Origin: Lasiosphaeria ovina
Lineage: Eukaryota; Ascomycota; Sordariomycetes; Sordariales; Lasiosphaeriaceae
Assembly: GCA_033439765.1 (NCBI GenBank)
Contig: JAULSN010000003.1
Location: forward strand, 5,456,001 to 5,520,000
Direction of reading: 5' to 3'
DNA length: 64,000 nucleotides
The first letter of the stretch is position 1. Every line of letters begins with the position of its first letter. The position numbers and the translations under genes were made by a program. Below, piece after piece: positions 1 to 64,000 of the stretch. The notes below the pieces were generated by a model. It was not told where the DNA came from and did no database searches. It was given only the letters and a program-made list of their open reading frames with translations.

Positions 1-262
1 AGCAGGTCGTGCAGTTAGCGAGCGTCGCGATTGGTCGGCCCTGGCCTTTAAGCATGGGCTACAAGACCTTGTCGGGACGTCCAGGCCAACAGCTGAACCC
101 ATGGGCCAGCCAAAGTTCCAGCCACGCCTCAGGACGGAGCGACGGGTGTGAAACAAGATTATGGTAATTGCGGTGCTGTGCCCAATGTCGGGCATATAAC
201 GACTTGGTCTGCTTTTCGGCCGAGTTGCTGAATTCCTTTGGTTTCTTTGCCACCATGCTACG

Positions 263-2352
263 ATGAAGCTCATCGGTCTTGTTTCGCTGGCCACCGGGGC
301 TTCGGCCACGTTCGGGGGCAACCTCAACTATCAGTCGCCGTCGCTGCATCACCCCTCGCTCGGCGTGTCCATCAGAAAGGTAGTTGCCCGCACATATGCA
401 ACCTCGCCATGGACACCGGCGCAGCTCAACTTTACACACGGTGTGGCATCCGGCGACCCGTACTCCGACAGCATAATCTTGTGGACGCGAGCGGCACCAG
501 GCAGCGACAATGACAAGTCCAACGTTACTGTGAGCGGCTACGCTGAGCTCTTCACCCACGACAACGACGGCTTTGTCAAGGCGAGCAAGGCCACTGTGTG
601 CGTCGACTGGAAAATCTCGGCTACCAAAGATTTCGCCAAGGTTGCCGACAACGGGCGGGCGTACACCAGCTCCGACGTCGACTTCACGGTCAAGGTCGAG
701 GCCAAGAAATTGAAGGCCTTCACAACCTACTACTACCAGTTTTCCATCTGCAACTCCAACAACACCTCGCCACTGGGCCGAACCAAGACGCTCCCGGAAA
801 GAAGGAAAAAGGTGTCAGCGCCCATCAAGCTGGCCGTGTACTCGTGCAGCAACTTCCGTGAGTTCGGTCGGAATTTCCCACGCAGCGTAATCTGACCTTC
901 CCAGCATTCGGCTTCTTCAACGCGTACGGGAACCCGGTCAGAAAAGATAGCGTCGACTACGTGCTGCACCTCGGCGATTACATCTACGAGTACCAGAACG
1001 GCGCGTACGGCTGGGGAGACTCGCTGGGGCGAATCCCTCTCCCGAACCGAGAGATTGTCACGTAATATGGTACCCATCGCCCCAGAGACCTGACCAACAA
1101 GCTTACATTGACAGTCTCTATGACTACCGGAAGAGAATCGCCACCTACCGAACCGATCTCGATCTCTACGCCAGCCACCAAAACTTTCCCTGGATTACCG
1201 TGTGGGACGACCATGAGGTGATTACCAGGCCCTGAATAAACTGACAGAAAACGAACGGTTATGCTAACTTATCGCAGGTCGCCGACAACACGTACAAGGA
1301 CGGCATGGCGCACCTGAATAACTCAGAGGAGTCCTTTGTGCACGATGGCGGCATCTCGGTTGACCAGCGCAAGGCGAACGCCGTGCGCGCCTACTTTGAG
1401 TGGATGCCAATCCGCCAGGTCGAGATGGACGACAATCTGCGCATCTGGCGCAACTTTGAGTTTGGCGACCTGTTCGACCTAATCATGCTGGACACGAGGC
1501 AGTATGACCGGAGCATCACGGATCTTTACTTGGTACGTTCCCACCCTTTGGTCCGATATTTTCCACTGACACACCCAGAACACGGAATACATCCAGGAAA
1601 TTTCCAACGACAACGGGCGCTCTCTCATGGGACCGCGGCAAGAGTCGTGGTTCTACCGCACGATGCGCGAGAGCAAGGCGCGCAAGACGCTGTGGCGTGT
1701 CGTCGGCAACCAGATCATCTTCAGCCGCATCTCGCAGTCGGCCAGCGGGCTGTTCAACTACGACCAGTGGGACGGGTACCTGGCGAACCGCAACCGCACG
1801 TTTGCCAACATGTACGAGCACAAGATCGACAACAACATCATGCTGGCGGGCGACTCGCACGCGTCGTGGGTGTCGGACCTAGTGTGGCTCGGCGAGCACG
1901 GCTACAACGCCACGTCGGGCAACGGGTCCGTCGGCGTCGAGTTCGCCGGGTCGGCCGTCAGCTCGCCGTGCCCCATCGGGCAGAACGCCACGCTCAACAC
2001 CACGGCCCTCGCCTCGGGCTTCCTGACGGCGCTCAACCCGGAGCTGCAGTGGCAGGACCTGTTCTACCGCGGCTACTTCGAGCTGACTATCGGCTACGAC
2101 GCCGTGCAGGCCGCCTTCTTTGGTCTGCCCGACCTCGCCACCCGTAATGGTTTCGAGATCTCGCTCGCGAACTTCACCGTCAAGCCCGGCGAAAACCGCC
2201 TGCACCGCTACGGCGACGGCACGACGGTCTCGTCGACGGGCGCTGTCGAGAGGGGGAGTCTGCAGCGCGGCAAGACGCTCGCTTCCAACTTGACACACGA
2301 TACGGTGACGGGGAAGTATTTTGTGTTTGGGGGGGGTCTAAGTGAGATGTAG
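263..2352 (+). CDS. PhoD-like alkaline phosphatase/phosphodiesterase, secreted
   Basis: Five exons: 263-857, 905-1061, 1115-1217, 1278-1532 and 1579-2352. All introns are GT-AG, and the exons sum to 1884 nt (627 aa). The N-terminus (MKLIGLVSLATGASA) looks like a secretion signal. PhoD-family metal-site motifs appear in order: SCSNFPFGFFNAY spanning the first splice junction (about residue 195), LGDYIYEY, VWDDHE just before intron 3, and GDSHASW at 1849-1869 (about residue 461). Members of the family are metal-dependent phosphomonoesterases or phosphodiesterases that release phosphate outside the cell or in the vacuole. Several N-x-S/T sites fit a secreted glycoprotein. Every motif is intact and no lesion is seen. 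The exact substrate cannot be told from sequence. Confidence 0.93.
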
Positions 2353-3050
2353 TTTTGGATTTTGGTCTGGGCGGGGAATAGGAATCTCTTCGCGGCTTGT
2401 TCTTCTTGCCGTTTCAGTACTTGTCCTGCGATTGAGTTGCCAAAGGCAGGAACGCAGCACCGCCAGCACGGTTCATTCTTTAATTCGGGTTTCCCCGGCC
2501 CGTATGTACTGTTGGTAAATGGGAAGGAGCGAGCAGGCGATGGGCGCAGGTGCCAAGGTACCTGGATCCCCGGGCAGCTAGCCAAAAATCCCAGTAATTC
2601 CTCGTCTCGTTCGCGAAGCAAGATTTCTTCTGACTTCCCCCCCCCCCCCCCACCCCAACCCCAACCGAACAATAACATCATCATCAAGTTACATCAGAGC
2701 CTAAAAAATGGACGAGAAGCAGGTCGACCCAGTACCAATGAAACGCAGAATTAAGAAATTAGAAATAGGCAAGGTAGGCGCCTGTCCAGTCCTGCAATCG
2801 AACGCACAGTCGCACCGCGGCTTGGCCCACTACGCCTGCTGACGTCCACCCAAATACGAAGACATATATTCACGGTTGGCGGCGTGGCAGCGTCTACTGG
2901 CACCGGCGAAACCAAAGCAGCAAGCGCGCATGTATCCCAGCCATCCCCCCAGTCACACCGAACAGCTCCATCACCGGGCCTCTCCCAACTAGACGAGCCG
3001 ATCCGAACACGATCCGCGTCCGCGGGTGGCACTTTGGCGGCGCGCGGCGC
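2353..3050. other. Intergenic spacer with C15 tract
   Basis: No gene is supportable here. It contains a run of 15 C at 2637-2651 followed by an A/C-rich stretch. Confidence 0.5.
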
Positions 3051-3722
3051 ATGGGCTACCGCAAGCTCCGGAGGCGTATTTATCAGTTTCGTTGCGTCGC
3101 TCTCCTTGCCTCCTGGTAGATCCGGAGGCAGGCGAAAGCCATCTCCGTCCTCTCTCGGATATATAGGACCAAGCTCAAGGCAGCCGCCGAGACGGAGCGC
3201 CAGATCGTATCTGCGGCTGAGGAAGACCACTTCCAAACACTTCAAGGGCTTGCGAAGAAGTTCAAGGCGCGCAACGAGGAGAAGGCCCGAGAGGAGGCCA
3301 AGGCGGAAGCGGAGGCCAAGGCGAGATGGGAGGACGAGACAGAACCAGAGACCGAGGCAGGACCAGAGACCAAGAGGAAACTCAGAGTTGACAAAGCCAT
3401 CGAGAAGGGCTCGCTGGTGACAGTGGAGAACTACATGGTTATGAGAAGGTTATTGATGTTCACCTCCCAGTTTGAGCCGCGGGACAAGCGGGTCCTGGAG
3501 GTGCGAGAAGGTAAATGGGATCCGGATTCCAACGACCCGCGGGTGAGACGGCTTGCCGCGCTGAGAAAGAAAATACTACGGGCTGAGAAGAACCGGTGGG
3601 AGCTAGGGGGCTATGATCCGCTCATTTGCCGCATGGAAGAGCTCGCCCTCATAGCGTCTTGGGCGTTCGAGTCAGGCGGCGTGGGCGAAAGTCTCCTTCA
3701 AGGAATATCTCCCTCGACATAG
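3051..3722 (+). pseudogene. Broken hypothetical ORF, charged coiled-coil type
   Basis: One frame (ATG at 3051) reads MGYRKLRRRIYQFRCVALLASW, meets TAG at 3117-3119, and then continues in the same frame without another stop to 3722 (about 200 codons). The part after the stop is rich in Lys, Glu and Ala and looks like a coiled coil (AAAETERQ, AKAEAEAKARWEDE), followed by a less biased C-terminus (SQFEPRDKRVLEVREGKWD). The next ATG in frame is only at 3432. I do not recognise the family. The codon use and composition look coding, so I read it as a gene broken by an amber codon, or as the 3' exon of a gene whose 5' part I cannot place. Confidence 0.4.
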
Positions 3723-4765
3723 CGCAAGGGTCGGACGCCCTGCCCGTTAAGCGGTTGAGGGACAGATGTTGGTTGGCTTTTTAATTACTATTGAACATAG
3801 CGTCCGTGTTTACCTTCCAAGGACGGCCGTTAGCGTTCCGTAGTAACCAGATGGTTGAGCGTGCTGGGACCATTCAGAGTTCAAGATATGGCGGCGTTTC
3901 AGAGCTCGCACCTGTTTGCCCCTGCTCCGGGGTAATGCCCGGCACGCCTTGTTGGTTGAGAGTCCAGCAGTGATAGGCCCGTTGGTTGTCAGCATGAAAC
4001 ATCTGGGCGTGTGTGTGCCGGATAGATGAGCAGGATCGCGTACGCGTACAGCGTACCCATGGGTCATGACATCCCACTTTGACTGCACAGCCAGAGCCAA
4101 CACAGAGCCCCGACCCCCGCCGAGACACAACATTAAAAGGCGTCCCCACCTTGGACGTTGGACTTGAGCGCCGGTCGACTTCTTTAGAAGGCCTGCTTTC
4201 TTTGACCCACGCCGAAGGACTCAACTTGCGCCCCTCCCATCACCATTCTAAGCAACCAGTCTGCCTTGCCCCTGTACTTTTAAAATCTATATAATCTCTT
4301 TATTTCCCACCCTCTGTCGGGTATCAGTCCATCAGACTCCGAATTTAAGCTATCATTGCTTCTTAAGCTCTATGTTCGCTTCCCTTACTTAAACTAATCC
4401 AACTCTGACTAAATAGGAAGGGCTAAGAGCGCTACAGACAACTACCGCTACTCCCGTAATTGCGTCCTTGGAAATTCCAGCAGCCGCTTTGAAGATAGTG
4501 ACAGGAAGCCAATACTCTTCATGTTGTACGGGATACGCCGGGATGTAATTGACTACACGTACGTAAGAAAATCTCCCGGATCTCGTGGAAGAACATAGAA
4601 AGCCTTCATCACGTTTAGGCATGCCTTTGCGTGACCGGCTAGGTAGAGAAGCTGTTACCACGAGCCTTGTTATGCCGTCATCATAAATTCCAGTGTTAAA
4701 TGTGAACGGATGAGAGCCCCGAACCACAACAGACCCAAAATGAACCTCGACAGTCCATTCAACCC
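3723..4765. other. Intergenic, nothing supported
   Basis: Only short, unconvincing open frames (for example 4389-4727 minus, 112 codons with no recognisable motif). No RNA gene or repeat recognised. Confidence 0.4.
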
Positions 4766-7257
4766 TTAGCCGAGCACGACAAGCTTCATCTTCGGCTGCG
4801 CCTCGTTCCAGGCATCCTCAAGGATATCCCCGATGCTGATGCGATATGCAATGCCGGCCTTCCACACGACCTGCAGCACAATCTTCTCGGCCGGGTGATC
4901 CCCAAACATGGGCCTATTCGTGGCTAGAAGAACGAACTCGTAGTCGCCCTCCCCGGCGGAGCAAGCGCCGTCATCGGCATCGCTCGGGACGCAGACGTCC
5001 GTATGGCCTACTAGCTGTTGCTGCTGACCGTCGCTTCTGTTACGAACATTCCAAATCTCGAAGTGGAAGGGAGGTGCCCGGTAGGTTGTGTTTTTCTGCA
5101 CCGGGCCAGAGACGGTAAAAACGGCAACTTCGGTCCAAAAGAATAAAAGTTGGTTGTCAGGGATTCTTGACAGCCTTTTCGCTGTGAGATGTGGGAGCTC
5201 ATTTGCAATCGAGTCCAAGGTGACCGCCAGCGGGCTTGGCGGAATGCTACTTGGATGTGGTGGTAGTGAGATCTCGGTGTCATTGCTGATAATCATGGCT
5301 ACCCGGACAACTCTTAGAGGGCAGTTCCGGAGAACATGGTACATAGGTTCTGGTGTGAGACTGATTCCAGATGCGTCAGTAGGTCGCCGCATGTCCAAGC
5401 CAAGGAAGGTCTTGGCCGTTGTTCCCAGAGTTCACACTTACCCTAACTCTGTGTGTTGGTTCGCGATCCTCAATCCCACTTTCCCAATCCATCCGAGGGG
5501 CGACCAGCTCGGAAACGGAACCTTACAGTCCAAGCTTGTCATGGGCAAGGTTGTCAAACTATCCCTTCGTTTGAGTCTGGCTTGTCCGTTATGCAAACTC
5601 CTCAACCAGCAGAGGCCAAGGTCAAACCTCGCGACTGGAAGGGCCCAGAGGAACGCAGATCCCATTTTTCTTTCAAAAGCGTAGATTATGGAACTGAAGG
5701 CATCGTAAGCATCTCCAGGCTCCGTCAGGTTTCTGGTCGAGTACTCTCCCGTCAAATAACTGAACTGCGCCCACGACGCATCGATCTCATCATCTCCCGA
5801 GCCAGATCGCCGCTGGCTGTCAGGGTTTATGAAGCCTTCGCCATTGCGGAAAGACCACAAGTCCGGGACCAGCAGGTTGGGGTCCGTCTCTGCGGCGATT
5901 CCCTCGGTCCAAGTGCAGCATTGGCAGTTCCAGAAAGTTTCGTCATCCGTAAAGGCCAGGGTTCGTCGCGAGAGTGCCCTCTCCTGCAACGTCCAGCCTC
6001 GAGTGGTCCAAATCGTTTCAGCGACACACGATCGGCTGACAGGCCTGTGACTTTGGCTGGTCACGACGAATAACGCCGGCGCGCAGTCCGAAGGCTCTAG
6101 AACCTTCATGGAACGCTGGTGGAAAGCTCGCGGCAGGCTAACTCCTGGCAACCCAGCGGACGCATCTCTGCCGCTTGCGGCAATGACCGTTACCAAGGCG
6201 GACTCGTATATATCGCCCATAAACGCAAGGTGGGTTGCCTTGTCGGAGGTGTCATCCTGCAAGATGCAAAGCGCGTCGACCCAAAGATATTGAACACCCA
6301 GCCTCTGAGTGAGGAGCATGGCATCTTCAATAGTCCGCGATACCTTTCCGCTCAAGGAGCCGGGAACACCCAGCTCCGCGCTGTTCTGGCGCTTTATGGA
6401 GAGCTTTTGAGCTGAGCCCCATACGTAGCTCAGGGCCAAGTACCGAAGCGAGGTGATATTGATATCCTCGAATCGTTGAATCGCTTTGTTCGCCACGTCG
6501 ATGAGGCGAAAGACCTTTGCTCTGCCAATACAGTCAGTATAAGATTTTAACGGGGATCTTGTTTCAGCAGTTCCGAGACTAACGTCTTTTGCTTCTGACT
6601 CTGAATGGCGCATTCGCCGTGGCTTGACAAGCATTTACTAATCCAAGAGCTGAGTAGTTTCGTAGAGACCATAGAAGAAGACATCCGACCGCATAGAATC
6701 AGCATCTCGTCTCGGGTAGTAGCCTGGCCTTCAAAATGGGCTTCAACGCTTGTTGGTCTTTCCGGGTCGAAGGCCAACAGGTATTGACGAAGCGAATAGT
6801 AGGTCTTCTCAGCGGAGGTCCCAGCGGCCCAGTCAAACGTCAAGGCACGCAGTACAAAGACTACTTCCTCGGCCTTTGCCTGTCTCATAGCCTCTAATAC
6901 CCGCTCGTGCAGTCTATAAGTGTCTGTAAGTCGGAAACTCATGAAAACGCGGTCTAACATAGCCGAGCAGCTCATCCCTTCTTCGGCAAGCCGGCCTGGC
7001 TGCGCTTGCTTGACATCGTGAAACATCTGCGAAACAACATCGCAGAGTGAACAGGAAGTGGCTGAGCGTAGAATTCTCTCTACCGAGCCCAGCTCCCACG
7101 TCTGATCACTGAGGCGCTTTTCTGGCTCACGCTTGAATGGCCGATGCCCGGAGATATCGTGGCCGGTTGACAGCAGCCGTAGCTGCCCGATAGTTGGAAC
7201 TCGAAGATAATCCCACTCGATGCGTGAACAAAGATCGCATAACCGCACGCGGTCCAT
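4766..7257 (-). CDS. HET-domain (heterokaryon incompatibility) protein
   Basis: Three exons: 7257-6584, 6521-5442 and 5360-4766 (2349 nt, 782 aa). Intron 1 (6583-6522) ends CTGACTGTATTGGCAG. Intron 2 (5441-5361) starts GTAAGT and ends CTACTGACGCATCTGGAATCAG. Both joins keep the frame. The N-terminus has the Cys pair usual for this class (LCDLCSRIEWDYL). After the first join FRLIDV leads into YLALSYVWG (about residue 250), then VDALCILQDD, GDIYESALVTVIAASG and TRGWTLQERALSRR, the classic HET motif order. HET proteins trigger cell death when unlike hyphae fuse. What recognition partner it has is not visible. No stop or frameshift lies inside the exons, so it appears functional. The A/C-rich stretch before the start (CAACAATCAAGC and similar) looks like a 5' UTR. 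Confidence 0.9.
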
Positions 7258-7691
7258 CCTGGGTCCTGACGGGCAGGCCTTGCCGATGTTAGTGCCTTGT
7301 CACGATTTGTTCTACTGGGGGCAAATCGGGTACAAGAGCGAAAGAGACGTCTTGTCAGAAATGCCACAGCAAAGCTGTTAGTGCGCTTGTACTGATGTAG
7401 GCAAATAGGATGATTTGACGATGTTGTTGATGATTGTGATGATTGTGCTGATGTGCTTGATTGTTGTTGCTTGAGGAAAGAGCAGAGTGAGGCTTGAATC
7501 TCATGCCAAGATACTTATCCGACCCCACCTCTGGCACACCACTAAAAAAACCACACTGTGCAAGAGCTGAGTTAAATGTCTACCCATACAGTGCTTTTGT
7601 GGACGCCGGACAGCTAATACCACATAATTCACAGACGAAACTCAAGCCCACCAAAATCCGTTTTCGGACATGGAACTAAGCCCTCACCGCT
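7258..7691. promoter_or_regulatory. 5' leader/promoter region of the HET gene
   Basis: On the minus strand, 7470-7400 is a CAA/ATC-rich unstructured leader of the kind found before fungal start codons. No specific operator can be named. Confidence 0.3.
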
Positions 7692-8408
7692 TTAAGGCTG
7701 AGCGGGAGCTGAGCTGCCTGGAACTTCCAGCTTTTGGGACCACACGTCCCTAGAAGGGCCTTGTCTTCGGCCCTCGGCTTGAGTTTCCCTGCATCCAACA
7801 TCTTCTAGTCCCAGTTTAAGGCCCGGGGACATCCAAGGTCCACCATCGGGTCGAGTCACTTGGTGACAGCACTTCAAAACGTATGGGACATTTTCGAAGG
7901 ACCAATCAAATGACATGCTTGCAGCGAAGTAGCAGTCCAGAACAAGCGTGACCACCAATCCTTTGTCCACCATGCCATTGAGGAACCGCGCGAGCACATG
8001 ACCAAGAAGCCATTTCGTGTCGTTTCCCTTCTCTGCACCGTGCAAAGCCAAGGCTAGATCTCCTATCGACTAGTTGGAATGTCCAATGGAGGGATGCAAC
8101 GGCTAGCATCGGGCCCCATGTCCAGAAAAGTGAATATAAACGAGGTTTCCACAGCTTGCTAACTTGATCGTCTTCTCGAGAGCATAAGTTACATTACGAT
8201 ACGTTGGCGGGAGCTCGGGGTCAGCTGGGTCGTCACTGTCGGTGGCCGTGAACATCTGTATGTGGATAGAGTTCGACACTCCTTCCAGATACGTCTTGAT
8301 ATTTTGGACGTCCCTCACGCAACCCTTTAATGACTTCTCCGGAGAGGCATAGGCGTTGATACCGATCAAAATCGCATAGCGCGTGACAGCAGTACGTTGA
8401 CCATTCAT
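7692..8408 (-). pseudogene. Caspase-like (peptidase C14) pseudogene
   Basis: The start at 8408 reads MNGQRTAVTRYAILIGINAYA, then LKGCVRDVQNIKTYL and YIHFSGHGARC, which is the p20-like half with the His motif. The same frame then has TAG, 11 codons, a second TAG, and goes on with SIGDLALALHGAEK, GHVLARFLNGMVDKG and VLDCYFAAS. Both stops could come from CAG by a CpA to TpA change. The active-site stretch, usually D-x-C or DCC in this group, reads Asp-Cys-Tyr, and TGC to TAC is also RIP-type. The C-terminus soon diverges into unrelated-looking sequence, so the gene is both mutated and shortened. Family members act as caspase/metacaspase-type peptidases, often in fungal cell-death modules. It lies head-to-tail behind the HET gene. 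Confidence 0.75.
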
Positions 8409-8768
8409 CGTGTCAATGGGAGCAGCGAGTTGGGGAAATCAGCCAAGTAGGAAAGACCAACGAAAGGATGGGAGACTTGTGGAGGACTTTAAGACTTTCG
8501 GGACAGTGGTGGATTGACACCAGGCATGGCAACACCGGAAAGTGTCAGCGCGGAGCGGCGTGGTGGGATTGCGGGAAACCCCGACGCGGCGGCGGCGTGG
8601 GAGTGATACTGCGCTGTTGAGGTACGGGAGCGATAAGGATGATGGATATTTTGAGCTGAATTGAGTAACATGATGAAAATGGTATCGGGCTAGTAAATTC
8701 ATGATATATCCTGAAAGATGTAAGAGAAATTTGGTTTGCTTCTCCTGCCCTCGGCCCGACGACCACCA
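8409..8768. other. Intergenic spacer
   Basis: No gene supported between the caspase pseudogene and the pepsin-fold gene. Confidence 0.4.
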
Positions 8769-10658
8769 TCACCGAATGGGCATCTCGTGCACCGGCAGCG
8801 AGCTCTCCGTATGCCTGGCAAGCGCTTTCTCAGGCGACTCGAGCTCGTAGACGCCCGGCGACGTTGGCGCCTCGTTGAGCGTCTTGTCAGGCGAGTCCAG
8901 CTCCAGGACGGCCGTGTCGGCAGCCTCTTGCAATCCCGTCTCGGCCGCTTCGTGCACGCCCGTGTGCGTGTCCACTTCCGCCAGATCCTTGATATCTTTG
9001 TGCCCGCCGCTGTTGACTTGCAACTCGGACATTTCTACCGCGCCTCGTTTGAGTCTACTTCTCCTTCCCCAGAAGAGAAACACTAATATTGCAACGGCGC
9101 TCAGCCCTGCTACTGCGCCAACCACAATGCCAGCAATGGCTCCCCCCGAGAGTGGTTTCTTGCTATCATCCTGGTCAGCTACAACCGCCTCGGCCGACGG
9201 CCAGCTTGCGCGCCAGCTCTCGAGAAATGCGGAATCGGGTTGCGATTTCAGCGTGCGATCCTCAACCTGGATCGTGTGGACGAGTGACTGGCCCGTCGTA
9301 GGCCCGGGAGCCTGGGCGAGGAAGGTCAAGTTCTGCTCGTAGTTGATGCCGAAAAAGGACCCCTGCAGGAAAGCCCTCCCCAACTCCCAGTATCCATTGT
9401 TCCTATCGACATCGTGGCACGGAAAGTACGGAGTCGGCGTCTGGACGATGGGCTGGTCGAGCGTCAGGTTTAGCAGCGTCATGGGGATCTTGATGGTCAC
9501 ATTGCGGGCGTCCATGTCAGAGAAGACAAAGGACATATAAGCGCCGGAACTAATCAGCGGCGCGTAGCGCGGATCTGTCGTGTCCCATAGCCAGTATCCC
9601 GTGGCCTCGTCGAAGTGGACGGGTAGATACTTGGCGGCGTTGGCGCACGTGGGGTCCGGGAGGTGCAGGCCCGGCACGGCCGGGTTGGGCAGGATAAGGA
9701 CAGAGCCTTTCTTGCCGCCAAAGTGTTCACTGGCGTCGTCGACGGCGTCACCCTGCCAGATACTGCTGCTGGCGTCGACGAGTGGTGTCGTGAAGTGTTT
9801 GGCCCCTGTCTCGACGCCTAGGAACACGTCGAGCAGGAAGATGAAGGGGACGCCGAGCTGCATCTCGAAGGCGGCCACCGTGCCAACGACCCGAGACTCA
9901 TCGTAGCCGCCCAGAAGCAGAGACCCCTTTTGGTTCAGCGGAGCGCTGCCGAGGTGTAGGCCAAACGAGTTGGTCTTGACGACGCCCCGACTCTTCATCT
10001 GCTCGATGATGCTCGTGCCCACAAACGTGATGTTCTGCACGTCGACATCGGCCGGCCGGCCCAGTGCGAGGTTCCCAACTTCGGGCGTGTATGTCGTGTT
10101 GAGGGGGTCGCGCATCAGGATGCGCGAGGTGTTCATGGCGTAGATGGTGGCGTTGATGTTGGCGTACCCGGGCTGCTCAGCCCGGGCGTTGATCATGGTG
10201 ACCATATCTAGAATCCCCTGACCCGTCGACAGCTCGCGGGCGTTGTAATCAGACAGCACCATCTCGTTGTCTTCGCCAAACTCGATCCACGGCCGCGTCG
10301 CGTTGGCGCTCTTGTTGTAGAATCCCCCGCCCTCGGTCGTCAGCAGCTGCGTGATTATAGACCCTGTCGGCCACATGGGCACCAGCAGCCCGCCAACCCA
10401 CTTCTCCAGCAGCGACACGCGCTGGTAGCTGCCCAGCATGATGACGGCGGCTTGCCATGGCCCGTCGGGGCCGATCTGTCCTGTGCCGTTGATGGAGAAT
10501 TTGAGGTAGTCGAATTGGCTCTCATCAAAGGTGTAGCCAATATCCGTAGTAAAGGGGACTTGAAACACGTCTGCCGCGTCCACCAGCTGCAAGTAAGACA
10601 ATGCCACCGTCGCTGCGGCCAGCCAGGGCCTTTGCCCGTTCACATCGAGAGCGAACAT
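8769..10658 (-). CDS. Pepsin-like (A1 fold) membrane protein, probably non-catalytic
   Basis: A single exon of 629 aa. An N-terminal hydrophobic signal (WLAAATVALSYLQLVDA) is followed by a roughly 450-residue lumenal part with many N-x-S/T sites and pepsin-family landmarks (SFGLHLGS near GSLLLGGYD, and GYWELGRAFLQGSFFGINYE, the conserved C-lobe end). A Gly/Ala-rich transmembrane segment (SGGAIAGIVVGAVAGLSAVA, about residues 505-530) comes next, then a basic stop (GRRSRLKRG) and an acidic tail of about 90 residues. Where the first DTG-S/T motif is expected the sequence reads LGSYQRVSLLEKWVGGLLVP, and where the second is expected it reads ILPNPAVPGLHLP. Neither carries Asp-Thr/Ser-Gly. I infer a surface or secretory-path protein that has lost protease activity. 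A divergent active protease is less likely. Confidence 0.8.
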   Translation of the reverse strand: MFALDVNGQRPWLAAATVALSYLQLVDAADVFQVPFTTDIGYTFDESQFDYLKFSINGTGQIGPDGPWQAAVIMLGSYQRVSLLEKWVGGLLVPMWPTGSIITQLLTTEGGGFYNKSANATRPWIEFGEDNEMVLSDYNARELSTGQGILDMVTMINARAEQPGYANINATIYAMNTSRILMRDPLNTTYTPEVGNLALGRPADVDVQNITFVGTSIIEQMKSRGVVKTNSFGLHLGSAPLNQKGSLLLGGYDESRVVGTVAAFEMQLGVPFIFLLDVFLGVETGAKHFTTPLVDASSSIWQGDAVDDASEHFGGKKGSVLILPNPAVPGLHLPDPTCANAAKYLPVHFDEATGYWLWDTTDPRYAPLISSGAYMSFVFSDMDARNVTIKIPMTLLNLTLDQPIVQTPTPYFPCHDVDRNNGYWELGRAFLQGSFFGINYEQNLTFLAQAPGPTTGQSLVHTIQVEDRTLKSQPDSAFLESWRASWPSAEAVVADQDDSKKPLSGGAIAGIVVGAVAGLSAVAILVFLFWGRRSRLKRGAVEMSELQVNSGGHKDIKDLAEVDTHTGVHEAAETGLQEAADTAVLELDSPDKTLNEAPTSPGVYELESPEKALARHTESSLPVHEMPIR

Positions 10659-11040
10659 CCAATGTCACTCGGTTGGGCACAATGGAGGATTTTGTGAGCG
10701 GACGCTGCGAGGATGAAGTGAAGAAAGGGCCATCCCGCTCGAGAATCTGTGGGGTACCAATTCACGCAAGATAAGTAAGCTTTGTGGGTTCATGGGCTTG
10801 GCCCTGTCTTATCAGCCCAGCTGTGTGCATTGTCGTGTTCGAGGTTTGGCGCGTCTGTTGATGCAATCCCGCACAAAGGACAGGGTCACCACAGGCCTCT
10901 GATCCTAGTTAAGCTGCATCCAAAGGCTTGGCCGCTTTGTGTTGTCAGCACTAGTTCTGCTGACAGGCTGCAGGCTCCAATCGCTGGCCTCCGTGTGGGG
11001 TACTCCAAGGGAACTGTGACTATAAAGAGATTACATCAAT
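10659..11040. other. Intergenic spacer
   Basis: No gene supported. It separates the pepsin-fold gene from the polyketide synthase relic. Confidence 0.4.
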
Positions 11041-12120
11041 GTGACCAGGGAACTTATCGAAGGGCAGTTCAACGCCACGACCAATGCACAGCACATTGCC
11101 TCCGTCTCCAGTGACGACTTTGAGTCCTCGTCCCCAGAGGTGGAATATGTCGTGGAATATGTCGTCCGCCAGGGCCGGATCCTTACGGGCCGTGCAGTCA
11201 AGGACCCCCCCCCCGAGGGCAATGACACGCTGCGTTCACTGCTTGTGCCACAGCTGCAGCACCGAGCTTGGCGAGACGCACCGTCAGCACTAAAGCTCGA
11301 TGTTGGTGCGCCAGGCACGCTTGGCTCGCTCCAGTTCGTTGAAGACAGCGGGCATGAGAACGATCTCGGGCCGCAAGAGGTAGAGATAGAGGCCAAGGCA
11401 TGGGGACTGAGTTTCAGCGACGTACTGATTGCACTCGGTCGTGAGGTAGGCAACGACCTAGGTGCCGACTGCGCCGGTATCGTCACGCGCGTGTCGGGCG
11501 CGACTGCGGTCCTCCATCGGAGCCGGAGATCGCGTCTGCATGGTACAGTAGCTAAGGGCTGTATGCGCCAGTTCCCGCGTGCACACCAGGGGCGCGTTCT
11601 GAGAATCCCGGACTCGCTTTCGTTTGAGAGCGCTGCGTCTGTGCTCGTGCCGGGACTGACGGCATACTACTGCCTCGTGTCTTATTGCGAACGTCCAGAA
11701 GGGAGAACGGGTTCTGGTGCATTCGGCAGCAGGCAGCACCGGCCAGATGGCTGTGCGTGTCGCCCAGATGCTCGGCGCACGGGTTTTAGCTACCACGTCT
11801 TCGCCCGAGAAGAAGCAATTCCTCACTGAAACATTTGGCATCCCGGATGACCATATCTCTAACAGCCGGACCACCTCGTTCGCCCGAGGCGTGATGCGGG
11901 CGACTGGCGGCCGTGGCGTCGACTGCGTGTTGAACTCGCTCTCGGGAGACGGATTGCGGGACTCATGGGACCCTTTGGGCGATTTGTCGGTATTGGCCCT
12001 GCCGACATCAACGTTAATTCTGGACTGGCCATGCCTATGTTCTCCAAGAATGTTTCCTTCCGGGCAGTGCACCTAATGTGGCTGACCGCCGATGTCACGG
12101 CTGGCTTGCTCGAGAACAAT
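11041..12120 (+). pseudogene. Orphan enoylreductase fragment of a reducing polyketide synthase
   Basis: The pieces fall in order along the ER domain of an iterative HR-PKS but in changing frames: VEYVVRQGRILTGR, APGTLGSLQFVED, VEIEAKAWGLSFSDVLIALG, DCAGIVTRVSG, GDRVCMV (other frame, about 11530), [44 protein letters not shown] (NADPH-binding, from about 11706), [15 protein letters not shown], then [12 protein letters not shown] in a third frame from about 11965. At least four frameshifts are needed. No ketosynthase, acyltransferase, ketoreductase or ACP sequence lies next to it, so it is a relic of a lost cluster or of a duplicated segment. The lesions are indels rather than RIP-type changes. 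Confidence 0.85.
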
Positions 12121-12590
12121 CTAATGCACTGGTCCTCGTTCCCCTTAATCCCCCCGTCTCCTCAACTCAATTCTCATCATTGTCATCCTCGATTGTACAG
12201 ATATGCTTGCGTAGCGAATCTCGCCAGCGCTTCGTAGATGGCGTTAAGCCCTCCTGCTGGAGACTGGTCTCTCGCTCCAGGCTTCTATTCCAAGCTCAAT
12301 CTCCCTGATATCTGACTTGCTAGCATTGTCGTAGCAACAGGCCTAGCCGACGTCTCTAAGAAGATTTTAACTTTAGATGGGGTACGATGTGATGGGTGTG
12401 CGTGCCAATGTCTAAATTAACCAAGTACGTGAGCGATGAAGCCGTGATCAGTCGACTATAGGGCTAGTCCGTACAGCAGCGTTCCATCAGGGGGAGCTCT
12501 GAACCCGTACGGCTCGCTCCCAGGACTATCTCACAATGAGGATCTCGACAGCAGACGCCAAATTCAAAATACAACAAATGGCGTATGCCC
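12121..12590. other. Intergenic spacer between PKS relic and MSH6
   Basis: Holds the 3' flank of MSH6. No gene seen. Confidence 0.4.
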
Positions 12591-15500
12591 TCAGAGAGCT
12601 TCAATAGTTCGCAGCAGCACGTCAACGTCGTGCTCCGTCATGCCATCCCCGTTGTCTCGCAGCATATTGGAGACATCGCTCAGTACGCCCAGAGGGATGT
12701 AACACCCAGCCTTGGCGCGTTCCAGGCTCCTCTTAAACCGGCCCGTGTGCTCCCACTCCCGGGCTGCAACCTCGGCTCTCTCGATCACTTTGTTCGGGAT
12801 GCCACACATGGCTGCGCAGTGCATGCCGAAAGAGCTCTCTGCAACCCCGTCCTCCAGCTTATACAAGAACGTGATACGGCGACCTACATCGTCAACGTAA
12901 ACCTGCATCCGTCGGGGCCGAATTTCTGGGTGCTTGTCGAACTCCTCGGCTAGAGAGCGGTAGTGGGTTGCAAAAAAGCCTACACAGCCAATATGGCTAG
13001 CGATATGGTGCAAGACTGCCTGCGCGACGGCAAGTCCGTCATACGACGAAGTACCTCGACCAAGTTCATCAAGGATAACAAGCGAGCGAGGAGTTGCCTC
13101 GGCCAGGATTTTTTTCGTCTCGGATAGCTCGATGAAAAAAGTGGACTGGGCAGCAAGGATATTGTCATTGGCCCCAAGACGAGACATGATTCTGTCAATG
13201 GGCGTCAGACGAGCGGAGACAGCCGGAACGTAACAACCGATCTGGGCCATGATGACGGCAGCGCAAGTCTATCGATGGTTAGAACGGGGTAAAAACAGCG
13301 GCCCATACATGGTACGACATCATCACTTGCCATCCTTAGAATCGTCGACTTGCCGGCTGCGTTGGCACCGGTGAGCAGATTCATCTTGGCCTCGCTGCCG
13401 CCAAGCTTGATGTCGTTGGGAATGAAATCGTCCACCAATATGCACGGGTGCTGTAGCTCCTCAAACTCGACCACGCTCCGCTTCTCATCGACAAATACTG
13501 GGCGGCAGCGTGGCTCGCCCAGGGAAGATGATAGGTTGGCCAGGCTCATGAGGCAGTCCAGCTGCGCAACAATGTTGATGCTCCGGAGCCAGGTCTCCGA
13601 GTCCACGTCGAAAGTCTGGTAGAAGCTAGAGGCAATGTCACGGACAGTCTGCGAGTGGATTTCCTCAGCCTCCTGGAGCTCCCGGATAAGGCTGTCTAGC
13701 TCTCTGAAGTAATATCTTTTGACACTTGCTGTGGCAGATATCTGCCGCCAGTCCTTGGGGACCTTGACAGCTTTCGGGACTTCGAGCTGGTAGACCTCCT
13801 TACTTACATTAGCGAACTTGATGCTCCGGTTCTTCAAGACGCTCTTCTGCTTGGTTAAAAGAGCCTGAAGCTCGCTCTCAATGCGGGCAATGTTATCGGA
13901 ACTGCCGTCGAAGTCGTCCCGGATTCCTCTGTTGGGGGTAAACAACCCTTCCTCGCGGGATTTTTCGCGGTCAAATGCACCCTTCCAGTAACCGAGAGGT
14001 TCGCTCAGATTGGGCATAGACGCCAGAAGCCGGCCTAGGATGCCGTTGCTGCTGCCGCCGCTGCCGCTGGACGCACGCAGTACGCTTACGGTGTACTCAA
14101 TCTGCTCGAAGCTTTCCAAAACGCGGATAAAGTCGTTGGGTTTGCAGCTACCCGCGCGGATCCGGGAGACGAGCCTCTCAAGGTCAGGAATCCTGGTCAT
14201 CCCGGACGAGAACTGCTCTCGGATGTCGCAATCGGCATTCAAGGTGTCTACCGCGTCTAGACGCTCGTTGATTTGTTGGGCGTTGCATAGCGGATGGCAG
14301 ACCCATTGGCGGAAAAGGCGCTTACCAAATGGCGTAATGCAACGGTTGAGCAGCTTGAATAGCGTCCCCTCGCCACCTCCGTTTACGCTATTAGCGAAGA
14401 TCTCTAGGTTGATGAGGGTCTGCCCGTCGAGGATGAGAGTGCCGTGGCGGTGGATAGGGTTATAGAGCTGGAATTTGCCCCGGGAGATGAGGCTGCGCTC
14501 AAGCTTAAGCGTGCGAAGGTAGTGAACAAGAGCGCCGAAAGCAGACAGGAGCAAGTCGCTATCTCGGGCTTGGACCAATGTTTCCGGCCAGGTTGCCCCT
14601 CCCTCCGATCCGAAATAGTCGCCGGAATCAAGCTCCCGTCGCGTTGTATCGGCATCCCAGAAGGCGGTACCGGGCTTGAGGTGATTCCAGATGGTCATTG
14701 GCGTCGTGTTGTTCTTGAGGATACGTTGGGCCTTGGCCGAAAGATGCGACTTTTCCAGAACCAGCTCTCGCGGCGATGCCTGGACCACAAAAGTTTCAAA
14801 CTGGGTCAGGTCTGCGTCGTCCTGGAACTGGGAGACGTAGAACTGACCCGTGGCAGCATCTACAAAAGCAATGCCGAAGGCTGGCTTATCATCGATAATG
14901 GACTCTTTGATAGCTGCGCAGAAGGTTGCCATATCATCATGAAGCATGGCCTCCTCCATCAAAGTCCCACCAGTCAGGACGCAGCCAAGCTCGCGTCGGA
15001 TGATCTTGTCCTTCTTAGCGGCAGCGCTGTCTCGCACCCGCATCTCCATACCCAGAGCGGATTCCATTTCATCCACCCTTGCCACTTTGAAGCCCTTGGA
15101 TAGGAACTGGTTCGCCCACGTGTCGAAGGAGGTCACAGGAAAACCAACCATTGGCATGTTGATACGTTCCGTGACCCTGAGGTCAAAGAGTTGGTGGCCG
15201 AGGATTGCATCGTTCTCGAGCAGCTCGTAGAACTTGCCCTTCCTGAAGAAAACCACAGTATCCCAGTACCTCTGCTTGACCGTCCAGTACTGCTTCTCAA
15301 AGGGAGTGAAGTTGTTCCAGATGTGAGGAGGAATGAAGAGGGTCGACTTGTCGTACTCGGGATGGTCAGGCGTCCTCTTTTCCATGTCCATGACGTTCGC
15401 CAGCCACGCGCTTCTCCCCCGCGGTTGTTTGATGTTGTGGGCCTTTTCTTTGCCCTTGCTGGGAAATGCTGTAGGAGTTGGCTGCAGTATTGCCGGGCCG

Positions 15501-16217
15501 GGCTGGACGGGCCGGGCGGGCCGAGCGTTGTTCGGGTCATATCGCCATTGGCACATGACTTGGCCCTCTTGATGATCATCGTGGCCTTCTGAAGGGGAAG
15601 GCACCGTCGACCGTTTGCGTGGGTTGTTATTATCCGGCTGCCGCTTCCTCTTCTTTTCCTTCTGCTGCATGTCGCCATCGTCGGAGACCGCGATGTCCTC
15701 CATGCCATGAACGACTGGGGATAGGTATCCGCTTGGCGTACGGTTATTATTATTGTTGATGTTTTTGTTTTTGATTTTGTTTTTTTTTTTTTGTTGTTGT
15801 TTTTGTTGTTGTTGTTGTTGTTGTAGGTTTTGGGAAGAGCGGTCCTATCCCATCTGTGTCTCTCATCCTGGTGCTCGTCCTTGCGCAATGGTTGGGTGTA
15901 GTTAGCAGCGTGTTCCTGAAAGAGACAGCCGTTAGTGAACTGAAATGGCGCTTGTGACTACTAAAACGGAACCATACCCTCCGGGCGGGACTGCTTGCAA
16001 GCGTCAAGACTGAGAGAGATCTGGCCTTGAGTGCGGCCGTCTGGTCTATGTTTGGGGCATGCATAACAGTCGGACTGGACGATGACGTGGAAGCATTAGC
16101 TTCAGCAGAAGCGACCTTGGAGAAAAATCCTAGGATGCTCTGCTGCTTGCCCGTCGAGCCTGGAGCAGACTTCTTCGAGACGGGTGTGCGAGCTGCTCCT
16201 CGAGACTTGTCCCCCAT
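12591..16217 (-). CDS. MSH6: DNA mismatch repair protein MSH6 (MutS homologue)
   Basis: The main body is a long frame at 15703-13331 plus a last exon at 13268-12591. MutS landmarks: VVFFRKGKFYELLENDA (mismatch-binding F-Y-E), FPVTSFDTWANQFL, GANAAGKSTILRM (Walker A, about 13345), LVILDELGRGTSSYDG (Walker B) and FFATHYRSLAEEF. F-Y-E within a large N-extended MutS protein is MSH6-like; it pairs with MSH2 to find base mismatches. The intron at 13330-13269 begins GC (ATG|GCAAGT), and only this GC-AG join keeps frame. The true start is probably the ATG at 16217: exon 16217-15978 carries a PCNA box (QQSILGFF), and the intron at 15977-15916 is textbook (GTATGG ... CTAAC ... TTTCAG). From 15915 the frame is EHAANYTQPLRKDEHQ and runs into an A13 tract (15792-15780). 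It emerges out of phase with the MutS frame by one base. Confidence 0.9.
15780..15838 (-). repeat. A13 homopolymer plus CAA microsatellite inside MSH6
   Basis: On the coding strand a run of CAA triplets is followed by 13 consecutive A (15792-15780) and further A-rich sequence. It lies in the disordered N-terminal region of MSH6. The frame upstream and the frame downstream differ here by one nucleotide. Confidence 0.8.
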
Positions 16218-16840
16218 CTTTGTCGTTCAACGGCACCCAGCACATGTATCTTGGTTAATGTAGAGAAACCTGAACATCACAGCAGAATCTGGACGTTGCT
16301 ACCCCGCAGCGTTTCCACAGAGATTTTTCAGGCAAGAGGCGCCACGGCGCGCTGGGGGTTCCAGGGGTCGCGGTTTTCGCGTCCGTGTTAGCCTATCCCA
16401 GCCCTGCAATAGACCAGGGGATCAGCAGTATGACTCAGGTTCGTTGGGCAATTGCGTGGAAGACATCGGGGCTTTTTCCGAAGAGTTTTGTTTCGTCGTC
16501 CCTATATACTAGCCCCCGAGGACCGCCGTCGTGATCTTGGCCAATTTTCGCGATTGACTGCTGGGGATTCCTGGGGCTTCTCGGTCACGTTGGGCGATGT
16601 AGATCACAGATGGTTGACCTAGTTCAATCAGCTGGGGTTTAGGCAGACATGCGGAACAACGATAAGTTCATAAGACGACCGTACGCCGGAATGGTTTTCT
16701 TTTTCTTCATTTTTTTGGGAGGTGGAGAAATCTATTTTATTTATCACATTAGAAAGAAACATGTGTATTAGTATATTTGTGTTAAGATGTTACGCGCTTT
16801 GATGCCAGGTGCTAGCGCAAGAACACCAAAAGAAAAGGGG
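16218..16840. other. Spacer between MSH6 and transposon relic
   Basis: No gene seen. It includes the MSH6 upstream region and a T/A-rich stretch at 16690-16790 that may be the 3' flank of the transposon. Confidence 0.35.
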
Positions 16841-17940
16841 TCAAGAATCTGGTGATGTAAACAAAGGAAAGGAAAAAAGCCAATAACCAGTATAACCTCC
16901 CTTGGCCCGGATGCAGGACTCCAGGTGCCCGGGCATCAAATGGACCAATTTTAGCAGGTATTCCGGTGGAACAGCCTCCCAAGTAGTGTGAGTAGCGGCC
17001 TTCAACGCCAGCCCGGTAGGCCGCTGAGGGTGGTTACGCTCAATCCACCGCTTCATAAAAATCCAGACATGCTCGATCGGGTTAAGGTTAGGGGAGTGGG
17101 GAGGCCAGGCAACGTGATCAGCGCCTGGGAAATGCTCTGACATGAAGGCCTTCGTCGCCTTGGAACTGTGAGCAGGCGCATTATCCTGTTAAAGCTTGAA
17201 TCCCGGATTTTGCACCCAGAATTGCCGGAACAAAGGAAGAATGTGCTCCTGGTAGGTAGCCTAGTTGATCTTCCCCCAGGATTTTCCCAGACCAACGAAG
17301 ATCCCTTCGTATTGCCTGCAAAGCATGCTCAAAACATCCAGCCGTTAGCCCTCATACAGACCTTGGCGAATTCCTGGGGGTCTTCGCCGGGGAAAACCAT
17401 CACAAACTTGAGGCCAGAGCCTAGAGCCCAGTCCGTTGACCTAGGTTTCGTCTGACCAGGTCCAAGACTCCCAGTCGGTCGGCAACATACCTGCCCACTT
17501 GAGGGCGAATTCCAGGCGTAATTCGCGGGCCTTCTCGCTCAACGGCTGGTGCAGAGGCTGGAGGACCCTGGAGATGCCCTCGGTTTCCATGGCGGCTTTG
17601 ATCGCTCGATGGCCGTATGGCTCGAGGGCAGGGATGAGGGTACGCAATTCTCGCCAAGGAACCATCTCTTCGACTTATTCGGCGTGTTGATATAGTCCTG
17701 AATCAACTGCTTGACTTCGGGCGGCACGACCGGCTCTCCACCGCACCGATCATAGCGCGGGCGAGTAGTGGCGATGGTGGTATATTGTGCCTGCCGTTGA
17801 GTCAGGCCGAGGCACTGCGCGATGACGGCGATTGGATGTGTGCGTGGAAACGCAGGGCTTTGACCATGATCCGCCCTCATAGCTTGTGGTGTGCTCTTCC
17901 GGTTGCCCCGAAGGGTGCCCGGGTCCGAGGTGAACGACAA
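16841..17940 (-). mobile_element. Tc1/mariner-type transposase, RIP-inactivated
   Basis: The N-terminal piece (from 17940) has an HTH-like stretch HPIAVIAQCLGLTQRQAQY and then shifts frame by one near 17668. From 17665 to 16841 one frame holds the DDE catalytic core: WTWSDET, then WVNG after a stop, IFVGLGKSWGKI, QDNAPAHSSKATKAF, and WPPHSPNLNPIEHVWIFMKRW. The frame is broken by four stops (17443-17441, and one each before RLDVLS, ATYQEH and QDNAPAH). Each is explained by a RIP-type change (CAA/CAG to TAA/TAG, or TGG to TAG). This matches fungal Tc1-like elements that move by cut and paste. I could not find convincing terminal inverted repeats by eye, so the element limits are those of the coding trace. 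Confidence 0.8.
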
Positions 17941-19845
17941 ATCAGCTGCATGAACTAACTGACCAGTTTCCTCAGGGCCCGAGCTGACTATGCCTTCATC
18001 AGAGAGACCGGCCCGCGAGGGCGAGGGAGACGGGACGCGGTTGACTGGGCGCGGGAGGGCATTGGGAGGATCTTCGAAAGCAATAGTGGATTCAGTCGAG
18101 GGGGTCTCAGGCTGAGCAGGAAGGAGGCGCGGCGGCGTTGTCGGGCAGGGACGTGGGTCAGGGGTAACTAGAAGATCAAATTAGTAGGGAAAAGGTAATG
18201 GAATGGATTGCACTTACCGGCGGGCGCCAAAGTGCGGGCGTCGAGGCCATCGCCAGGTTGGACGGCACGGTCGCCAACGGCAGGCACAGGCTAACGTAGC
18301 CCAGTGCCGGGCTGCAACCAAGGGAGTTGGCGGGCAAGGCGGGGTATGGTGGGGAAAAGGGAGCAATATGATTGGGTGGAAGTCAAGGATTAGTCAGGAA
18401 AAAGTGGGGCGAAGGTTGGAAGGTTTGACGGATTTGCGGTTTGAACGAATTCAGCGAATTTGACGATTGATCAAACCCTGGCTAAGCTAGCCAGCTAATT
18501 TGACTGATTTTCTCTAATTCGATTTTTTAATTAAAGAGCTGGAAATGCCCCAATCCTTTTGGATTTTTTCCTATCATCTTGAACCCGGTTTTTTGGCCTG
18601 TATTTTCTTTTTTCTGGGTGATTGTTCTAGGTATCCACTATGGTGTGGGGGTATACCACGCCAACGAACAAACCACCCTTAGCGCTAATGCCGCTGTCAG
18701 TTCGCTGGACTGCCACTTGACGGATCGCGGCTCGCGATTCCAATTTCCGGGGGCCGCAGCAACCACTTAAACGAACGTTATGGAGGTAATTATTGGCCGC
18801 TGGATGTCGACCCCAATGGACTACGGGCAACGGCCTAGGGTCAGGACTTCACTGTAGGCAAGCGAAAGGCCGAAGCCGAGTGCAATCACGCCTAATTCCG
18901 CGCCCTGGCGAGTCGGCCGTAAGTGTCTTGGTAAAGGGCGAGCTGCACTAGACTTGACCAACTTGGGGCACACAGTCTCGGTGAAGACGCACAGACCGGC
19001 CCGCACGCCAAGACTTCCGACAATTGCCAGGAGCGTTTTCTCCGCTTCAACCACCCACTTCGTCAGCGAAACGATAACAGGCCCTCTTGTGAGCAGTGGA
19101 ATTTTTGTCGTGTCGAGAAAGGGAGTAATTTGTTAGACAACTCAGAGCTTTCAAGGGACCTGAAAGGCATCGTTTACTTGGACTAAAATGGTGGATTTCG
19201 ACACACAATTCAGCTTAGCCGTTGTGCCACACAAGCCGGAACTCATATTTCTCCCTGTCCCGAATTCCATACCGAACGGCCAATCCTCGCTCGAGGACGC
19301 GCCAGGACTCAAATTCATCAATAAAGGGCTCGCTCAAATATTGAGCGTTTCATAGTCATCAGAGCCAAACGACACACATGGAGACATGGGACAGATTTAT
19401 TTGCCCACTTCTCCAATATCATGTCCCAGTGCCAAGTCTACTGCGCGCTTGGAAGGTTGATAGCGACATGAGAAGAGGTGATTCTAATGCCGAATTACGC
19501 ATTGGTAAGAAAATAGAGGGTGGCCGGGTATTAGGGTGGCCTGGTGGACAGTCGTTAGGACGCCAAGGCACATTTAATTGAGGGTATCCTATCCAGGTCG
19601 TGTGAAGCCCAACACTTGGGGGATTTTTAAGCCAATGATCTCCATTTTGATGGATTTGCCAGCAGCCAATCACCAGTTGTTACGGCTTGGTTTCTACCCA
19701 ATCGAATGGAGAGCCCATCTCCCCTTGAGTCCCTCGCACTTTCTTCACATTTCACCCATCAGCTCGTCATATTATATCAGATCACCTGCGACCCAAAGTC
19801 CGTAACACGCTGCGCTCTCCCCTTGCGAAACACACCATTCTCGCC
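17941..19845. other. Gene-poor stretch upstream of the Clr5-ankyrin gene
   Basis: No gene supported. A/T-rich sequence at 18480-18620 may be the other flank of the Tc1-like element. A minus-strand open stretch near 19100-18821 has some hydrophobic segments but no family I recognise. 19730-19845 is the likely promoter and leader of the next gene. Confidence 0.35.
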
Positions 19846-22800
19846 ATGCCGAAGCACGATTGGGAAAAGTTCCGCGCCGAGATCGAGCACCTCTACGTCA
19901 CCGAGGACAAGGCTCTCGCGGAGGTAGTCGAGATTCTTGCGGAGACGAGTGGGCTTCGAGCGAGGTTGGCTCCCAATTCCATTACCGATGTGTGTGCACG
20001 AGGCACTTCCCTCTAACTCAGGAACAGTAAATCATCGTTCGAGAAAAAGCTGCGACAATGGGGCCTGACCAAGTACCACATGGGGCAGCGCAGTTGGTGT
20101 GCCGTGGGTCGCATCATTGAAAAACGCAAACGAGCTGGCAAAATGAGCGAGGTGTACGTTCGGGGTGTTATGGTATCGCGGGACAAGGTAAAAAGGGAAA
20201 TATCACGTCATGTCGCTCTGACGCTCCGGTCCAAGTTTGCGATGAGTCCAGGTATGATAGACTGATGGTTTAAGGGACAGAACGGGTGCTTGGGCTGACG
20301 TGTTGGTTTTAGCTTCACCTTCCCCGGAGCCTCCCGACAGAGTTTTTATTCGCAGTCCTGCCCCTTCGCGAGACGATGCTTTCTTGTGGGATGACCGTAG
20401 CCCTTGGCTGCAGTTTCTGGCATCCTTGTGCAGTTCTGGCGCTCACGGTATGTGGAGAATCAGACCTAGATCCCTTATCAGGCAGCATTGCTCAGACACG
20501 TAGCAGGTCTCGTAGCGGAGGCATCGGTGATCCACGAAAGACCAGATAGTGCCGTCTCTGGTCCATTCGAGACATGGCCTTACTTGGGCCTTTTAGGGAC
20601 CGTCGACCGCTACCGAGCGGATGAGCCGGGACGTAAAGCAGCGTTTCTAGAGGCCCGGAACGCCGTCTGGATGACCGAAGCCCTGAACCGAATCATGCCA
20701 GAGGAATATTCGGGCCAGCACACCCTGGCGGCTCGAGACATCAGCAGCAACTGGAATTCCCAGTGGGGGATGATGATACGCTTATTTCTCCTCTCCAACA
20801 ACTTTTCGCTTTCCGATGAATGGTTCCCCGTAGTGGATCAAATCATCTCTACCGGTTCCCAGAGCTTGCATTGCTTTCTGTCTACACAGAGTCTTGTTAA
20901 CGAGGCTATTAAGGCTCAAGTCTTCTCGTGGGCTCTTCGCTGCGGCCGTGACGACATCGTGCGTCTTCTTCTGCGTCTCGGCCAGAACCCCGACCTAGAT
21001 AGCACCTACGCTACCCCATGGAGTAGCCAGCCCCTCCAGGTTGCGGCTTTCATAAGAGATCAGCGGACTTCGGTGAAAATGATTCACGCGCTCCTCGAGC
21101 ACGGCGCGAAGATTGATAGTTCCCTCGTCCAGTCTCCTCTCAACATTGCTATCGCCATGGATAACCAAGAAGCTGTTGATGTGCTCATTGAATCCGGTGC
21201 TTGCTTACGTCTCCCCTCACTTGCGGCTGCAATACGGTCAGGCAATGACGAGTTAGTGCGAAAGGTACTGGATACAGGGGTGGATATCAACAAAAAAATC
21301 CCATCGGCACCGGTTTTGTGGAACATCAACAATTGGGCGGCCCTTGCGCACGCGGCACACCGTGGCCATTTACAGATCGTCAAGATACTGGTTACAAGAG
21401 GAGCGGATGTTGATGCGGTGCATACGTGGTCGGAGTTTAGGGGCGTTCGGTATGACAATCTTTGGACCACTGCGCTTGGGATTGCGGTTGCTGCTGAGCA
21501 GGTTGAGACTGTGAGGTTTCTCGCTGGGATCACCAGTGGAGGAATTAGGGAAGGGTCTGCCGGGGATTACATCTGGCCTTTGGCAATTGCAGCCCTCACG
21601 GGCAACAACGAGACCATTAGGGTATTGCTTAGCGCTGGAGCTGATGTTTCTCGCGCTGATGAGATTCCCAGAGGACTTGGATCGAGAGTAAAGCACGACG
21701 ACGACTGCCTGCGGGTTTTCCCGAAGACTCTACTCGAGTGCCTAATCATACAGCTAAAAGGGGACGAAGAGACACTCGTGGAGCTTTGTGAGACGCTGAT
21801 CAATAAAGGCGCACGCACCAGCAGGGCACTGGTAATAGCAACCATAAAAGAGAAGGTCGAAGTCGTCAGGCTGCTGCTCCGTCACGGTACGACGCTGGAT
21901 ATACCGCCAGAGACCACGCACGGGACGAGCGCATTTGGGCTTGCCATCGCGATGGGGAACCTCACTCTTGCTCGAATGCTACACGGTGCCGGAGCGACCG
22001 AGACCGGGATACTCCGCAACATCAAAAACGAGGAAACAGCGGAGTTTCTGGAAAGGGTCGGGTTGCTAGGTGCGGTTTTGCGCAAGTACGGCTGGGCAAT
22101 CCTGAATAAGGCCATAGAGGGAGGGGAGGAATCACGATGGCTCGTTAACCGCATTCTGGAGACGGATATGGACCTCAAGGGAAAATACGTCTTCATCCTG
22201 GCTACAGCAGTGAAGCACACGCTCGACATTGACTTCATCAAAACGATGATCAACCACGGCGCCGCTTGGACGACCTGCATCATCCGTGAGGCCATAGAGG
22301 CCGCCATTGAAGCAGACGCTTCTGACGACATCATGCACCTGCTGCTCGGCGCGTGGAAGACAGCCAAGAAAACCCCTTGGGATTTTATAGACGACACCAT
22401 CAGCATCCTATTCTCCGCCGCTCGTCGCAGCAGTCGTCGAATACTCGGCATTATCTTGGCCGCGCTCGACTGGACGCCTGAGGACCTTGGCGTGGCCCTT
22501 AACCACTCTATCTTCGATTGTAACTACTCTGTTATACAGGATCTCTTGGATGCAGGGGCAGCACTGAAAGGGGGCCGCTGCTATCATTCGCCATTGGAGG
22601 CCGCAATCAGCCAAAAGCAAATGTGGCTCGTCAAGATACTCCTCGAGGCCGGGGCAGACGTTCAAGACGATGGAGCCCTGCTATCGGCAGTGCGCTGCGG
22701 CAACATGGGCTTCGTCCAACTACTTCTAGCCAAAGGCGCAAATCCCAACAACCCATCAGCCCTGATAAAAAATACATCGACAGCGCTCCAGCTCGCGTCT

Positions 22801-23397
22801 TCCATGGGTTTTCTGGCTATGGGCCGAACGCTCATCGATGCTGGGGCGGATATTAACGCTCCAGGGCTTGTAGTCGACGATCCTACCTGCAAGTCCTATG
22901 CCCTCGAGCTCACAGCACTCACCATTGCCGCGCTCGAAGGCCGCCTCGAGATTCTGCACCTCTTGTTGAGCCGAGGAGCTGCAGTCTACGGAGCTGCCAG
23001 GGGGCAATATATTGGCGCGGTCCGAGCTGCTAACTTGGGCGGCCATGGGGCGGCCGGCACGCTTCTCAAATCGTACGGTGGTTGGACCGAGGAAGATGAG
23101 CGGCTCTGTAGAACGGAGCATGCGGCCGCTGTCGCAGCTACGAAGGCGTACTACGAGAAAATCATCTCAGACGAGTCTTCCTCAGAGAAGGTTACCGAGG
23201 ATACGGGGACGGCGGATTTGGCCACTGAGGATACGGGGACGGTGGATTTGGCCACCCAGGACTGGCCAAGTGTGGAAAGTGAATGGGACATAGGCCTCGC
23301 CGATTCGCACACTGAGTTTGACGATTTTTTCCTTGAAGAATTGGGTCGGTTTCAGGATAATACAATGGACGGTGACGGCTGGCTTAGCAGTTTCTAG
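19846..23397 (+). CDS. Clr5-domain ankyrin-repeat protein
   Basis: Exons 19846-19964, 20022-20251, 20313-20447 and about 20507-23397 give 1124 aa in frame. The last intron starts at 20448 (GTATGT); its acceptor could be the AG at 20485, 20503 or 20506, all of which keep frame. The N-terminal Clr5-type module is clear: HDWEKFRAEIEHLYVTEDKAL, then FEKKLRQWGLTKYH across intron 1. After about residue 230 a long run of ankyrin repeats follows (HGAKIDSSLVQSPLNIAIAM, LLSAGADVSRADE, LLEAGADVQDDGALLSAVRCG, LIDAGADINAPG, LEILHLLLSRGAAVYG). The acidic tail holds a tandem 10-residue repeat. Such proteins are common in fungal accessory genomes and are thought to act in recognition or regulation. Intact throughout. 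Confidence 0.87.
23205..23264 (+). repeat. 30-bp tandem repeat, two units, in the ankyrin gene tail
   Basis: Two adjacent near-identical 30-bp units encode TEDTGTADLA and TEDTGTVDLA in frame near the C-terminus. Confidence 0.75.
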
Positions 23398-25369
23398 TTC
23401 GCCATTCCATGTATCGTCGGCATGAAAGGATTTATCGAGCGCTTTATCTCAAGCAACCAGTATGAAACACGGAAAGAAATCATGCAACTGGAAAGCAGTG
23501 GATGTACGGTAATTAGGCAAGGAATCGTCAACTGATTCCGATGGCTCACCACGGCAATAGATGGCAGTATTGAGGGCAACTCTGTCATCCCTTCCAACCG
23601 GCAACATGGAGCTTCTAGGCAGCCCCAAAGTGAAAGAATCCGGCCTGTATCTTAACCTGACCCACTTGCACTCGGGGTGCCAACCACCAGATTCAGCTGG
23701 CCGTATGAGACGGATCTGGGCACACAAAATTACCATTACCATTCGTAGTCATGGGCCACGGTACGCCGTGGCTGATTTGCCTTGGGCTAGGGTGATCCCA
23801 CACGCGGCGACTGCACAGCCTCGGAGGCCCGTAATAGCTCTTTGTTGTCAATGGACTCTCAGCTGCGTTGTGCTACTAGTCAACATAGATGAAGCAATCT
23901 GCTTAAGGATGATCTCAACTCAAAGGTTTGAGATAGTAAGATTTACCTACTCTCGTAAATAAAAAGACGGAAATAGAGATATAATCGGGACATAAACTGG
24001 GCTTTATAACACTCTGGGGGGAAAGGAAGAGAAAGGGGGGAGCTGGGTGGTGGCCCAAAACTATTCCCTCGCGAAAAGTTGCTATTTGATGCCAACTCTT
24101 CTAAACCACGTTTGGCGGTTTCCCTAATTATATCCTAAGCAACGCCTGAGTAGCACCTGAGCAAGGTGGTGAGGGATGGTGTGGGTGACTAGAGGCTGGT
24201 GAGGGTAACTCTAGGGTAAAACAACAGCTCTTAAAATAAGATATGGCTCCATAAACAATTGTAATACCTCTCTGTATTTCATATAAATATCCACTGTACC
24301 GATGACATAGCCTTTGAGACTCATCGTACTTGGTAGGCAATGGGTCTTCAACGAACAATCTCTACAATAAAATCGTGATCTAATGGTCTGTACTTAGATG
24401 TAGTTCCACGGAAAATACCCTGAAGGTTCTTTTGTCCATTTTGGTAAATGGCAACTTTAGCCTGGGTGGCCAGAAACAACACACGGGGCTGCGCAATACA
24501 CACACACCCTAGTATCACCACAGCTCAGGGTAAAGCAGCGGCAGCTCAGGGCCATGCCTGCTTATGGTAAATACTGAGGGTAATATCCGGGAGGCGCATT
24601 ATGCTGTCGAAACAGCCTTTACACCACCCTAAAATCGACACTACGAATTTCCCTTTCCTTCTTCGGAACTGAGCGGTTGCCGCCTTGGTCTGAGCCAGAC
24701 TGAGCCAGGCTGAGCGAGGGGGCACAGTTCTGGGCTGCCTTGGCTACAGCTGCCACGAGTCTAAAATGGCTGTGGAGTTACGAGGACCTAGTTTTGGGGC
24801 CTCTACCACCACCACCTAGCCGCGCTTGCCTTTACTCTAACTAAAGGAGAAGAAAAAACCTGCAATTTTAACACGTTGATCAGTCATGCATATTATATTC
24901 GGATTCTAAAGTGTTACTCTTCACTTTTCCACTGTCTTTAAAGCGGTTACGCCCAGGTCGAGTTGTCCATTTTTCTAGATAACTTATTATTGTAAACACT
25001 TCTTTCACTAAGCGCAATGATGTCCAGATAATGCAGCATGGTATCATCACGGTTTAGCGCTACAGCTTGAGATTGCTAAAGGAGGAAAACGTTTGTCACG
25101 GAAGTTACCACTATGTAAGCTTGTAAGTACCAGAAGGATACTGATAGAGAAAGGTGGTGTTGGCTTGGAGAACAGATCTACGGGGTTGGATGGAACCTTT
25201 CTGTATTTAGACTAGTGTGGTTTTGCGTGATGTACGAACTATCTGGGAGTGGGCTGTTGTGACTACCTGCAGGAAGAGGCGGAAGCGGAGCGGCCCGACT
25301 TGCTCCAGGTGGGCCCTACAGTAAGAAAGCATAGTGTCACACTGGGGCGGGCACACGTTGTGCTCACTC
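23398..25369. other. Repeat-rich, gene-free stretch
   Basis: No gene supported. A/T-rich with G-runs (24018-24050) and scattered simple sequence. It resembles decayed transposon sequence but I cannot name a family. Confidence 0.35.
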
Positions 25370-25461
25370 TGATCACTCCAGAATTGAGTGATCACACTGA
25401 GCAACAGAGCAGGGTGCTCACCCTGCTCACTCCTTTTCTGAGTGAGCACAGTGAGCAGGGT
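25370..25461. repeat. Two tandem hairpins with shared arm sequence
   Basis: Hairpin 1: TGATCACTC (25370-25378), 7-nt loop, GAGTGATCA (25386-25394). Hairpin 2: TGCTCACTC (25424-25432), 7-nt loop, GAGTGAGCA (25440-25448). Around hairpin 2, ACCCTGCTCAC (25420-25430) pairs perfectly with GTGAGCAGGGT (25451-25461). Confidence 0.8.
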
Positions 25462-25810
25462 ACAAGTTACCTCCCAAACACGGCAGCAGAGGTAGCACTG
25501 TAGAATCCCCTCCGGAGTGAGGGACCTCCTGGTTCCTCACGCTAGTAATACATTGTTTACTTGAGATCTAACGTTTGGAACCTCTTTGATCCACGACCTG
25601 TTTGACAGTGTACCGCCCCTTGAGAGTTGCGCTAGCCTTCACTCAGTCATCTTGCCCCTATTCTTTGGTCGTCCTGACCTTACGATCTGTCTTTACCTAA
25701 CCACCTCGGCGTACCAGGAGCAGGCCGTAACACTATCTTACCTTTTAAATCTCTATTATTAAACTGTATCGTGCTGGTAATTAGGAGCTTTCTGACCCTA
25801 ACCAGATCCT

Positions 25811-26380
25811 ACGGGAAGCCAGGCCTATTAAGTCAGAAAAATATAAGGTTAAGGAGATTAAAGATTTAGCCCTAGTAGGAGAGCTGGTAAAGTACTTGGT
25901 AGAGTGGGAAGGCTGGCTAAGGAAGAAAGATTACACTTATGAACCATAGGAGCATCTAAAAGGTGCAAAAGAAGCTGTAGCGGACTTTTACCGAAGGTAT
26001 CCGGCCAAGCCTTAATACCCTAGCTTTAGTGGTCTTAAGGGCGAGCTTTAAAAGGAGGGGGATCGTGTCACACGCGGAATGCCCTAGACACCCTGATCAC
26101 CACGGCAATTGCCCACTAGCCTCGGTCCCCATGGGGGGGACCTCTGTATTTAGATGGCACATTGGAACCAGATTACATCTCTTAAAGGGCAAGGACCTTC
26201 GAGGCCATAGTTAATTATTATGTTGAGAATAGATATGTTCAGCGCCCACAGGGCCACATTTCGTTCCAAGCTGCAACCTCAATCACCACTTAATATCAGA
26301 CCCATGCCAGTATCGGTCAAGTATTGATTGTAGTTGTCCCTTGTCACAATACTCGCCTCGGTACTTCGCGTCACGTTACA
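25811..26380 (+). mobile_element. 3' end of a Ty3/gypsy chromovirus-type retrotransposon with LTR
   Basis: 25823-26015 encodes a chromodomain tail of an integrase: KYLVEWEGWLRKKDYTYEP, an internal TAG, then EHLKGAKEAVADFYRRYPAKP and a stop. It is followed by a polypurine tract (26051-26062, AAAGGAGGGGGA) and, from 26066, a probable 3' LTR beginning TGTCAC and ending GTTACA at 26380 (315 bp). The order chromodomain, polypurine tract, LTR is that of Tf1/MAGGY-like elements. Gag, protease, reverse transcriptase and most of the integrase are absent, so only the last part remains. LTR limits are inferred from the terminal TG...CA. Confidence 0.7.
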
Positions 26381-26601
26381 AATGCAGCCGATCCAGAGCC
26401 TGCAAGGGGCGGCCCTATCGACTGGCCAATGGAGAAGACTGAGATAACCACCATCTAGGAGGTAGTAGTCTCCCTCTTGTCCACTAGCACAACACCTTCG
26501 AGGAGGCTCGTTGAAGCTGTTCTTCGAGAATATATGTACTCGGCGTCCTTTTGGCCCCCACTTCGGATGCTAGCGACAACATGTACTGCCCCTATTCTGG
26601 G

Positions 26602-29600
26602 TTACCCCAGAGCTACTGGGACAGATTTAAGCTTTCCGGTCAGTCTACCATCCCAAATTGACGCCAGCTGATCGAAGAACTCCTCAGAGTCCTCGATTTC
26701 TACATCCTTAGGAAGTAGATTACCACAAATTTCAAACGCACCCTTCTTAGCATCGCTAGCCTCGTCAAACTTCTGCTGTGCCATGAGCGTCTTATAAAGC
26801 CAGTATTTAGCTCTTGCGACACATTCTACAGACCAGGGAGATCTTTGTTGCGGATTCAAAGCCGCCTTCAAGTACATCCTATGTTTGATGATGAATTAGT
26901 TGTACAATCCCAGACACGGGTTTGGAAAACTCACTCGGCATTCACGTAATCGCCAGCGTAGAACTGAGTTGCTCCAACCATAAAGTAACTAGTCCACGTG
27001 TCGCTGTGGGTTACGCCGAGTATTTGGACGCGCGACTCCAGTATCTCGCGATGCATCGTCAAGGCCGTCGAGAGTTCTCCGCAGCAGAACATGATGCAAG
27101 CCTGGATGAACTTGAAGAACTGAAAGGAGCTGTTATCCTGTCCGAGGGCATTATCGACAAGCTCGACCGATTTCTCTGCAAGTTCTATGGCTTTTATGTG
27201 TTCCCCAGCTGCCAGCCAGACCAGAGCAAGGTTTTTGTAGGACTCGGCAAATTCGTAGGGGAGCTTCTCGACCGAGGACCACCTCGTTTTCAGCTCCAAG
27301 GATTCCCTTAGCAGAGGATGCGCATCGGAAAAGCGTTGAAAGTGAAAGTAACCGCAGGCCACATTGTTCAGGGCGTTGGATAGCTGAATAAAACTCTCGG
27401 GCCGTGCTTCAGATCCGAGCTTCTCGACGTTTTTGCGGCGAAGTTTCAGGACACGCTCCTTTCTCCTTAAACCCGACGACCGAGAGCTGATGCCGGCATC
27501 GAGCTCGAAAGAACCAATCACATCGATAAGATCAGCACGAATGCGAGAAGGGTCGTCATCGTCGAGCAGATCGTCGCAGATGCTTTCAGCCATCTGAAGC
27601 ATAGGTTGAGCTTCCCGCGTCAGGTTGCGTTCCCACATATAGTTCCCGCCGTCGGATAGCAGTTCTGCAAACTCGATGACGGGCCGGATGGCGGGGTCGG
27701 ATTCTCGAACCACGTTGCTCAAATGAATGACGTGAGCAAGGTATTTCTCGTATATGTGCCACTGGTCATTGACGGGGACTCCCACAGGGCTCTGCCGTGG
27801 GAAAGCCTTCCTGATAGAATTGAACACGTCCATGAACACGACGTGCCGTTTTGTCACGTCCCGATCGAGGCGGTGAAGCAAACTCCTCTGCAGCAGGCGA
27901 TGGATGGACAACGGACCCCCCGGCACGTCCTTGGAAATTAGGCTAGCGCCCTTGAGATCAAGAACATTTTGGAGATGGCTAATGCACGGTTAGCAACCCA
28001 AAAAAATTACTGAGTAGAATTCATCTCCGGGCGCTGTCAGGAACTTACGCAAACCCGGCATTGTGCCCCTCTGATTTCAGCAGCTCTTCATGGATCGCGT
28101 CTGGATGCAAGAATGCCAGCCTGTCGAGCAGCGCTCTTGACTCTTCTGATAGTTTCTGCAGGGAGATGTCCCACACAGTCTCCAGCGTTTTGTCGTAGTC
28201 GGGCTGGGGCATTTCGTCTCCAGCACGGTACATGTCGCGAGTGTTGGACCGATTCCGAAAGATCTCATGGAACTCCTGAATTGAGCAGCCAGAGCCATAA
28301 ATGAAGCCGGCGCTGTGGACGATGGCAAGCGGCAGCCCATCCAGGTCTTCGAATGCCTCATCTTGTGGAGATACCTTGTCGTCATTCCAGCCTAGAAGCT
28401 TGCGTAATAGCTCACAAGCGGTTTCAGGCGAAAATCGTCCGATAGGGAGGTATGAGCCTGCGGATGCTCTATAGTAAAGTTTGGAGATTCTCGTCGTGAT
28501 GATGATGGATCCTTGTAAATTTCGGCTCGGCCAGTAGCCGTCGAGATCAGAATATCGGTCAACGTTGTCGAACACGACGAGCCACCTCTCTTCTGTACGA
28601 TAACACTTGGTCAGAAACCAAAAAGAATACTCCCCTTTACACGCTTAGTAGAATCCCTATCTTTCTGGAAGCTTACCTGTGAGTGACAGCCATTCCAGAG
28701 CCTTTGCGACTCCCTGTTTCGTATGGTCATCCTGGGCAACGAGCCCCAACTTTCTCGCAACCGTAAGAAATCCATCATCCAAGCTTGCAGCTGAGTCGGC
28801 CTTTAAGCAGATGTAGTGGTCATAGTCCTTGCAAAACTTGTAGACGTACTGAGCCGCCATCTGCGTCTTTCCGAGTCCACCAAGGCCATGAATTATACAG
28901 ACTCCGGCGTGTGTGCTAGTCTGCGAAGTGGCTTGGCTCGGATGAAGAATAGAGTGAATCTGATCCAGTTCCTTCTCACGGCCGGTAAAGTTGGGGTTTG
29001 GGTTCCATGGGATAATTTGCAGACGGGTCTCTGGGCTCGAGGGTGCAACCGCTTTTGGCTTCAAGTTTCCTCTATGTCTGGGCGGCATGAGAGTCACGTC
29101 CCTCATCAACTGGGGGTCTGCATTTGCAATGACGGTTGCGTCCGCTCGACCAACGTTTTCCTCCCCCCGGAGCCACCGCTTAAGCTCTCCACAAAGGGCT
29201 GTGAAGCCGGGATCCTCCAAGCTGCGAAGCTTGGTCATGTCCTTGTGGTTGTTGTGGATCCCGATCGAAATAAAACCTGGCAGAATCGCCGAGTGCTGAG
29301 GGACAACCTAGCACGGGGTTTTTAGCATAAGCTCCTTTTTCATCTATGGCAAGTTGATGCGTACCAGTCCGATCCCTGGAAGCGGCAGTTCTTCGTAGAA
29401 GCAGGTGAGCTCTATTGGTGGGAGGCCTTTTGTGTTTCGAGTCTTGACTATCGCGTGGAAACTGTCTTGGATTCGAGCGAGCGTGTCAGAATCGCTCTTT
29501 AAGACCTCGAGAATATGATGATTTGTCTGTTTGATTCGCCCGATTGATTTTGCCAGCAGCTCAGCCCAGCGCGCGAGACCCGCCCCACGATGGGGCGTTC

Positions 29601-30264
29601 CGAAGAAGGCGATGCCGAGAGTTGAGCGAAATATGCTGCTGAGGTGTGGTTCACATCGCTCGTTCGACTTGACCAAGGCCTAGTAGTCATAACGACAGTT
29701 AGAACTGAAGCAACAGAAAAAACGGCTGTCCTTACATCCTCACAGACTAAACCTCCAAGACCGTGACAAACAAAGATAATCGGTTGTTCCTTTTGCAAAG
29801 CTTGTCAGCGATGTGGCATTCCTCAATAGGATCGGTCTTCGTCGCACCATGTTCCGTGGTACATGCCTTTTGGTCGTTCTGGCGGAATTTTGAGAGCTCT
29901 GTCAACAGTTTCCACGCATAATTCGAGATGCGGCTCTCCGACACCACCCGGCGCCAGTCGGCTACATATGCATCATACCCAAATGTGAGGATGCGCGCGT
30001 TGGGAATTATCGATGGGAGGAGGATCTGAGGCCATGGTGAAGATGCTTCCTCGGCTCTCCACGTCCTTTCCCGATCTCCAGTCAATCCGTGGATGAAGAC
30101 AATGCTGCAATTGCCCGCCCCTGTTAGTAAACAGACTCATGGACTGGCGAGCCTGGGGAGACTAGGTGGAGGCTTACTCAACTACACTTTCCTTCGGGAC
30201 ATGAAGGGGTTTGATGCCGGAGGGGGGTGCACGCTGTGCTGATTTCACAAGAGTGCGCGACAGG
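26602..30264 (-). CDS. NLR-type protein: SesB-like alpha/beta hydrolase, NB-ARC, TPR
   Basis: Multi-exon minus-strand gene. Hydrolase part: SVVDIVFIHGLTGDRERTW, LPSIIPNARILTFGYDAYV, IIFVCHGLGGLVCED, GIAFFGTPHRGAGLARW, HSAILPGFISIGIHNNH. NB-ARC part: CIIHGLGGLGKTQMAAQYVY (P-loop), WLVVFDNVDRYSDLDGYW (Walker B), GSIIITTRISKLYY, LDGLPLAIVHSAGFIYG. The C-terminus, from about 27930, has TPR-like helices (LSNALNNVACGYFHFQRFSDA, ESYKNLALVWLAAGEH). Introns with good motifs lie near 30177-30105, 29730-29680, 29360-29310, 28672-28600, 28050-27970 and 26923-26878. Fungal proteins of this build are immune- or incompatibility-type receptors. The nucleophile motif, normally C-H-S-L-G-G, has Gly (GGT, 29762-29760), so the esterase is probably dead. 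The first exon is unresolved: coding sequence is supported only up to an acceptor at 30265, with no ATG after it. Confidence 0.87.
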
Positions 30265-30676
30265 CTAGAAAACCTTCAGTGATAGGTGGGAGGCCGACGT
30301 GTTGCAATGGTGGGTGCAGTGCGCGCACGGCAGGCAGGCAGTGTTTCACAACATGGGTTTTGGCGAAATGCCACAGAAGCCGGGCGTCGAACATGATGCC
30401 TCATGTAGCCTGGAAGGCGCGTGGCACATCTCGGTGAGTGGCGGGCCCGAATAATCGCCGAGGCATTGCACTGTGTACATTTGGGCTGCGTCGGGCCGCC
30501 TCAACTCTGAACACGCGTTTTGTGCTGCGATGACCCCAAACTTCCCAATTGACACCTTCACAACCGCGTCGCTTCAAGGCCAGCATTGAACTGTCCACCC
30601 TAGGAGATATCATAGCCAATTCAGCTAGCTCTGCATCTCATTCATCTTTGCTCTTTTTGCGATTCCCTGGCTAACG
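30265..30676. promoter_or_regulatory. Divergent intergenic region, possible NLR first exon
   Basis: Lies between the minus-strand NLR gene and the plus-strand beta-lactamase-like gene. An ATG on the minus strand near 30398 opens a short frame that could be the missing NLR first exon, but nothing confirms it. Confidence 0.3.
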
Positions 30677-32288
30677 ATGACAATGGCGCTCTCTTCCATT
30701 TTGGCTGCCGCCGAGCCCGCCATCCTGGAGATCTGCGAGGTCTCGGGCGTCGCTGGGCTCTCGTACGGCATTTCTCACGCCGGCGAGACTTATTTTGGGA
30801 ATTTCGGCTTCCGCAACGTACTTGAGAAGTTGCCCCCGGACGAAGAGACAATTTACCATCTCGGATCCCTCACCAAGTTCTTCACATCCGCCCTGGTGGG
30901 GGTCCTGGTGGAGAAGGGGCAGCTCAACTGGACGGCCCCTGTCCAGGAGATTCTGCCCGAATTCCACACACCGGGAAACCCAAAGACTGGAAAAGGAGAT
31001 GACCCTGCTTGATCTCCTCTCCCATCGAACTGGATGGGCCCAAAAGCTCGACATCTGGCTCCAGGGCTCGAATCATCTGCTCCTTCCGAAGGAGGAAACC
31101 ATTCGGACGTGCGGTTACCTGGAGCAAGTCAAGCCATTCCGGTCCCAGTATCAGTACAACAACTGGGGCTATTGCCTCGCGGGCGAAGTTGTGGAAAGGG
31201 CTGCTGGAAAGAGCTACGGCTCTCTGCTCTCGACGGAGATTCTCGAGCCGCTGGGCTTGGATCGCACCATCATCGATGCGAATTGCAGCAATCCTTCTAA
31301 TGTGGCCGAAGCATATATGCCACTAGACGACAAGATATCTTGGCACGTTCCGCGGCCGGAAATTCAAGGCGGGACGCTGATGGGGCCAGCGGGTGGGCTT
31401 CGCAGCTGCGTCAAGGACCTCTTGAAGGCGTACGAGAGCCTGCTCGGCGCTGCCAAGCATCAATTCGCCGAGAACACTTCGTCTGTGCCGGGATCGCCGT
31501 TCAAGCAGCTGCAGACCATCATGACTGGCCATATGCCAATTTCGCACTCGACGCCGCGCGAAAACACGTACGCTCTCGGCTGGGTCCGCACGCAGCTTCC
31601 CGGACCTTTGGGAACGACTGGCTTGAACGGCATGTTTGTCCCTGAGATGCCAGCGGTGCAAGCGGGTCCTGGGTCTCGCCTCGTGTGGCATCATCAAGGG
31701 AGCATGCCCGGTTTCACCTCCGCTGCTTTCCTGTTTCCCGAGACTGGGAGCACTCTTGCCGTCCTCAGTAACTCCCTTCCGCTTAATGATGCAGCGGACT
31801 GGGTCGGGCAACTCCTGATAGAACGCATATTCGAGACGAAAGGGGGGCCTGATTTTGTGAAGCTAGCGAAAGAGAGCGCACAGGCTCATCTTCAGTACTG
31901 CGAAGAAGTTGGACTCGAACTGGAGACGCTCAAGAACAACGGAGCCCCTGCAAGCAGGCCTTTTGAAGATTACGCTGGGGACTACTACAACTTGATCGGC
32001 AACCTTCGCCTCCAAGTCAAGCACGACGAAGGAAAACTGTCCTTGCTATTTCAAGGTCTCCCGAGTGAGGCATACGCACTTCATCGCCTGGACTCGGATA
32101 CATTCCACTGGCATGTCCCTCACAACGAGGATATCAAGCGAGCGCGGTTCACCGTCATGGACGCCAACTTTTACCAGATAAAATTCGTGGCGGCCACGGG
32201 GGGCAAAATCGACCAGCTCGTCTGGGCCCACGAACCTGATATCTCTGAAGGAGAGGTCTTCACCAAGAGAAAGTCACCCGCCTTGTAA
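30677..32288 (+). CDS. Serine beta-lactamase-like hydrolase with a one-base frameshift
   Basis: Class C beta-lactamase/penicillin-binding-protein fold. The Ser-x-x-Lys motif is GSLTKFF (about residue 57), the Tyr-x-Asn motif QYNNWGYCLAGEVVE, and the late His-x-Gly motif HHQGSMPGFTSAAFLFP. A lipocalin-like C-terminal part follows (FEDYAGDYYNLIGNLRLQV). In fungi these act on esters or amides, often in secondary metabolism or detoxification. The first frame (from 30677) reaches PEFHTPGNPKTGK and the second starts EMTLLDLLSHRTGW; they meet at AAAA (30991-30994), where one A too many shifts the frame. No intron fits the spot. The rest, to the stop at 32288, is intact. It is either a sequencing error or a fresh inactivating indel. 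Confidence 0.85.
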
Positions 32289-32525
32289 GGAGTTCCTCTT
32301 TTGTCGCTATTCGTTTGAAGGGAGAGGAAGTAATTTCGCAGACAGAAAATAGGGGCTCAGTTCCGCACTCGGCTAGAAGCACGCAAGACGCCAGGTTGTG
32401 TTCTCTGTTGAATCGCTTATATTGTTCAAGTGAGGGTGGTGTCTCAATATTCATTCCTCTCGTAGCGAGCAGACAAGCGTGTGATCACTTGCTCCATACA
32501 TGCTTGAAAGCCATCCAAAATGGAT

Positions 32526-33110
32526 TTATCCGACATCGCTTTTGTGCTTGATCAAGTCATCTGCCAGCCGCTCGAAGTTTCCGCTGCCGTTGAGTACAAT
32601 AACGGGAGAGGAACAGTCGTTTCCCAGCGACGAGACCAGTGATATCAATGCCTGTTGCTCCAACAAGTTGTGGCTCCGTGCCACATCTCGTACACACACC
32701 GAACTGAGGAGAGTTCTATTTCTAGTGAGAACGCCAAACGCCTGGTAGACAATGCCGTTTTTGGAGCAAAGGTCTCTGAGTTCGCCATCGAACTTGTTCA
32801 GCCAGTAGAACCGGTTCTGGACTGCAAAGACTTTTGTGAGGGAGCCATCCCCTAGGAAGTGCCGTAAAACGGGAGCGTCCACGTTGGACAGGCCCAGCCG
32901 TCTTACACGATGCGGGACATGCGCCTCGAGCGCTTTCCAAACCTCGACAAACTGGGTCACGGAACCGTGCGCAGCATTCAAGAACACGCAGTCGATGTAC
33001 TTGACTCGCAGTGATGAAAGGCTTTGCGAAACAAGCGCATCCATGTGTGCAGACGCCTGACAAGTCGCAATGCCGGGACCGTCGACATGCTGATGGGTGG
33101 GCCCCGCCAA
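32526..33110 (-). pseudogene. Aldo/keto reductase, C-terminal two thirds
   Basis: Family traits in order: SLSSLRVKYIDCVFLN, VWKALEAHVPHRVRRLGLSN, VFAVQNRFYWLNKFDGELRD, GIVYQAFGVLTRN, and a C-terminal SPVIVLNGSGNFERLADDL. It belongs to the NAD(P)-linked AKR group. The N-terminal barrel strands with the catalytic Asp/Tyr/Lys are not found in the same frame; upstream (33110-33352) the sequence stays open but no longer resembles the family. I read it as 5'-truncated or decayed. Confidence 0.7.
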
Positions 33111-33437
33111 ACTACATTCCCACGCCCAATTAACATCGCGACCGGAGAAACGGGCTTCATGGTTGTTTTCGCGGCATCTTCTTTGGTTGCACGGATGCTG
33201 AAGCGAGGTAGGCGACTCTCCCGAGCCTGGTGAATGTATTTAGGACGCTCCATGTCTTGCCATGGTCTCCACCGGCTCGAAGTGAACACCTTAGGACACG
33301 TCCCCTGAGCACCTCCGAATTGTTGGGCTACCGTCTTCGCGAGGTCTGTCACCAGCTGTCCTGGGTGATTCCACCGCTAATCAACTGACTCGACCAACAG
33401 ATCATCCAACACCGCGACACAAGCATTCGACAAAACG

Positions 33438-33635
33438 ATGCCCAATCAATCACCCGAAGCGCCCAAGCCGGAATGGGCGCAACAGATTGAGCAGAGAATG
33501 GGACAAGAGGATCGGTCCCAGCCTTGGAAGACATGGCTCGGAGACAAAGTGGACACTGGCTTTGAGGACGAGGAGAAGGACGACATAATTCTTGCTTTGA
33601 AGAACAATGTTCAACACAACAATGTTGCTGCTTGA
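33438..33635 (+). CDS. Small acidic hypothetical protein (65 aa)
   Basis: ATG at 33438 opens a 65-codon frame: MPNQSPEAPKPEWAQQIEQ then RSQPWKTWLGDKVDTGFEDEEK. Its composition (Asp/Glu/Gln/Trp, no low-complexity artefact) suggests a real small protein, but no family is recognised and no neighbour supports a role. Confidence 0.35.
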   Translation: MPNQSPEAPKPEWAQQIEQRMGQEDRSQPWKTWLGDKVDTGFEDEEKDDIILALKNNVQHNNVAA

Positions 33636-34205
33636 CTCCAGCCTGGAGAGGAAGCGCTGGTCAGGTGGTGAAGGAGAGGAACTTTGGGGGAATTCGTGTA
33701 CTTCGCTGCTTCCATGTCTCTCATGCGACTTTTGGCGCCCCCCAACAGCTCACCCCTCCTCCACCCCACACTGGGTCTCAGTCGTTGTGCGGTGTAAGGC
33801 TGTGGCTCAGGCGGTGGCGCGAGTTCGAGAGCCGCTGGGGGGCGTGATCAGTGTCTACCTATATTACCTTAGCATCTGCCTTGTTAAAATTCATGTACTT
33901 GGGACTTCCAGGTTGAACCACGCGCGCCGTAAACCAGTGTGCAACCATGCCTTCCTCTTGTATGCGGTACTTCCTCCACTGACACCTTGCCGGATAGCGT
34001 CGGGTGGGATGATGGATTAAAACCACCCCTCCCCCACGGGTCCCCGGCCGAACGAAAATGCTTGCCTGCATAAATACAGCTCATTCCAACCCTCGACTCA
34101 ACTGAGCGCGTCAGATACTCGGAAGCTACACCAAACTGTCCCGCTTGGTGTCCTCCTATTTTGCTGTTTCTCTTTTTTGGGTGACCTATTATCCCATTTT
34201 CCGCC
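33636..34205. other. Spacer and probable promoter of the CmcJ-like gene
   Basis: No gene supported. A T/C-rich stretch at 34165-34200 just before the start codon fits a fungal leader. Confidence 0.35.
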
Positions 34206-35296
34206 ATGGATGTCACAGCCCGAATGACGTATCTAGAGTGGCAAGACCTATACTCTACCGAAAAGCCTTTTCAGATTTTCGTCTCGGTTGATGCTGCCGC
34301 TGGTGAGAACATTCGCGATACCAACATCGTATTTGGCCAGGGGACCGAGGAAATCATTCACGACTGCCGTGGGAAAGAAGGTGACTTCACCCTCGATGAA
34401 CACGGCTTCTCGTTCGTCACACATCATTCGCAGATGGTATCTTGGGATGATGCGGACACGGTCAAAGAGGTATACCTGAAAGAGGTGGAGGAGCTCCTGA
34501 GGCAACAGGTTGACGATGTTGGCCAAGTATTCTTTTTCGACTGGCGAGTATGTGACAACGCGTTCCGCGTGGACGGTGAAATCAATCTCTGACCTGGCTC
34601 TAGATTCGGCGAAGCAGCGTTGATGAGACACCTGGGAGACTGATCAATTTTAACGATAAGTTGGATGTGCTTGCTCCAGCTATTCATGTGCACGTTGGTA
34701 ATTATGAGAGACTGCTGCCGTTTACGCATTAGAAAACCTCCAAGCTGACGGATACTTGCCCATAGACCAAACACCAACTGCTGTATTGAAACGAGTTCAA
34801 GTGCAGTGCCCCGTGGGCATGTTGTCTAATAGAGTAAGGGTAATCAAGTGCGTATCGCCATGGTTTTGACGCTACCAATAGCTGACCCGTTCTTTTCAGC
34901 GCATGGAGGCCGCTCCGTGGGCCTGTGAAGCAATGGCCTCTAGCAATCTGCGATGCTCGCACAGTTCAGCAGTCCGATCTCGTCGCGGCTGATCACGTTC
35001 GCAAGCATTATACTGGAGAGACTTATTATGTGAAGCAGAGTCCAGGTTTTGTCTGGCACTATTTAAGCAACCAGCTTCCATACGAGGTTTTGCTTTTCAA
35101 GAATTTCGATTCCCTTGAGGGAAAGTCTCAATGTGAGTATTCTTGACTCCTCTGGGAAATACATTTAGGCATCTTTATTGAGATTTGTGAAATTCTAGGT
35201 TGCCCTCACAGCTCTTTCCAGCTTCCTGTTTCAGAAGAGGATGCACCGTTCCGCGAGAGTATAGAAGTACGGGCATTGGTTTTTTCTCGCAATTAG
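34206..35296 (+). CDS. CmcJ/AsaB-like (GA4-desaturase family) oxidoreductase
   Basis: Exons as read: 34206-34568, 34604 to about 34694, about 34733-34847, 34900-35132 and 35199-35296. Family landmarks: ARMTYLEWQDLYSTEKPFQ, IHDCRGKEGDFTLDEHGF, LDVLAPAIHVHV, RVRVI joined to NAWRPLRGPV, WPLAICDARTV, ETYYVKQSPGFVWHYLSNQ, EVLLFKNFDS, and the typical end CPHSSF ... FRESIEVRALVFSRN. The group includes fungal non-haem-iron-type hydroxylases and desaturases of secondary metabolism (CmcJ, AsaB, NvfI-like); the substrate here is unknown. The first two introns would be only 35-39 nt, short even for fungi, so early decay is possible. The last two introns are normal (GTGCGT...TTTTCAG; GTGAGT...ATTCTAG). 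Confidence 0.72.
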
Positions 35297-35326
35297 CAAA
35301 GAGGGCTAGCTGGAAAACCCAGGTGT

Positions 35327-35513
35327 TGTCGGAAGAAGCCGCATTTGAGCCACAACTGGGCGCAGGTGGCGTATATGCTAGACCACCTACGGCCTAGGCA
35401 ATGTAAGCCGCATGCCGCTCAAAGCTACGGTATCAAGGCTATGCCCACCTTTCTTTCTTCTTCCTAATACAAGCACTCTTTTGCCCTCACTTTGTATGCC
35501 GTTGAATGTGACA
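35327..35513 (+). repeat. Solo LTR, copy 1, with 5-bp target duplication
   Basis: 187 bp beginning TGTCGGAAGAAGCCGC and ending GAATGTGACA. It is flanked on both sides by GGTGT (35322-35326 and 35514-35518). A second copy lies at 39401-39587. TG...CA ends plus a 5-bp duplication mark a solo LTR left by recombination. It sits 30 bp after the stop codon of the CmcJ-like gene. Confidence 0.93.
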
Positions 35514-35639
35514 GGTGTCGTGGGGCGGGCAACACCAGCCCACTGCGTCTTGGCACAGCTGCCAGAGAATTAGTGCAAATGGCATCAAATCCTGACTGCC
35601 AACCTTCCACTCATTTTTTTTAACTTTCATTGTTCCAGC

Positions 35640-36026
35640 ATCCCCAGCTTCCAAGACGCGCTGTGTGACCTGTGCGCAAACATATTCTCGCACCCCGACA
35701 AGGTCAGCAAACTGCTGAGCGAAGGCGGGCTGACCTTTAAGTGGCACTATACAACCCTGGTCTTTGCCGCAACCTTCGATTGTCAACCTTGTCAACTCTG
35801 CGAATTGTTGGTCTCCATCATCCACGGCGTGCCTCCTCCAGTTACATATCCGGTTCTCGCCCACAAAGTTGACACCAATACCTTGACCCTGGTCGAGTTT
35901 CAGGTGGAGAGGCATGAAAACTTGCTGCACGAAGATTCGCTGCACACCCTTCAAGTAACATGTAGGGCTGCGCAGAGACGTGAGAGGTTTGGAATTTTCG
36001 GAATCGCTGCGCTTCGAGGCAAGTAG
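35640..36026 (+). pseudogene. N-terminal stub of a HET-type gene
   Basis: The frame reads SFQDALCDLCANIFSHPDKV, LTFKWHYTTL, DCQPCQLCELLVSIIHG, then LEDSLHTLQ-like sequence to a stop at 36026. The Cys pairs and layout match the start of HET proteins such as the one at 4766-7257, but no HET domain follows. It is a truncated relic next to A/T-rich sequence. Confidence 0.55.
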
Positions 36027-38279
36027 CTCTCTATTTACAAAACTCCTACATTGTGGCACGGATGGTTGGCTGATAGCTCAGGAAAATAGACAACCCGGCC
36101 GCTCAGGGCCAGATCTTCTCGCGAAAAATGAACTAGTTTTCGCCGTTTTTCGCGAAAAGGGGTGACTTTGCAACCCTGTTGCTAGCGCTTACGCCAAGAT
36201 GTACTGCATGGAGCCTGGTTAGTCCAACTAGCCGTAAATAGAGTAGATTGCCAAGCCGAAGGCCAAGCCCAAGGAGACTCACCGCCTTCGTTGTTTAACG
36301 CTGGATAGTGTGTTCGTTGTCGTGGCTATTCTCTCCAGTCTTCGTAGAGTGCTAAATCTTGCTTTTCACCTGCTAAAACGACGAAAATGGCATCCCTGAT
36401 AGACAGTTCAACCATTCCGCAATCTAGCCAGTCATACCGCGACCGATTTTTTAAAGACTCGCTAGGCCTATTGCGCTCCGACTTCGAAAGCGATTCTAAT
36501 AATTCTAACAATTCAGATAATAATAATAATAAGCCTCTACTATCCACGTAAATAATACTATTGCTAGGAATACCTGTGTTAAGTAGAGGGTTTATGCCTA
36601 GGGAGTAAACGCTTACCTGTACAATTCCTAGTACTTAATTATTGTAGGCGGGGGATACTAGGCCGGTGACTTTATTGCTTTCATAGAAGCGCGCTATTAC
36701 GAAAAGCGCCGCCCAGGATCTTGGAATAAGGAAGAGGAATCAGAGTATACCCCCTCTACTATTACAAGCTAGATTATAATAAAGACTACTAGTAACTTGG
36801 GGTATTTAGAAAGTTACCTATTACGAATCCCTGAAGAAATGCACGATAGTGGGGCACACCTTATTTGGTGTTGACCAATCAGGAGTGTCTCAGAATCCCG
36901 AGCTGTTCTGCTCGGGACCCCGGGACAGGGAGCGAGTGACCGAAGCCCGGCTTCGGGCCCTCGGGACTAAGGGATACTATTAATTAGTTCCCCTAGATAG
37001 ATATATACGATGACCGTAGCCACGGTCTTAGATAGAGCTTGCTTAGTTCTTTAAGTAAGCAATATACATTCACTATACTCATATACTTTGAGTGGCAAAC
37101 CTAGTTTGATTATATTATACATGCGATAGGAGCTTGCCCTTTGTTCATTCTTAATTACTACCTACCTGTGAAGGCAGGCATATATAAGAGTGTTAAACTG
37201 CGTTCCTGTATAGGCCTGAACTCAGCACCTACACAGGGTGCACAGTATTGTGACAGGTGCAGCGGAAGCGGTAGCGTGGTTGGGAGCCAAGTGCAGGGTA
37301 GGTCGATCAAGTGCAGGGTAGACTGTAGGGAACTGTGCCCTACGGTCCGATACAACAGTGCTTCTGCAAGGCACTGAGGGAAGCAGGCTGACTGACTACA
37401 GGTCTGTAGAACTCTGCTACAGGCCTGCCACTCAGACTGTGAGGGCTCTGCTCAGCATTCTACCTCGTAGGCTGTAGGGGACTCTGCCCTGCAGTCAGGG
37501 TCTTCGGGACCAACTGTGGGTGCTGAAGAAGACGGAGAGGAGTTGTATTATAGAAGAAGTATAGTACAAAGAGTGGTGAGTGCAGTGCTTGCTTGCTTAG
37601 AAGGAAATCTATCTAAGGGAAAGGACAGGTCTATATAGACCTAAGGTGGGCTCTCTAGAAGGTTCTAGAGACCCACAGGCATCGTAGACAGCTCTATATT
37701 CTACAGTCTTCTAGTGGGCTTGTCTTACGTGTGCCAAGTCGTATAGGGGTTTCGAGAAGGTGCTGTGGGGCAAAGTAAACAATCTAGGTATAGCGCCCTC
37801 AGCACCCACACAACGGCCACAACACTCACAACTCCAACATAGCCACTATAGTGCCCTGTACTTCAGGACCCTACAACCCTGGTAACTAGCCATACTTTAA
37901 CAATTATAAGTAGTACCTACCTTTTCTGCCATTACTAATTTCGGCGTCTAGGTAGTGTGACCTAGTTTCGCCCCCTAGATTAAGTTTTTATTCTCGTAGG
38001 GCAAAATAGACCTTTTCGTATATCGTTTTTACCTATAAAAAATTGGCCCAGCTTTAGAGACTTGAATTTTTTTCTATACTAAATTTCGGTCCTCTCTTTA
38101 TATCTTATAGCTAATATCATCTTAATATAGGGCGTGAGCTGATTGGCAACGGCGCTCTGTCGCCGATATGAATATTAGTAGCGTCACTAATCGAGAGTGT
38201 TATCCATCGACATCGGCATAGTACGCCTAACGTTGCTAGTGGTTAGCATGGCTAGTCGCCTAGAGAAATTGACATTATA
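36027..38279. other. A/T-rich repeat-derived stretch
   Basis: No intact gene. Contains a TAA/ATA microsatellite (36505-36535), G/C-rich hairpin-forming sequence (36895-36965) and 37200-37700 with repeated GTGCAGGGTAG-like motifs. Moderately rich in TpA, suggesting old, mutated transposon sequence. Confidence 0.45.
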
Positions 38280-38357
38280 GATGAGTGGGGCCGGACACTG
38301 CTGTTATGGACCGCCGAGAAGGGGCATGAAGATGTCGTTAAGCTGCTAGAGTTATAA
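38280..38357 (+). pseudogene. Single ankyrin-repeat relic
   Basis: The frame reads DEWGRTLLLWTAEKGHEDVV then KLLEL and a stop: one recognisable ankyrin repeat with nothing similar around it. Confidence 0.6.
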
Positions 38358-39400
38358 TTTTACTCTAAAGGCTCTTAATAGGAGGGACGAGATATTCTTT
38401 AATCCTAGCATTCGGGTCAGATCTATAGCTTCAAAGAACCTAGTCCGCTCATATACTATATGCCTAACGTACTCTAGAATGAAGCCGTCGATAACTGAAT
38501 TATGGGTCACACCACATTGGCTGTGGCTGGAACTGCAGTCGCGTGTGGATGCTGCAAACTGCCACTGCCATCAAGCAACTAGCCGCCTGCACTGCAACTA
38601 TAGTCACGCGCCAGTAGTTTGTTGTTTTAAGTTAAGCCTAACCCCTTTTTCTCTTCAAGCTTTGTGTAGAGATACTAGACGCTGATCTCTCAGTCCCTTG
38701 CGTTCGCGCTACTTTTTAGCCTCTCGAGGCCATTCTTTGCGTAAGTGTCCAGCAATCTGAAATCAGAGCTGAAACAACCGCCGCCATAGGTGAATGCAAT
38801 ATCCGTCGATATGAGAGTGTGTTATGCGGTAATAGTCTCAGGTCTAGTGTGCTACAGCTAAAAGCGAAACTGGCGTCCGCACTTGCACTCTTTAAAGTGT
38901 TTGGGCACGGACCATATATACTTTGGGGACATTTAAATACATTGCGATGCTAATAACGGCTGATATTTGCCTGCTTTTCGCGATGACATTGCATGAAGCA
39001 AGTACCATAAAGTAGCACAAAGCAAACAGGTCAAGTTAGCGCTTACGTGATCTATCCCACAGTGTAATGACAGAGAAGATACAAGAGGCCGCTGCTAGGT
39101 ACGTAGCTATTTTATAGGGATCCCTCCTTCCCTCGATTCAGTCCTCCCTTGTCTCTTTGCTCGTTTTAAAGTCGTCTTTTCGTCTTTTTGGTCTCCCACA
39201 AAACATTTCCACATTGTCGCGATTACATTCTGTGAGAACCATGCGTCTGAGACACACCAGCGAAACACTGCCAATCACGATGCTTCGAGTATGCGCAGTT
39301 GGCGCCAGCCGCCAGGGCGCCAACCCCATCAAAATGCCCAACTGCGGGGTTGGTGAGCTGGGCAGCAGCGAAAACCTCAGCCCTTCGAGATACCAACAAC
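38358..39400. other. Spacer with a short hairpin
   Basis: No gene supported. GTTGGCGCC (39298-39306) and GGCGCCAAC (39316-39324) form a perfect 9-bp hairpin with a 9-nt loop shortly before the second LTR. Confidence 0.4.
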
Positions 39401-39587
39401 TGTCGGAAGAAGCCGCATTTGAGCCACAACTGGGCGCAGGTGGCGTATATGCTAGGCCACCTACGGCTTAGGCAATATAAGCCGCATGCCGCTCAAAGCT
39501 ACGGTATTAAGGCTATGCCCACCTTTCTTTCTTCTTCCTAATACAAGCACTCTTTTGCCCTGAGGATGCATACCGTTGTATGTGACA
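39401..39587 (+). repeat. Solo LTR, copy 2
   Basis: 187 bp matching 35327-35513 in the same orientation, with a few substitutions (mostly C/T and A/G) and a changed stretch near the 3' end. Starts TGTCGG, ends GTGACA. The flanking 5-mers (ACAAC and GAACC) do not match, so the target duplication is lost or was never formed. Confidence 0.85.
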
Positions 39588-40115
39588 GAACCCCCCCCTC
39601 GGCATGTCACGCGCCCAAGACAAGTCTCTGTCTACTACCAATCTTGATCTTTTAATTGCCGATCCCCGAGATACTTTAGATGATTAATAATACAGGCAAG
39701 AAGCGAAAAAAGGGGAGAAACAAAAGAAAAGAGCCGCCAGAGCATCCCTGGGTCTAATGAGATGCTCCGATGATGGGAAAATGGAACCCGAGGTGAGACA
39801 CTCACTCACTCCCAACCAACCAACGAACCAACAGCCGGGTATTTGGATGCCATGACAAAGGAGAAGCGCGACAAGAGTGCAAAGAAAAGAAAGAAAGCCG
39901 TGGGCGGCGTCTCACCAGCCCTGATTCCCAGTTCGGCAACAGTCTCCCTTTATCTTCCAGCCAACCAGGTACTAGTACCTACGAACACAAGGAAAATAAG
40001 TAATGGTCGATCACCACGGTCGGTGATGTTTGAGCGCGTCGGGGACAAGACAAGACGAAACCGTCTTGTTCCCCACGCGCGGCACAGAGAGAGGATCATT
40101 ACCCATGCCCCCCCC
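39588..40115. other. 3' flank of the flotillin gene half
   Basis: No gene supported. Presumably contains the terminator and UTR of the flotillin gene, which ends at 40116. Confidence 0.4.
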
Positions 40116-41045
40116 TTACACGACCTTGCCGTTGGACTTCAGGTCGGCACCGTCGCCGCGCTCGAGCTGCGACATCTGGCCAGCGAGGCGGCCAAACTGC
40201 CACTCGGGGAGGGTGATGCCCGTCTGCTCGTTGATGGTGGTCATGAGCGGCGGCAGCATCTGGTAGATGTTGCGCATGGCGGCGGTGCTGCTGGGGCCGC
40301 CGTCCGACCCGGAGCCGGAGCCGGCCTCGGGCCCCGTGTTCCACACGCTGATCTTGGGCTGCAGGCCCTGGACGGCCTGGGCGTTGGCCTTGGCCAGCTG
40401 CACGTACGTGCCCTTCTCGATCATCATGAACTGCAGCAGGCCGGCGGGGCCGCCGAAGGCGTGGCTCAGCTTGCCGTAAGCGTCGGCCATGGCCGACAGG
40501 CCCTCGGCCTCCTTGAGCTTGCGCTGCAGGTCGGCCTCGGCCATGCGCAGGGCGGCGTAGCTGCCGGCCTCGGCGTCCTGCTTGGTCTTGTACATGGCGG
40601 CGTCGGTATCGACCTTGATCTTGTAGGCGCCGGCGTCGGTGGTCTGCTTGTTCTTCTCGAAGTTGGCCTTGGCCTCGGCCTCGATCTCGTAGGCGTGCGC
40701 GTCGGCCGCCTGCTGCTGCGACTCGCGCGCGATGGTGGCCTTGACCACGTCCTTGGCGCGCAGCCGCTCCATCTCGGCCGCCGCGCGCTTGATCTCGACG
40801 TCGCGCTTGAGGTCCTCGTCCTGCGCCTCCGTGTTGCGGCCCGCCGTGATGCGCGCGATCTCGACGTCGCGGTTGAGCTCCGTCTTGCGCGTCGCCAGCA
40901 CCGCCTCGGCCTGCGCCCGCTCAATGTCGCGCTCCGTCTTCTGGACGGCCGTCTCGGCGTTGATCTTGGCCAGCTCGCGGTCTTGCTCGCCCTTGCGCTT
41001 CGCCTCGCCGACATTGCCGCGCAGCTGCGCCTCGGCAATGGCAGC
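40116..41045 (-). pseudogene. Flotillin, C-terminal half (separated from its N-terminus)
   Basis: The minus-strand frame reads AAIAEAQLRGNVGEAKRKGE, RELAKINAETAVQKTERDIE, RAQAEAVLATRKTELNRDVE, AKANFEKNKQTTDAGAYKIK, AYGKLSHAFGGPAGLLQFMM, AKANAQAVQGLQPKISVWNT and a stop at 40116. This is the Ala/Glu-rich coiled-coil region and C-terminus of fungal flotillin, which marks ordered membrane domains. It starts exactly where the N-terminal piece at 51310-52122 breaks off, on the same strand. An ATG in the inserted sequence (41048-41046) could start a 310-residue coiled-coil fragment. The half is free of stops and very G/C-rich. Confidence 0.9.
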
Positions 41046-41994
41046 CATGAGATAAAAGATCGGAGCCGGTCATGAAAGAAAACATCCAGGAGGGCGCAGT
41101 GCGGCAAAGTGGCCCACCCAGCCCCCAAGTGTCACGGTCGGCGCGCAGCTGCAGACCCGCCAGCTGCCCTGAGACCTGCCAGCTGCCCTGAAGCCCTTTC
41201 GCCCACTATGAAGCTGCCCCGCACTAACCCCGATTGGGACTAGAGCCCTGGTGGGGATGCAAGCCCTGGCGGTCCGTGCACGCCTGGCACGCTCAGGACC
41301 GCTCTTTGTAGAAGTTCTTCCTTTCTTTCTTTACCTTAGAATCCTTAGATAATGGTATAAGTTTTACTAGCGACTCTCTTCCTAGGTGCTCTTGACCGCC
41401 GTTACACTAAGTACCTCGCGTTCAAGTTCTCTTTCTTAATCTTTCCTATCTTTCCTATTATACCAGCAAACGATATATAATAGTAAACCATACCGGTTAT
41501 TAAAAGCTTAGATCCTCTAAGCGATACGCTTAATAGCCTCGCTATACATTACGACGAGCTTCAAGCGCTCGTATAACGGCGAATTGAGGAAAAAAAGAAG
41601 TACTTCCATATAATACGGGAAGAAAGGTGGAAAAACGTATTAGCCCGGGTCGCGCCCGAGGTAGGTTCTCCTGCCCGATCTTACTATTACGTGAGCTTTA
41701 TGGATTAACCGTAAACTAACGAAGCTTATTACTAGTAAAACGCTCAAGTGAAAAATCGGTTACGATAACCTCGTCGTAGAGTACGAAGAGTAGTAATTGT
41801 CGAGTTATAGACGTCTATAGATTCCGACTCTAAAGAGACGACGATCTCGGTATTAGGATACGCCAAAGATAACGAATTCATCGATAATAATAATAATAAA
41901 GTCGAAGCTACTAGCTAAGAGTAGTCTATAGATTATTAGTCAGAAGATGGTTAGAGCGGCGATAGTATAGAGGATACCGGGGACGAGGTAGATA

Positions 41995-42056
41995 GCGGAG
42001 AGGAAAGTAATACGGAAGATAATAAGGAAAGTAATACGGAGGATAATAAGGAAATA
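41995..42056 (+). repeat. 24-bp tandem repeat in the RIP block
   Basis: Two units of GGAAAGTAATACGGARGATA-like sequence follow one another; in one frame they encode ESNTEDNK twice. Confidence 0.65.
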
Positions 42057-42889
42057 CTCGATATTAGGGTATAAGAGTACCGATTAGATAACGCTAAGCG
42101 ATACTCTACCTCTTTCCCCTACCGATCGATTAATCTCCCTACTTCTCAAACCTTAAGTAACCTTAATACTAAACGGGTCCTAATTTCCTTTAGGTATCTC
42201 TTTACCTAAATCCGTTAGTCTCTAACTTACGAAAGCTCCTATAAATGGCGCCGAAGAAAGGTAGTAAGCGTAGTATGTACGGCCTTTAATTACTATTTTT
42301 AGTTTATTAGGCAACTCTAACCAGCCGATCTTCTAGCGCCCGTAGATACTCCGGTAGAAGTAAAGAGCGCTAAGACCCCTAAGAAACTAGGTAAGTATAG
42401 TACGTACGACTATCCTTTCTAATTATATATTAACGCTAACTAGGCTTAGAGTAGCTTCTACGGATACTCTACGGGCTATAATACTAGAATTATTAGCCGA
42501 TATCGCTTCTAGTTAGCGTCGTTTATATATATACGAATAGTAAGAGTCGATTACTAAGGAGCTTGCTCGAGAGTAAGAAGTTATTTTAGGAATTAAGGAG
42601 ATAAGCTACTTGGAGGGCATTTATAAGCTAATTATTAAAGAAATATAAGACGGGCGATATAGAGATAAGCTTATTAAAATAGTAGAAAAAGAATATATTA
42701 AGGTAACGCGCTATTAAAAGATAGCCGACTCCTAATCCGAACCTTCATCCTCGCTTCCCTCTTACTCTAACGGTACTAAAAGAAGCGGCTCCCGATCGTC
42801 CCGCCTAAGGCTCACTATAAGCCCTTTTTCGAAGATAGACTTACTTACGACTATATCCACTAGATACTTATCTACCGCGTAATCGCCAA

Positions 42890-44890
42890 TTATACGATAT
42901 ATATAGACGGTTCGTCTCTACGGTAAACGGTAGACGCGCCCTATAAGCTGTACTTTAATACCAGGGCTAAATTAGGGCTCGTAGATAATTAGCTAGGATA
43001 TTATAGTAATATTAAGCCCCATCCCCCCTACTATAGCGCTGAGGAAGAGGATAATCGGCCCCGAACCTACCTCGTTAAAGAGCCGAATATTCTCGATTCT
43101 ATCGTTCGTATCTATATAGTTACTAAACGTTGCCGTACTTACGGCGAGTATTGGAGTAGTTTCGGCTTCCCGTAATATTACCTCTTACGTAAGGTCGAGG
43201 AACCTAATAAACTTCGACGCTACTATAATCTTCTCGTTTAGCGCTTCTTCGTAGAGGGTCCGTAGGAGTTTAATAATCCGGCGAACGTAAGGGGAAAGTA
43301 GGGTATCTAGAGATAGGCCTTTCACCTACTCTAACTACGCGCTTCTATTAATTGGAGATAGGGGTCGGTAGAAGATCTCCTCCTCTACGTTATCTCTATC
43401 GTCCTTATAGTCCTTATTATCCTTATTATCCTTATCGGTATCCTCCTCGTTATTAGCGTTTATAGAGTTAGCGATGTTCTCGCCTTAGTCGTTTAACTCG
43501 TCGTCGCCGTCTTGCGGAGTATTTATAAAGTAGACGGAACTATTATCTTCGTCGCTATATAGCTCCTCGTTTATTATAAACGCTTTAGCTACCTCAAATT
43601 CCTTAGCTCCCTACCTATCCCCCGATACTCTATTAGGGGCGCCGAGAGTAAAGGCGATTAAGTTATCGAACTTAGCTAGATATAAATCAAGTATATAGGT
43701 ATATAGTAGGAGGCTAATATGCTCTAGAAAGCGCGGTAAGTACGCTTTTATAGCTATACTATTCTTTAATCTACGCTTCTGGCTAGCGGGCCGGTATTCA
43801 AACCCTTTACGGACTAGAATTGGGTATGCTACCCGGCTTTGGGTACGGTAGAGACGGGCCAAACCTGTAGCTATATCGGACGCCCCCTTTCGCGAAATCA
43901 GCTATCTTCCGATACGGATATCGCGGGATATATCGCGGCGAAGTTATTCCTCTCCTAAAAAGTCCACTATGATATCGACGTTTTGGATATCCGGTAGATT
44001 ATTAGCGAGAACGGCCTTGGGACGTATAACGAGTATTAGCGCTAGAAGTCGCTTTATAAGACTTAAGTACCTATTCCTAGGCGTGAAAATACCGCTAGGG
44101 TCTTTAGTAGAGGATGGGTTTGCCTATCTTGAGAATACTCCGCTAAAATACTCCTTGCTTATGAACGGGTAACCCGGTAGTAGAGCTATTTGGCTATAAA
44201 TATCGCCCTAGGAGTTATAAACCGGAGTTCCGGAGAGGAGAAAGACGTATTCGTAGGTTAGGGATCGTACCGCGCGGTTAATTAGCGAGTTAGGGTTTTT
44301 CGCGCTATACGACTCGTCGAAGATTAGGACGCTAATCGGCGTACCCCGGGTCTCGTATAACGGCGAATATAAGGGCATTACGAGACGGCTATCCTTATTC
44401 CTAGCCGTAGGAACGTACATCCCGGCGGCGAGAATAGATATCGTATTAGATACTAGAGTATATGCTTTATATATAGAATAATCGGTAAACCGCTAGCGTA
44501 GAAAGCTATAGCTATAGATAATAACGTTATACTCTAATAGTAAGTTAACTAGATAACTTACGTCTAAGACGATCGCCGTTAGTCGAGAATACTAGATAAA
44601 GAGCGTATTAAATAACAATTATCTTATACGTAGGTTAACGGGACTACTTACTACCTAAAAATAACGCCTAATTTCGTCGAACTATTATACTACGTACTAC
44701 TTTGGATAGTAGATAAGGATAAAGCTAGGAAGGCGCTTCTCGTACTTGATCCGTAGAGCCGCGGTTAATACGGTTAATAACTTACCTAAACCTATAGGAT
44801 CCGCTAAGAAGCCGCCTCGAAATGGGGTATTTATAAGGCGGATAAGCTTCTCTCGACCAATCTCCTACCAGGACTTTAGGGATGTTTTAA
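42890..44890 (-). pseudogene. RIP-destroyed SNF2-family helicase
   Basis: Helicase motifs occur in order on the minus strand: GGFLADPIGLGK (motif I, about 44780-44820), VLIFDESYSAKNPNSLINRA and FLLSGTPVYNS (motifs II and III, 44330-44210), IVGGMGLN (motif V, about 43030-43010), and VQLIGRVYRLP (motif VI, about 42945-42915). Many stops and drifted residues (DES for DEAH) fit heavy RIP. The spacing of about 1.2 kb between motifs III and V is like RAD5/RAD16-type members. Its origin (cargo gene or host copy) is unknown. Confidence 0.7.
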
Positions 44891-45520
44891 GGCCTGGTAC
44901 GGAGCGGGCTTCCTCTACGATTTCGGGGTTATCGACTAATTCGATATACTAGTTAAACTCTTAGCCGTTTAGGTAACTAATAAGATCCGTAGCCTTTCTA
45001 TATACGAGTAATTACGAATAGCTATAAAATAGTACCGGATCCGTCGTTTTATACTCCTCTTCGCCCGGCTTAAGACGTTTCGTATCCGGCTTACTTAATA
45101 GACTATTAGCGCCTAGGAGGTACTAGCTAGGCTTAAGGTATTCGTAGATAATCCGTAAGGTCTTAAGAAAAGCCGATAGGGGCCGGGTATTCTATTTGTC
45201 GAGTTAACGCTAGTAGTAGCGGGTATTAATCTTCCCTATAGCGGCGCGCTCCGCGATTCCTAAAATCGCCTTTAGCGATACTATCGCGGCGGCGACTATA
45301 TAGTATACGATACTACAAAAGTTTTAGGGCTATAAAGGAAAAGAATTCTACGAAGAAGAAATTAGAAGGTGGTAAAAATAACGTAGGTGAATTAGCTATA
45401 TTACTAGATTAACTAATTAGATTAATAGGTTATAGGTTATAAGGATATTATAGCCGACTTGGTTTATTAGAGACCGATTGAAATAGAAGAATTTCAATAG
45501 GTTATAGCCGACTTGGTTTA

Positions 45521-45609
45521 GGGTATAATTCCTTACCCTTCTTAGTACGGCCTTAGTACGTACTAAGGCCGTACTAAGGCGGTACTAAGAAGGGTAAGGA
45601 ATTATACCC
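45521..45609. repeat. 89-bp fold-back repeat with perfect 28-bp arms
   Basis: Arm 45521-45548 starts GGGTATAATTCC and is perfectly complementary to arm 45582-45609, which ends GGAATTATACCC. The centre holds a further perfect 22-bp palindrome (45549-45570, GGCCTTAGTAC/GTACTAAGGCC). It interrupts the second of two 54-bp direct repeats (GCCGACTTGGTTTA at 45453 and 45507). Resembles a small MITE-like or cruciform-forming insert. Confidence 0.85.
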
Positions 45610-45979
45610 TTAGTAGAACCGATTAAAATAGAAGAATTTCAAAATAGGTTTCCTAATTAATAGAGTTACTAAAATCTTTTAAGTAAATAAAACGTTTCCC
45701 CTAGGAAGATTATAACTCTTTTCTCCCTAACTATAATAAAGCGTATCGAACGATTACCTATCTTTTCTTCCGCGCGCGAAGCGATAAGATAAATCGCTAC
45801 TTTGATATCCATTTATACCTTATATCCAGGTTTCTAGCGGATTATCTATAATAGCCACTAGGCGTAACGACGTTACGTTTAACTAACGGCTTTTTAGCTA
45901 CTAGCTCGTAAAAGGCCGAAGGGAGAGATTAGTAATCCGTATTCGTACGATAGAAGAGAGAAACAAAACTAGCAAAGCG

Positions 45980-46732
45980 GTAAGTAAGACGCTTAAGCTA
46001 CTTAAGTCGGACAACTCTAGAGTAGGCCTTAAATTCGGACCCCAAGAGCTATAGACTAGTAGTACGTATCTCTATAAGCTCGTAGTCGTTATAGGTAAGC
46101 TCCTTCTAGAGGGTACCGAAGTACTTCGAGACGTAGCCAAGTTTGCCACTCCTATATCTGGCCGTAAGAGCGCTAATACCGACGACTTCGATTACGATAA
46201 GTATTATATTATCCCGACTTAGGATAAGACGTATATCGTTATCCGGAAGGTCTCGAGCGACCGGACAAACCTATTTATACTAGTCGATAAGTAGGACGGA
46301 CTTTGCGGGATCGTATAGCTACCGTCGAATTTACCGGATACGAGACTAGTATACTATCTAGAATAGACGGATAGTCCGCGGAAGAACGTATACCAGGAGA
46401 GGGCGGCGTAGTAGAGGCAGAATATCGTCGAATTCTACGAGTAATACGCCAAGGCCGGCGTATTCCTCGATATTAATAAGGTATCTAATCGACCGAAGAC
46501 GGTAGAGGCTCTACGGGATACGGCTCTTTAGCGAAAGGAAGATATCCTTAAGGCTCTCTCGGCTTATTAGGATACGGGAGACCGTACGTACCTTTAGCAG
46601 GCTCTCAACTTTATTAATTATACCCTATAAGAAAGCCAGGCCTACGAAGGGAGAGACGTTATCGGCCTATTATTCACCAAACTATATAAGATCGACGAAG
46701 AAGCGGCTTCGGAAGTTACTCAAGTACTCCAG
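45980..46732 (+). pseudogene. RIP-mutated coding relic upstream of the unknown ORF
   Basis: One frame keeps protein-like order between stops (EGTEVLRDVAKFATPISGRK, DKTYIVIRKVSSDRTNLFI, AKAGVFLDINKV, GRDVIGLLFTKLYKIDEEAA). It ends at CAG|GTAAGT (46733), and an acceptor CTAACTATAG ends at 46792, so it may be an exon of the gene continuing at 46793. Family not recognised. Confidence 0.45.
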
Positions 46733-46792
46733 GTAAGTCTTTAAGAAGGTTTTTTCCTATCTAGAACTAACCCCCCCCCCTACTAACTATAG

Positions 46793-47481
46793 GATAACAG
46801 AATGCACTGGTTCATACTAGATCACCCATGAAGCCGCCTACGGCCTGCATATTGGCTCTGGCTCGAGGTCTTGGCCTCGAGGCGCTCGGCAGTTTATCCG
46901 TGAAGCCGTCATAACGCCTTACGATAGTCACGGCATTCTGCCATTACTGGCTGAACGTATAGCAAAGCCACGACGACAACTCTCTTATCCAGTTGATCCA
47001 AACCGCCCACGACATGACCCAGAAGATGAGCAATACGGTTCTGCTTGGAAGCCCCGGCCACCGACTCCCGATGCCAATCCCGGACGTGGCCAAGCCCGGT
47101 GGTCTCCTACTCGCGCTCCTTCAGCACATGAAGACGTGCTTGGAGGAGTTGGTGAAGAGAATGGATGCTACAATGGATGAGGAACGAGCGGGTCTTGCTA
47201 CAGGAGGGTCTACCAAGCAACACTCCCTTGAGAAATTGCTTACCAACTTCGGCTCGGCCGGAGATCACAACATGGCGATGGAGTACGTAGCGGATATCAC
47301 GCGTTGCATTTGTCTCCGGGCACAGCGCCCTGTCGAGCAAGCCAAGGAGAATATCAAGGATGTGATATCCGCATGGGATGAGGTTATATTACAGCTGAGT
47401 ACCTCGCGGATGGTCTGCGAGGGAGATACCGAGGACGGGCTCGATGACGAGGAAGAAGGAACCGAGGAGGAAGAAGAGTAG
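46793..47481 (+). pseudogene. Unknown ORF of the insertion, in two frames
   Basis: From the acceptor at 46792 one frame reads, after a TAG, ITHEAAYGLHIGSGSRSWPR, REAVITPYDSHGILPLLAER and RRQLSYPVDPNRPRHDPEDE, then Pro-rich sequence to a stop near 47185. A second frame (46993-47481) gives GGLLLALLQHMKTCLEELVK, NMAMEYVADITRCICLRAQR and an acidic C-terminus (DDEEEGTEEEEE). Both look coding, so a frameshift or unrecognised intron joins them. I know no named domain. Composition is normal, unlike the RIP block it abuts. Confidence 0.5.
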
Positions 47482-47825
47482 CTAACCAGTTCCTGCGATG
47501 GCGGACAGAGGACAACGTGGGAGAGCTTTGGGCATGATTCTGAGAGAGGATGTTAAGTCTCAAGTTTGCGACAAATACCGTCTGCATGGATCCTCCGCGA
47601 GACCGACTTCCACATACCATCTAGCTAATAAAGATCGTGGCACCCACAACGCAAACGCAGTCCCTCCTGCCAATGGTTTAAATCTCCCCTCGAGCTTGAA
47701 ATGATGATAGCAAAAGCAATGGAAACTTGGAGCAAAAAGAGAAGAGCTCATCCGCTGCGCCTCCCTACTATCCCCCACGGCAATAAGGACATTCATCTGG
47801 CATTTCTTTTTTCCTCCCTCCCATA

Positions 47826-50800
47826 TTAGCGAGATGTAACAAGTGTGGTCATCATCAAATCCTCCATATCCTCAATACCATGCGTCCGGCGTGCGTGCTC
47901 AAAATACGCCTCAAGCGACGTATACAGGCGGCGAGACTGGCAGTTGGGGTATGCACACTGCCGCGGTTCGATAGAGCCATCCCCAAGGGTGGCCGGCGGC
48001 GGAGGATCCTCCAGGACGAGCGAGAGCATCTCGTCTTCCTCGCTAACGCCATGAAGCTGCTTAGCATGTGAAAAATACTGACCAAAGCTGACGAAGACAA
48101 ACTCGGTCCGACAGCCAGGGTGCGAGCATCTCTGAGGTTTGAAATTCCTCAGCGCGGGATGGCGATCCTTCTCACCAGGGCGGACCCGGCGCTTGGCTGG
48201 CGGCATGTACTTGGCAAGCTCCTCTGCGTCCATCTGGCCTGCGTGTTTGCGCTTCAGGTGCATCTGGAAGGACTTGCGGAGCTCATAGATGGATTCGCCC
48301 CTGTCGCAACCCGGGATAGGGCAGGCCTGGGGTGTCCAGCCCGTGTGGTATTGTGCAACGTGGTCGAGTAGGGCGCTGCGTTTGGTGAACACCTCGGTCG
48401 AGGTGCAGTCTGGCTCCGAGCATGTCTGCGGCTTAAAATCGTGCTGGCTACGTCTGTGACGCTGCAAGTCGGCCTTCTTCGCAAACGTCTCATCGCAACC
48501 CGGCTCCTCGCAGGCAAACGGGCGGCTGGCCGGGTACTCTGCGGACGTGAAGCGGCACGACTTCAGGTGGATGTCAAGGTGTAGGACCGCGCCAAACTCG
48601 AATTTGCATCCAAATACCTTGTTTGGGCATTGAAGCTTAGCCAGCCGCGGATCCTCCGCACTACCTCCGTAGAGGCCCTTTTGAAAGCCGGGCGTATTCG
48701 GCCTGGTGAACCTTCGGACGTTGACTGTAGCGAAGAAGTGGGAAAACTCGTCTCGCTCAGCCGTCAACATACGACACGGATCATCCTCGAGTCCCTCTAG
48801 CATGGCGGGGGGGGGTCCCTCTGGCATGGCGGGGGGGGGTACCGTAATGCCGTCGGCGAGCATTTGAGTGATATCGCCATCTCCCACCAGAGCAGCCTCA
48901 AGCTCCAGCAGCGCTGGATCGATAGGAATATCCTCCTCATCATCATTGCCAACGCCGCCGTGATCTGAAGCCAATACTGGTGCAGGAGAAAGAACAGGCG
49001 GGGCTAGGCGAAAGCTGCTGCTGCTATTTACCGCGTCTCCTTTGACGGTAGATGATCCGCCGCCGGCTGGCGCCACCACCTCGTCTTGGTCTAGTAGGGC
49101 CCGCTGCTGATGTAGCCAGTCGTCATAGTCCTTGTCCCTTGCTTTCTTCGACACCCGCCGGCGGTTCGACTTGAGCGAGGGATCGAGGCCTTGCGCCTCG
49201 CAGGCCGCCGTTATAGCATCGGGAGCCAGCTTGGGGGATGGTCGATACGATGTTTCGCCCGTAGCGAACTCCAGGTCGCGTCTCGAGAGCTTGATGGGTC
49301 CGCTCGTAACCCGCAACTTCCAGGTGTCCTCCCGGATGGATCCGATATAGTCCTTGGTCAAGCCCTGCGCGGCAGCCTTCTCGCTATGGCCCAAGGCGCG
49401 CTGCGCCGTAAGCTCAGCGCCGCCTTCGAGCTTCCGCCCGTGCCGGTCGAGCTCCGCGGCTGCTCCGCGACGCAAGTCATGAGGAACGGCGCGGTGGAGC
49501 AAGCCTATCAACTTGGCCGCATGCTGCATAGTCATCTGGACGAAGCGGACCGAGGCGGGCTCGCTGAGCCTCAGCGACGAGCCCCAAAAATCTGTCTTGG
49601 CCAGGACCGGACCCTGTGGGCGTGTCCAGACCACCTTGTTGCTACGTCTGGCGAGTGTCGCAGCCAGAAGATCTGCCTAAGACTTCTGGGCAACGGCTCC
49701 CGTGCGCAATGCGAGGATCAGAAGCAGCTTGACGGGGCATATTGTATTGTGGGCTGGGTCGTTAAGTTCCTCGAGGTAAACCTTTTGGATAGCCTTTGGA
49801 TCCTGTCTGAAATCGTATACCGTTAGCGAGAGCGAGGAGGGAGCTGAGAGGGGGGAAGGATAAGGAGGTGGAAAAGGAGGGGGGTGGGGGGGGTGGTTCC
49901 TTCCTACTTTTCACCCTTGCGATACCGCAGTTCGAATGACGCCACGAAGCGAGGGCGGGGTGGTGGTAGTGAAGAAGCTGGCTCCGCGACGGCAACGGTA
50001 GCAGGCGGCGGGTCTCGTGGAGGCTCCGCCGGCTCAAGGTGAACCGTGATATGCTCGTAACAAAGCGTTTCCATGCCCTGGTACAGGTTGGATCTCGACA
50101 CCTCACCGGCGCGGCAACACAGAGCTGCCATAAGGCATAGGGCTAGGCACCTCTGAATGGTGACCTCCCAAGACCGCGTGCCATGGACGAGCGCTTCCCG
50201 CAGCAATGCCGTTGTCATTCGGCCCACCACGTCGTGCATTATCCACAACTTCTCCTCCCGCACTGGAGCCCTTGTTAGGGTGCCCGCCTTGACCAAACTC
50301 TCCAGGATGGAGGCTTTCCGTCGAAAAAGGAAGCGTCAGCCAACGACGGTTCAAAATGAATGTGAAAGGACATGACGGGACTAACTGACCAAGACGGGAG
50401 GATGCGCGGCCAGAGAAACTGAAGCTCTCGTGCTTGAATTTACAATCTTGGATGATGTTGAATGCAGCATCCCGCATCGTGACCAGAGATACAAAGGCTT
50501 TGCCCCCACACCGGCCCTTGATATGCAGCGGCATCTGCTGTATAAATCTCTCAATGTCTTCGGACGTCGGGACAGAGGCAGGACTGTGGAAACGAGGGAC
50601 TTGTTAGTTTCGATTGCTCCAGAGCACGGGGCAGGGCGATATGGCGGAGACTCCACGAGAGAGGAGTGCATTTGGCGGTTCGGGGCGCTTACTCTCGGCG
50701 CAATGTGTTGGTACGGAAGGCTTCGAACCGACTGACCCATATGTACCTCTTGACCTCGGTTGGTGGAGCTGTGGCGTGATACCGAAGGTTTACAACAGTC

Positions 50801-50943
50801 ACCTTGGAGTCTTTCCGGTCGGCGGCAGCACGCTCCAACATGGACGCGATCGAAGCTTGGCCCAGGTTGGCGTATGGGTTCGGCGGAGCCTCCGCCGGCA
50901 CGAACAGGTCAGAGTCGTACCCATCGTCATCCTCAGCAGCCAT
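47826..50943 (-). CDS. DUF3435-type tyrosine recombinase with C2H2 fingers (captain-like)
   Basis: Likely start at 50943 (MAAEDDDGYDSDLFVPAEAP). Pieces in order: PASVPTSEDIERFIQQMPLH, KLWIMHDVVGRMTTALLREA, LCCRAGEVSRSNLY (first catalytic Arg), then an intron from about 49912 to 49842 joining FELRYRKGEK to QDPKAIQKVYLEELNDPAHN. Next come PVKLLLILALRTGAVAQKS, VPHDLRRGAAAELDRHG (His-x-x-Arg), ALGHS (His) and LTKDYIGS (Tyr nucleophile). The R, HxxR, H and Y set of a tyrosine recombinase is therefore complete. About five C2H2-like fingers follow (FACEEPGCDETFAKKADLQR, QACPIPGCDRGE, RCSHPGCRTEF, QCAYPNCQSRR). A TAG at 49679-49677 interrupts the frame after VAQKS. CAG to TAG would be RIP-type, so the copy may be dead unless an intron removes it. 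Confidence 0.8.
48784..48840 (-). repeat. Tandem PPPAM(P/L)EG-coding repeat in the recombinase
   Basis: CATGGCGGGGGGGGGT with CCCTCT linkers occurs twice, encoding two 8-residue PPPAM-E-G units in the linker before the zinc fingers. Confidence 0.75.
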
Positions 50944-50995
50944 CTCGAGAAAGGATAGGGCGCGTGGCGGGGTGGGGGGGGGTCCTTGGCGTGAG

Positions 50996-51042
50996 AGAGA
51001 GAGAGAGAGTGAGAGAGAGAGATGGAGATGGAGATGGGGGGA
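50996..51042. repeat. GA/GGAGAT microsatellite
   Basis: Runs of GA followed by GGAGAT units in the leader of the recombinase gene; in some frames it makes Leu/Ser repeats that are not real coding sequence. Confidence 0.8.
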
Positions 51043-51164
51043 GGGAGAGACGAGAGCGGAAGAAATAGTGGTCATCGTCCCTGCCCATTCAACCCGCTTG
51101 CTCCTTCCATGGCCGCTCGCTCCTTCCATGGCCGTCGCGCCTCCGCCTCCACCACCTCTCGCAC

Positions 51165-51309
51165 GGAGGAGGAATCAGTCAAGGACAGAACGCACGGAGG
51201 AGGAATCAACCAAGGATGGAACGCCACTAATCACATATTTCACACGAACTCGCCTGCAACCCTCAACCGAAAGGACATATGGAGGAGGAATCAACCAAGG
51301 ACGAAACGC
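51165..51309. repeat. Three 29-bp repeats at the captain end of the insertion
   Basis: GGAGGAGGAATCAACCAAGG followed by ACGAAACGC-like sequence occurs at 51165-51193, 51196-51224 and 51281-51309. The last unit ends exactly at the flotillin junction. Units differ at a few positions (CAGTC/CAACC, ACAGAAC/ATGGAAC/ACGAAAC). Position and copy number suggest terminal or subterminal recombinase sites. Confidence 0.85.
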
Positions 51310-52122
51310 TCGAGCCTGGTTGGTCGCGCCCTCGTGCGCCTTGCGGCTGAGCGACTCGAAGTAGATGGAGTTGGGCGCGTCCTTGAGTTCTTTGACCTGG
51401 GAAGTGTCAGTGGAAAAGGTTTCAACGACGGACAGCTGCAGTTGGTTGGGCACGTACGTTGGAGTTGTAGATGATGAGGCCAAACGAGTTCAGCTCGGTC
51501 TGGATGTTGCGGAAGATGCGGTGCTTGAACTCCTCGCGCTCCGTGAAGATCTCCTCCATGGTCATGCTCGACACCAGCACACGGGTCTCGCCCTCGATGA
51601 TGCCCTTGACGATGTTCTCGAGGAACTGGTGGTTGTTGGCCCCCTTGCCGTGGTTTCCCGAGTCGGCAAGGAGCATGGCGTACTTGATCAGCGCGTCGCC
51701 TTGGTCCTCACGCCGGTGGTCTTGGACGTGCTCGCCGGCGGCGGCTGTCGTGGCATCACCCACGAGGACGCCCTCAACGGGTGCGGCATTCGCGCCGCCT
51801 TTCTTGGTATTTGCGCCTCGCTGGTTGATATCGGGGCCGACGGTGAAGACGACAGGCAGCAGGAACTGCAGCTTCTCCTTTGTCATGGCTTGGAGATTCA
51901 TGCTATAATCGTGCGGCTGCACGCTGAAGCGCATGCAGCGCTGAAACGGCCATACCCAAGCCGCCTTTGTGATTTTGACTGTGTGTTCTGGTCAGTTAGT
52001 GTTCTGGCTGCAAATGTACTCACTAGATCGACATCGTTGGAAAGGACCAACGCACCGGACTTGACGCCCATGCCAGTGATGGCAAGGTACTCATCTGGGG
52101 CGGCGATCTTGTAGGTGGCCAT
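51310..52122 (-). pseudogene. Flotillin, N-terminal SPFH half (interrupted gene)
   Basis: Exons 52122-52056, 51978-51458 and 51396-51310, then broken. Frame is kept through both introns: G|GTGCGT...CTAACTGACC...CACAG and AAC|GTACGT...TTCCCAG. Sequence: MATYKIAAPDEYLAITGMGV, VKITKAAWVWPFQRCMRFSV, QPHDYSMNLQAMTKEKLQFL, LLPVVFTVGPDINQRGA, RVLVSSMTMEEIFTEREEFK, VKELKDAPNSIYFESLSRKA, HEGATNQAR. This is the SPFH domain of flotillin, a lipid-microdomain scaffold protein. Translation past the break adds about 45 residues from the insertion repeats and stops at 51175, predicting a 269-residue truncated product. The missing second half is at 40116-41045. Confidence 0.92.
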
Positions 52123-54196
52123 TTTGACTGTGGGTTGTTTGCGAGTTCTGGTGGGTTTCGAAGCTCGTTACACAGAATATGTGATGTGTGGTCGGAGAAG
52201 AGTGTGCAGACAAGCGTCGGCAAGTATATTTGTACTCGCGAACGTCTGGGTAAACGCCGAAATTTTGAAACGTCGGGGCCGAGTTTATGGCGACGCCGAA
52301 GTCCGATAGGGTTGTGTGGATTACTTAGATTTAGAGATGAGGTCCCAAGGTCAGTAATTAGACTGGAGACCTGAACTCTAATTAAGGGCGTGGCTGTCAG
52401 ATATAGCGTTTGGGCGTTTGCTTGTTTGACAAACGTCGTGACTTTCAGCCATCAAAAGGGGCACATGGTGGCTGCAGCTCCAGATATATGTACTATAACC
52501 TGACATTTGACAATCGACAGCTTCGCCCCCTTTGATGCGGCCCCCCCCGGCCAGCAAAGTCAAAGACAAAGCCCAACCGTCCCCTTGGCATGATTCTAAC
52601 GTCACTTGCACGGTTAGGACGGAATAAGAAGCGGACCTATCATTTCTGCCTTGCTCGCTGCCAAGTTTGATAGTCAAAGGACTGAACTGAAAGGGCTGGT
52701 TGAGGTCCTTTGCGAGTGGCAGTGCAGTGCAGCCCGTGCAGCGCCGGGTCATTTTGGGGTCTACGGATGGACAGGTCCAGCGAATTAAACTGCCCACGCC
52801 TTCTTGCCGCTAAGGCCTTCTGGAATGGTTCCCTCAATCGGAATTTGCGGGGGCAGCTCCACTTGCAACCACTTCACCCCGCAGCTTAACACCTCGTGAC
52901 GCGACGTGCTGATTCCCATGTCAACACGAATCAATAAGGTTGCGTTAAAGTTCTGCCTTAGAAACCACCAACATGTCTTGCCGGCAAGAAATCACTTACC
53001 AGTCTACACAGTAAAGAAAAATTATCATTTATGGAGTCGGGCATCCTCAACAAGGCACTGCCGACCCATTCATAAGACGGAGTAATTAATGATACGAGAG
53101 GCTTATTCCCGGGGGTTCCACGTCGGGATGGGTCACCGAGAGGCTCATTCGGGACCGACCCCACTGTAACTAAAACCTTGGGCTGCCTGCAAGGCTGCGC
53201 TCCTTTGTTGGCTCGCAACCCTACACAGTAAACATCCAATGTTGCCTCCCGGTGAACCAAACTGGCGTAGCAGACTCTGCCCTGACCACATGCAAGCCCC
53301 CTTCTCAGACGAGAGATGGCATGGCATGGCATGGTATGGCATTTATGGGCAAGCAGCCCTAGCGCCTGAGTTCTGTGAGTCAGGGCAAGACCGACGGGAG
53401 TTGAGAGGCGAGGTTAGGTTGTTCGTACTTCGTAGTGCGAGGCCGCATTTGAACATGTGGGCGGCTGTGGTCTCTTCATCGGCCCTGGGGTTCGAGTTTG
53501 GGAGCCCCTAATTTGCCCTTCGGCGCTAGGTTGCCCGTGTCGCGCGGGAGGTGTGCAGCGGTCGGGGGGCGACCTTTTGTGGCGCTACGGCACAACACAG
53601 CCGAAGGCACACTCCCGCCGTCAAGCTAAGCCGATCACGTTCTCCCTCCGCCGCAGACCGCAGCAAGCCTCGAGACAACAGGACTTTCTCGGACATCGTC
53701 GCATATCTGCGGAACATCCCAGGACATTTCCAGTACTACACTACACACTTGCTGAGCTGCCTCCCGGAGCCAGAAACCATCAGAGCCCCATTTCAGTTTG
53801 CCTTGGACAATCCTCGCCCAAGTGCACCAAGTCAAAGCTTCCCGTTCCTCGGCTTGAGTTCGAGTTGGCCGAAGCGGGGTCTTCTGTGATCACGCTTCCC
53901 ATTAAGCTTCACCATTTTTCTGGCACCGGCTATCCCGAGCAGAAACCTTGGCCTGCAGACGAGATTTTGGTTTTCTTTGATCGCGGATAAAGAAAGTAAG
54001 GCACTGACAAAAACCAAGCCATATCAATCCGTCACAACCAACCCACCATCGCCCACCGTCTTCCTAGTTCGGATACCTCCCCGGGCAACAAGCTAGCAAT
54101 AGGTGAGTACCTAAATAACGGAGCACACATACCACACAATCACCAGTTTATCTAATAACGACTAAAAAGGGGAGACGCAAAAAAAAAAAATAAGCA
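52123..54196. other. Divergent intergenic region
   Basis: Between the flotillin start and the next plus-strand gene. No gene supported. A GGCAT repeat lies at 53317-53340, and 54100-54195 (A-rich before the ATG) is a likely leader. Confidence 0.4.
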
Positions 54197-55246
54197 ATGT
54201 CCAAACCACTCGCAGACGACGACGACTTTGTCGACCTGCCCCCGCCGTACACGCCCAACCCGGCCACCAACACCACCACCACCACCACCACCACGCCCTA
54301 CCCCAACAACAACACCAGCAACAACCATGCCTTCCCACCGCCCGCACCGGCACCAGGCCCACACACAGCCCTCGCAGCATCATCACTAACGCACCACCTT
54401 GCGACGCTCGGCGCGCGTCTCGCCTCAGCACAAGCAGCGCGCGCAACCGAGCAGGCGGCGCGCGACCTGGCCATGATCAACCTGGTAGTGCCGCACGTGG
54501 AAGCGTTCCTGTCCGAGCTGGCATGGGACGACTCGGCGGTCGGCGGCGAGCTGGTGCTGGTGCCGGCGGGCGCAGTGGCGCGGGGGTGGGCGCTGACAGG
54601 GGCGGCGGAGCGGCGGCGCGGCGGCGAGTTCCTGCGCGTGGCGCGCGTCGGCGAGCCACAGGTGGGCAAGTCGGAGAAATCCGGCAGCGGTGGCAATAGC
54701 GGTGTAGTGCCCGAGCCTGTCCGAAGCGGCGGGTTCGGCGGCGAGGGGTACGACGACGACGGGGACGGGGACGGGCGGCAGCCTGCTGACAAGGCCGGGT
54801 TCGACGACTGGGGCCGGTTCGACGACGGCGAGGGCAGTTCCTCGCTGGACGCGCCGACGGCGAGCTGGTGGTGGTTCCGCGACGGGCGGCTGGCGCGGCG
54901 GCTGGCGGCGTACCTGCAGCCGCGGCCCGAGGTCAACGTGGAGCGGCGGCACGTGCAGGCTGCCGTGGTGGCGGCGAAGGCGGACAAGTTGCCGTCGCCG
55001 TCGTCGGGCGGGGGATGGCGCTGGGGCGGCCTGCTGCGGCAGAAGAATAAGAAGGACGCGGCGTTGATGTCGCCGCCGCTGTCGGGTACCCCTGGACTGG
55101 CGGATGTGAGGACACCGCAGGATGACGGCATTAGCATGACGGTCCGCGCCGAGGAAATGCGGTTTCGCAGGGAGAACGACTTTGGCGTGTGGGAGAGCCT
55201 GAGCGGCTATGCCATTGCGGTGACGGTGAAGACCAGGGCGCCGTGA
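54197..55246 (+). CDS. Conserved-looking hypothetical protein, PPPY motif
   Basis: 349 aa in one exon. The N-terminus is acidic and Pro/Thr/Asn-rich (MSKPLADDDDFVDLPPPYTP, a possible WW-domain ligand). A helical segment THHLATLGARLASAQAARAT and a globular stretch MINLVVPHVEAFLSELAWDD follow. A low-complexity Gly/Asp section leads to WWWFRDGRLARRLAAYLQPR and a C-terminus that looks ordered (RAEEMRFRRENDFGVWESLS). Family not recognised. Codon composition is strongly coding and no lesion is seen. Confidence 0.75.
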   Translation: MSKPLADDDDFVDLPPPYTPNPATNTTTTTTTTPYPNNNTSNNHAFPPPAPAPGPHTALAASSLTHHLATLGARLASAQAARATEQAARDLAMINLVVPHVEAFLSELAWDDSAVGGELVLVPAGAVARGWALTGAAERRRGGEFLRVARVGEPQVGKSEKSGSGGNSGVVPEPVRSGGFGGEGYDDDGDGDGRQPADKAGFDDWGRFDDGEGSSSLDAPTASWWWFRDGRLARRLAAYLQPRPEVNVERRHVQAAVVAAKADKLPSPSSGGGWRWGGLLRQKNKKDAALMSPPLSGTPGLADVRTPQDDGISMTVRAEEMRFRRENDFGVWESLSGYAIAVTVKTRAP

Positions 55247-55632
55247 TGGCGGGCACTGAAGGCAGAATGAAATGCGTTATGCTGGTTGCTATGTGCTTGG
55301 CTTGGTACGAGATCAGAAATGATGCTACGGGGAGATGACTACTTGACATGGTTTCCGTGATATGGTACCAATACAAGAGCTCAGGGGGATCTTGGGTGAC
55401 AAATTGGATGTTATCAAGCCCTTAGTCAACATTTCTAACATTTTTTTACTTCAATGCAAATAAATTGTCGGGAACCGCGTATATGAGACGTGAAGGCCCT
55501 GCCCTCTTCTCTCCCAAGTTTACAACCCCCATCTCACGCCCAACGACATTGCGATAATACGGTGTTTGGACGGAAGCAAAATGTGCAAGCTCAAACGAAC
55601 CTCTGCGCTGGCTCTCCCCACGCTAGACCTCC

Positions 55633-58525
55633 TCAGCCAAACCGAATCCCGCTATTTGGGTCCCATGTCTTCTTCATCGGGACGTTGCCTCCTTGTTGAC
55701 CTCCTTGGGGGTTTCCGCCCGCGACAGGCGAAGGCGCAAACTTGATTCCCATGTCAGGTATCCACGCCCCTTGCATGGGGGCCATTGGCTTGGGTTGCTG
55801 CTGCGGGACGTTGTCGGCCCAGCTCTGGATTTGCGCCTCGGCAGGGGGGCTGTGTACGACCTGCCGGAGATGCTGAGGCTGTGGCGGGCTCGTGTAATAA
55901 GAGGCCGAGCCTGGTGATTGGTACGGCTGTGGAGATGCCCGCGGTTGCGAGATTGAGAGCGAGGACAGAGGTGGCATGGAAAGTTCGCTGTAAAGGTTAG
56001 CGTCAAGTGTAAACAAAAGTACCAACACTGGGTAAACAGCCACGAAAGGGGGGGACCCACTTCTCCAGGCCTCGTGCCTCCTGACGCCTTTGGTTGACCC
56101 ACTGGCGTGCCTGGTTTCGAAACTGTTCGACAATCCTGCTAAGATCGTTGTAGAATTTCCTCCCGACTTCGACGTTGCTGACAATCTCCTTGTACTTGTA
56201 ATAGGCATTGTCCAGCTTCTGCAAGGCCTTTTCACGGTCATGGTTGCCCTTGTCACCAACACTCCTCTTCTGCGCCTCGAACTCCTGATTCGCGCGCTGG
56301 AGATCGGCCAACAGCTTTTCCTGATCCGCACCTTCCTTTTCGAGCGCGTCGATGTCCGCCTCGTAGAGGTTGTCCAGCCGCTTCTCGAAAAAGTCTTCAA
56401 AATGTGCCGTGACAATGGGCGTGCTTGGGTAAGTCCGCTCGAGCCGCGCCGTCTCGGCTAGGATGTCAGACTTGATGTCATCAGCGCGACTTCGGGCCAT
56501 CAGCCCTTCTACGCGTTTTCTCCGCCTCGATTCCATCCGAAGGACTTCGTTGTAGGCCCCTCTCAGTCTCCCTATCGTGGGCTTCAGCAACTCGGGGATC
56601 TCGACCCGCCTGCTGTTGGGGATAAAGTCCATCATGTTTCTGTCGGGGCCAGCCAACAGAGCTAGCGTGTCCTTGACGGACGCATATTTTTCTCGCACCA
56701 CAGCATCACTAGATGTGCTGGACGCAAAGTAACCCTCGATTTCGGCAACCTGGTTCCAAAGCTTGGCACCGCCATCGTGGCTAGGATCAGCGCGCGACTC
56801 CGACCGCGTCCAGCGTTGCTTGCCAAATTCGAGCCGCAGGTTCATGTCCTCTTCTTCTTCAGCCGCGAGGAGCGCCTTTGCTTCCTCAAACACGGCCCGG
56901 TCGCTGGCACAGAGCTTCTCTATGTCGCCGAAGCCCCGCTGAAGTCTGCTGAGCGCGTCCGCCTGTCGAATCTCGTCGGCATGTTGAACAAGCGTGCCTG
57001 GTAACCCGAGTGGTTTTTCGAGGGCCTGCAGCGAGCCAGGTAGGTTCAAGCTCGACAGGATCTGATGCAATTTGTCCGTCATGCTTTCAAGCTCAGAAAT
57101 GATGCTATTATTGACAAGACGGTCCCGCCGTTCCTCGTATATGGAGACTGCAACGTGCACGGCAAAGGGGACCAGCTTCGTGAAGAGCGCCGGTCCAAAC
57201 GCTGCATGGTCTCCAAAGTGGTCGTACGGCTTGGCCACCTCGGGAGGAATCCGGGCGACAGCCATGTTGGCTCTGTCGAGGATCTTCAGCTCTGATTTTG
57301 GCGGAACAGCCTCTGTGGCGTGTTAGCGCAGGCAGAGTAGCGGGTTTCTCGGGGGAATGCGCAGGGAGGCTTACGGAGATAGATCAAGTCATTGTCCTTC
57401 TCGGCCCTCTTTAAATCCTCTTCGACGCGCTTCTTCAAGCCGTTGAGATCGTCGATAACTGCCTTGTTGAGGTAGCCACCCTTGCATTCGCGCAACCCTT
57501 CGTTCACGCACGCGCTAGCGTCACGCAGGCGGGCCACCTCCTCGCCATATTTCCTCTTCTCGAGGCAGTCACACGCGGCGCGGTACTGGGCGGCGGCCGC
57601 AAAGTGGTGGTGTTTCGCGCTCGTGTGGTGTATCCAGGCCGAGCTAATAGCCTCGCTTCTCATAGCAGCTTCCCCGGCTAGGTTATACAGATCAGACACG
57701 CGCGCGGCGAGCTTGGCGATGGAGGCGTCTTTGTAGCCGTCCATAACGGCCTTTTGCCAGAAGCACTCCTGACTTTGCGCCAGAAACAGCTGGATTAGCG
57801 ACTCGAGCGTCGCGTCGTCCATGTCGTCGGGTGGGTTGTCCATGCGCAACTCGGGCAGTATTTCGGTCTTCATGTGTGTCAGAACTCCTGCCGCCTGGGA
57901 GAAGCAAGTCGCGGCCGTCTTTAGCCCGTCAGTGTTTCCCCGGTTGGAGGCGATGGCGAGTTGCGAGTACAGAGCGGCGAGATTGTAGAGGACGTTCATG
58001 AGCTCGTACTTGAGGTTATTCTGCACCAGCGGGTGTTCGGTATGATAGCCCAGGGAGGGGTACCAGGTGAAGTCTGCGCCAATCTGAGCCCACACCCAAT
58101 CCAAGCGCGTCAAGTCAGCAATGCGCAGCACTAGTAGGAGTCCATAAGGGGCCAGTGTTTGCGTACGTCAATTGGAAACTTGCCGCCCATCCACACCAGC
58201 TGCCCCGCGTACGTCTGCAGCTTCTTGATGCCGCTCGGGTGTGCCTCGTGGACATTGACGGCGTCGCGGCGCAGGGTGTCAATGACATCGAGGTCATGAC
58301 GGAACATGTCGGGGTGTTGGTCATACTTCTTGGAGATGTACTGCTGGATAGAGCTCGAGAGGGAGATCTGCGTCGATTTCCGGAATGGAAGCGACAGGAT
58401 GTTTGACCTGTGCGGCGCGTCCCATCTGGTTAGCTCACGGCTATTCATTCGTACGGTACGGTACACGCAGATCCAGCTCGCACATCGCGCGCTGTCGCAT
58501 CAGAGGGTATTACTTACGTCGTCAT
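55633..58525 (-). CDS. palA: pH-response regulator PalA/Rim20 (BRO1 domain)
   Basis: Exons 58525-58518, 58407-58167, 58083-57375, 57312-56061 and 55987-55633 total 2565 nt (854 aa), all joins in frame. The 8-nt first exon ATGACGAC|GTAAGT joins G-TCA-AAC to give MTTSNILSLPFRKSTQISL, the usual PalA start. BRO1 domain: IQQYISKKYDQHPDMF, AGQLVWMGGKFPIDIGADFT, GNTDGLKTAATCFSQAAGVL. The Alix-like V domain runs from about residue 360 to 735 (ELKILDRANMAVARIPPEVA, ALEKPLGLPGTLVQHADEIR, FARTNQARQWV-like helices). The C-terminus is Pro/Gln-rich (PQPYQSPGSASYY). PalA binds the ESCRT-III protein Vps32 and the PacC factor in ambient-pH signalling. Intact. Confidence 0.93.
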
Positions 58526-58556
<31 letters not shown>

Positions 58557-58558
58557 GG
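58525..58558. repeat. T11/G23 homopolymer tract just before the palA start codon
   Basis: About 11 T then about 23 G on the plus strand; on the palA strand this reads poly-C then poly-A directly before the ATG. Confidence 0.85.
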
Positions 58559-61500
58559 TGCAGCGCGGTGTGGTCGTGCCTAGCGACGGAAAGGTCGTGA
58601 ACGCGCCCAGACTTGTGTCACGGCAGATGACATCAGGCAGTCGACCTCAAGGTTAGCGTTCTGGATTTTGGCGGGGTTGAAGCTTGTAGTTGCTGCCTCA
58701 GGCTCAATGTTGTCGCTTAGCCGTCCAATTGCCTTACGTATCAAGCTCCCCGAACACTGCATCAACTTCTACACTGTCAATCCATGGAATGTTCAAGTTA
58801 AACTCCGGGTAGAACCCGACGCTGTAACTGAGTCCCCAAGCCATCCATGGCCTATTGGCGCGGACTTTTCGAGCTTCCATCTTCCATCTTCTATCAATGG
58901 AGCTAGGAAGTCGCGAGCGAGACCAACTGTAATTGAATCGTAGGTCGGGTATACGAAGAGTATTACCCCTCCCCTTCCAATAATTCACCAGTTGGTGGAC
59001 GTGCCTTCCTTCTTTGACGAGATCGGCCCGCCGTACATACAATTGATCCATCGGTCAGGTGCCAAGAACCACCAAGCCCTTGTAAACGGCACCACTAATC
59101 AGCCCTACGTAGGCACTAAGTAGGAGACCGATCAGTAGCTAGCAAAATCGTGTTTCAACGTCTAACAACCTAACAAAGCCGGCTGCCTGCAATTTGCATC
59201 TCGAGCTGCTCTGGGGGGAGTTTCCCCTTTTTTGTGTCTGCGCACCGAATGCTAGTTCCCTTGCGCCGACCTCAGCTCCTCCTCTCCTCCTCATTAGACC
59301 GGCCCTAATTTTAGGATGGAACACGAATTTGCGGTGCCTGTGCCTGCCCTGTTCCTGGCAGCGGCCAACATCCCTCGACAACGGACTCCTTGCGTGCGGA
59401 CAAGTGCCTGCGTCCTCATACTGAACTCGCCATTCCACAGCCCCTGGTGCGCTTCGTGATTTGTGGCACGCAAACGTGCAGGCGAGGAGGGACGAAAGGC
59501 GCCGCAAGGCGACTGAAAGATGAAATCGCCGTCGATGAACGCTGCGGTCATCCGGCAGCCGTCGAGCTGATCGGTGAGACATGCCCGAGGCAGGACACCC
59601 CCCATGGTGTCGTATGTACTGCACCTCGTCATTCATTGATGGAAACGTCGCTGCAAGCCACTCGACAATCCCAAGACGCCGCCGTCGGAGACCCCCAAGC
59701 CCCGCGCCGGGCGCCCACCGTTGGACGCCACGACGATGTCGGTCGGCAGAATATCTTCCATCTAGTTATCGTCTGGCCGACTGACACGAGGAGAGCAAAG
59801 GCTTGGGCTTTAATACTGCCATCTGACTCGCCCGATGCGAAGCCGCCTCGGCCACTTGATGCGACTCTCGGTCCCGATCAGCAACGATCCCACAGTGACA
59901 CTGGCCTTCCGCCCTCCTTGCACCGTTGTGGTTGGTGACGACGTGACAAACCGGTCAAATGCTTGAGGCTCGTTAGTGATCGGCGGCGGTGGGGTGCATG
60001 AATGCTGCCGTTGCGTTGCATTGGTCCGAACCCGCCCGAACCGGCCCCCGCCCAACCTGGCTCAGGCTTCCCAGCGTCGCCTCCTCTGTCGATCTATTGA
60101 AGGGACGTGGTGCAACGGGATTCAACAACAAAAATCTCTCCAATATCCAATACGCGGAAACACACAGTGTTTGCAGCTTGTGCGCGTCAAAATTCGTTGC
60201 GGCACCGGCGGTCAGGAAGGAGTTTGTTGAATATGCCCTCCCCAATGCTCAGCATCGACATCGGCCGAACCTGGAAGCGCTGGAGACACAGGCCACAATC
60301 ACATCAAGACACCGCTAACCGCGCCTGTTTGCTGCCCGATCCCTAGATTCCCTACAACCTGGAACGGATTTACGGTCGGCAGTTGCATAATCTTGACACT
60401 CAAGTACTCAGCACGCACTCGAACTCCAGATGAAACCAGAGAATCAAAAATCCTGTTTGCGCTCTGCTTCGATCCGGATTCCAAGAAAAACATTTGATGT
60501 AACTGTTTTGCTAGCACTTGGACTGATCTGCCGTGGCTCGGGATTAAGCACATGTAGTGGAACCTAAGGTGGGCTTTCGGTTGACATCCGAATTGCCATG
60601 CTGAGCACTCCAAAACCCCCATTTGCCTGAGCCTACCCACCACACAACCAGTGGCACACGCCATCTCTATCTCGAAATTCTCGCCTAACCGACCCAAAGG
60701 CGCTGTATTGTACGTCTTATTACGCATCCTCGGAGAGGTCACGTGCTCGGAAAAGCGCATGATGGGCTTACGGATGTGACGGCAGGCTGCCACTGTCACA
60801 ATGGTACCAGTTCGGTGGCAGCCAGCTCTCGCATTATCGCATCATTTACCCGCAGGAACAGGCAGGACGTCAGAAAGTGGCTGGCGGAATCTGCTACCCT
60901 GCTAATGATCACGACACTTCGCCCTTCTCCTGGCCTCTTCGTTTTGGTCTTGTGTCGGCGAGCTCGCCGGGGCGTCTTGCTTCAGGCTACCCTATCCTCA
61001 CTAGTACGTGGAATGGCGCATAGGCTCAAGGGACATCTGCATCCGGACGATCTTGCTCGGCGTGGCTTGGCGCCCTGCAGTTTTGTTTCTCTTACTTCCG
61101 AAGTAAAAGCGCCGGCGCAGCATCGACCAAAGCCGTTCTTTCCAGGTTGATCGCAGATGCAGATGCCAGCACGCTCGCCCGGTACATGCTTCGTATCGGA
61201 TTCGGACCCGGAATCTCCGTCGGCGCCCCCCCCCCCCCCTCCCCCCTCTTCAGAGGTTGGAATCGATGAGCTGTTGCTACAAAAAGTGTCTGCCAATTGC
61301 CAAAAAGGCATCGCTAGCCGAACGTGATAAAGAAGCATTCGCGTCCCGGCTGCTTGGGCATGACGTCCTGTCTGCCTCGTGGGTATTCGCGTGCCCGTGG
61401 CCTAGGGATGCCAAGCCATGGGACGAATCAGCGGTGTCTGTGCAAAGGGGTGGCCGCCCTTGGCTTGTCAGCCGACCTTGCTCCTCCGGACGGACATCCC

Positions 61501-62727
61501 CAAACCAATGTCCAGACAGTCCCTGCCCCACAAAAGCCTTTTGTCATTTGCTCGCCTGCGGTGAGACACAGGGCTCTCACGGACGCGGATATTGTTCCCG
61601 CATTCTGCCGCTCTAGCGCTCTTGACATGGAGCACACCAGTCATCCCATTGCAGTCAAAGGAATCTTGCAACGCCGCCGCTTCGATCCTCCCGCGGCAGT
61701 TTCCATGGCCATCCCACAAGCAGCGCGTTTGTGGCTGGCCGTTGAGAGCGGTCTGCGACGGTAAGCTTACATCCCATCCCGTTGGGATGGACGGCTAGAT
61801 CCAGGGGTAAACGGCGCCGCGACGTCCCCTCTGTAGGTGCTCTTGGCCCCCTCCATCCCCCCTGACTGCGAAGCTCTTAAAATGGGGCAATCAGAAAAAA
61901 AATCCCCGGTTGTGCTGAGAGCTGCTTTGTGGGGGACGGGATGAGCTCCTTGCCAGAACTCGGAGAATGGCATAATAATCGGGCTGGGTGAGTCGGGACA
62001 ATAAATTTATTGCACAATCACTGCCCGTCCATGCCCGTGCATCTATCTATCTATTCTTGGATGGCATGTGGGTTCCCTGCTTGTCTTGCTTGTCGTGCAA
62101 GTGCACTGTACATAGACGGCTCTGGCTGCAGCCCTCATTATAGGCTGAATCAGCGTCTGGTGCACGCCCACTTTGGCAAATAACCTCCTCGACGGCCAGG
62201 GCCTAATTAACAAATTAGAGCTCGCCGAGAGACTTCGGATGCTCGTCGACCCCAGCACCGCTTGCCTATTGCGGGGCATTCCCACAGACCAGGATACATC
62301 TCCCCACCGTCTCAACAGGCTGATGCTCGAGCCGCCATTACGGACTCTCTCCATGCCTGGCTCCAAGCGCGGCGGAGGAGACAGGTGACGGCTGGCCCGA
62401 CCAAGACATTCGATGTGTTAGCCATCCCTCTGTACGACGTGTCCCGGGATGCCGGCTTTACTTATTAGGGCAAGGACTCGTGCACCGCAGCTAGGCCCCT
62501 GCCTCGGATGCCGGACGAGACGAAGACGTATGAGACAGACATAAGCTTATGTCAAAGACGTATCCCGCTCTCCTGGGTCTCTCCCTCTTCGCTATTTAGG
62601 GGGCAAGCCTAGCCAGGACTCGCGACTTTGTTGTTATTACACACTGGAGATCCCACCCCCCGTCCAGACCCCGTCCCTCACCTGAACGCCCTTCGATCAT
62701 CGCCCAGCGTCGTCTTCGCCGCCCAAG
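58559..62727. other. 4.2-kb stretch without a supported gene
   Basis: Open frames are present (for example 59390-59938 plus) but none has family motifs or a convincing start. Holds a C-rich tract at 61226-61247. The last 300 bp before 62728 are the P450 promoter region. A long promoter, non-coding transcripts or decayed genes are all possible. Confidence 0.4.
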
Positions 62728-64000
62728 ATGGAGGGCATCACTCTCGTCCTGCTCTACGTCGCCATCCCCAGTCTCCTATTCTCTGCCATCCAACAAATAC
62801 TGTCATGGAGGAAGAAGACGCTCGGGTCGGAGCCCAAGTTCCCCGGACCGAAGCAGTACCCCATCGTTGGCCGCATCCATGACCTCCCCAGATTCTCCAT
62901 GTGGCTGAAGTTCAAGGAGTGGGCGGACGAGCACGGCCCAATCTACCAGACCCACGCCCTGAATCAGACCTTTATCGTTGTGTCGGACGAGAAGATTGCC
63001 GAAGAGCTTCTGATCAAGAGGGGTCACATCTACTCGGGCCGCCCACAGATCAGGTCGCTCATCAAGCACAAGGATGGACCGGCATACTCTGCTCTCATGG
63101 ACCGCCACGGTATGTATTGTGTGGAGCGCTGCTAGACTCTCACCCTTTACTCATGCCCTACGCGATAGACATATGGAAGACGCAGCGCAAGTGGTCTCAT
63201 GCCGCCATGGCCGAGGCATATAAGCACCACTTCTACGGCCACGCCGAGAAGGAGATGAAGCGGTTTCTAGGCCTAATGTTGCTGGATCCGGCTCGCTTCC
63301 TGGAGTACACCCGAGAGTATTGCGGACGCGTCATGTCCAGGCTGGCCTGGGACGATGCAACACAAGGCAAGACCAATGGCGACAGCGCCGACAAGACGCT
63401 GCACTGCATGAGCGTGTCGGGGCCCATCACCAACACCGTGACGCCGCTTTGGTACATCCCTTCATTCATTAACCCGTGGTACAACTACGAGATCCAGCGG
63501 GAGAAGGAGCAGCGCGCATGGTGGGTCAACAACTACACGCTCGCCAAGTATCGCATGCAACAGGGCGAACTGCCCAGCGACACGTGGGCCTATCGGTACT
63601 TTGAGCAGCTCCGCCGCGAAGGGAACGAGAGTCTGGAGCAGGAACATGAACAAGAGGACTTTGCGAGCTGCATGATCGGCTTTCTGAATCTGGTGGGCGT
63701 CGTCACCATCAGCGGCCCGCTCAAGTTCTTCCTCATGGCCATGGCGCTGCACCCGGAGTGGCAGAAGAAGGCGCAGGACGAGATCGACAGAGTTTGCGGC
63801 GACCGGATGCCAACAATGCAGGACTTTGCCGACCTACCAACGGTCCGCGCTTGCCTCAAGGAGACCGTCCGGTGGAGGTCTGGTGTTCCGCTCGGTACGT
63901 TTGAAGGTTTCCAATGTAATGTTGATTATTCTTGTAACTGACTGGTTGTGCGCAGGTGTCCCACATCAAGCAGAGAGAGACGACGAGTACAGGGGGGTCA
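62728..64000 (+). CDS. Cytochrome P450 monooxygenase, 5' part (runs off the window)
   Basis: Exons 62728-63109, 63169-63894 and 63957 onward; the introns GTATGT...GATAG and GTACGT...GCGCAG keep frame. The N-terminal membrane anchor is LVLLYVAIPSLLFSAI, followed by the Pro-rich hinge KFPGPKQYPIVGRIHDLP. Later: HIYSGRPQIRSLIKHKDGPA, WKTQRKWSHAAMAEAYKHHF (helix C W-x-x-x-R), CMIGFLNLVGVVTISGPLKF (I-helix region), LPTVRACLKETVRWRSGVPL (E-x-x-R) and GVPHQAERDDEYRGV at the window end. The haem-binding Cys lies beyond 64000. It is of the OrdA/CYP620-like fungal type judging by layout; the substrate is unknown. It stands alone here, with no backbone biosynthetic gene beside it within the window. Confidence 0.9.

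Follow-up and report, generated by a model that had tools for sequence, protein, structure and literature searches.

According to published descriptions, Starships carry at their 5′ edge a captain with a DUF3435 domain, have direct repeats (PMC12134995, PMC12506042) and measure 15 to ~700 kb (PMC12134995); in one reported case, the captain is located ~350 bp from the edge of its element (PMC12506042). The Cryptons of fungi are described as having the GCR1_C domain and terminal repeats that are mostly of 6 bp (PMC3212892). In the window, i.e. the whole stretch of 64,000 nucleotides of Lasiosphaeria ovina DNA analysed here, an insert of ~10.27 kb (~10,271 bp, 41039-51309) lies between the two halves of a flotillin gene, with a tyrosine recombinase gene at one edge. 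Its best reading is a degenerate Starship-like element with a divergent recombinase lineage, of which the left end is preserved and the right end eroded or irregular. To our knowledge, little is understood of how the ends of a Starship are recognised by its captain, and the present association of a zinc-finger recombinase with an adjoining repeat that starts at the first base of the element makes end recognition directly testable.

The interrupted gene is composed as follows.

51310..52122, minus strand: flotillin 5′ half, three exons with SPFH/Band_7 (PF01145, 2.1e-14), ending ...NQAR at the left junction
51309, no strand: left junction, first insert base (GCGTT...), the last flotillin base being 51310 or 51311
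40116..41038, minus strand: flotillin 3′ half, open, starting (TT)GCCGAG on the minus strand

The original prediction, in which the SPFH exons (51310-52122) are followed, on a common strand and in the right order, by a C-terminal half that ends at 40116, with an insertion of ~10.3 kb between them, was borne out by the translations, the genome search and the measured length. A search of the whole genome (51.7-Mb assembly, 32 contigs, eight candidates scored) retrieved a single flotillin gene, its four matches all being exons of the split gene. An uninterrupted flotillin of 534 aa is found in Lasiosphaeria miniovina (P0002) and the whole protein is also found in other relatives. The intact L. 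miniovina protein provides an empty site at the protein level. At the level of sequence, the split is real. The pieces correspond to residues 1-25 (88% identity), 18-201 (90%), 194-225 (94%) and 228-534 (98%) of P0002, and a TGA flagged in the second of these matches falls at its outer end, within the apparent intron 1. The identity is unequal, with 88-94% for the 5′ pieces and 98% for the 3′ half, and the differences of the 5′ half, judged by eye, are mostly concentrated in a variable linker. The reading frame of the 5′ half continues past the left junction for 44 codons before it meets a stop (frame 51175-51489). On the other side, the insert supplies an ATG (41048-41046) in frame with the 3′ half, giving an open frame of 310 aa, and the gene call P0001 starts the 3′ half at this insert-derived ATG. 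The split locus could encode two proteins, one with a truncated SPFH part and one with a shortened coiled-coil part, and it offers a fungal example of flotillin disrupted in nature. An assembly artefact joining unrelated sequence inside flotillin is hardly credible, both junctions lying inside a 6.36-Mb contig and the interior of the insert being present a second time in inverted orientation, with mutations in either copy.

On the minus strand, the left flank reads AACCAGGCTCGA and is followed by GCGTT starting at 51309, and the right side ends with ...GGCTGCCATTGCCGAG, of which only (TT)GCCGAG can be flotillin; the insert was therefore assigned to ~51309-41039, with a right junction at 41036-41039 instead of the proposed 41046. 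Relatives read NQAR-IDV-AEAQ at this site, and IDV is present in neither flank of the insert. NQAR-IDV is found in all nine intact relatives of a first comparison, and [IV][DH]V precedes A-x-A in 103 (98 + 5 with IDV) of the 119 relatives listed, i.e. 120 minus the window's own among 1207 found. The 16 others comprise one that starts there (MNV) and 15 that do not cover the first two residues, nine of them starting at the third residue and six further on. As none of the 119 reads AAI at the junction and 103 read [IV][DH]V, the GCTGCCA at 41045-41039 was assigned to the insert, and on the same counts we rejected a target duplication of GGCT or GC, which the join NQAR-AAI would imply. The comparison of proteins suggests that 7-10 bp of the target are missing from both flanks. 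The residues on either side had been described as abutting without obvious loss, which is contradicted by the absence of IDV and of at least 7 bp of target; of the precise junctions announced, the left one stands at best and the right one does not. Neither the comparison with relatives at the protein level nor the repeat search of the window DNA revealed a target duplication: direct repeats of at least 6 bp at both junctions were not found (five shared 6-7-mers, none at both), shorter ones were looked for by eye with no result, and no terminal inverted repeats were detected, the best local score (16) being chance-like.

The loss of 7-10 bp with no duplication would be directly explained by break repair, in which genomic DNA carrying a recombinase gene was pasted into a double-strand break of flotillin, the recombinase being uninvolved. 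We regard this strongest rival as unlikely, although it deserves serious weight, and the organisation of the left side of the insert speaks against it.

51153..51309, minus strand: subterminal unit of ~29 nt in three copies, starting at 51309, 51224 and 51193
47826..50943, minus strand: gene of the tyrosine recombinase, with several putative exons, interrupted by an in-frame stop (49677-49679) and encoding an array of zinc fingers at the C-terminus

Base 1 of the insert is also the first base of the first unit (GCGTT...TCCTCCTCC), and the unit pattern was found three times in the window versus 0.05 expected. A repair event has to account for a left breakpoint located exactly where a repeat unit starts and 366 bp ahead of a recombinase that faces inward, and for a genome search that retrieved no donor locus containing the left half. 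The left edge resembles the true terminus of an element, mainly because the first unit starts at insert base 1, which is one coincidence with no formal probability attached. More generally, the left half of the insert has the appearance of a tyrosine-recombinase element's end, which the right half lacks. A second copy with either end was sought in this genome and was not found. The unit pattern gave five matches, three of them in the insert's own end and two elsewhere (2 and 3 mismatches), versus one match for the control; the match on C1 sits inside a separate local repeat. The DNA of the left half gave 16 matches, of which 14 fall in a simple-repeat stretch and the two others are itself and a 414-bp overlap with the second copy of the interior described below (copy 2); the right tip matched only itself and copy 2.

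The inward-facing tyrosine recombinase predicted at one edge is present near 51309, its ATG (50943) lying 366 bp inside the left edge. With exon borders placed by eye, its pieces align to residues 14-86, 116-215 and 234-851 of a Monosporascus protein (P0123, 932 aa). The gene is broken by a premature in-frame TAG (49677-49679). A TAA was also flagged where the first piece ends; it overlaps a putative intron start (GTAAGC) and is read as belonging to the intron, with no second break. Using the 616-aa open part as query, four proteins were retrieved, one being the window's own, and a four-sequence profile retrieved four, three of them new; both searches scored ~8000 candidates. The resulting family has at least seven members including the window, a lower bound since the profile search missed three known members (P0121, P0122, P0124). 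The six relatives, from Monosporascus (P0123), Seiridium (P0125) and two species of Coniosporium (P0126, P0127) together with two further proteins, are scattered across Pezizomycotina; six pattern matches in viral contigs and 293 in prokaryote contigs yielded no confirmed relative.

The catalytic set of tyrosine recombinases (R, HxxR, H/W, Y) is present. H341, R344, H372 and Y385 (P0123 numbering) are invariant in all seven family rows, and the box I Arg was recognised by eye in the window exon and in the four rows extending over this position. The catalytic part gives sub-threshold matches to Phage_integrase (window, E 0.0062; P0126, E 0.0023) and, in the window, to Xer models (E 0.029 and 0.030). 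The C-terminal array of the window protein contains, by eye, five C2H2 fingers and one C2HC-like finger, zf-C2H2 staying under the Pfam cut-off (19.5 vs 25.2 bits) and FOXP-CC passing it (36.5 vs 28.9). Two structure models were poor (pLDDT 48.9 and 40.8) and returned no recombinase among the best 50 of 301 and the best 50 of 532 matches; zinc-finger entries occupied ranks 1-7 of the first (E 0.01-0.04) and the second gave nothing usable. Neither model was good enough to confirm the recombinase fold. A PADLOC Cas8g match in P0127 (E 0.0094) was taken as chance.

The recombinase had been labelled DUF3435, a label that its profile scores do not sustain. PF11917 matches the 616-aa part at E 0.15 (11.4 bits, cut-off 25.8 bits) and no other piece of the gene, in a test handicapped by its stop and introns. 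Sub-threshold matches were also obtained for P0126 (4.1e-4, 19.9 bits) and P0124 (2.4e-3, 17.3 bits), none being listed for P0122, P0123, P0125 and P0127. A canonical DUF3435 Starship that is just small would fit the position and orientation of the recombinase, the sub-threshold DUF3435 signal in three of the seven family members, window included, and a weak colinear alignment of profiles with 12 DUF3435 pieces from the same genome (E 6.5e-4, probability 27.5%). We nevertheless find it improbable, since the cut-off is reached by none of the seven members scanned, direct repeats are absent and the insert is smaller than the 15 kb given for the smallest Starship (PMC12134995). Single-profile HMM matches to three DUF3435 loci were obtained (E <0.01); the two with known positions are located at 690-791 of 867, at the finger end, and are for this reason not informative on the catalytic part. 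The genome-wide PF11917 search gave 18 matches, none of them in the window. These matches (L038-L055), 12 of which contain internal stops and some of which are pieces of a single gene, are possible relics of ordinary Starship captains. Catalogues based on the PF11917 profile alone are expected to miss the present lineage, which lies under its cut-off.

Beyond the recombinase, the insert is a mosaic.

46963..47481, plus strand: open frame of 172 codons, no family match over cut-off, crossing 47213, the end of the duplicated piece
41185..47213, no strand: duplicated piece of 6.03 kb, with an inverted copy (copy 2) at C23:5699327-5705357, 95.5% identical
41304..46800, no strand: block of ~5.5 kb heavily mutated by RIP, edges to within ~60 bp
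~42927-44837, minus strand: relic of a SNF2-family helicase, SNF2/Helicase_C match inside the RIP block
41304..41410, no strand: truncated LTR-like fragment of 105 bp, from a multicopy repeat of ~250 bp
41039..41303, no strand: right tip of ~0.26 kb, free of RIP, with no TIR or direct repeat in common with the left end

The ratio (CpA+TpG)/(ApC+GpT) falls to 0.20 in 41304-46800, the result of repeat-induced point mutation, against 1.21-1.46 in the flanks, the flotillin halves, the recombinase part and 46800-47213, and 1.60 (41185-41303) and 2.09 (41046-41184) at the right tip. Scanned in six frames (five at E<=0.01, the sixth at E<=5), this heavily mutated block gave only SNF2/Helicase_C over cut-off, and the Starship accessory families NLR, PLP, FRE and DUF3723 (PMC12506042) were unseen in it. 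A TilS-like sub-threshold match in the block (E 0.0036) was taken as chance.

Copy 2 lies inverted ~190 kb from the insert. Over the 6031 aligned columns, 258 of the 271 substitutions are transitions, in both directions, and 148 of these 258 are in a CpA/TpG context. As heavy RIP stops near 41304 and 46800, within the duplicated piece, most of it seems to be older than the duplication and to have been followed by a milder episode; RIP occurring entirely after the duplication is disfavoured on the same ground. The open frame crossing 47213 favours the window as the source. A second RIP-mutated stretch (C23:5694501-5699326, L056) adjoins copy 2 and has no match to the insert. Because both insert ends are absent from copy 2, it was interpreted as a pasted fragment and not as a transposed element. 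It thereby gives break repair a precedent in the same genome, and the mosaic make-up of the insert also agrees with such an origin.

The right side is where a larger element may have been truncated. In this sub-case of the preferred explanation, the original left end would be retained, and a subsequent deletion would have removed most of the cargo together with the right end and the target bases next to it, which would account for the missing bases and for a left end with no right-hand counterpart; a truncated LTR fragment, from a repeat with at least 38 matches (40 of 69 candidates scored), directly borders the right tip on its inner side. This version is open to doubt, yet slightly less so than break repair: further parts of such an element were not found, and as the right half of flotillin resumes only two to three codons late, the deletion must end very near the original junction. 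The right tip also contains two adjacent CAGGGCT...CCC motifs (41230-41303), which we take to resemble hAT ends; one of them, searched in the window, gave one match.

Taken together, we consider it reasonably probable that the insert is a mobile element of a rare tyrosine-recombinase lineage, remote kin of the Starship captains, that integrated in the only flotillin gene and then decayed. This is supported by the intact flotillin of relatives and the single split copy here, by the recombinase and the repeats at the edge and by the scattered distribution of the recombinase relatives. It is opposed by the absence of duplication, repeat or TIR, the target loss, the absence of a second copy with either end in this genome, the mosaic interior and structure models too poor to confirm the fold. 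The recombinase would have bound its own left end, through zinc fingers on the subterminal repeats, and would have cut and joined DNA at the flotillin coding sequence by tyrosine-linked strand exchange. Later decay would comprise the premature stop of the recombinase, the RIP-mutated interior block and an eroded or irregular right end; the latter would explain why a direct repeat is missing and why 7-10 bp of the target were lost. The element is probably immobile by itself now. A bolder proposal, to which we give a little less credence than to break repair, is that the insert represents a class apart, a sister group of Starships made up of small tyrosine-recombinase elements of fungi; their zinc-finger arrays would read the subterminal repeats of their own ends, and they would integrate in conserved coding targets, replacing a short stretch instead of duplicating it.

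A limited literature search found no report joining Starship, tyrosine recombinase and flotillin, nor one joining zinc finger with Starship, DUF3435 and DNA-binding domain. Of the hallmark Starship layout attributed to this insert, the inward recombinase 366 bp from the edge stands; the DUF3435 cut-off, the direct repeats or TIRs, the size, the lost target and the mosaic with its RIP block do not agree with it. As for Starships, the host is a fungus and the recombinase is the first gene at the edge, facing inward, at a comparable distance (366 vs ~350 bp, PMC12506042), and the recombinase domain is followed in captains by a C-terminal DNA-binding part (PMC12506042), here zinc fingers. Unlike them, the insert has a recombinase under the DUF3435 cut-off with a zinc-finger array, and it shows 10.27 kb (<15 kb), no direct repeats and a loss of target bases. 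Cryptons (CryptonF) are likewise fungal DNA elements with a tyrosine recombinase and no TIRs (PMC3212892), whereas the insert holds several kb of other content; GCR1_C had no match in the seven recombinase family members at E<=1, and terminal direct repeats of 4-6 bp of the Crypton type were not found at the insert (6 bp computed, shorter by eye). Since neither feature set is complete, the insert is classed as a new variant among tyrosine-recombinase elements, not a Starship. Solo DUF3435 genes share a remote similarity with its recombinase, and the relic L040 also ends, by eye, in a C2H2-like finger, but the insert's recombinase is too distant for the Pfam cut-off and occupies an edge position with repeats at the insertion boundary.
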